The position numbers and the translations under genes were made by a program. A DNA stretch of 28,200 bases, taken from a virus. A model generated the notes under the pieces. It saw only the letters and a list, made by a program, of their open reading frames with translations. It did not search any database and was not told where the DNA came from. Within the stretch, counting starts at the first letter, position 1. Each line of letters begins with the position of its first letter. Below, piece after piece: positions 1-28,200 of the stretch. The stretch spans positions 1 through 28,200 of IMG/VR virus record IMGVR_UViG_3300035665_000191, one strand, 5' to 3'.

Positions 1-1405
1 CGTCGCCCTCGCGCTGACGGGCCAAAATAGCCCTTCCAGACCGCTCATTTGACGTCATTCCGAGGCTGGCGTTGTACTGCCCTGTAGCCGCTTTGATGTC
101 CTCAGAAGCCCCCATTTTGGCCTGAATTAGGCCAGTTTGGGCCATCGGAGGCTGCGCCCGCTGCGGCAACGGCAAAATATTGCCCGCTCCGTCGGTCACA
201 TCAGGGTTTACCTCAAGATAGGGGTAGTTCTGCGTGTTGGCAGTTTTCCACTTCTCTTCGTAACCCTCAAACTGACCGCCGTAGCCAATAAACGGTGCTT
301 TGGGCGCAAGCGCCAGCATCTCAGCTTCCTGGCTTACCCAGTAGTTGTACATCCGCTGGGCGTCTTTGGCGTTCCTGACCAGCCCAGAAATCTCAAGCTG
401 ACCCTCAATCGACCACTCGTTACCGATCACGCGGATAACGGGAATGTACGCACCCGCCCACTCGCGTTCTTCGATGATCTCGTAGCCGTTGGTTTTGCAC
501 CATTTGATGCGTTTAGCCTGCAATTTGCGTTGACGGGTCGGTTTTAGGCCCATTTGACGCAGCATTTTGTCCTGTGGCGTGCCTTGGTAGGTCGTCGTGC
601 CGTCAGGGTACAAATTAAGCGTTTCTGCCTTGTAATCGCAGTAGAAATACTCTGCAATCCGCACCGTTGTCTCAGACAGCCATTGTGACAGCGCTTGGTC
701 GCCCACGCCTTGCACCATGATCGAGCTGACCGGCATGGCGTTGGGGTACAACCGCTCGTAATCAGCTTTTAGAATGTCTTCGGTAATAAAGCACCACTCC
801 GCATCCGCACCGCACGGGTCTTGGATCGTCGGGTCCATGTAGACCGAGAAGCTGTTGCGGATACGACCGATCTTGATGTCCTGATCAAAGCTCGTCTCGT
901 CGCAATATTCGGTCAGAATCCGAATGTAGCCCTCGCCGTACGTCACCTGGTTGTCGCAGGCGGTGTCGTACGCCACGTCCGCGTCCGACATGTACTCGAT
1001 ATGACGGATCATGCCGTCAAAGATCTCTGCAACTTCGATGTCCGCGTCGTCATCGACCGGGATGACGTTGGGCGACGGCCGGTTTTGCCGCTGCTCGTTG
1101 GTCACCTGCCGCACGTGCTGCGGCAGCTTGTTGATCGTCAGGCACGGCCGCGCGTTGATGGTTTGGCCTTGCACAGACCCTCGTACTGACAGCACATCCG
1201 CTGGCCACTGATAGTGGTTGTCGGACGAGCCTGCCATAAACCGCAGGTCGTCCAACTGATCTTCTCGCGTGTCGCTGTACGCGGCCACCGCCATCTTGAA
1301 GCGGCTGCGCATCTGCGACAGCTTATGCGCAGTGTCCTTGTCCGGCGCGCCGCCTACATCCGAGACTTCTGCCGCGCCAATGATGCCTGTCGGGTCGTAG
1401 GCCAT
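1..1405 (-). CDS. Portal protein, P22 gp1-like (partial, C-terminus outside window)
   Basis: The frame is open from an ATG at 1405 to the left edge, giving about 468 residues. The start reads MAYDPTGIIGAAEVSD, and the last visible part carries the motif NERSGRAILARQREGD, typical of the P22-type portal family. The portal forms the dodecameric ring at the capsid vertex through which DNA is packaged and ejected. P22 gp1 is about 725 residues, so roughly a third is missing. The ATG overlaps the stop codon of the upstream small gene (TAATG), indicating translational coupling within the late operon after terS and terL. The family assignment comes from reading the translation and from gene order. 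It is a truncation by the window edge, not a pseudogene. Confidence 0.88.
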   Translation of the reverse strand, partial: MAYDPTGIIGAAEVSDVGGAPDKDTAHKLSQMRSRFKMAVAAYSDTREDQLDDLRFMAGSSDNHYQWPADVLSVRGSVQGQTINARPCLTINKLPQHVRQVTNEQRQNRPSPNVIPVDDDADIEVAEIFDGMIRHIEYMSDADVAYDTACDNQVTYGEGYIRILTEYCDETSFDQDIKIGRIRNSFSVYMDPTIQDPCGADAEWCFITEDILKADYERLYPNAMPVSSIMVQGVGDQALSQWLSETTVRIAEYFYCDYKAETLNLYPDGTTTYQGTPQDKMLRQMGLKPTRQRKLQAKRIKWCKTNGYEIIEEREWAGAYIPVIRVIGNEWSIEGQLEISGLVRNAKDAQRMYNYWVSQEAEMLALAPKAPFIGYGGQFEGYEEKWKTANTQNYPYLEVNPDVTDGAGNILPLPQRAQPPMAQTGLIQAKMGASEDIKAATGQYNASLGMTSNERSGRAILARQREGD

Positions 1406-1539
1406 TATTTCTTCTTGGCGGCTTGCCGTTTGGTGGAGTACGCGACCGCCAAAGCCTGTTTTACAGGCTTACCGGCCTTGACTTCAGCCGCTACGTTCTT
1501 GCGGAAGGCGGCTTTGCTGGGCGACTTGACAAGTGGCAT
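1405..1539 (-). CDS. Small basic phage protein between terminase and portal (44 aa)
   Basis: This 44-residue gene starts at an ATG at 1539 and ends in TAA overlapping the portal ATG by one base. It is rich in lysine and alanine (it opens MPLVKSPSKAAFRKNV and ends in AAKKK), with the recognisable stretch KAGKPVKQALAVAYSTKR. Small proteins of this look (DUF6496-like) recur beside phage head genes, but no function is established. The basic charge is compatible with nucleic acid binding or with a minor virion role; this is inference. It lies tightly packed between another small basic gene and the portal, in the same frame order as the late operon. Confidence 0.72.
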   Translation of the reverse strand: MPLVKSPSKAAFRKNVAAEVKAGKPVKQALAVAYSTKRQAAKKK

Positions 1540-1541
1540 GG

Positions 1542-1688
1542 CTATTTCTTTTTGGCTGTCTTAGCGCTCTCTTTGAACGCTTTGGCGGTGGGTGCGCCGG
1601 GTGCGCCAGGTTTGCGCATCTTTTCGCCCGATCCGGCTTTGATGCGCTCGCGTTTGGCGTTGATGTTACTGTAAAGACCTGGTTTCAT
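1542..1688 (-). CDS. Small basic phage protein (48 aa), unknown function
   Basis: I place the start at the ATG at 1688, two bases past the stop of the upstream gene, giving 48 residues beginning MKPGLYSNINAKRERI. A longer reading from 1733 would add 15 residues inside the upstream gene and is less likely. The sequence contains GSGEKMRKPGAPGAPTAKAF and ends in KTAKKK. I recognise this as a recurrent small lysine-rich protein near phage terminase and portal genes, with no assigned role. It is strongly basic and glycine/proline-rich in the middle, so probably largely unstructured. Two bases separate its stop from the next gene, so it is expressed with the late operon. Confidence 0.72.
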   Translation of the reverse strand: MKPGLYSNINAKRERIKAGSGEKMRKPGAPGAPTAKAFKESAKTAKKK

Positions 1689-1689
1689 A

Positions 1690-1947
1690 TCAGCACTTCC
1701 ATCGTTTGAGCGCCGCTTTGGCGCGTTCGCCATCTTTGGCCTTGGCGGCTACCCCGCCCATACGCGCGCAAAATGACGCTTTGCGCCCTTTGTCTGCTTC
1801 TGTCTTGGGATTAGGCGCAGGCGCTTTCAAATTGCTTCCTGTGGCTCGGTTGTATTTTTCACGCCCCTTGGCCGTCAGCCCAGCGCCTTTGCTGACGGGC
1901 AGCTTCTCGCCGCGCCCGACCGACAGGCTGACAGACTTCTTGCTCAT
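1690..1947 (-). CDS. DUF6321-type small basic protein (85 aa)
   Basis: This 85-residue protein has the signature GLTAKGREKYNRATGSNLKAPAPNPKT followed, after a short gap, by KASFCARMGG and a C-terminal KRWKC. These are hallmarks of the DUF6321 family, found in phages and phage-like regions with no biochemical function assigned. It is rich in Lys and Arg and has two conserved cysteines. Its ATG overlaps the terL stop codon (ATGA), so translation is coupled to the large terminase. It is the first and longest of three consecutive small basic proteins before the portal, suggesting a packaging or assembly role, which is inference only. Confidence 0.78.
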   Translation of the reverse strand: MSKKSVSLSVGRGEKLPVSKGAGLTAKGREKYNRATGSNLKAPAPNPKTEADKGRKASFCARMGGVAAKAKDGERAKAALKRWKC

Positions 1948-3470
1948 GCGCCCATCCAGCCGGTTGCGCCTGCGGTGCGGTCGCTGTAGTGGCGACGGGG
2001 CATGGCTGCGCGGGGTTCGCGGGAGGCGACTGGAAATGCGAACGTCACCGCGATCGCATCGGCGGCGTCAGGAGAAGCTAGACCCCTGGCTTTCATATCC
2101 TTCTTGCTCTCCAAGAAGATCGTACCGCTTGAGTCGGGTTTGGTCTTAGGCCCGGTCAGATCCGCCTTCAGTTGCCTGTCTGGCGCAATTGACGCAGTTC
2201 TTAACCAGTCCCGCAGCGCACCCCACAGCTCAGCGCGCTTGTTACCCCACATCACTTGGTTTTTGGCTTTCCAGCCAAAGTTGACCCCACGCACCTTATA
2301 CCGCTGTTCGACCAGCCGGTCAAGTATGCCGTACCCCAACCCACCCTCGTCAATCACCGTCAGCGTCGGTTTGTATTCCTCGATCGCGTCGATGACGTGC
2401 CCCACAGTCGTCATCGTATCATCACCCCGGTACCGCTTAATCGCGATGATGTCACGCCCTTGGCGCACCGCAATGACCGTCGAGTCACCGCCCGACCTGG
2501 CTGGGTCGATGCCGATCACAATTGGCGCTGTCTCGTCTTTGTGCTTGGGTCGGCCAAACGCCTGATCGACCAACGCGGGTCCGATGAACTGGTCGTCACC
2601 TGCGCTGGGGAATTCGCCGTACACCTCGACCTTGGCCTGTATCGAGTCTTCGCCGTACTCCGCGATGATCTGCTCGTAGACCTGTTTGTCGGTGTCCTCA
2701 ACGTCGCGGGCGTCGATGTTCTCTGTCGACCAAAAGTCGCGCTTGGAGTTGAAGCACTCAAAGAAGTAGCCTTGGTTGCGGCGCGGATTGGAGAAAGCAA
2801 ACCAGAACCTGTGCGGCGTGTTTTCGGTAAAGAAGCCAGCGGCCACCTGCCAGATTGAGTCTGGAATACCTGACGCCTCATCGAAGATCAAACACACGCC
2901 GTCCAGGTTGTGCAGACCGGCGTAAGCGTCCGGGTTCTCTTCCGACCACAGACGCCCCTCAATCGACCAGAAGCGCGTGCCTTTCTTCAAGTCCCGTTCG
3001 ACGATCTCCGCCAGCCACTTAGCCGGCGCGACCTTGGTTGCGCTGATCTCAAACCAATGGCTGTTAATCATCATCGCCAGCCACTTGGTGATCTCTGACC
3101 AGGTGATACTGCGGAGCTGCGCCTCACTGTTGGCTGACACGATCGTCGTCGAGCCTATGCGCGTTGAGAGCATCCACAGCACGAGCCAACTGACTAGCGC
3201 AGACTTACCGATTCCCCGGCCTGACGCTACCGCAGACCGCAAGACGTTGTAATCAACCCGCCCACTGTTGTCTTTGATGTGCTGCGTAATCTTCCGCAAC
3301 ACCTGACGCTGCCACTTGCGCGGGCCTTTGTAGTTGGCCAGTGGCGTGCCGTGTTGCCCCCACGGGAACGCAAAGTTTACAAACGCTTCCGGGTCGTCTT
3401 TGATGCGCGGCTGCCAAAGCCGCGTCATCAAGAGCATTTCATCAGAGGCGTTGTAGATCGGCTGCTGCAA
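1944..3470 (-). CDS. terL: Terminase large subunit (packaging ATPase/nuclease)
   Basis: The 508-residue protein drives DNA translocation into the prohead and cuts the concatemer. The N-terminal ATPase has a Walker A GRGIGKS at residues 84-90 and a Walker B VCLIFDE at 192-198. The C-terminal RNase H-fold nuclease shows the acidic set: D322 in GIDPARSGGDS, D374/E375 in VIDEGG, and D468/D471 in SPDAADAI. Length and domain order are those of a complete large terminase. The start at 3470 overlaps the end of terS by 29 bases; a later Met (residue 12 or 15) is possible. It sits between terS and the small basic genes that precede the portal, as in P22-like phages. Confidence 0.95.
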   Translation of the reverse strand: MQQPIYNASDEMLLMTRLWQPRIKDDPEAFVNFAFPWGQHGTPLANYKGPRKWQRQVLRKITQHIKDNSGRVDYNVLRSAVASGRGIGKSALVSWLVLWMLSTRIGSTTIVSANSEAQLRSITWSEITKWLAMMINSHWFEISATKVAPAKWLAEIVERDLKKGTRFWSIEGRLWSEENPDAYAGLHNLDGVCLIFDEASGIPDSIWQVAAGFFTENTPHRFWFAFSNPRRNQGYFFECFNSKRDFWSTENIDARDVEDTDKQVYEQIIAEYGEDSIQAKVEVYGEFPSAGDDQFIGPALVDQAFGRPKHKDETAPIVIGIDPARSGGDSTVIAVRQGRDIIAIKRYRGDDTMTTVGHVIDAIEEYKPTLTVIDEGGLGYGILDRLVEQRYKVRGVNFGWKAKNQVMWGNKRAELWGALRDWLRTASIAPDRQLKADLTGPKTKPDSSGTIFLESKKDMKARGLASPDAADAIAVTFAFPVASREPRAAMPRRHYSDRTAGATGWMGA

Positions 3471-3882
3471 GTGTTGGCTCCAGTCGCTCTGTTACCTGCA
3501 CGTCGATGACGCGCTGCTCTGCTTTCTCAAGCGCCGATATTACGCTGATCTGCTGCGCTACGTCGATCTGCACTTGTTGCTTGGCGACCCAATCGTGGCG
3601 ATGGCGCAGGATCTCTAGCGCCGCTTTGGTGTCGCCTGACATAGCTGCGTCCATCATCACAGCCGCAAGCGCCCCTTCTGCGTCAGCGCGCCCCTTCTGC
3701 TCTGCCATCTCGGCAATCGGGTCCATCTCGCACAGACGCCGATACTCGGTCGGCAACATGCCAGCCTTCAACGCCAGCGAGTCACCTTTTAGACCCAACT
3801 TGGCAGCCTCGTAGATGCGCTGCAAGCGCGCCTCGGTCGCCTCTAGTTTGCGCGCGGTGAGCGGCAAGGATTGGAAGGTCAT
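3442..3882 (-). CDS. terS: Terminase small subunit (DNA recognition)
   Basis: This 146-residue, largely helical protein lies directly upstream of terL. The N-terminal part (about residues 15-60, EARLQRIYEAAKLGLKGDS followed by ALKAGMLPTEYRRL) looks like a helix-turn-helix DNA-binding region, followed by a long helical segment suited to ring oligomerisation. Small terminases bind the pac or cos site and load the large subunit. P22 gp3 is 162 residues, so the size fits. It is the first gene of the visible late operon, starting at the ATG at 3882 with no strong Shine-Dalgarno, and a perfect TATAAT lies 36 bases upstream. The call rests on position and general fold more than on a sharp sequence signature. 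Confidence 0.82.
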   Translation of the reverse strand: MTFQSLPLTARKLEATEARLQRIYEAAKLGLKGDSLALKAGMLPTEYRRLCEMDPIAEMAEQKGRADAEGALAAVMMDAAMSGDTKAALEILRHRHDWVAKQQVQIDVAQQISVISALEKAEQRVIDVQVTERLEPTLAAADLQRL

Positions 3883-3917
3883 AGCCAGATGATGTGCTGC
3901 AAATAGTGTTGCAAGTA

Positions 3918-3923
3918 ATTATA
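3918..3923 (-). promoter_or_regulatory. Candidate late promoter -10 box upstream of terS
   Basis: On the minus strand a perfect TATAAT lies 36 bases before the terS ATG. No convincing TTGACA-like -35 is seen at 16-18 bases upstream (the best are GCACAA and CGCACA), so it would need an activator or a phage factor. Three TTGCA-containing words (TTTGCAAAA, CTTGCAACA and TTTGCAGCA) surround the box and may be binding sites. Confidence 0.4.
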
Positions 3924-3978
3924 GCATTTTGCAAAAAAATTTGTGCGACCCCTCCGTTTTTGACCGGTCCGGTCGCCG

Positions 3979-3993
3979 GCCCCCACCGGGGGC
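3979..3993. other. GC-rich hairpin in the terS upstream region
   Basis: GCCCCC-ACC-GGGGGC forms a perfect 6 bp stem with a 3 base loop, followed on the plus strand by TTTCG. It could be a weak terminator for plus-strand transcription or simply part of the structured non-coding region between terS and the early genes. The T run is too short to be confident. Confidence 0.3.
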
Positions 3994-4013
3994 TTTCGCC
4001 ACGCGGCCCCGAT

Positions 4014-4055
4014 CCGTCAGCCGTCAGCCGTCAGCCGTCAGCCGTCAGCCGTCAG
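4014..4055. repeat. Six perfect tandem CCGTCAG heptamers
   Basis: The 42 bases consist of six exact head-to-tail copies of CCGTCAG with no interruption, running straight into the CCCG tetramer array. The tract is within the non-coding region, between terS and the early genes. It could be a protein-binding array near the origin or packaging start, or a slippage-generated satellite; the sequence does not decide. Confidence 0.95.
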
Positions 4056-4131
4056 CCCGCCCGCCCGCCAGCCCGCCCGCCCGCCCGCCCGCCCGCCCGC
4101 CCGCCCGCCCGCCCGCCCGCCCGCCCGCCCG
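4056..4131. repeat. CCCG tetranucleotide array (18 perfect units, one variant)
   Basis: Three CCCG units are followed by one CCAG variant and then fifteen uninterrupted CCCG units (4072-4131). On the minus strand this reads GGGC repeated, i.e. G-triplets separated by single C, the pattern of a very stable G-quadruplex. The overlapping open frames encode only Ala-Arg-Pro-Pro repeats and are not credible genes. The tract is prone to strand slippage, so its length in the assembly may not be exact. Confidence 0.93.
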
Positions 4132-4160
4132 CCTGCCGTGCGCCCTGGGTGCGCGGTCGA

Positions 4161-4337
4161 TGGGTCAAATGGGTCATGGGTGTCGGGTATCGGTCATCGC
4201 GTTTGATGGGTCAAATGGGTCATGACCCTTCAAGGTTGAATCGGTAATGGGTCAAATGGGTCATGACCCTTTGAGTTGCAACTTGCGTTTACGCTGGCCA
4301 AACAGGGTCGGCATGGGTCAAATGGGTCAATGGGTCA
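4161..4337. repeat. TGGGTCA iteron-like array (nine direct copies)
   Basis: Nine exact direct copies of TGGGTCA start at 4161, 4170, 4207, 4216, 4248, 4257, 4314, 4323 and 4331. They are grouped as pairs (the last group is a triple) with 9 base (once 8 base) spacing, so the larger unit is TGGGTCAAATGGGTCA. Twice the pair runs into a perfect 12 bp palindrome GGGTCATGACCC (4217-4228 and 4258-4269). An inverted copy of the pair lies at 4447-4460 and one more site at 4526. This is the arrangement expected of iterons at a replication origin or of a cluster of regulator sites. An AT-rich patch (4339-4450) follows, as at many origins. Confidence 0.8.
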
Positions 4338-4422
4338 TGACATTTTTTTTGGCGCCAGCGTTTGCAGGCGCGTCCCCAGCGGTCTAGCCATTACCGTTTC
4401 ACCTATAAAACAAAATCATTTT

Positions 4423-4463
4423 TTGGTTAAAAGTTATAAACCAATAACCCATTTGACCCATTG
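4423..4463. other. AT-rich inverted repeat plus inverted TGGGTCA pair
   Basis: TTGGTT (4423-4428) pairs with AACCAA (4439-4444) around an A/T-only centre apart from one G. It is followed by ACCCATTTGACCCA (4447-4460), the reverse complement of the iteron pair seen four times upstream. AT-rich DNA flanked by opposed iterons would suit a duplex-unwinding element, but this is inference. Confidence 0.4.
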
Positions 4464-4511
4464 CCCTATGAAAATCGGCGCGGACGCCATGACCCCTAAT
4501 AGACCCAGCGC

Positions 4512-4531
4512 GACCCATCGCGCGATGGGTC
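4512..4531. promoter_or_regulatory. 20 bp perfect palindrome containing the TGGGTC half-site
   Basis: GACCCATCGCGCGATGGGTC is a perfect 20 bp palindrome ending 12 bases upstream of the early -35 box. Its outer arms contain the GGGTC core of the iteron word TGGGTCA, so the same protein may bind here as a dimer and control the early promoter next to it. Confidence 0.5.
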
Positions 4532-4543
4532 ATGCAAAAGCGC

Positions 4544-4573
4544 TTGACACTGCCACAAATGTTGTGGCAAGAT
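4544..4573 (+). promoter_or_regulatory. Early promoter with a perfect operator palindrome
   Basis: A perfect -35 box TTGACA (4544-4549) is followed at 18 bases by a weak -10 CAAGAT (4568-4573). The spacer holds TGCCACAAATGTTGTGGCA (4551-4569), a perfect palindrome with 8 base arms and a 3 base centre that also covers part of the -10. An operator in this position would block RNA polymerase when bound. The downstream gene begins at 4621, leaving a leader of about 40 bases. The binding protein is not identified; the winged-helix protein at 17185-17466 and a host regulator are both possible. Confidence 0.6.
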
Positions 4574-4582
4574 GCTGTTCAT

Positions 4583-4601
4583 GCGCTGCGCACCGCAGCG
4601 C
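4583..4601 (+). other. Leader hairpin before the first early gene
   Basis: GCGCTGCG-CAC-CGCAGCGC is a perfect 8 bp stem with a 3 base loop at the expected 5' end of the early transcript, followed by the Shine-Dalgarno AGGAG at 4608-4612 and the ATG at 4621. It matches the hairpin-then-ribosome-site layout of the next three early genes. Confidence 0.5.
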
Positions 4602-4620
4602 GCAACCAGGAGCCGACGAC

Positions 4621-4806
4621 ATGACCAAACACCAAACCACTACCGTCAACACCACACTGGCGCGCCTGCCGATCCTTGGCGCCGACTATGCCGCGCGCGT
4701 GCTGTCCGCCCTTCATCGTTCCGCCATGCGCGCCACGCAGCAACGCGAGATTGCCGCGATCGCCGCCGCGCACGGGCTGACCCGCTCGCCTAATTGGATT
4801 GTTTAA
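4621..4806 (+). CDS. Early protein of unknown function (61 aa)
   Basis: This is the first gene of the early plus-strand block, 61 residues, starting at the ATG at 4621 eight bases after a clear AGGAG. The open frame extends upstream to 4276, but that part crosses the iterons and the promoter and has no ribosome site, so the short form is right. It is Ala/Arg/Thr-rich and mostly helical in appearance, with an AAIAAAHGL segment that vaguely resembles part of a helix-turn-helix. I do not recognise the family. Its stop TAA lies inside the first copy of a 30 base exact repeat that carries a hairpin (4803-4832). As the promoter-proximal early gene it is a candidate host-takeover or control protein; this is inference. 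Confidence 0.65.
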   Translation: MTKHQTTTVNTTLARLPILGADYAARVLSALHRSAMRATQQREIAAIAAAHGLTRSPNWIV

Positions 4807-4835
4807 CTAACCCGCGCGCCTACGGGCGCGCTTTT
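4803..4835 (+). repeat. Hairpin repeat, copy 1 (with TACG loop and T run)
   Basis: A 30 base stretch (4803-4832) is repeated exactly at 5806-5835. It contains the stem GCGCGCC/GGCGCGC (7 bp) closed around a TACG loop, so the RNA would form a C(UACG)G tetraloop, one of the most stable known. Here it is followed by TTTT and so may act as a partial terminator or as an mRNA processing or stability element before the clamp-like gene. Confidence 0.7.
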
Positions 4836-4854
4836 AACCCTTGGAGACACTGCA

Positions 4855-5496
4855 ATGAAAATCACCATCGATCATTCCATCATCAAAGCCCTTCTCATCT
4901 GCGCCGCTAAACAGGACATTCGTTATTACTTGAAAGGCATATCTGTCGACGCGCGCGCCAATGGCGACGTCGTGCTAGTCGCCACCGACGGCCACCGTCT
5001 ACTTGCCTACCCTGTCGCTGTCGACAATATCGAAGCACTCGCGCCCGGCGAATACGTCATTCCGCGAGAGACGCTTGAGGCAGTCAAACCCGCGAAAGCC
5101 GGGCGGACTGTGCTACCTATTCAGATTGACATTGTGACGGCGCCCGATACCCGTCACCCGGAAGATGCTGAAGTCATCATTAAGGGCAAAACCAGTATCA
5201 CCGTCACGGGCGCCACCAGCGCCGTCACGGCGCCGATTGACGGGAAGTTTCCTGACTGGCGCCGGATTGTCCCGGCGTCAACATCCGGCGAGATTGCCCA
5301 GTTCAATGCCGACTATGTTGCTGGGTTTGGTGACGTTTGCAAGTTGCTGGGCGGGTCATATGGTCCCTTCATCAATCACAATGGCAGCGCGCCGTCCGTC
5401 GTCACCAATCTACCCGGCGCGCTCGGTTTGATCATGCCCTTGCGCCTTGACGGTGACGAATTGAAGTACACGGGCAAACCCGCGTTCGCAGTCTGA
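4855..5496 (+). CDS. Shortened DNA polymerase III beta clamp-like protein (213 aa)
   Basis: The protein aligns by eye with domains II and III of bacterial DnaN: QDIRYYL at 20-26, ATDGHRL at 43-49, DGKFPDWRR at 129-137 and a near-terminal IMPLRL at 193-198. E. coli DnaN has QDVRYYL, ATDGHRL, DGRFPDYRR and ends in VMPMRL. Domain I is absent and only about the second half of domain III is present (213 against 366 residues). The residues lining the DnaN pocket that binds QLxLF-type peptides are kept: Thr44, Gly46, His47, Arg48, Leu49, Pro140 and Met194-Pro195. It may be a phage clamp that assembles with a different stoichiometry, or a decoy for host clamp-binding proteins. The ATG follows GGAG at 4843, in the hairpin-led early gene block. 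Homology is strong; function is open. Confidence 0.85.
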   Translation: MKITIDHSIIKALLICAAKQDIRYYLKGISVDARANGDVVLVATDGHRLLAYPVAVDNIEALAPGEYVIPRETLEAVKPAKAGRTVLPIQIDIVTAPDTRHPEDAEVIIKGKTSITVTGATSAVTAPIDGKFPDWRRIVPASTSGEIAQFNADYVAGFGDVCKLLGGSYGPFINHNGSAPSVVTNLPGALGLIMPLRLDGDELKYTGKPAFAV

Positions 5497-5505
5497 CACT
5501 GACCC

Positions 5506-5528
5506 GCGCGCCTCACGTCGAGGCGCGC
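5506..5528 (+). other. Intergenic hairpin before the 84 aa gene
   Basis: GCGCGCCTC-ACGTC-GAGGCGCGC gives a perfect 9 bp stem with a 5 base loop, followed by CTCTTTC and the Shine-Dalgarno CGGAGA (5535-5540). It shares the flanking ACCCGCGCGCC with the two exact hairpin repeats but has a different loop, so it is a diverged member of the same leader type. Confidence 0.6.
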
Positions 5529-5547
5529 CTCTTTCGGAGATACTGAC

Positions 5548-5802
5548 ATGGCCTACTTTTTCATCGAAATCACCGATACTTTCGGCGGTGAAGCGAATTA
5601 CTCATGGGTCACGCGCCACAAGGTGCGCGCCACGTCCGAGCGCGGCGCGCTAATCCGCGTCAACCGTGATTCGGGGCTCAGCTTCCGTTCGGTTGGTGGC
5701 GGCCGATACGATTCGCGCTCTGGCGCGACGTGTTGTTTCATCGATCATTGGGATGACGACACTCATCCTCAGTATTTGCATGTCCAGACTGAACTTGCCT
5801 GA
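5548..5802 (+). CDS. Conserved phage protein of unknown function (84 aa)
   Basis: This 84-residue protein starts MAYFFIEITDTFGGEANYSWV, continues TRHKVRATSERGALIRVNR, and has a C-terminal C-C-F-I-D-H-W stretch. I recognise the pattern YSWVxRxxVxAxxxRGA as recurrent in small phage proteins, with no known role. It is predicted to be a small alpha/beta soluble protein. It follows the clamp-like gene and is preceded by its own hairpin and a CGGAGA ribosome site eight bases or so from the ATG, so it is probably translated independently from the early transcript. No membrane segment or catalytic motif is visible. Confidence 0.7.
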   Translation: MAYFFIEITDTFGGEANYSWVTRHKVRATSERGALIRVNRDSGLSFRSVGGGRYDSRSGATCCFIDHWDDDTHPQYLHVQTELA

Positions 5803-5805
5803 CCG

Positions 5806-5835
5806 TTAACTAACCCGCGCGCCTACGGGCGCGCT
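5806..5835 (+). repeat. Hairpin repeat, copy 2 (TACG loop)
   Basis: This is the exact second copy of the 30 base unit at 4803-4832, again with a 7 bp GC stem (5817-5823 with 5828-5834) and a TACG loop. No T run follows here; instead AAAGGAG (5846-5852) and the ATG of the next gene at 5858 follow. The absence of the T run argues that the conserved role is RNA structure rather than termination. Confidence 0.7.
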
Positions 5836-5857
5836 CACTATCTTAAAGGAGCCGACA

Positions 5858-6283
5858 ATGGACCGTTCGCAACTCATCCAAGCCTTGCACGCCTTCATCG
5901 AATCACGCCCCGGATTCGATCCGGCAAACTACGCTGGCGCGCCCGAGGCATACCGCGCAGACTCTCGCCGCGCCTTGCGCCATCTTCATGATGCCCGCGC
6001 TATGCTGAAAGCGATCGGCTGGCGCGACAGTATCGGCGCCGACGATATCGTGCGCGCTAAGCACCATCGAATCGATTTCGTGCCAGCTGGAAACGTGGTG
6101 CGTGTCGACTACACCACGGGCCAGTATTACCCGATCGAGTACCGCGCAGCGGCATGCGCCACGCTCGCCGCGACTCTGTGGCACTACTTCCGCGAAAAGT
6201 GCGGCGCTAAGACCGTCGACGATATTCAGCGCATGGCGCGCCTGGGACTCGGGCGCTCGATCGCTGGCCGCTGGTTTCATTGA
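5858..6283 (+). CDS. Phage protein of unknown function (141 aa)
   Basis: The 141-residue protein starts at the ATG at 5858, six bases after AAAGGAG. The N-terminal half is helical and basic (residues 1-50). The C-terminal half contains YYPIEYRAAACATLAATLWHYFRE and ends RLGLGRSIAGRWFH. That second half resembles a type of phage hypothetical protein in which the EYRAAAC and terminal RRWF-like elements recur; no function is known to me. It is the fourth and last early gene with a hairpin leader. No catalytic residues can be named. It probably acts early in infection because of its place, which is inference. Confidence 0.68.
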   Translation: MDRSQLIQALHAFIESRPGFDPANYAGAPEAYRADSRRALRHLHDARAMLKAIGWRDSIGADDIVRAKHHRIDFVPAGNVVRVDYTTGQYYPIEYRAAACATLAATLWHYFREKCGAKTVDDIQRMARLGLGRSIAGRWFH

Positions 6284-6295
6284 GGAGCGCGCATT

Positions 6296-6496
6296 ATGAC
6301 ACTACACGACGCAATCACCTTTGTTCGCGCCGCTAAGGCAACCGGCGAGATTATCGATTATTGGACCCGTCGCGGCGCTGACGGCAGCTTGTCCCTATAC
6401 GTTCGCCTTGAGTGCGGCGTGGACCCGGACCCGTGGTGGACAGATCAAGATGAACCCGCCTCGGACCCGTATTGCTCAGCCCGTGGAGGATTTTAA
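6296..6496 (+). CDS. Small early protein of unknown function (66 aa)
   Basis: This 66-residue acidic protein starts at the ATG at 6296 with GAGGAG (6282-6287) nine bases upstream, just after the stop of the previous gene. The N-terminal half (MTLHDAITFVRAAKATGEII) looks helical; the C-terminal half is rich in Asp, Pro and Trp (DPDPWWTDQDEPASDP). I do not recognise a family. An out-of-frame reading at 6321-6518 is a shadow. A Shine-Dalgarno for the next tiny gene (GGAGGA at 6485-6490) overlaps its 3' end, so the genes are tightly packed. Confidence 0.6.
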   Translation: MTLHDAITFVRAAKATGEIIDYWTRRGADGSLSLYVRLECGVDPDPWWTDQDEPASDPYCSARGGF

Positions 6497-6498
6497 CT

Positions 6499-6585
6499 AT
6501 GCCCTCAAACCTCATTGAATGGACCATATTCATCAGCGCCGGTATCGCGCTTGGGCTTGTACTCTTTTTTGGATTGTCATCATGA
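6499..6585 (+). CDS. 28-residue single-pass membrane peptide
   Basis: An ATG at 6499 with a strong GGAGGA eight bases upstream opens a 28-codon gene that begins MPSNLIEWTIFISAGIALG and is followed by a short hydrophobic run ending FFGLSS. About residues 7-26 form one continuous hydrophobic helix. The stop TGA overlaps the ATG of the next gene (ATGA at 6582-6585), which argues that the frame is translated. I do not know a named family. Small early phage membrane peptides can modify host membrane enzymes or exclude other phages; which applies here cannot be told. Confidence 0.6.
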   Translation: MPSNLIEWTIFISAGIALGLVLFFGLSS

Positions 6586-6776
6586 AACGACACTACGGTG
6601 AAACCAAAGCGCAACGCCAAGCGGACTATTGCGCGCGATTCTCGGACCTTTTCTTGACCCGCGCGCCCCAGCTATCGGGGCGCATAGAATGGCCGGCGGT
6701 CCTTCACTATTACCATTCCGGCGCGCCAGTGACCGACGCGGTTGACCAATATTGCATGGCCCGCAACATCCTATGA
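6582..6776 (+). CDS. Small early protein of unknown function (64 aa)
   Basis: The true start is the ATG at 6582, overlapping the stop of the membrane peptide; a longer reading from 6519 would cover that gene and has no ribosome site. The 64 residues begin MKRHYGETKAQRQADY and include LSGRIEWPAVLHYYHSGAPV. The protein is basic at the N-terminus, soluble, and contains a helix-rich middle. No family is recognised. Its stop TGA overlaps the ATG of the following 20-residue peptide, making a three-gene coupled string. Confidence 0.6.
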   Translation: MKRHYGETKAQRQADYCARFSDLFLTRAPQLSGRIEWPAVLHYYHSGAPVTDAVDQYCMARNIL

Positions 6777-6835
6777 CCGCAGCAATCCTAGTCGGTCTGC
6801 TAGTCGCGGTGCTGGCCGTCGCGCTCAGACTCTAA
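6773..6835 (+). CDS. 20-residue hydrophobic peptide (possible micro-membrane protein)
   Basis: The ATG at 6773 overlaps the stop of the upstream gene (ATGA) and opens 20 codons ending TAA. After MTAA the peptide is a nearly uninterrupted run of Ile, Leu, Val, Ala and Gly, then Arg and Leu at the end, so it could span a membrane once. It is the last gene before the early terminator at 6853. The coupled start and clean hydrophobic composition support it, but at this length chance cannot be excluded. Confidence 0.42.
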   Translation: MTAAILVGLLVAVLAVALRL

Positions 6836-6852
6836 CCTTTCCCGCAAACAAC

Positions 6853-6878
6853 AAGGGCGCCCGTAGGCGCCCTTTTTT
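6853..6878 (+). terminator. Strong intrinsic terminator of the early block
   Basis: AAGGGCGCC (6853-6861) pairs perfectly with GGCGCCCTT (6866-6874) around a CGTA loop, followed by a run of six T ending at 6878. It closes the plus-strand early transcription unit. The primase stop codon on the other strand lies in the T run, so the convergent genes are separated only by this element. Confidence 0.88.
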
Positions 6879-9210
6879 ATTTGACCGCTCGCAACATAGT
6901 CCCGCCGCCGCTCGCGTCTAACATGCGCCGAATCTCGGATTTATTGCCTCGGACCTTATCGAGCACGTCCGGCGCCGCGTAGACGTGGACCTTGTTCCCA
7001 TTGTCCGCCGTTTTGACCCGCCCAAGATCGATCCAGCCTGCCTCGCGCAGCGCGTGAAACAGCGCGTAAACGCTGCACTTGGTCCCAGCGGGCATCGAGG
7101 CCTGCAATCGGTCAACCAGCGCTTGCCATGGCCCCTGCGCGGCGCCTAGTGCGAATTCGCCGCGACGCTGGCGCATCATTTCGACCAATGCCGATTCAAC
7201 CGCTGAAAGGCCCGCCGCCAGCATGATCGCTTTCGCCTCGGTCATCGGGGGCGCGCCGCCAGGCGCGAAAGCGCTCACGTCACGCGCACGCAACCAGCCC
7301 GCGCCCGCGTCCCGTCCGCCGCCGGTCTTTAGCCAATCCCAGATTTCGTCGCCCTCTCTGATCGTCAACGGCTTCGCGTCCGACCAGAGTACGTACCAGC
7401 GGCGATCGTCCGACGGTAGCGTTATCGCCATGCGCTCATTTGAGAATGCGACCACGGACAGGCGATTCAACGCATCGAACGGGTGCAATCCCTTCCGATT
7501 GACCGGAATCAATTCCGGTGGCGCCGCCAGCAAGGGTTTCAGTCGGTTTTCGAGCGCGCGCCGATCGTGCGCTTCCGCTTGGCGCAGTTCATTGATGACC
7601 AGCACCTCGGACATCAGCGAGTAGCCCCATTGGCTATTCAATTCCTCATTCTTGACCAGCGCAATATTTTCCTTCGATAGCCCGCCGACCGCATACAGGA
7701 ACGGCTCGAAAATCGTATCCTTCCCGATGCCATGCGACCCGCCCAATAGAATCCCGTGATTGATCTTTTGCTCGGGGTGCTGGACCTTGTACGCCATCCA
7801 GTCGAGCAGGTGCTCGCGCTCGTTCGCGTCCGGTAACAGGCGCTCTACCAAATCCAGCCATCGGGTCGGATCGCCCCCGCCTGACGTCGGTCGCGCATTG
7901 CGCCAAAGGTTCGCGTAAACGTCCCCAGCGCGCGACACCAGCACCGACTCACCAGGCGCATAGGTGACCCCTTGCAGCACCTTGGCACCCATCGCCTGAC
8001 GGTTCTCGTCAAACGATATGCTCGCCTCGACCCGACGCTTTTTCGCGCCTGTCGCATGGACCGACCAGCATGTGACATGGCGATAGATCGCGTTGAAATT
8101 ACCGCGCGAATACTGCCGACGGTCGACCAGATCGAAATATCCATCGTCCGCATGCAGGTACGCGAACCGTTCAAACCATTCCGCCCGCTCGGCTCGACCG
8201 GCCTCGCGGCGCTCGACCTCGGCCACGACCGCAGCCGCAGCGTCCGGGTAATCTTCGGTCGGCGTCAGGCGCGACATGACCTCGGACATGCGCTGCGTCA
8301 GCAGCTCGTCGCGCAGCCCCGGCGTATGCTTCGGTCCGCCCTGCTCAGCGACCCACGCGAGGAACCGGGCGCTGTCCCAATCGCCACAATGGCCGTGATA
8401 ACAACAATACGCGCGCGTGAGGCCCAGATACCGGCCCTCGGGGTTCCCGTCGCTGTGGTCGGCGCTGTTCGGGCAAACAACCCCAGCCCAGCCCTCCGGG
8501 TTCGGACGCGACAGCACCAGACCCTGCGCCGACAGCCACGCGAGCACGTCATCAGCCCCATCGTCCGACAGGCGCACGGGCCGCACGCCCGCGCTGTCAT
8601 CCGGGCCGGGGTCGACACCCAGCGCGGCGCAGAGGTCCGGCAGCTTGTACGCCCGCTCGGGATGGAACTCGACGAGACGCGCTTGAAAGCCGCCCTTGTC
8701 CGGCTTCAGGTTGACCGAGCCCGGCAAGCGGAAGTTGCGGACAGGATTGATCGCGCCAGGGTCCGAGTAGCCTGCTTCGGCGATCGCGCGGATAGCGGCG
8801 CTGTAAGCCGCTTTAGTCGGTTGGTCCTCGGGGTCAAAGGCATAGCCCCACTGATACGACCCGGCCGACGTTTCCATGACCCACGTCGGCGGGACAGGCG
8901 AGGTGCGCGGTGCCTTGGTGGGCTCGCCCACATCGTCCAGCACCATCACCAGCACATAGTCGACATTCGCCGCGCTCGCGGACGGGCGACCCTGCTCGAA
9001 CCGATCGATGACAAACGACCCGGTATTGCCGTACCAGGCGCCCTCGCGCACCCGCGACAGGTCCGGCAACGATGCCGGCCATGACGCCTTCAGCGCGCCG
9101 TCAGCGTGGTACTGCAATTCGCCATTCGCGTCACGGCGTGGCTTCTGGCGCACAAATAACGCTGTCTCGCCCTCTGGTGCGAGGTCGATGATATACTGCT
9201 CGAAATTCAT
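6877..9210 (-). CDS. Primase-helicase: RepB-like AEP primase, Zn motif and SF3-type helicase (777 aa)
   Basis: I set the start at the ATG at 9210 because AGGAGA lies four bases upstream; a longer frame from 9279 would overlap the polymerase gene. The N-terminal domain (about 50-185) resembles RepB-type archaeo-eukaryotic primases: acidic pair D92-D93 in VMVLDDVG, ETSAGSYQ at 113-120 and NFRLPGSVNLKP at 159-170. A Cys/His cluster (C246, H252, C269/C270, H272/H274, C275) suggests zinc. The C-terminal ATPase (DUF5906-like SF3) has Walker A GGSHGIGKDT (490-499), Walker B VLVINE (536-541), a sensor Asn in FSN (591) and arginines 603-604. It would prime and unwind phage DNA, partnering the polymerase just upstream. 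It is the last gene of the operon. Confidence 0.9.
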   Translation of the reverse strand: MNFEQYIIDLAPEGETALFVRQKPRRDANGELQYHADGALKASWPASLPDLSRVREGAWYGNTGSFVIDRFEQGRPSASAANVDYVLVMVLDDVGEPTKAPRTSPVPPTWVMETSAGSYQWGYAFDPEDQPTKAAYSAAIRAIAEAGYSDPGAINPVRNFRLPGSVNLKPDKGGFQARLVEFHPERAYKLPDLCAALGVDPGPDDSAGVRPVRLSDDGADDVLAWLSAQGLVLSRPNPEGWAGVVCPNSADHSDGNPEGRYLGLTRAYCCYHGHCGDWDSARFLAWVAEQGGPKHTPGLRDELLTQRMSEVMSRLTPTEDYPDAAAAVVAEVERREAGRAERAEWFERFAYLHADDGYFDLVDRRQYSRGNFNAIYRHVTCWSVHATGAKKRRVEASISFDENRQAMGAKVLQGVTYAPGESVLVSRAGDVYANLWRNARPTSGGGDPTRWLDLVERLLPDANEREHLLDWMAYKVQHPEQKINHGILLGGSHGIGKDTIFEPFLYAVGGLSKENIALVKNEELNSQWGYSLMSEVLVINELRQAEAHDRRALENRLKPLLAAPPELIPVNRKGLHPFDALNRLSVVAFSNERMAITLPSDDRRWYVLWSDAKPLTIREGDEIWDWLKTGGGRDAGAGWLRARDVSAFAPGGAPPMTEAKAIMLAAGLSAVESALVEMMRQRRGEFALGAAQGPWQALVDRLQASMPAGTKCSVYALFHALREAGWIDLGRVKTADNGNKVHVYAAPDVLDKVRGNKSEIRRMLDASGGGTMLRAVK

Positions 9211-9221
9211 AGCTTCTCCTG

Positions 9222-9246
9222 CGCCCGCCTGCCAGCGGGCGTTTTT
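9222..9246 (+). terminator. Plus-strand terminator-like hairpin in the pol-primase gap
   Basis: CGCCCGC-CTGCCA-GCGGGCG (7 bp stem, 6 base loop) is followed on the plus strand by TTTTTATTT. It would stop transcription running antisense to the replication operon. Read on the minus strand, the same hairpin lies two bases before the primase ribosome site AGGAGA, repeating the hairpin-then-ribosome-site layout of the early genes. Confidence 0.6.
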
Positions 9247-11164
9247 ATTTGCCGTATCGGGCCATGATTTTGGCCTCAACGGCGAGCGGCAGCCCCACCG
9301 CCCATGCCGGCGGGGTCACCATGATACGCTCAAGCTCGGCCCGCACCCGTTCAGGTTCAGCCGTCTCGATAACGATCTCGTCATGCACTGTCGTCACGGC
9401 CTTCAGGCCCGCCTTATCGGCCTCACGCAGCGCGTACCGCAATAGACAGTGAGCACTTGCCTGCGTCACATTCTCGCAAGCGAGCCCGCCCCATAAGCGC
9501 GCACGCGGCCACTCGGTCGCGTCAGCCGCCGGCTTCCAGCTTGCCTTCGCATAAGTCAAATGCTCGCCCTCGAACTTGGCAAACGGATAGCAGAGCACGC
9601 GCCCGCTGGGCAGCATGTACCAGAGGTGCTGTTTGTCATAGAAATACGTCACGCGACCGGCGTTGAACTCATGGCCGGGGTGACGCATCGCGCTCATGTA
9701 CGCGCGCTCAAGGTCTTGCCAGAACATCACGGCCCACGGGTTCGCGCGGCGCCAAGCGTCGACGATCCGACGGGCTTGCGCCTCCTCAAACCGCACGCCA
9801 TAGCCCCGACCCATCGCAGCGAACGCGCCGGTGCTACCGCCGAAGCCTAGCGCCAGCTCTTGCACCTTGCCGACTTGGCGCTGCTCGTCGGTGACGTCCT
9901 CATACCGCACGCCATAGGTGGCCGCCGCGTTGACCTTGTACGGGTCAAGGCGCTGGCGAAAGATGTCCAACTTCGCTTCAGCGCCACATAGCCACGGGTT
10001 GACCCGGCCCTCGATCGCGCTCCAGTCGGCGACCACAAACGAATGATCGGCCACCAGCGCCGGGCGCAGCATCGACTTCAGGGCGTCAGTGACCCGCTTT
10101 CCGAACCGAGGCACGACAGCGTGGCCTCGAACGAGGGCGTGTCGAAGTTCAGTGGGCTCTTTGGCGGATTTTCGTGGAAAGTTGTGGACCTGCGCGCCAT
10201 AACTCGCAGCGCGGCCTGTCGCTGCGCCTCCAGCAAATACAAATGCGCCTCGCACGCGCTGATCTTCATCATCAGCCAGCGCCGCGAGGCGGCCAAACTT
10301 CGCAGTGCTCGACGCCCAGAGGTCGTCTGCGCATTGGATGACCTCGGCAACAGCGGGCGGTACCTCATCGGGATTCTCCATCGCCAACAAATTGGCGCGC
10401 ACGGTCTTGTCAATCGAGTCTTTGTCTTTCGAGCGCGCGAGCTTCCGGGCCTCTGGCCCCAGCCGCTCTAGCACCCAGGCGCGCATCTTAGGCGATCGCA
10501 CGGACGTCACCGCGCCTTCGGTCAGTTCGACAACGCGCGCCTCGATCTCGACGCGCTCAGCCTCGCTGTAGCGCATGGCCGCAAGGCACAGGTCAACATC
10601 GACCTTGACGCCCCGGTCGTTGATGCGCTCGTTGACGTGGTAGTCGGCCAGCTCTTCAGGCGACAGGTCACGCAAGCTCTTACTGATCGCGCGCATGGCG
10701 CGGACGTCCTGCTTGCAATACTCGAAGAGCGCGGCCAAGTCGTCAGCGGTATGCTTGAACGGTGGCAGGCAGCACTTCCGCACAAGCGCAGCGCCCTTGT
10801 GGTCTTTCTTCATGCTGGCGCCCGCAAACCGCCCGACGTCCTCAAGGCTACCAGGCGCACAGTTCGACCGCGCTTGTGCTGCGGTGCAGTAGAACTGCTC
10901 CAGCGCAGGCTCTGGCAGGTCAAGATCGGGGCAGAGGACGTACCAGAGAATCAGGCGCTCGAATGCCGCATTGTGCGCGCGTATCTGGTGCGACAGAATC
11001 TCACGCGGGAACGGCTGGTCAGGCGTCCAGAGCTCGACCTCGCCATCATCGATCGCATACGCCATGCAAAGCACCTGCGTCGACGGGTGACGAGCGTAGT
11101 TGTACGGGCCGCGCGCGGGCAGGTCACACTCGCTGCGCGTCTCGAAGTCAATGAAAGCGATCAT
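9245..11164 (-). CDS. Family A DNA polymerase with 3'-5' exonuclease domain (639 aa)
   Basis: The N-terminal exonuclease shows Exo I DFE (6-8), HNAAFE (64-69, Exo II-like) and YCKQD with D153 (Exo III). The polymerase core has motif A VVADWSAIEGR (D380, E385), motif B from R429 and K433 into LGFGGSTGAFA, and motif C TVHDEIVIE (H594, D595, E596). All metal ligands expected for an active enzyme are visible. The residue order around motif B (KVQELALGFGG) differs from E. coli Pol I but matches a phage sub-group of PolA. There is no 5'-3' exonuclease domain, as usual in phages. Its start overlaps the end of the upstream 120 aa gene by 17 bases, and the primase-helicase follows. Confidence 0.95.
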   Translation of the reverse strand: MIAFIDFETRSECDLPARGPYNYARHPSTQVLCMAYAIDDGEVELWTPDQPFPREILSHQIRAHNAAFERLILWYVLCPDLDLPEPALEQFYCTAAQARSNCAPGSLEDVGRFAGASMKKDHKGAALVRKCCLPPFKHTADDLAALFEYCKQDVRAMRAISKSLRDLSPEELADYHVNERINDRGVKVDVDLCLAAMRYSEAERVEIEARVVELTEGAVTSVRSPKMRAWVLERLGPEARKLARSKDKDSIDKTVRANLLAMENPDEVPPAVAEVIQCADDLWASSTAKFGRLAALADDEDQRVRGAFVFAGGAATGRAASYGAQVHNFPRKSAKEPTELRHALVRGHAVVPRFGKRVTDALKSMLRPALVADHSFVVADWSAIEGRVNPWLCGAEAKLDIFRQRLDPYKVNAAATYGVRYEDVTDEQRQVGKVQELALGFGGSTGAFAAMGRGYGVRFEEAQARRIVDAWRRANPWAVMFWQDLERAYMSAMRHPGHEFNAGRVTYFYDKQHLWYMLPSGRVLCYPFAKFEGEHLTYAKASWKPAADATEWPRARLWGGLACENVTQASAHCLLRYALREADKAGLKAVTTVHDEIVIETAEPERVRAELERIMVTPPAWAVGLPLAVEAKIMARYGK

Positions 11165-11510
11165 GCCAGTGCTGCGACAAATCGTAGTTCGTCAAAATTG
11201 AAGCGGCTTTCGTAAACAAGTCAACGGTCCACAGTTCAACAGACCAACTCCGCGCGTCCATCTCGTACCATAGGTTGACAATCAAGAACATCTTATTGCT
11301 GTCGGTGTACGAGTGCCCATCAACTTCTAGCAATCTGACGGTGCTAATCAAAGAATCAATTTGAAACGCATCCGGTACAAAACCCAACGCGGGGACAGGT
11401 TCTACCTCATCTTTTTCAAGCGCAGCGTTTAACTGTTTGCGCAGCCCGACGCGCTGCCATGCCGGATAGTCGGCTAGAAAGCTAGCCACCATCTGATTGT
11501 GCTTTGTCAT
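11148..11510 (-). CDS. Unknown protein in the replication operon (120 aa)
   Basis: The preferred start is the ATG at 11510, whose ATGA overlaps the stop of the methyltransferase-like gene; an ATG two codons earlier (11516) is possible. The 120 residues begin MTKHNQMVASFLADYPAWQR and contain an acidic middle and a Trp-rich segment (NLWYEMDARSWSVELWTVDL). I do not recognise a family and see no catalytic motif, signal peptide or membrane segment. Placed between the methyltransferase and the DNA polymerase with overlaps on both sides, it is part of the same translational unit. Confidence 0.62.
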   Translation of the reverse strand: MTKHNQMVASFLADYPAWQRVGLRKQLNAALEKDEVEPVPALGFVPDAFQIDSLISTVRLLEVDGHSYTDSNKMFLIVNLWYEMDARSWSVELWTVDLFTKAASILTNYDLSQHWHDRFH

Positions 11511-12103
11511 ACCCATTGCGCCGCCATCGCGTCAGCGATGCCTTGATAGGTGGCGCTGCGAATCTTCCAACGGTCTGCGCTTGGTGGCAGACGGTTCTGG
11601 CCGCTATCGGTCTGATTACCCCAGCGCTTGCGCCCGTTGACGATGCGCGGCTCGACAATCTTGGTGGCGTGCAGCAGTGGCAGGTTCTTCAGCCACAGAC
11701 ACGTCTTCTTGCTGGCGTCATGGCCAAACTGCCATGGCTGCACGATTTGGTCAGGCTTGCGGATGCGGCTGCTGATGACGCTTACCGGGTTCTCGATGGC
11801 GATGCCCTCAATCGGCGCGTCCATCAGCGCACGCACAAATCCAAGCGCGTCCTCGGTCAGTTTCGGGTCGCGCAACCCTCGACGCGTCCAGTGCATACCG
11901 CTCACCGATAGATAGGTGCATGGCGGATGCGCAATCATCAGATCCCAACCGTGGTCAAGCACGTCACGCACGTCACCTTGGTAATGGTCGCCCGAGGCGG
12001 TCGATTCGCACGGAAGCAGGTCGCACGACAGCGCGTAATGACCGGCGCGAAGGAATGCGTCGCGCACGACGCCGCTGTACTCACACGCAACAAGAACTTT
12101 CAT
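11507..12103 (-). CDS. Small cytosine-C5 methyltransferase-like protein (198 aa)
   Basis: The N-terminus MKVLVACEYSGVVRDAF followed by GHYALSCDLLPCE is the SAM-binding start found in Dcm-like proteins. HPPCTYLS at 59-66 carries the Pro-Cys catalytic motif IV (C62), and IENP at 103-106 fills the place of motif VI (ENV). There is no obvious target recognition domain, and the total of 198 residues is far below a standard Dcm (over 300). Similar short proteins are common in phages and are usually called DNA methyltransferases without proof of activity. The ATG at 12103 has AAGGTGA just upstream. A role in protecting phage DNA from host restriction is the likely use, by inference. No partner restriction enzyme is present. 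Confidence 0.75.
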   Translation of the reverse strand: MKVLVACEYSGVVRDAFLRAGHYALSCDLLPCESTASGDHYQGDVRDVLDHGWDLMIAHPPCTYLSVSGMHWTRRGLRDPKLTEDALGFVRALMDAPIEGIAIENPVSVISSRIRKPDQIVQPWQFGHDASKKTCLWLKNLPLLHATKIVEPRIVNGRKRWGNQTDSGQNRLPPSADRWKIRSATYQGIADAMAAQWV

Positions 12104-12231
12104 ATTTCACCTTAGTGTATTGAATGCCCGTCTTTCCGGGCTGTCAGCAGACTCACGGTGCGGAGGAGACAGACAGTGGCACCGCGCCTGCTGCCGGTGT
12201 TAGACGCCACCGCCGGCTGGGCGTCACCACA
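12104..12231. other. Non-coding gap in the replication operon
   Basis: These 128 bases lie between two co-directional minus-strand genes that are otherwise tightly packed. GCCCG-TCTTTC-CGGGC (12129-12144) could form a weak 5 bp hairpin upstream of the methyltransferase ribosome site. Only a 24-codon GTG frame of ordinary composition fits on the minus strand, and I do not call it. Otherwise I see nothing definite. Confidence 0.4.
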
Positions 12232-12864
12232 TCAAGCTGCTGCGCGACGACGACGGCGGGGCTGTGCGCCCGCTTCAGCTTCAGGCGCGGCCTCTTCGCC
12301 GTCCATCGACACCCACTCGACGATCTCAAACACGGGCGTGTAGATGCGACCGTACGACTTATGCTGATAGTGATCCTTGCCTAGCGTCACGATCGGCACG
12401 GGGCGCTCTGGATCCTTCTCCACCTGCGCCGCGATCGCCACGGCAAGCGTCTGCACGGCGCGCTTGCCGCCCACTGACGTCGTGGTGTAGCGGCACTCAA
12501 GGCCTGCGTCCTCGCCAGTCAGGCACTTCAACATCAGCCCTACCTGCTGCTCCCAGCCCTTCTTCGCGCTTGGGGGCGCGGCGTCAAGCTCTGGCAACGG
12601 TTGGGTCACAGACGACATCTTCTCGGCCAGCACCTCACCGTCGCCCCACGCGATAAAGCCGTGGACAAACGAGAAGGGGTTGACCGCCCAGCGGGCGTCA
12701 TCTTCAGCTTCGGTCTGATCAGCGCCATAGACCCAATGCCCCGTCTTGTCCATCTTGATGATGGCAGACGACATAGGCGCTACGGTTTCCAGCGTGCGAA
12801 GGCTGGTGGCGAGCGTTTGAACAGCGGGAAGACCAGCTTGTGCGAACTTTACGAGATTTGACAT
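12232..12864 (-). CDS. Unknown replication-operon protein in the usual ssDNA-binding protein slot (210 aa)
   Basis: The ATG at 12864 follows AGGGTGA; a GTG at 12873 overlapping the previous stop is an alternative start. The 210 residues start MSNLVKFAQAGLPAVQTLA. The middle contains Trp- and Gly-rich segments (HWVYGADQ, FSFVHGFIAWGDGEVL) and GKDHYQHKSYGRIYTPVFEIVEWV, and the tail is acidic then polyarginine (EEAAPEAEAGAQPRRRRR). In many phages the gene next to a DUF2800 nuclease encodes a DUF2815-type ssDNA-binding protein, but this sequence does not look like DUF2815. A DNA-binding accessory role is a position-based guess. The basic tail differs from the acidic tail of bacterial SSB. Confidence 0.6.
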   Translation of the reverse strand: MSNLVKFAQAGLPAVQTLATSLRTLETVAPMSSAIIKMDKTGHWVYGADQTEAEDDARWAVNPFSFVHGFIAWGDGEVLAEKMSSVTQPLPELDAAPPSAKKGWEQQVGLMLKCLTGEDAGLECRYTTTSVGGKRAVQTLAVAIAAQVEKDPERPVPIVTLGKDHYQHKSYGRIYTPVFEIVEWVSMDGEEAAPEAEAGAQPRRRRRAAA

Positions 12865-12869
12865 GATTT

Positions 12870-13934
12870 TCACCCTAGTTTAGAAAGGGCCGACACAAGC
12901 GTCGACCCGATTGTGACCGCCGCAGGGCGGCTGTCAGCCTCCTCTGCAATGGTCAACCCTGATGATACCTGAGAGGTTAGCCCCTCCGGTAACTTTGTCT
13001 TCAACGCCTTCTCGGCCTGCGCAGGCGACACGATCTCGGTAAAGCTGACGTCCGGCGCCAGCGCAGTCAACGCAGCCAGCGCGGCCTTCTTGTCCGCCCA
13101 CGTCCGATGGGCGCGCTTGTTCACGAGCTTCCAGCCTGGCACAGGCCGACCGGCCTCAAGCGCCTGTTGCGTGAGCTTGCGCACATCCGAGGCCCAGTCT
13201 TCCAGATTCTGCGCGACGTCCATCCAGTGGCCAATCTGCTCCGGCCCAATGCTGTCGATGGCCACTAGCACCGCCCGCTCGGCAGCGCCGGTCTTCTTCG
13301 GGCAGATGGCCTTTGCTGGGCAAAAGCGGCAGTGCTCGCCCTCGACAATCGGCGCGTCGGGCTCTTGCGCGAGCTTAACCGCGCGTTTGAGATCCGCGCT
13401 GAAGTCATGCAAACGCCGGATGTCGATCATCCAGCGTCGGATGTACGGCGGCTGGATGATGACAAGCTCGACGTCGGTGCGGCCTTGCATCGACCAGTGG
13501 CCGCTCTCAAGCGCCGCAGCGGCGTAGAACATTAGCTGGGCGTTCTCTTCGGCGTCGACCTGATAGTTGTCGCCGAACTTGAAGTCCATAACGAAGCCCT
13601 TGGTCTTGCTCAAGCACCCGATCACGTCAGCGGTGCCAAAGATCGTCTTGTCCCACGGAAACGCTACACGCGCTTCAACGTCGAACAGCGCTTCGGCCTT
13701 GGGGTCGAACTTGTCGTCGAACAGATCAAGCGCGTCCAGCACCTTCTCGTCGTCAATCGAGCGCGAGTCGATCCGCTCGTTCAACACTTCAGCCACCAGC
13801 TCATGCAGGCGCGTGCCCTCCCGCATGGCGTCATTCTCGACCTGCGGCGGCATCGTGGCGCTAAGCGCCACACTGCCGGGGCAGTTGATCACGCGCTCGG
13901 CGGTCGAGCCGCCTACGATTTTAGAATGGCTCAT
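12870..13934 (-). CDS. Cas4-like (DUF2800) PD-(D/E)XK nuclease with Fe-S cysteines (354 aa)
   Basis: This fits DUF2800, a RecB/Cas4-type nuclease found in phage replication modules. The catalytic set is visible: H44 in RLHE, D103 in GTADVI, D117 and K119 in VMDFKFG, and the QxxxY motif at Q133/Y137. Four cysteines, C18 in VINCPGS and C202, C205 and C211 in CRFCPAKAIC, have the one-plus-three spacing that holds a 4Fe-4S cluster in Cas4 and AddB. It probably resects or trims DNA ends in phage recombination or replication. Start at the ATG at 13934, overlapping the upstream stop (ATGA); its own stop overlaps the next GTG. CRISPR involvement is not suggested, as no array or cas1 is present. Confidence 0.87.
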   Translation of the reverse strand: MSHSKIVGGSTAERVINCPGSVALSATMPPQVENDAMREGTRLHELVAEVLNERIDSRSIDDEKVLDALDLFDDKFDPKAEALFDVEARVAFPWDKTIFGTADVIGCLSKTKGFVMDFKFGDNYQVDAEENAQLMFYAAAALESGHWSMQGRTDVELVIIQPPYIRRWMIDIRRLHDFSADLKRAVKLAQEPDAPIVEGEHCRFCPAKAICPKKTGAAERAVLVAIDSIGPEQIGHWMDVAQNLEDWASDVRKLTQQALEAGRPVPGWKLVNKRAHRTWADKKAALAALTALAPDVSFTEIVSPAQAEKALKTKLPEGLTSQVSSGLTIAEEADSRPAAVTIGSTLVSALSKLG

Positions 13935-14170
13935 GGGTTCCTCGCATCAACGCGACCGCTCGTGCCGCGCGACCACAAGAATTCGACGCGAGGAACCGCA
14001 CCCATCAGCATCAGCTCTTCAGCCGAGTAGCGCGTCACGTTGTGGCGCGGGTAACCGGGGCCGACGTAGATGTCGCTGTTTCGGTAGTGCGGCACGTAGA
14101 CGATACCGCGCAGTTCATACGCGGCCTGCTCGTATAGCGAGACTTGTTTGTTCTGGTCCATCAAGTTCAC
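13931..14170 (-). CDS. First gene of the replication operon, unknown (79 aa)
   Basis: A GTG at 14170 lies five bases after AGGAGA and is preferred over the in-frame ATG at 14161, which would be 14 bases away. The 79 residues contain an aromatic-rich middle (IVYVPHYRNSDIYVGPGYPRHN) and a conserved-looking ELMLMGAVPRVEFLW. I do not recognise a family. It overlaps the DUF2800 start (ATGA) and is the promoter-proximal gene of the leftward operon, next to the divergent palindromic promoter. It might be a regulator or accessory protein, but nothing in the sequence shows this. Confidence 0.6.
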   Translation of the reverse strand: MNLMDQNKQVSLYEQAAYELRGIVYVPHYRNSDIYVGPGYPRHNVTRYSAEELMLMGAVPRVEFLWSRGTSGRVDARNP

Positions 14171-14185
14171 TTCAATCTCCTAGAG

Positions 14186-14215
14186 TTGACTAACGGAAAC
14201 CGCATGGTATACCAT
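14186..14215 (+). promoter_or_regulatory. Divergent promoter region with palindromic operator/-10
   Basis: On the plus strand TTGACT (14186-14191) and TATACC (14208-14213) are 16 bases apart. The -10 lies inside ATGGTATACCAT (14204-14215), a perfect 12 bp palindrome, so the minus strand also reads TATACC, 15 bases after a TTGCAA (14233-14228). One palindrome may thus serve both divergent operons, as overlapping -10 boxes or as an operator. Confidence 0.5.
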
Positions 14216-14545
14216 TGCTTTGAAGTTTGCAACGGTCTAAACTTTGAAACATGCGGGAGATCAAAAATTTTAGAGCGCGACATAGAGAGATACCTGGTGC
14301 GCCGGGTGAAGGACATCGGTGGCGTGGCCTACAAGTTTGTCTCGCCCTCGAACCGTGGCGTGGCGGACAGGCTGGTGGTGCTGCCGCAGGGCGTGGTGTG
14401 GTTTGTCGAGGTGAAGAAAGACGGCGGTCGCCTGTCGACGCTCCAGAACATCTTCATCGCAGAGATGCAAAGACTACAGCAGAACGTGCGTGTGGTCTGG
14501 TCAAAGGAAGACGTGGACGATCTTATCAAGGAGATGCAATCGTGA
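14204..14545 (+). CDS. VRR-NUC domain nuclease (start uncertain)
   Basis: The conserved part begins LERDIERYLVRRVKDIGG and continues with YKFVSPSNRGVADRLVVLP and VWFVEVKK. The acidic residue D55 and the E69-x-K71 pair (numbered from the ATG at 14204) are the PD-(D/E)XK-type residues of VRR-NUC nucleases, which cut branched or flap DNA. Phage members are usually about 90-100 residues and start right at this block. The ATG at 14204 lies inside the predicted -10 region and has no ribosome site. A good GGGAGA at 14255-14260 stands six bases before an in-frame ATT at 14267, which would give M-L-E-R-D-I, so an unusual start is possible. It is the first gene of the rightward operon and its stop overlaps the next start. 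Confidence 0.8.
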   Translation: MVYHCFEVCNGLNFETCGRSKILERDIERYLVRRVKDIGGVAYKFVSPSNRGVADRLVVLPQGVVWFVEVKKDGGRLSTLQNIFIAEMQRLQQNVRVVWSKEDVDDLIKEMQS

Positions 14546-14676
14546 GCTACGAAGAACAGCGAGCAATTTTAATTCAGTATTTGCAAGTGATGATCGCACG
14601 GTGCGACTGGCATGGTGTTGCGGACGTGGCGATGGACCTGCGCGAGATGGAAGCCGAACAACGGGGTGCGAAATGA
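14542..14676 (+). CDS. Small protein of unknown function (44 aa)
   Basis: A GTG at 14542 overlaps the VRR-NUC stop (GTGA) and has AAGGAGA seven to eight bases upstream. The 44 residues begin MSYEEQRAILIQYLQVMIARCDWHG and look wholly helical, with an alternating hydrophobic pattern; it may be a small helical-hairpin protein. Its TGA overlaps the next ATG (ATGA). I do not recognise a family, though small helical proteins of this kind are common beside phage helicase genes. Coupled overlaps at both ends support expression. Confidence 0.62.
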   Translation: MSYEEQRAILIQYLQVMIARCDWHGVADVAMDLREMEAEQRGAK

Positions 14677-14945
14677 GCAATATTACGTTTAGGAACGAAG
14701 TTGGGCCGGGAGTTGAGGTTCTAAGGATTGCCAAAGAAGGCATTTGGGCGAACCCTGATGTGCCGGTGGATCAGGCGGCTCATGCTGTTCTTGCGGCGGT
14801 TGAAAGCAACATCAAGGAACTGGTAAAGAAAGCGGTAGAAGCCGAGCGTGAGGCGTGTGCGAAGGTGTGCGAGAGCTATGGCCCAGCTCGCGTGTTGAGC
14901 GGTGAAGATTGCGCTGCGGCCATCCGAGCAAGAGGTGAGGGATGA
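14673..14945 (+). CDS. Phage protein of unknown function (90 aa)
   Basis: The real start is the ATG at 14673, overlapping the previous stop; a reading from 14490 would lie mostly inside the two upstream genes. The 90 residues begin MSNITFRNEVGPGVEVLRIA and include a central helix VDQAAHAVLAAVESNIKELV. The C-terminal part, AEREACAKVCESYG and then CAAAIRARGEG, resembles the widespread phage motif REACAKVCE...CAxAIRARG. That motif is common in small accessory proteins of temperate and lytic phages, with no function assigned. The stop overlaps the next ATG (ATGA). Confidence 0.72.
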   Translation: MSNITFRNEVGPGVEVLRIAKEGIWANPDVPVDQAAHAVLAAVESNIKELVKKAVEAEREACAKVCESYGPARVLSGEDCAAAIRARGEG

Positions 14946-15313
14946 ACCGAGACGAGATCTTACGGATGGCGCTGGATGCCGGAGCGTTCTGGGAGCTATC
15001 GGAGACGCCAGAAAAAGATGTAGCCTTTCTGATGCGCTTTGCAGAGCGTGCCATCCGCGCTGCCATCGAGCAGGCTGAGAAGCCGGTGGCGTATTTGGTC
15101 GAGTATTTGAACGGCGAAAAGGAAGTTCGTTTCCAGCCTAACGGCTGGGGCGACAAGGTGACTCCGCTCTACACCGCACCGCGCCAATGGGTCGAGCTTA
15201 CAGACGACGAGGCGCGTGCGCTGGTTAATCGAGTGACTTTCGGCGACAAAACAAACTGGCAGGCGTTGGTTTACATGATCGATGCAAAGCTAAAAGAAAA
15301 AAATGCGGCTTAG
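14942..15313 (+). CDS. Accessory phage protein with Ea22/DUF551-like tail (123 aa)
   Basis: The 123 residues begin MNRDEILRMALDAGAFWEL, continue with the FAERAIRAAIEQAEKPVAYL segment, and have KVTPLYTAPRQWVELTDDEA. The LYTAPxxW(V/I)xLTDDE pattern is typical of phage accessory proteins with an Ead/Ea22 or DUF551-like part, often encoded among early genes. No biochemical role is known. Start at the ATG at 14942 with ATGA overlap to the upstream gene. Its 3' end overlaps the helicase start by 11 bases. The repeated A-E-R-A-I-R-A element echoes the upstream 90 aa protein, so both may derive from the same modular family. Confidence 0.72.
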   Translation: MNRDEILRMALDAGAFWELSETPEKDVAFLMRFAERAIRAAIEQAEKPVAYLVEYLNGEKEVRFQPNGWGDKVTPLYTAPRQWVELTDDEARALVNRVTFGDKTNWQALVYMIDAKLKEKNAA

Positions 15314-16592
15314 ACCCTACCAAGACGAGGCCGCAGACTTCCTGTTCGCCAACGACCGCGCGATGATTCTCGCGTGGGTCGGTGCGGGCAAGACAGCGAC
15401 CGCGCTCACGGCTATGAAGGCGATGCTCGACGAGCGGCACGCCAAGCGCTTCCTTGTGCTCGCGCCGCTGCGGGTCGCGCAGTCGGTCTGGCCGGCGGAA
15501 GCCGCGCTCTGGGCGCCAGGTCTTGAGATCGCAGTGGCCGTCGGCTCGCCCGCCCAACGGGCGCGAGCGCTTGCGTCCAGCGCGCCAGTGGTTGTCACCA
15601 ACTACGACAACCTGCTGTGGCTGTCGGAGCAAAAGCTCAACTTCGATGCGGTCGTGTTCGACGAGCTGACACGGCTCAAGAACCCGTCAGGCAAACGGTT
15701 CAAGGCGCTGCACAAGGTCATCGAGCCCATGCAGATCCGCTGGGGGCTGACCGGCAGCTTCACCAGCAACGGCCTCGAAGACGTCTTCGGTCAGTGCAAG
15801 ATCGTCGACCAGCAGATGCTGGGCCGCAGCAAGGGCGCCTTCTTGCAGCAATACTTTCACTGCGTCAACCGTGACTTCGGCGACTACGTGCCGCTACCAG
15901 GCGCGCTTGAGGCGGTCATGCAGCGCATCCGTCCGTGGACGTACGTGCTGGAGTCGCACGAGTACCGCGACACGCTACCGCCGCTGCACACGTTACCGAT
16001 CAAGCTCCAGATGCCTATGGAGCCCTACAAGACGTTGAAACGCGAGATGGCGCTCATCTACCCCAACGCCGAGGTCATCGCCGCCAACGCCGCGGCGGTG
16101 ACGTCCAAGCTCCAACAGATGAGCGCTGGGTTTGTCTACGACACGGCCCGACAAACCGTCTGGCTATCTGACCACAAGCTCGATGCGGTTGCGGACCTGC
16201 ACGCCGAGAACCAGCGCGCGCCGATGCTGGTCTGGTATCAGTTCAAGGCAGAGCTGGCGGGGCTACAGGCGCGCTTCCCGCGTTTGCAGACGCTGGTCAA
16301 CGACGACTCGATTGCGCGGTGGAACGCGGGGCAGATCGAGATGCTGGCGGTTCACCCTGCGTCAGCAGGCCACGGGCTCAACCTGCAAGGGCAATCGCGC
16401 ATGGTGTGGATGTCGCTCCCGTGGTCGCTGGAGCTTTACGAACAAGCGGTCGGTCGGCTGCACCGAGGCGGCCAGCGCCATGACGTGCTGAACTATGTGC
16501 TCACGACCGAGGGCACGGTGGATGAAACGATTTGGAAGGCTTTACATGAGAAACGAGAGGTATCTGATATGGCACTAGAGGCGCTCAAATGA
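15303..16592 (+). CDS. SF2 helicase, SNF2/DEAD-like (429 aa)
   Basis: This is a compact superfamily 2 helicase: Q-motif-like RPYQDEA (4-10), motif I VGAGKTAT (26-33), motif II DELTRLKN (120-127, in place of DEAH), motif III LTGSFTSN (149-156) and motif VI QAVGRLHRGGQ (381-391). The LHRGGQ ending and DELTRLKN are typical of SNF2-type phage helicases found with DUF2800, PolA and VRR-NUC genes. It would remodel or unwind DNA in replication or recombination. The ATG at 15303 lies within the end of the previous gene and has only a weak A/G-rich ribosome site. Its stop overlaps the next ATG (ATGA). Length and motif set look complete. Confidence 0.92.
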   Translation: MRLRPYQDEAADFLFANDRAMILAWVGAGKTATALTAMKAMLDERHAKRFLVLAPLRVAQSVWPAEAALWAPGLEIAVAVGSPAQRARALASSAPVVVTNYDNLLWLSEQKLNFDAVVFDELTRLKNPSGKRFKALHKVIEPMQIRWGLTGSFTSNGLEDVFGQCKIVDQQMLGRSKGAFLQQYFHCVNRDFGDYVPLPGALEAVMQRIRPWTYVLESHEYRDTLPPLHTLPIKLQMPMEPYKTLKREMALIYPNAEVIAANAAAVTSKLQQMSAGFVYDTARQTVWLSDHKLDAVADLHAENQRAPMLVWYQFKAELAGLQARFPRLQTLVNDDSIARWNAGQIEMLAVHPASAGHGLNLQGQSRMVWMSLPWSLELYEQAVGRLHRGGQRHDVLNYVLTTEGTVDETIWKALHEKREVSDMALEALK

Positions 16593-16747
16593 ACCGATGG
16601 ACTGAACAGCTAAAGGCCGCTCGGGCCGAGGCGCGCATACGGCAGCGGGAGTTCAACGCCGCCCAACGCGCGCTCAACCGGGTGCTTGCGGAGATTGCAA
16701 AACTGGAGAAACGAATTGAACTGGCGCGAACTACAACGAAGGCTTAA
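16589..16747 (+). CDS. Small coiled-coil protein (52 aa)
   Basis: The ATG at 16589 overlaps the helicase stop (ATGA) and opens 52 codons ending TAA at 16747. The protein begins MNRWTEQLKAARAEARIRQR and is Arg/Ala/Glu-rich throughout, with heptad-like hydrophobics through ALNRVLAEIAKLEKRIELA, so it is probably one long helix or coiled coil. No family is recognised. The next gene begins inside it at a TTG. The direct coupling to the helicase suggests an accessory role, which is only inference. Confidence 0.6.
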   Translation: MNRWTEQLKAARAEARIRQREFNAAQRALNRVLAEIAKLEKRIELARTTTKA

Positions 16748-16907
16748 TCAACTAACGGAGAGCGAACTATGGCAATTGATCGAAGCGGAACTGGCAGGCA
16801 AGAAGCGCGTATCTTTGATCGAGCGGATGCATATGCGGGCGGCAGCATTACGCACTACCCGAGAGAGGCTGGATCTCTTGAGACGTGCGACGCAATCTAC
16901 GCCGTAG
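16716..16907 (+). CDS. Small conserved phage protein, TTG start (63 aa)
   Basis: A TTG at 16716 lies six bases after GGAGA (16705-16709) and gives MNWRELQRRLNQLTESELW at the N-terminus, then KKRVSLIERMHMRAAALRTT and RERLDLLRRA. The pattern (N-terminal short helix, TExE, KRVSxxxRxHxRxxxLRxxRER) is one I recognise from a common small phage family of unknown function, which supports this frame and start. It overlaps the end of the coiled-coil gene by 32 bases and the gene starting at 16769 by 139 bases in another frame. Confidence 0.68.
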   Translation: MNWRELQRRLNQLTESELWQLIEAELAGKKRVSLIERMHMRAAALRTTRERLDLLRRATQSTP

Positions 16908-17038
16908 GCGTGGCGACCGACGTGCAGAAGACGTGGCGCCGGTACGGTTGGGTGCCACCGTCGGAACTTCCCGAGTACCATGACAAGTGGGCACGCGCCC
17001 AACAACCCACACGCATATCGGAGGTCGGACGTGGTTGA
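16769..17038 (+). CDS. Small phage protein with QxTWRRxGWxPPSE motif (89 aa; start uncertain)
   Basis: The C-terminal half, DVQKTWRRYGWVPPSELPEY, is a recurrent element of small phage proteins, so the frame is real at least from about 16910. The ATG at 16769 has an excellent ribosome site (GGAGAG at 16757-16762, six base spacing), but the first 46 codons overlap the 63 aa gene in a different frame. A GTG at 16910, three bases after that gene's stop, would give a 42-residue product with no overlap. I list the ATG form because of the ribosome site. Function unknown. Confidence 0.55.
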   Translation: MAIDRSGTGRQEARIFDRADAYAGGSITHYPREAGSLETCDAIYAVGVATDVQKTWRRYGWVPPSELPEYHDKWARAQQPTRISEVGRG

Positions 17039-17207
17039 TTACAGCGAAGGCTATCTAAACTTGAAGCAGATCGTGGACGAGATTTGGGAGGCAATGATGG
17101 CCAACGATCCCACTCGCGCACGTGACCTGTGCGCAGCGGTCGTCGTCGAGGCTCGGATGTTGCGCCATCAGATTGGAATCCAGCATGACAGCAGCAATCA
17201 AAGTTGA
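17031..17207 (+). CDS. Small helical protein of unknown function (58 aa)
   Basis: A GTG at 17031 stands five bases after a full GGAGGT (17020-17025), which sets the start; the longer ATG reading from 16980 lies inside the previous gene and has no ribosome site. The 58 residues begin MVDYSEGYLNLKQIVDEIW and include a second helix ARDLCAAVVVEARMLRHQI. The YSEGYLNLK and AAELC-like elements recur in small phage proteins next to replication genes; no function is assigned. It overlaps the previous gene by 8 bases and the next by 23. Confidence 0.66.
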   Translation: MVDYSEGYLNLKQIVDEIWEAMMANDPTRARDLCAAVVVEARMLRHQIGIQHDSSNQS

Positions 17208-17466
17208 GCGGTACTTGAAGGACCGCAAGACGCCCGTAACGCCCAAGCAGATTGCGGATTACTTTCTCTACAGCCACGCAACCATCAATAAGGCACTCAA
17301 TGATCTCGAACAAGCAGGCAAAATCGCGCGCACCCAACAGCGCACCTGGCACATCTGTCGCATGGCCGTTCCCTCGCCAGCCGCTCCCGCACCAGCCGAA
17401 CAGCGTGCCACCTACGACCGACCGATGCTTAACTCGTACCCGCACGCACGCGGATATGATGACTGA
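17185..17466 (+). CDS. Winged helix-turn-helix protein (93 aa)
   Basis: Starting at the ATG at 17185, the protein reads MTAAIKVERYLKDRKTPVTP, then KQIADYFLYSHATINKALNDLEQ, then AGKIARTQQRTWHI. This is the layout of a winged-helix DNA-binding fold: helix 1, helix-turn-helix with the recognition helix in SHATINKALNDL, and a short beta wing. The last 40 residues are Pro/Ala-rich and probably disordered. It is the only clear transcription-factor-like protein in the window, so it is a candidate for binding the palindromes at 4551, 4512 or 14204. It could equally be a replication accessory protein. The ATG lies in the end of the upstream gene. Confidence 0.72.
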   Translation: MTAAIKVERYLKDRKTPVTPKQIADYFLYSHATINKALNDLEQAGKIARTQQRTWHICRMAVPSPAAPAPAEQRATYDRPMLNSYPHARGYDD

Positions 17467-17481
17467 ACTGGGAGAAGCTAA

Positions 17482-17802
17482 ATGGTAGACATGGTGAACC
17501 ACCCGCCGCACTACACACGCGGCGGCGTGGAATGCATCGACGCGCTCGCGTCAGCGACCGCAGGGCTGGAAGGGCTTGATGCGGTTTGCACCGCCAACGC
17601 CATCAAATACCTGTGGCGCTGGAAACAGAAGAACGGCGTTGAGGACTTGCGGAAGGCTCAGTGGTATATCAGCAAGCTCATTGAGACATCTGTAGTGCCG
17701 CAGCCCGACCTTCTTCGACGCGCCGTGCCCAGCCCCGGCCAAACGTGGGCCAAGTGGGTAGCGTCTGAAGATAGACAAGACGATTGTCTTGGAACTTGTT
17801 GA
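17482..17802 (+). CDS. DUF3310 protein (106 aa)
   Basis: The N-terminal 62 residues match DUF3310: VNHPPHYTRGGVECIDAL, a Leu-rich helix, NAIKYLWRWKQKNG and EDLRKAQWYISKLI. This small family is frequent in phages and has nucleotide-metabolism associations in the literature, but no proven reaction. Start at the ATG at 17482 after GGAGAA (17471-17476). The part after residue 65 is a long tail overlapping the endolysin gene on the other strand by 125 bases (17678-17802). Family members usually stop soon after the WYISKLI helix, so the tail may be a read-through extension rather than a functional domain. It is the last gene of the rightward operon. Confidence 0.85.
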   Translation: MVDMVNHPPHYTRGGVECIDALASATAGLEGLDAVCTANAIKYLWRWKQKNGVEDLRKAQWYISKLIETSVVPQPDLLRRAVPSPGQTWAKWVASEDRQDDCLGTC

Positions 17803-18190
17803 TGACGTCAGACGCCGGCATGGCAGCGACAGCCTTCAGCGTCATGGGGCCGATCGCGCCGTCCGGCGTTGCACCGATTGCTTCTTGCAAGAGCTTGGCC
17901 GCGCGGCCTGGGCCTGAGTTGATGGCGGTATCGAAGACCACGTAGTCGACACCCGCCGGCAGATCGTCGGCGCGCACCTTATCCCAGTAGCGCTCCTTGT
18001 AGAGCGGCGCCACGTCGCTGGGCGCAAGCTCCCGCATGTCCTGCTCGGTCACGGGGCGACCGCACCACTTCTCCCACGTCGCCTTGGTGCAGCCCAAGTT
18101 GGTGATGCCGCCGGGATCGGACGGATGATTTACGTAGCCGCCCTCGTGATGCAGCACAGCCGCCAGCGCCCGCTCCCAGTTCTCTTTCAT
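17678..18190 (-). CDS. Endolysin, GH108 muramidase (170 aa)
   Basis: The motif HEGGYVNHPSDPGGITNLG at residues 15-33 is the signature of glycoside hydrolase family 108, with Glu16 as the catalytic acid. The C-terminal part (QEAIGATPDGAIGPMTLKAV) is the peptidoglycan-binding-like helical region seen in this family. The enzyme cuts the MurNAc-GlcNAc bond of peptidoglycan at lysis. There is no signal peptide, so release depends on the holin immediately upstream, whose stop overlaps this ATG (ATGA). Its 3' end overlaps the convergent DUF3310 gene. It is the last gene of the late operon; no terminator is visible. Confidence 0.93.
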   Translation of the reverse strand: MKENWERALAAVLHHEGGYVNHPSDPGGITNLGCTKATWEKWCGRPVTEQDMRELAPSDVAPLYKERYWDKVRADDLPAGVDYVVFDTAINSGPGRAAKLLQEAIGATPDGAIGPMTLKAVAAMPASDVINKFQDNRLVYLQTLPTWPTFGRGWARRVEEGRAAALQMSQ

Positions 18191-18672
18191 TTCTTGCTCT
18201 CGATCGTCTCTTGCTTAGCCTTGCTGCCGGCGCTGCTGCCAAAGAAGAAGTTGAGGATTGTGGCCACTACGGTCGCCAAGATGAAGCCCAGCACCGTGTC
18301 AGCAAAGCGCACGTTGTCGGTAGGGATCGTCACCATCGTAATCATAAAGATGTAGCTCGCTGCGACCAGCGACCAGAAGGTCGCCAGCACGTAGACAAAC
18401 GATCGGCTGATGCCGTTGCCGTTGATGAACGCCGCGATCTGCATCGCGCGGGCGTCTGCCGTGTTCTTGTTCGCCTGCTCGACCATGAATTCTTCATGCT
18501 GCATCGCGCGCTCGCGCAGGCGCGTGATGTCCTCGGCGTTCATGTCGGGCTTGAGTTCAACACCCGTCTTCTCTTGAACGTAGTCGAGCCCCTTGTCCAC
18601 GACCGCTTGCGCGACCTTGGGCAGGTTGTTCTGGATGAGGGTAGATACGATACCAGCGACGATGGGTAGCAT
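18187..18672 (-). CDS. Holin, GTA-holin/3TM-like (161 aa)
   Basis: A soluble helical N-terminal part (residues 1-85, including LKPDMNAEDITRLRERAMQH) is followed by two hydrophobic helices at 91-114 (SFVYVLATFWSLVAASYIFM) and 126-145, and a short charged tail ending ESKK. This layout matches holins of the GTA_holin_3TM type. The N-terminal stretch (PIVAGIVSTLI) may be the third helix. The holin opens the inner membrane so the endolysin can reach the wall. It lies directly before the endolysin with ATGA overlap, and directly after a 24-residue membrane peptide with TGATG overlap. Confidence 0.82.
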   Translation of the reverse strand: MLPIVAGIVSTLIQNNLPKVAQAVVDKGLDYVQEKTGVELKPDMNAEDITRLRERAMQHEEFMVEQANKNTADARAMQIAAFINGNGISRSFVYVLATFWSLVAASYIFMITMVTIPTDNVRFADTVLGFILATVVATILNFFFGSSAGSKAKQETIESKK

Positions 18673-18746
18673 CAGTAACTAACCTCCGCAAGGGCCAACA
18701 TCAAGACGGTCATGAGTAAGACGATGATGCCGAAGATGTAGTTCAT
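18672..18746 (-). CDS. 24-residue membrane peptide in the lysis cassette
   Basis: The ATG at 18746 overlaps the stop of the upstream gene (ATGA), and the stop overlaps the holin ATG (TGATG), leaving no free base. The 24 residues begin MNYIFGIIVLLMTVLML and continue ALAEVSY, a single hydrophobic helix with a short polar end. Such a compact, doubly coupled arrangement argues that it is a real gene. Its place suggests a holin partner, antiholin or pinholin-like function, but this is inference. Confidence 0.62.
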   Translation of the reverse strand: MNYIFGIIVLLMTVLMLALAEVSY

Positions 18747-19192
18747 TTTAGGTGAAACGTAAGATTCTTGTGCCGTGGATAAGTCACCACCTTTTCCCCT
18801 TCTGGGCACTTGTACTTGATAGTCGCCAGCAGCGTAGCTTTTCCCGGCGCGGGTGTTTCTCTTAGCGTCAGGTAATAGGTAAAGGTATCAATGTCTGGGC
18901 CGGCAGGGCCGGAGAACTTAGGGTTGGACGACACCGCTTCTAAAACTACGCCCTTGCCATCTCTAATCGCCGGGACAAAAGATTCGACTGAGCAGTCATC
19001 CCGCTTTTTGATTCTGGCTACCGTTACCGAAATCGGCTCACCAATACTGGCAGGCTCAATCTGGAAGTGTTCCGGTGCCCACTCGATGATGGTTCTATCC
19101 ACCCAGCCAAACTTGTCGAACAACGTATACCCGCCGCCGAGCGCAGCAATACTAGCCGCCACCGCACCAATTGCTTTATGTAAGTCAATCAT
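18743..19192 (-). CDS. Membrane-anchored protein of the lysis region (149 aa)
   Basis: I choose the ATG at 19192, which overlaps the upstream stop (ATGA), over a GTG at 19201. The N-terminus has one hydrophobic segment (AIGAVAASIAALGGGYTLF, about residues 7-25), so the rest is probably exported and membrane-anchored. The outer part is beta-rich with two cysteines (RDDC and YKC) that could form a disulphide, and looks immunoglobulin-like. I do not recognise the family. Position between small membrane genes and the holin suggests a role in envelope disruption, or an anchored spanin-like part, but no lipobox partner is seen. Confidence 0.62.
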   Translation of the reverse strand: MIDLHKAIGAVAASIAALGGGYTLFDKFGWVDRTIIEWAPEHFQIEPASIGEPISVTVARIKKRDDCSVESFVPAIRDGKGVVLEAVSSNPKFSGPAGPDIDTFTYYLTLRETPAPGKATLLATIKYKCPEGEKVVTYPRHKNLTFHLK

Positions 19193-19695
19193 TCCGGCCA
19201 CCGATCCACCATGAACATAGCGATGTGAAAGAGAATCAGCGCGCCTGTGGCCACCACGACGGCGATCAAACCTGCGTCACTTGCGTTCTTGATGAACTTC
19301 TTGCGCCGCCTGATCTGTTCGTAAATCATCTTCTCGCGCTGCTCTTTGATGCGCCGCCGCATCTGTACAAATTCAACGTAGCCATCGCGGCCAAGGTGCT
19401 GGAGCGGTCCGTAGTGGAACCAGTGGTACAGCGTCTTTTCCATCTCCTTGATCTTGACCTGGGCGGCGTAGGCGTCAAACGCCTCAACGGTGGCTGATTT
19501 GGAAAAGGTGAGCTTTTTGAAGAGCGGGGGCTTGGCCTGCTCGCCGTTCATCCACTCTTGCAGGTCACTGACGGCGCCGGCCCACTTGCCAAGCTGGCCA
19601 AAGACATCCTCGGCTTCTCGGCCAATCTCAACCGCCTTCTTCAGCCCGTTGAAGACGGCAGTCGCAGTCGCCAACAGACTGATTGGGTCTAGCAT
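19189..19695 (-). CDS. Helical protein with C-terminal membrane segment (168 aa)
   Basis: The 168-residue protein starts MLDPISLLATATAVFNGLKK, has a middle LGKWAGAVSDLQEWMNGEQA and PPLFKKLTFSK, a charged EQREKMIYEQIRRRKKF stretch, and a hydrophobic C-terminal helix (AGLIAVVVATGALILFHIAMF). I recognise this architecture from a protein conserved in podoviruses of aquatic bacteria (DP(I/L)xxxAtAxxAFNxhKk...GKW), annotated as hypothetical. It may be a tail, ejection or lysis-associated protein anchored to the membrane. Its start lies just after the stop of the 54-residue gene. No catalytic motif is visible. Confidence 0.7.
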   Translation of the reverse strand: MLDPISLLATATAVFNGLKKAVEIGREAEDVFGQLGKWAGAVSDLQEWMNGEQAKPPLFKKLTFSKSATVEAFDAYAAQVKIKEMEKTLYHWFHYGPLQHLGRDGYVEFVQMRRRIKEQREKMIYEQIRRRKKFIKNASDAGLIAVVVATGALILFHIAMFMVDRWPE

Positions 19696-19696
19696 C

Positions 19697-19861
19697 TCAC
19701 ACCTTTAACACGAGCCCCAAGAGCAGCATGATGATCGCGCCCGCAGTGCCGATCAAGATATGCTCCAGCCGCTTGATGCGCAGGATCGTCTCTTTCCATC
19801 GTTCCGCGCACACCGCTTCATGCGTTGACAAGCGAGCCTCCACTTCGTTTGCTGATGCCAT
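19697..19861 (-). CDS. Small membrane protein (54 aa)
   Basis: Two adjacent ATG codons (19864 and 19861) overlap the stop of the upstream gene; I use the second. The 54 residues begin MASANEVEARLSTHEAVCAE and carry a basic amphipathic helix (RWKETILRIKRLEH) and a final hydrophobic helix of about 19 residues (ILIGTAGAIIMLLLGLVLK). The layout, a soluble helix with a C-terminal anchor, resembles hemolysin XhlA-like phage proteins of lysis cassettes, but the sequence is not clearly that family. The stop is one base before the next ATG. It is too short for a standard gene call but well supported by the overlaps. Confidence 0.65.
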   Translation of the reverse strand: MASANEVEARLSTHEAVCAERWKETILRIKRLEHILIGTAGAIIMLLLGLVLKV

Positions 19862-21567
19862 CATCGAATTCCCATCAAAGCATTACGTTCTTCACGCGCT
19901 TCGTTGGTCTGTTGTACCAGCAACGCATTACGCGCGGTGATATCACTAACTAAACGCTCGGCAAGAGGATCGTATCGCGGCGTTGCCGCTCGCTGCGCTC
20001 CTTGCGACATGAGATACCGTCTCATGGCGGCAGACAGCGCGTTCGGCACTGCTGAAACAGGGCCAAGCACCGTACCTGAGCTTGGCGTGCCAATTTGCGA
20101 CGGTAGTTGTGAGACGCGAGGGAATCGACTGGCAAATTCTGCAATGTTTTGCAGGTCGCCAGTCATGTACCTGCCGCGTTGCAAGTCACTCGCAAGTTTA
20201 GTTGCGCTGACGTTGTTTGTGCCCTCGCGGATAGCATTTTCTATTGAGTGACTGATCGCCATGCGTTGGCGAGCAGCACGAAAATCATCAAGCATCTGCG
20301 TGGCATTTGGCAGACCGCTTGCAGTAATGCCCCGTTCAATTTGATCTTCCAATGCGTTTGCCACAGCTCTTTGCGCGCGCCCAATATCCGGTTCGTTACG
20401 CCTAAAACTAGCTGATGCATCATTACGAAGATCTTGGATGCGTCGTATTGCGTCCCCTGAGTCAAATTGCCCTACAAGATGAGTGTTAACAAGTTGCTGT
20501 ACGGTATTTGGTACAGCAGCCGGAAAAGACGCAGCTTGGCCGGTAAACGCTTGCTCAATGTTGGCTAGATCATTTACGAATTGATTGTCTGTCGTGACGT
20601 TGCCAATACGGCGTATTGGATCATATCCTTGTCTGGCCGCAGTTTGACGAACTGCGGTCATTGCGTCCGACGTTAGCGGCGTGTCCTCTCCAACCCCCAC
20701 CGCACGTCGCGCAAGTCTGTTAGTCGTTTCTTGATTGCGCACCGACATCATCTGCTCAAGCAGTGTCTTGCCGGCAATTCGTTCCGCAATGACAAACCGG
20801 CCTGAAAGCGGGTCGATGCTGCCTGGCGGCGCCATGTAACCTTCTGCGCGGGCACGTTCTAGCGCCATATCGCGCGGAAGGTTAGCCTGCTGTTGGGCTG
20901 TCAACGGCGACGGTGCCACTCTACGAACTTGCTCAAGCGCTGCTTGCGCCGGTACGGTGACCGCGCTCAAAGGGTTAGTGGCCGTAGCTGCCGTCTCAAG
21001 AGCGCCTGCTGCTTGCGCAAGCGGCGCTGCGACACGCGGTGCAGCTCGGCCCACAGCGCCTGCGGCTATTCGAGTTGCGCCCGCGCCTCCGGTCAACAGC
21101 GTGGATAGATCGCCAGCCGCGCCAACCGGGTCTTCGGCCAACGTTCGTTTTATGCCTTCTAGCGACCCGTAACGCTCCTTGTACATGCCGCCCACGGCGT
21201 TGGCGACATCCATAGCCCGTTGCGTGCTAGCGGGGTCAGCGTCGAACCGGTCAATAAAGTCTCTGACTGACGTAGGCACTGCGCTTCTAAGCGCGCCAGC
21301 GCCGATATCGCCAACAGTCTTGATGGTCTGCACAGGATTTGTGACAGCCTCATACAAGCCTGTTGCAAACTGTTTGGCGCTTGCAGGAAGATTGCGCATC
21401 GCTGCGGCGGGCACTTCAGCCGCCGTGTAGGTGCGACGCGGGCCAGGCAATGTCTCAATAGGGGGCGCCGTAGCGCCGCGCAAGTAGGCGTCTGGGTCAA
21501 ACGCTGGCGCTTCGGCAGACGCCGGCGCGGTCTCTCGTAGATAAGCGTCCGGGTCAAATTTTGCCAT
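19861..21567 (-). CDS. Large putative ejection/internal virion protein (568 aa)
   Basis: The N-terminus carries two copies of FDPDAYLR (residues 4-11 and 23-30), an arrangement seen at the start of internal virion proteins of podoviruses. The rest is long, Ala/Arg-rich and helical, with no membrane segment or catalytic motif I can name. It lies between another helical virion-like protein and the lysis genes, where P22-type and T7-type phages place the proteins that are ejected with the DNA. I infer a structural or DNA-delivery role from position, size and composition; direct sequence recognition is weak. Confidence 0.65.
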   Translation of the reverse strand: MAKFDPDAYLRETAPASAEAPAFDPDAYLRGATAPPIETLPGPRRTYTAAEVPAAAMRNLPASAKQFATGLYEAVTNPVQTIKTVGDIGAGALRSAVPTSVRDFIDRFDADPASTQRAMDVANAVGGMYKERYGSLEGIKRTLAEDPVGAAGDLSTLLTGGAGATRIAAGAVGRAAPRVAAPLAQAAGALETAATATNPLSAVTVPAQAALEQVRRVAPSPLTAQQQANLPRDMALERARAEGYMAPPGSIDPLSGRFVIAERIAGKTLLEQMMSVRNQETTNRLARRAVGVGEDTPLTSDAMTAVRQTAARQGYDPIRRIGNVTTDNQFVNDLANIEQAFTGQAASFPAAVPNTVQQLVNTHLVGQFDSGDAIRRIQDLRNDASASFRRNEPDIGRAQRAVANALEDQIERGITASGLPNATQMLDDFRAARQRMAISHSIENAIREGTNNVSATKLASDLQRGRYMTGDLQNIAEFASRFPRVSQLPSQIGTPSSGTVLGPVSAVPNALSAAMRRYLMSQGAQRAATPRYDPLAERLVSDITARNALLVQQTNEAREERNALMGIR

Positions 21568-21569
21568 GA

Positions 21570-22913
21570 TTACTCCATCCTCAGCCGCTTAAGAATTTGC
21601 GCGGAGCGCGGGTCAGTTGGGTTGCTGCGAGCCCAATCCAAAGCCTGCTGATCGCGCGGAGGTAGCGTAGACGTGCGTTCGGGCGGCATCTCAATCTTGA
21701 ACTCATCGCCCGCCTTGAAGCGGTCGACGTTGGCGTTATGCTTAGTGATGACGTTACGCGCAGAACGCTCATTAATGTCTAAGATGCGCCGCAGAGCGCG
21801 CTCATCCAATTTAATTTGACCGCCGGCCATTTGTGCCGCGTATTCGCGGTCCGCGTTTGACAAGCCAGTTCCTGCGCCAAACAGACTGATAAGCCGACCG
21901 ACGTTGCCTGCCAAAGTAGCCGCATACGTTTGCGCATTAGCAGTAGCGTCTGAATTAAGATCAATACCAACTTGTTTAAGTGCTTGTCCAGCGCTCACCA
22001 AAAAGTCTGCCCCAAAACCGGTGACCATACCTTTGTTCAGTAAGTCGCGGCCAAGGTTGATGGTGTCCATCGTAGAGATGGCGTCTTCTGCTGCTTTATA
22101 GCCATCTTTTATAATCTCGCTCTGCGCGCCCCCTAGTTTCTTTTTTAGTTCCGATTCTTGCACCATGGTAATGGTCGGACGCTTAGACGCTTGGAAAGCC
22201 TCAAACGCCGTGCGCTCTTCTTCCGGCATTGCTTGCGCTGCGCGAAACTCGCGTATGCTGGCCGGCACCCGCTCTTGCCCTGCACGCTCTCGCGCCGCAC
22301 GCGCCGAGATCATTGCCGCTTCGCCTCGTACGCCGGCGGCGCTAGCTTGCGCTTCTTGGGCAGCGGTCGTGCGTTCTTTGAGCGCCGCTTCCAGCCGATC
22401 TTTTTGCGACATGGTGGTGTCGAGAATTCGCTTGACGCGCGCCGGGTCGTACGTCGGCCCTAAAAATTGTACGTCGGCAGGCTTGAAGATACCCTGCTCT
22501 GACAATTTCTTAATCGCAAAATCAAACGAATCTTGATCCTTAGCCGCGCCGAGCACTCGACCCACGATATCTGCTTGGCTAAGTATTCCTTTGTATTCGG
22601 CTTCTTGGGCCTTACGGCGCGTTTCTTCCAACTGGGCTTCTGACTGCATGAGAGTGCGCGCCTCAGTCAAGAACCCGCCGCGTACCAAAGCAGGTGAGAT
22701 TTCAGCCGCTTTAGCTTCCGGCCCAAACCCACCCAAAATTTTCTCAAACTCGCCTTTGCGCCGTTGCTCGCGCATGGCGTTCTGGATCTGCATCTCACCC
22801 ATGCGCTGCTGCTGGAGGGCGTTCTGAATCTGCGCTACGCGACCTGATTGGGCTAGCGGATCGGGCAGTTGCAGCCCTTGCACTTGCAAAGCGATGTTTG
22901 GTTGAAGCGGCAT
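21570..22913 (-). CDS. Putative DNA ejection/internal virion protein (447 aa)
   Basis: The protein begins MPLQPNIALQVQGLQLPDPL, followed by long Gln/Arg/Glu-rich coiled-coil regions (about 25-110 and 165-260). A conserved block GTGLSNADREYAAQMAGG (about 345-365) is followed by RALRRILDINERSARNVI. That block is familiar from phage virion proteins, in which it recurs near the C-terminus. A virion role in DNA delivery through the cell envelope is likely. There is no lysozyme motif. Only two bases separate it from the 568 aa gene, consistent with one operon. Confidence 0.7.
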   Translation of the reverse strand: MPLQPNIALQVQGLQLPDPLAQSGRVAQIQNALQQQRMGEMQIQNAMREQRRKGEFEKILGGFGPEAKAAEISPALVRGGFLTEARTLMQSEAQLEETRRKAQEAEYKGILSQADIVGRVLGAAKDQDSFDFAIKKLSEQGIFKPADVQFLGPTYDPARVKRILDTTMSQKDRLEAALKERTTAAQEAQASAAGVRGEAAMISARAARERAGQERVPASIREFRAAQAMPEEERTAFEAFQASKRPTITMVQESELKKKLGGAQSEIIKDGYKAAEDAISTMDTINLGRDLLNKGMVTGFGADFLVSAGQALKQVGIDLNSDATANAQTYAATLAGNVGRLISLFGAGTGLSNADREYAAQMAGGQIKLDERALRRILDINERSARNVITKHNANVDRFKAGDEFKIEMPPERTSTLPPRDQQALDWARSNPTDPRSAQILKRLRME

Positions 22914-22922
22914 AGCTATTCC

Positions 22923-24668
22923 TTACGGGAGGTACGACGACCGACGCAAAGCGTTTGCCAAGTCTTGATTAGCTGAATAGTTTAGGTATTGACCTAACGC
23001 CCCTGTCAAGGCATTTGTCATGCCCACTTGGCCAGCCGCTTGCGCCGCTCCGATGCTAGTTGTCAGGTTGCCGGCTGTGGTAGCGTAGTTGCCTGCGTTT
23101 GCCGCTTGGCCTGCTGCTGCCGCCTGACCCGACGCCATCAAACCAGCCAGCGGGTTTAGTCTATTGGCGCGCTCGGTCTGGAACCGGTTGAATGCGCTGC
23201 CGTACTCTTGCGAGCCCATCTCTTGACCGTAGCGCTGCAACGCCTTGCCGGTAGCGCCGGACAGCAGACCGCCCTTCGCGGCGCGGCTAGCCTCCAGCGC
23301 CTTCATACCTTCGCTCAACCGGAACGCATAGCCTGGGTCAGCCTGAAAGTCTGACATGCCAAACGGCCGCGCGAACTTGCCGTATTCGGCAGCCGCCGTG
23401 TTGCCCGACAGCCCAAGCAGGTTGAGGAGCTGATTCTGCGCCGTGATGCCCGCCGAGCGGTAAGGCTCTTGCAGCGCCTTCTGCTCGTTGAAGATGTCAC
23501 GGGCAAGCTGACGCGCCTCACGGGCTGACTGCGCTTGGATGTTTGCAGCGTCCGTGGCCGCGCGGGAGCCCATAAAGGCGCTGGCCAGCAAAGACAACGG
23601 AACACCGTAATCTTTGGCAAGTTTGGCAAAATCACTGAGATTAAACCCAGCGTTTGTAATTGCTGCTGCGTCAGCAGCGCTAATAACAGAGCCAGTTACG
23701 GGGTCTAGCACATCGCCAGCGCCGCCGTAGCCTGACAGCGCGTTAGTGGCTGCCCCCGCCCCAGTTGCTGCACCAGCGGCGGCAGCACCTAGCCCGGTAG
23801 CGGCGTCAGCGCCGGTAATTACTCCGCCGGTTGCGGCGTTCAACACATCACCAGCGCCACCGTAGCCTGCAAGGGTACCGGCACCTGCTCCAGTAGCTAG
23901 CGCGTTAGACGACCCAAGCAATCCTGCGCTGGCGTCCGCAGCAGCAAGCTCTGCCGCAGTCAACGGCGTCGCTGCGCCCACTGTCCCCGCAGCCGCAGGA
24001 ACGCCCGCCCCTACGCCAAGCGCGTTGTAGGACTGCCCTAGCGACGCATCAATCATGTTCGCTGGGAAGTCCATCAGGATGTTCGGTCCGCCCATCGTCG
24101 CCAGCGGCGAGGTAACGACCGGGAACGCGGTGGCGGTTTCAGCCGCAGTTTTTGCCAAGCCAATGTTTTGGTTTACAAACCCAAGTTCCATTGGGTTAGT
24201 AGCCATCGTCAATTGCACCGCAGCGTCGTACTGACCGCTTGCGATCAAAGAGTCAACAATCGGCGCGGTAGAAACGCCTGCGGTAGACGCAATATGCGCC
24301 GCAGATGCTATGTTACCTTCAGCGGCCAACTGCGACGCAAGCATCGCTGGGTCTATGCCAGAGGGCAGCGCGGCGCCTGTAGCAGCAGCAAGCTCGGCGG
24401 CTGCGGAAGCGTCCCCCATAACCGCAAGCGCCTCTGCACCGTGAGCCGCAACCAAGTCAGCGGCTGCCGCCTCGGACACCGCTTCCCCTGCCGCAGTAGC
24501 AAAACCTCCCGCTTGGTAATACATCCCCAGCGCGGCAGCAGCAACTTTAACTACGTCCGGGTGAACGCCAAGCGGTCGCGCAATTGCTGACGCTACGTCG
24601 TCAACTATCCCGCCAACAGTCGTAACAAAGCCTTTGGCAAAATCTTCTAAATCTTTAAAAAAGCTCAT
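22923..24668 (-). CDS. P22 gp7-like DNA transfer protein (581 aa)
   Basis: The C-terminal third contains the block EPYRSAGITAQNQLLNLLGL, then ADPGYAFRLSEGMKALEASR and LSGATGKALQRYGQEM, and the stretch FNRFQTERANRLNPLAGL; this is typical of DNA transfer (ejection) proteins related to P22 gp7. The N-terminal two thirds are Ala/Gly-rich and of low complexity, with a 23-residue internal repeat (268-290 and 313-335, sharing GYGGAGDVL and DAA). These proteins leave the particle with the DNA and help it cross the envelope. P22 gp7 is about 229 residues, so the long Ala/Gly region is an addition. The gene precedes two other putative ejection proteins, as in P22-type modules. Confidence 0.82.
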   Translation of the reverse strand: MSFFKDLEDFAKGFVTTVGGIVDDVASAIARPLGVHPDVVKVAAAALGMYYQAGGFATAAGEAVSEAAAADLVAAHGAEALAVMGDASAAAELAAATGAALPSGIDPAMLASQLAAEGNIASAAHIASTAGVSTAPIVDSLIASGQYDAAVQLTMATNPMELGFVNQNIGLAKTAAETATAFPVVTSPLATMGGPNILMDFPANMIDASLGQSYNALGVGAGVPAAAGTVGAATPLTAAELAAADASAGLLGSSNALATGAGAGTLAGYGGAGDVLNAATGGVITGADAATGLGAAAAGAATGAGAATNALSGYGGAGDVLDPVTGSVISAADAAAITNAGFNLSDFAKLAKDYGVPLSLLASAFMGSRAATDAANIQAQSAREARQLARDIFNEQKALQEPYRSAGITAQNQLLNLLGLSGNTAAAEYGKFARPFGMSDFQADPGYAFRLSEGMKALEASRAAKGGLLSGATGKALQRYGQEMGSQEYGSAFNRFQTERANRLNPLAGLMASGQAAAAGQAANAGNYATTAGNLTTSIGAAQAAGQVGMTNALTGALGQYLNYSANQDLANALRRSSYLP

Positions 24669-25003
24669 TACGATATCTCCCTGCCGCTAACTCGTAAGCT
24701 CATAGACGCTGCAAGACTGCCAAGCGTTGAGATGGAATCGCCCAAGGTCAGGATGTGGCCTGCAATCTCAGGAAATGTGTACGCTTCGCCAGGCTGTAGC
24801 GACTTGTTCTGCACGACCAGATTGCTGCTCGCCGCAGTCTGCCCTGCCGGTACGATGTTGACGCTGATCGTTCGGACCGCAGTGCTGTAGTTGATTGCGG
24901 TCATCTTGTCAATGATCGTAGCGGTGGTGGGCGCAGTGTACTGGGTTGTCTGCACCTGCTCAACTGCTTTGGATTCAACCAACGTCCTAGCGGTGATGGG
25001 CAT
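24668..25003 (-). CDS. Small structural protein downstream of the tail fiber (111 aa)
   Basis: The ATG at 25003 lies just after the stop of the tail fiber gene, giving 111 residues starting MPITARTLVESKAVEQVQTT; a longer reading from 25096 runs inside the fiber gene and is rejected. The protein is beta-rich and Thr/Ser-rich (APTTATIIDKMTAINYS, RTISVNIVPAG, PGEAYTFPEIAGHIL), ending with SLAASMSLRVSGREI. It looks like a small virion or tail-associated beta-sandwich, and proteins of this look are common beside phage tail genes. No specific function can be given. Confidence 0.66.
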   Translation of the reverse strand: MPITARTLVESKAVEQVQTTQYTAPTTATIIDKMTAINYSTAVRTISVNIVPAGQTAASSNLVVQNKSLQPGEAYTFPEIAGHILTLGDSISTLGSLAASMSLRVSGREIS

Positions 25004-25004
25004 G

Positions 25005-26498
25005 TCATAGCTCCGCGTTGGCGTCCCAATGGATTGAGTAGCCATTGCCTGCCGTAACTGCGGTAGAGCCGGTAACCGCAAACGCGCTGTCGCCAATGTT
25101 TGCCGTAGCCGCAGTTGGCGTGGTGGTGTTTAGCGACCAGTTAGCTGTAGCAGAATCCGGCGCGTAGGTGGTGATTGTCGGCGCTGCTCGCTTTGCCACG
25201 GCGAACGTAACGGATGTAGAAAATGCTTGGTTGACCACTTGCCCCGTGGCGTACGCCGCACCTAAAGTTACGCCGGTATTTTGGGCGGGAGCCGTAGCGT
25301 ACGAAAATGATTTTTCGTAGTACCGCTGGCACATGCCAAGCTCTACACCAAACGGGCGGTGCTCAAACGGCGTAGGTGTGTTGCCAACTTCCAGTTGCAC
25401 GCCTGTAATCGCAAAGATGTTGCCGATGGTGTCCAGCACGTTGACTTGCGAAGAGGTAGCTAACGCCCAGCCAGACTGCCAACTGCCCGCTACGCCTTGC
25501 CGGGTCGTGCCGCAATAGAGCGTCCAGCCTACAGTCAATCCACTACCGTTGGTCCAGTCCCAAGTCCCGGCGGTAATCAAACCGCCTATGATTGTGATCT
25601 CTTTATACTCCCACGTGTTTGCAACAGAGATGTTGTATTCCGCCACGTAGTAACGGTCAGCACTGGGGTAGTCGTTGTTATAAAACGCCACGCAATGCGT
25701 GCCAACTTTAGCCGACCGAGCCCAAAACGAAAGCGTGAAAGTTTTGCCGATAAGATCGCGCGCAGAATAGCCTTCAATTTTTTGAAGCAACGTCCAAAGT
25801 TCTGACGCGGTGACAGTGGGGTCAGCGGTAGCCACAGTACAACGGAGGCTGTACGGAAGCGTCGGCTCGCTGGCCGGGCCATCGGAAGATTGCGTAACGG
25901 TCACAACCGCTGAAGTCACCGCAATACGCGAATATCGGTCAAGCGTGTAATTAGCGCCGAACCCGGTGTTAACCGTAAACGAAGTGCCGCGTTGCGCTAC
26001 TTCCATCGCACCGTTGATGATCTTGTTGCGCAGGCCCGCGAGCTGACCTCCGTTGTACGACTCGCCGACGATGGTGCCGCCCGTCACATTGCCGGTCAGG
26101 TTGCCAGTGACGTTGCCCGTCAGGTTGCCGGTGACGTCGCCCGTGATCGGGCCGGTGATGGTGACGCCGCTGATTGTGCCGCCCGTGATGGTGACAGCGC
26201 TGGCGTTCTGCGTCGACATCGTACCTGGCGCGGTGATGTTGTCGACGGTGTACTGCGTGACGTTGCCTGCGTTAGCAAGTACAAACTTATACGCCGAACC
26301 AGCCGTCAAGAAGATGTCAGCGCGGCCTGCGGAGTCAAGAATGATTGGGTTAGTGTTGGGCGTTGAGCCCGCCGCCGTCGTGTAGGTTGTCAGCGGCGTG
26401 GTGGTCCCGGCGATGTAGGTGTACAGCTTGCCAGCCGTCAACGGATTGCCGTTGCCGTCCAGAAATTGAAACTTGAATACTGGTGCAATGGTAGCCAT
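25005..26498 (-). CDS. Tail fiber / receptor-binding protein (497 aa)
   Basis: An N-terminal domain (1-90) has the pattern KFQFLDGNGNPLTAGKLYTY and NPIILDSAGRADIFL, common to phage tail fibers that attach through this part. Residues 119-140 hold four tandem G-(N/D)-(V/L)-T repeats (GDVTGNLTGNVTGNLTGNVT), suggesting a triple-stranded shaft. From about 156 onwards, RNKIINGAMEVAQRGTSFTVN leads into a beta-rich domain with a jelly-roll look, often the carbohydrate-binding head of fibers. It should set host range. It lies between the gp10-side tail gene and the DNA transfer gene. The start at the ATG at 26498 has no competing alternative. Confidence 0.82.
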   Translation of the reverse strand: MATIAPVFKFQFLDGNGNPLTAGKLYTYIAGTTTPLTTYTTAAGSTPNTNPIILDSAGRADIFLTAGSAYKFVLANAGNVTQYTVDNITAPGTMSTQNASAVTITGGTISGVTITGPITGDVTGNLTGNVTGNLTGNVTGGTIVGESYNGGQLAGLRNKIINGAMEVAQRGTSFTVNTGFGANYTLDRYSRIAVTSAVVTVTQSSDGPASEPTLPYSLRCTVATADPTVTASELWTLLQKIEGYSARDLIGKTFTLSFWARSAKVGTHCVAFYNNDYPSADRYYVAEYNISVANTWEYKEITIIGGLITAGTWDWTNGSGLTVGWTLYCGTTRQGVAGSWQSGWALATSSQVNVLDTIGNIFAITGVQLEVGNTPTPFEHRPFGVELGMCQRYYEKSFSYATAPAQNTGVTLGAAYATGQVVNQAFSTSVTFAVAKRAAPTITTYAPDSATANWSLNTTTPTAATANIGDSAFAVTGSTAVTAGNGYSIHWDANAEL

Positions 26499-26505
26499 AC
26501 AAGCC

Positions 26506-27138
26506 TCAAAGATTGTTTGTCACGGTCAAGATGACCGAGGGGATGCCCGGAACCGGCGCCGAAGCTGCCGCAGCAAGTATTTGACAGCTTGTATCGTCGG
26601 TGGACCACATTATTTCAAAGTAGTCGCCAGCGTTAAATTCGTGAAGGTAATTCCACGCAGCCACAATTTCAGCGTTGTTACCTTGGATGCGGATTTGGGA
26701 TGCCGAGTCGGGCACATTTACGCCGTTAACACGCAGCCAGATAAAAATAAACGCGGTGCCACCAGAGGTTTTATCGAGCTGCGCTGAAAACTCAATGTTG
26801 AAGATGCCTGGCCGATCAACATAGATGCGCGACGTCGGCGTGCCAATGGTCACACCTCGACTAAAGCCAACCGAGTTGAACGTCATGCCGTACGCGGTGT
26901 TGATCGATGCGGCGGTTTGTGTAGTGGTGTCGTAGAAATAGCCGTACCGCGTCGTTACAAGTTGAGGTGTCTGTGCCGCCGGGTCAACCTGCAAGTCTTC
27001 CAGCGTGAATTGATTCTGCCCCAGCCCCAAGAGCGTGAACGAGTTGTTGAAGAAGCGGTACCACTCGCGCTGCATCACGTTGTCCGGCCCTTCAATGACC
27101 GGCACACGCTGCGCGGGGATGCGCGTGATATTAGGCAT
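26506..27138 (-). CDS. Tail structural protein with C1q/TNF-like beta domain (210 aa)
   Basis: The ATG at 27138 overlaps the end of the gp10-like gene by eight bases; the longer frame from 27207 lies inside that gene. The protein starts MPNITRIPAQRVPVIEGPDN. The beta-rich rest (GYFYDTTTQTAASINTAYGM, then RIYVDRPGIFNIEFSAQLDK, IFIWLRVNGVNVPDS and FNAGDYFEIMWS) has the look of the C1q/TNF jelly roll seen in many phage tail proteins. It probably forms a trimeric tail or fiber-base component. The next gene is the tail fiber. Confidence 0.74.
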   Translation of the reverse strand: MPNITRIPAQRVPVIEGPDNVMQREWYRFFNNSFTLLGLGQNQFTLEDLQVDPAAQTPQLVTTRYGYFYDTTTQTAASINTAYGMTFNSVGFSRGVTIGTPTSRIYVDRPGIFNIEFSAQLDKTSGGTAFIFIWLRVNGVNVPDSASQIRIQGNNAEIVAAWNYLHEFNAGDYFEIMWSTDDTSCQILAAAASAPVPGIPSVILTVTNNL

Positions 27139-28200
27139 TGGTGCCGCTCGCAAGCAACTCGGCGCCCATAATGGCGACGTTACCAAAGCCAGATCCGCTG
27201 ACCTCATAAACGCGATCGCGCAGCTTGGTGGTCATGCCCAGCCGACGCCAAATAACGCGCTGGCCGGTCTGGCCTTCATAGCCCATCGACACGGTGTGGA
27301 GGTTGGACCACGTATGCCCGCCGTCGTCTGACCAGCGCAGACTGGCAAGCATTTCTGATGAAGCGCCAGTGGTGCTAGCCACGGCCACCGAAGACGTGCC
27401 CGCTTCGCAATCAAGTTGCAAGGTGTGCTGGGCTGTGCGCTTTAGCGTGTTCTCGCCCGACGGCAACGCCCGCCACGACCGCAGCCACACCTGACGGCGT
27501 GCGTTGGTGAACTCATTGTTGAAGTACGAGAAATCGTAGTAGCCAATCTCAGGCTCAGTGTCATGCCCTACGTATACGCGCGTACCAAGCGCCGCTATGC
27601 AAGTTGGCGTGTGACGGTTCAGCTCGCCGGTAGTGCTAGAGATATAGCCGCGCTGGTGCCACATGTTAGTGGCCGCATCGTAGACCCACGTGACGTTGGC
27701 AGTGGGGAACGTCAGCACATAAAACAAATGACCGTCTTGCTGGTAAGTGTAAGCGATAGCGTCCGAGATCGTCGAGTACGTCTGGATAGCGTACTCGATG
27801 GCGTGCGTCGAGATGCGCTGCGGCTGGTAGCCACGGGCGCGGTAGACCATGCCGTAGCCACGCGCGTCAGCCGACAGCCAGAAGACGCTGTTGTCCATCT
27901 TGGCGACCGAGTACGGCGCAGCGCACCCCGTCTCAAGAAACGCGCCTTGGATGGGGGCAAGCGGATAGTCTGGCTGGCCAGCGTCGTACCAGACCTCGGT
28001 CGAGTTGTTGCCGAAGATCCAGATTTCTTTGTGATCGACGATCAGTGACACCACGTTGTCGGGCGAGGCTTCTGCGCTTGCAAACGACAGCGGGTCGACG
28101 CTGGTACCATCAAACAGTTCCGTTACCCACACGCGCTGGCTGTTTGGCTCATTGAACACAAAATAGCCGTTGATGTAGCCTACGGTGACAGCGCCTGGAA
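27131..28200 (-). CDS. Packaged DNA stabilisation protein, P22 gp10-like (partial at right edge)
   Basis: The open frame continues past the right edge: the codons before the GTG at 28159 read PGAVTVGYINGYFVFNEPNS, so the real start is outside. The visible 350 or so residues include IVDHKEIWIFGNNSTEVWYD, VFWLSADARGYGMVYRARGY and QTYSTISDAIAYTYQQDGHL, the familiar pattern of gp10-like hub proteins that plug the tail and keep DNA inside the head. P22 gp10 is 472 residues, so about 120 are missing. It heads the run of tail genes and fits the P22 order after coat and head completion genes, which lie outside the window. Confidence 0.88.
   Translation of the reverse strand, partial: PGAVTVGYINGYFVFNEPNSQRVWVTELFDGTSVDPLSFASAEASPDNVVSLIVDHKEIWIFGNNSTEVWYDAGQPDYPLAPIQGAFLETGCAAPYSVAKMDNSVFWLSADARGYGMVYRARGYQPQRISTHAIEYAIQTYSTISDAIAYTYQQDGHLFYVLTFPTANVTWVYDAATNMWHQRGYISSTTGELNRHTPTCIAALGTRVYVGHDTEPEIGYYDFSYFNNEFTNARRQVWLRSWRALPSGENTLKRTAQHTLQLDCEAGTSSVAVASTTGASSEMLASLRWSDDGGHTWSNLHTVSMGYEGQTGQRVIWRRLGMTTKLRDRVYEVSGSGFGNVAIMGAELLASGTNA

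Follow-up and report, generated by a model that had tools for sequence, protein, structure and literature searches.

The peptide pocket of the bacterial sliding clamp is the common docking site for most bacterial DNA polymerases and for several repair proteins, and it is an antibiotic target. Beta*, a product of the host dnaN gene in E. coli that lacks domain I, keeps all of domain III and is reported to form rings. Twort gp168 and N4 gp8 are phage inhibitors of the host clamp system; in the work of Yano and Rothman-Denes from 2011 (cited in PMC7576135) the N4 inhibitor reportedly targets the clamp loader, and to our knowledge neither protein copies the clamp. Twort gp168 fills the DNA channel of the clamp (PMC11139829). 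The dimer interface of E. coli beta is made by I78 and F106 on one side and by I272 and L273 on the other, and its pocket comprises R152, L155, T172, G174-L177, P242, R246, V247, N320, Y323, V344, V360 and M362-R365 (PMC11139829). An engineered monomeric beta (I272A/L273A) offers this pocket without a stable ring, does not support processive replication, and is bound by the clamp-loader subunit delta about 50 times tighter than the dimer (PMC11139829).

The protein described here, referred to as a mini-clamp, is encoded in a 28.2-kb virus contig (IMG/VR record IMGVR_UViG_3300035665_000191), the whole of which was analysed and is called the window. It shares domain II, the second half of domain III and the pocket residues with bacterial DnaN, but has neither domain I nor the first half of domain III, and hence no dimer interface. 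The preliminary description called it beta*-like, which is apt for the missing domain I but not for domain III, which beta* retains in full. Monomeric beta is the closest tested functional analogue, although it is a full-length protein, whereas the interface of the mini-clamp has been lost by deletion. T4 gp45 and PCNA have the clamp fold and, like the mini-clamp, fewer domains than beta, yet they are trimers of two full domains per chain, a class in which a protein of 1.5 domains has no place. The mini-clamp would act on the same machinery as Twort gp168 and N4 gp8. That many unrelated phages carry a ring-less clamp derivative that keeps the pocket suggests a decoy or an adaptor for host proteins; with moderate confidence, we regard it as a host-directed pocket module that forms no ring, most likely a putative decoy for host clamp-binding proteins.

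Clamp homology, which had been proposed from the sequence, is confirmed by several comparisons. The Pfam model of the clamp central domain, PF02767, matches residues 8-134 (E 1.1e-9; 39 bits against a cut-off of 27), the one match to this model in the whole 28.2-kb record, and bacterial clamps are the best matches in a PDB sequence search. The NCBI DnaN model TIGR00663 gives 42.7 bits, under its curated cut-off of 137.65; DnaN proteins have three clamp domains per chain, and the window protein has domain II and half of domain III. In hhalign comparisons, host domain II is the counterpart of residues 1-144 (Prob 99.9, E 6e-37), with host domain I at a Prob of 6.7 only. For residues 141-200 the counterpart is the C-terminal half of domain III (Prob 98.4, E 5.8e-15); the N-terminal half of that domain reaches a Prob of 4.0, and the C-terminal halves of domains II and I stay under 1. 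Domain I is absent, as had been claimed, and the reported shortening of domain III to about half its length can be sharpened to the loss of one clean half-domain, namely the first beta-alpha-beta-beta-beta half at about residues 254-313 of E. coli beta. Across the junction, IAQFNADYV...LIMPLRL of the window protein aligns with MEIGFNVSYV...VVMPMRL of E. coli. Some family members carry a Pro-x-Trp/Phe motif in the C-terminal tail, which is missing from most members in enterobacterial phages.

Table 1. Positions of the mini-clamp gene, its domains and pocket residues (E. coli beta numbering), and neighbouring features in the window.
Feature	Position	Strand	Remarks
Palindrome TGCCACAA-ATG-TTGTGGCA, perfect	4551..4569	.	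directly 3' of TTGACA (4544-4549)
Small ORF, 61 aa	4621..4806	+	heads rightward cluster; retained in the relative whose mini-clamp is replaced
Accessory cluster, mini-clamp and four small ORFs	4855..6776	+	between terminase and primase/polymerase genes
Mini-clamp gene, 213 aa	4855..5496	+	DnaN domain II and C-terminal half of domain III
Residues 1-144, clamp domain II (E. coli 126-253)	4855..5286	+	hhalign
RYYL, pocket R152, L155	4921..4932	+	R in 61 of 61 rows with a letter (62 rows); L in 59 of 62
TDGHRL, pocket T172, G174, H175, R176, L177	4984..5001	+	T 57, G 62, H 54, R 24, L 35 of 62
PDWRRI, pocket P242, R246, V247	5251..5268	+	P 62, R 54, V/I 58 of 62
Residues 145-198, second half of domain III (E. 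coli about 314-366)	5287..5448	+	hhalign, superposition
NADY, pocket N320, Y323 (subsite II)	5305..5316	+	N 32, Y 43 of 62
LIMPLR, pocket V360, M362, P363, M364, R365	5428..5445	+	M362 61, P363 60, R365 59 of 62
C-terminal tail past the last E. coli beta residue	5449..5493	+	
CCCGCGCGCCTACGGGCGCGCT-type hairpins	4803-4832, 5500-5528, 5806-5835, 6655-6683, 6853-6874		

The clamp fold is also present in AlphaFold2 models of the window protein (pLDDT 92.6, pTM 0.86) and of a relative at about 30% identity (pLDDT 90.4, pTM 0.85). When superposed on DnaN, the former covers E. coli beta 126-366 with 171 residues at an rmsd of 2.5 A, and the latter likewise starts at about residue 126 or 128 and reaches 366 at about 2.5 A, with Z 14-16 for the two models; the PDB list used for fold comparison comprised clamps only, so that the absence of other folds from it is uninformative. 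The mini-clamp is thus a clamp module cut down to the peptide pocket, consisting of domain II together with that half of domain III which is needed to complete the pocket. Both segments of the dimer interface are gone, I272/L273 with the half-domain and I78/F106 with domain I, and the protein is probably a monomer (or a small oligomer) that does not encircle DNA. The preliminary description had also considered a clamp of altered ring geometry, in which several copies would close into a true ring. Although the retained parts keep an intact clamp fold and subunit number varies among other clamps, both sides of the known interface are missing, a T4-like carrier already owns a ring clamp, and we know of no clamp in which chains of 1.5 domains make up a six-domain ring or in which half-domains pair as they would have to here; this arrangement is left unsupported and is very improbable.

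The pocket itself is kept, as had been proposed. The four motifs named in the preliminary description correspond to the pocket stretches R152-L155, T172-L177, P242-V247 and V360-R365 of E. coli beta, and the equivalents of N320 and Y323 (N151 and Y154 of the window protein) are retained besides. The CBM-binding pocket residues of DnaN are therefore present, since the window residues are identical or similar at every pocket position except V344, where the alignment is uncertain. Across 62 mini-clamps the freer positions are N320, Y323, R176 (counts in Table 1) and M364 (21 of 62), yet mean column entropy is 1.04 bits at the 18 pocket positions against 2.44 at the 178 others, and none of 20,000 random draws was equally low. 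The pocket is the best-conserved feature of the family, and selection has retained it. Because full-length DnaN, too, is most conserved in its pocket, this conservation shows that peptide binding has been retained and not that the protein is used as a decoy. Pocket residues have drifted in some members (IME_EC2, Proteus 2207-N35 and Mm5), including a change of H175 to Q in the mini-clamp of Morganella phage vB_Mm5, and this drift counts against a decoy.

Mini-clamps occur widely among phages. With tblastn, the window protein finds 112 phage records, 86 of which cover at least 80% of the query, and the Shigella phage EP23 protein finds 275; IMG/VR holds at least 529 related stretches, their lengths not checked one by one. 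More than ten cultured phage groups are carriers, among them Naesvirus, Ryyoungvirus, Dhillonvirus, Kagunavirus, Segzyvirus, Roufvirus, Yokohamavirus, Gorganvirus, Skarprettervirus, Murrayvirus and one member of the Straboviridae. All 60 members measured share the short spacing, with 60-76 residues from P133 to M194 (120 in E. coli) and 14-47 residues ahead of R23 (151 in E. coli). The window gene is under purifying selection relative to 19 close relatives (dN/dS 0.09-0.16), and in a phylogenetic tree 59 of the 61 mini-clamps cluster together, separately from host DnaN (support 100/97). The two exceptions, the longer forms L044 and L056, lie close to full-length clamps (a single group has support of 46/44), and their placement with full-length proteins makes one or two origins possible and a strict single origin not firm. 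What the homologue search recovered is a coherent, selected family and not a set of degraded full-length DnaN copies. A functionless, decaying remnant of a captured dnaN, as implied by the Bcep781 annotators' name 'DNA Pol III b subunit fragment', is contradicted by the dN/dS values, the uniform architecture and the separate tree group, and we consider it next to excluded.

Other record names for the mini-clamp include 'DNA polymerase III beta subunit', 'sliding clamp', 'fragment' and 'RusA-like Holliday junction resolvase'. The last of these is the label of PHROG 3007, the family to which the window protein belongs by a full-length match (E 1.2e-30; residues 1-201 against 1-189 of 190) and by the short spacing, and it has been copied to many RefSeq phage records. 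This label appears to be wrong; a Pfam scan to E 1 returned no RusA model, the fold search returned clamps, and the resolvase assignment was rejected. The gene and its clamp homology have thus already been noted by annotators, and one Kagunavirus paper assumes, without testing, that the product is a working processivity clamp (PMC9825357). A search of the literature outside subscription papers found no study on the function of a short phage DnaN, and neither the exact half-domain architecture across the family nor its misnaming, its accessory behaviour or any function was found described there.

Within the window the gene lies in a short rightward cluster (about 4621-6776), flanked on one side by leftward terminase genes (1944-3882) and on the other by genes for a primase and a family A polymerase that also run leftward (6877-11164). 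Its ATG start is preceded by GGAGA, and its place in a first early transcript, as given in the preliminary description, is putative. Ten contigs over 36 kb whose terminase is at least 74% identical to that of the window were compared, and the mini-clamp is present in five and absent in five, whereas PolA was found in nine. One contig without it, G020, matches the window on either side (TerL 99.0%, TerS 99.3% and PolA 92.5% identical) and keeps the small ORF upstream, but has the mini-clamp cluster swapped for a DUF7227 gene and a second ORF; absence from the other four is less firm because these contigs may be incomplete. The mini-clamp gene is thus accessory and exchangeable, and its lack in five related contigs, with PolA in nine, marks it as dispensable for phage replication. 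In related phages the slot is occupied by other genes (DUF7227 at L329:3581-4243 and phrog_2554 at L330:6549-7277), so that host-interaction genes may be exchanged at this site. The neighbourhood varies elsewhere as well: in several phage groups the mini-clamp stands alone on the opposite strand amid head genes, in one it lies near an anti-restriction gene, and in others it is beside methyltransferases.

The mechanism that best accommodates these observations is one in which the pocket would bind host proteins with clamp motifs (clamp-loader delta, polymerases, MutS/MutL, Hda and others) and draw them away from the host ring. By analogy with the published monomeric beta, delta should prefer the mini-clamp over the ring, and as the mini-clamp needs no ring opening it should compete well for delta. 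The client may differ among phages. In the proteomes of ten carrier phages, canonical clamp-binding motifs occur at, or close to, the frequency expected from shuffling, with no general enrichment, and none is found in the window or in its near-complete close relative G001; Acinetobacter 4316 had two strict matches against 0.2 expected. The lack of enrichment implies that the ligands are probably host proteins. We tentatively propose that such mini-clamps form a widespread class of phage decoy in which nothing but the docking pocket of the clamp is copied, and that they trap the loader or other clients, a mimicry of the replication hub and not an inhibition of it.

The replication genes of the carriers bear on what such a decoy could do. 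Among 16 cultured carriers, PolA was recognised in five, PolB in one and no A, B or C family polymerase in ten (the PF03175 search was run without a positive control), and in Skarpretter, LPSTLL and IME_EC2 the complete list of genes names primase, helicase, SSB and recombination proteins, yet not a polymerase. Such phages presumably use host Pol III, which makes a blunt shut-off decoy less likely and favours a decoy that is selective, or else an adaptor. LPSTLL, at least, combines an intact pocket with the lack of a recognisable polymerase; in carriers of this kind, trapping Pol III or the loader would harm the phage itself, and a total stop of host replication is unlikely wherever host Pol III is needed. 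The decoy put forward in the preliminary description is consistent with a conserved pocket, with the loss of ring parts, with a gene that is accessory and with the absence of motif partners encoded by the phage, and its binding to clients is predicted; its strong form, a shut-down of host replication, is weakened by the ten carriers with no recognisable polymerase. The T4-like Morganella phage vB_Mm5 encodes a mini-clamp together with a gp45-type clamp and PolB, and as it has a clamp of its own, the mini-clamp there is not its processivity clamp.

A replication role is suggested by BPP-1-like phages, in which the mini-clamp directly follows PolA, and this counts against a decoy. The pocket could instead serve as a recruiter or adaptor that captures host clients (Pol III, Pol I, ligase or repair proteins), with another surface, a tail or a partner delivering them to phage DNA, and could thereby help without a loaded ring. 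Many carriers without their own polymerase depend on host enzymes, PolA, nuclease and helicase genes adjoin the mini-clamp in BcepC6B and Acinetobacter 4316, an iteron-like array lies about 400 bases upstream of it in the window, and one lineage has a Lys-rich, histone-like C-terminal tail with a net charge of +21. Delivery of this kind is nevertheless rather unlikely: no single phage partner gene is constant (SNF2 helicase in 9 of 32 records, PolA in 13 of 35), and the mini-clamp is dispensable between near-identical phages that share the same PolA. A fixed association with either the SNF2 helicase or PolA was rejected on these counts, as only part of the carriers have either gene.

The protein might also work as a non-ring processivity factor, a monomer whose pocket holds the polymerase and which contacts DNA directly. 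Ring-less, DNA-binding monomers with the clamp fold do exist, for example herpesvirus UL42 (PMC9690074), and the two DNA-facing helices of the window protein each have a net charge of +2. Overall charge is neutral, however (family median 0, window protein -2), whereas UL42-type clamps are described as strongly positive; the L044 lineage with its basic tail is an exception, and the PolA of the window has no detected clamp-binding motif. Such a role is improbable, and a decoy for host clamp-binding proteins remains the preferred reading. A natural pocket-only protein would reveal how phages rewire host replication or repair, and a mini-clamp would offer a compact reagent for titrating clamp clients in cells. 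Escherichia coli phages with a mini-clamp (e.g., Skarpretter and Kagunavirus) are in culture, which makes the function directly testable, and the family assignment corrects a misleading annotation in many cultured Salmonella, Escherichia and Klebsiella phages.

Related modules occur in other protein contexts. A pocket-bearing clamp module, whose domain III spacing appears longer than that of mini-clamps, lies within a phage polyvalent protein of 3258 aa that also has an ADP-ribosyltransferase domain (L057:4299-14072), and BFVD lists another polyvalent protein with a clamp module; a paper on polyvalent proteins does not mention clamps. The basic tail of the L044 lineage (L044:1392-2345, also L045 and L047) is rich in Lys, Ala and Pro and resembles histone H1, and may possibly be a DNA tether.

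Several features of the DNA around the window gene are also distinctive. A scan for sigma-70 promoters upstream of the mini-clamp gave no match. The palindrome ahead of the cluster (Table 1), of which 0.02 are expected by chance, is found upstream of the mini-clamp in about ten relatives and resembles an operator, through which the cluster may be controlled. Between 4160 and 4461 the window holds five copies of ATGGGTCAAATGGGTCA, four direct and one inverted, where chance would give none; this array is conserved in several relatives, adjoins a CCCGCC tract (4014-4135) and the AT-richest stretch, and could, judged by its layout, be an iteron-type replication origin or a regulatory array. The small genes of the rightward cluster are separated by recurrent copies of a similar GC-rich hairpin (CCCGCGCGCCTACGGGCGCGCT and variants), an arrangement that recalls a series of one-gene cassettes.
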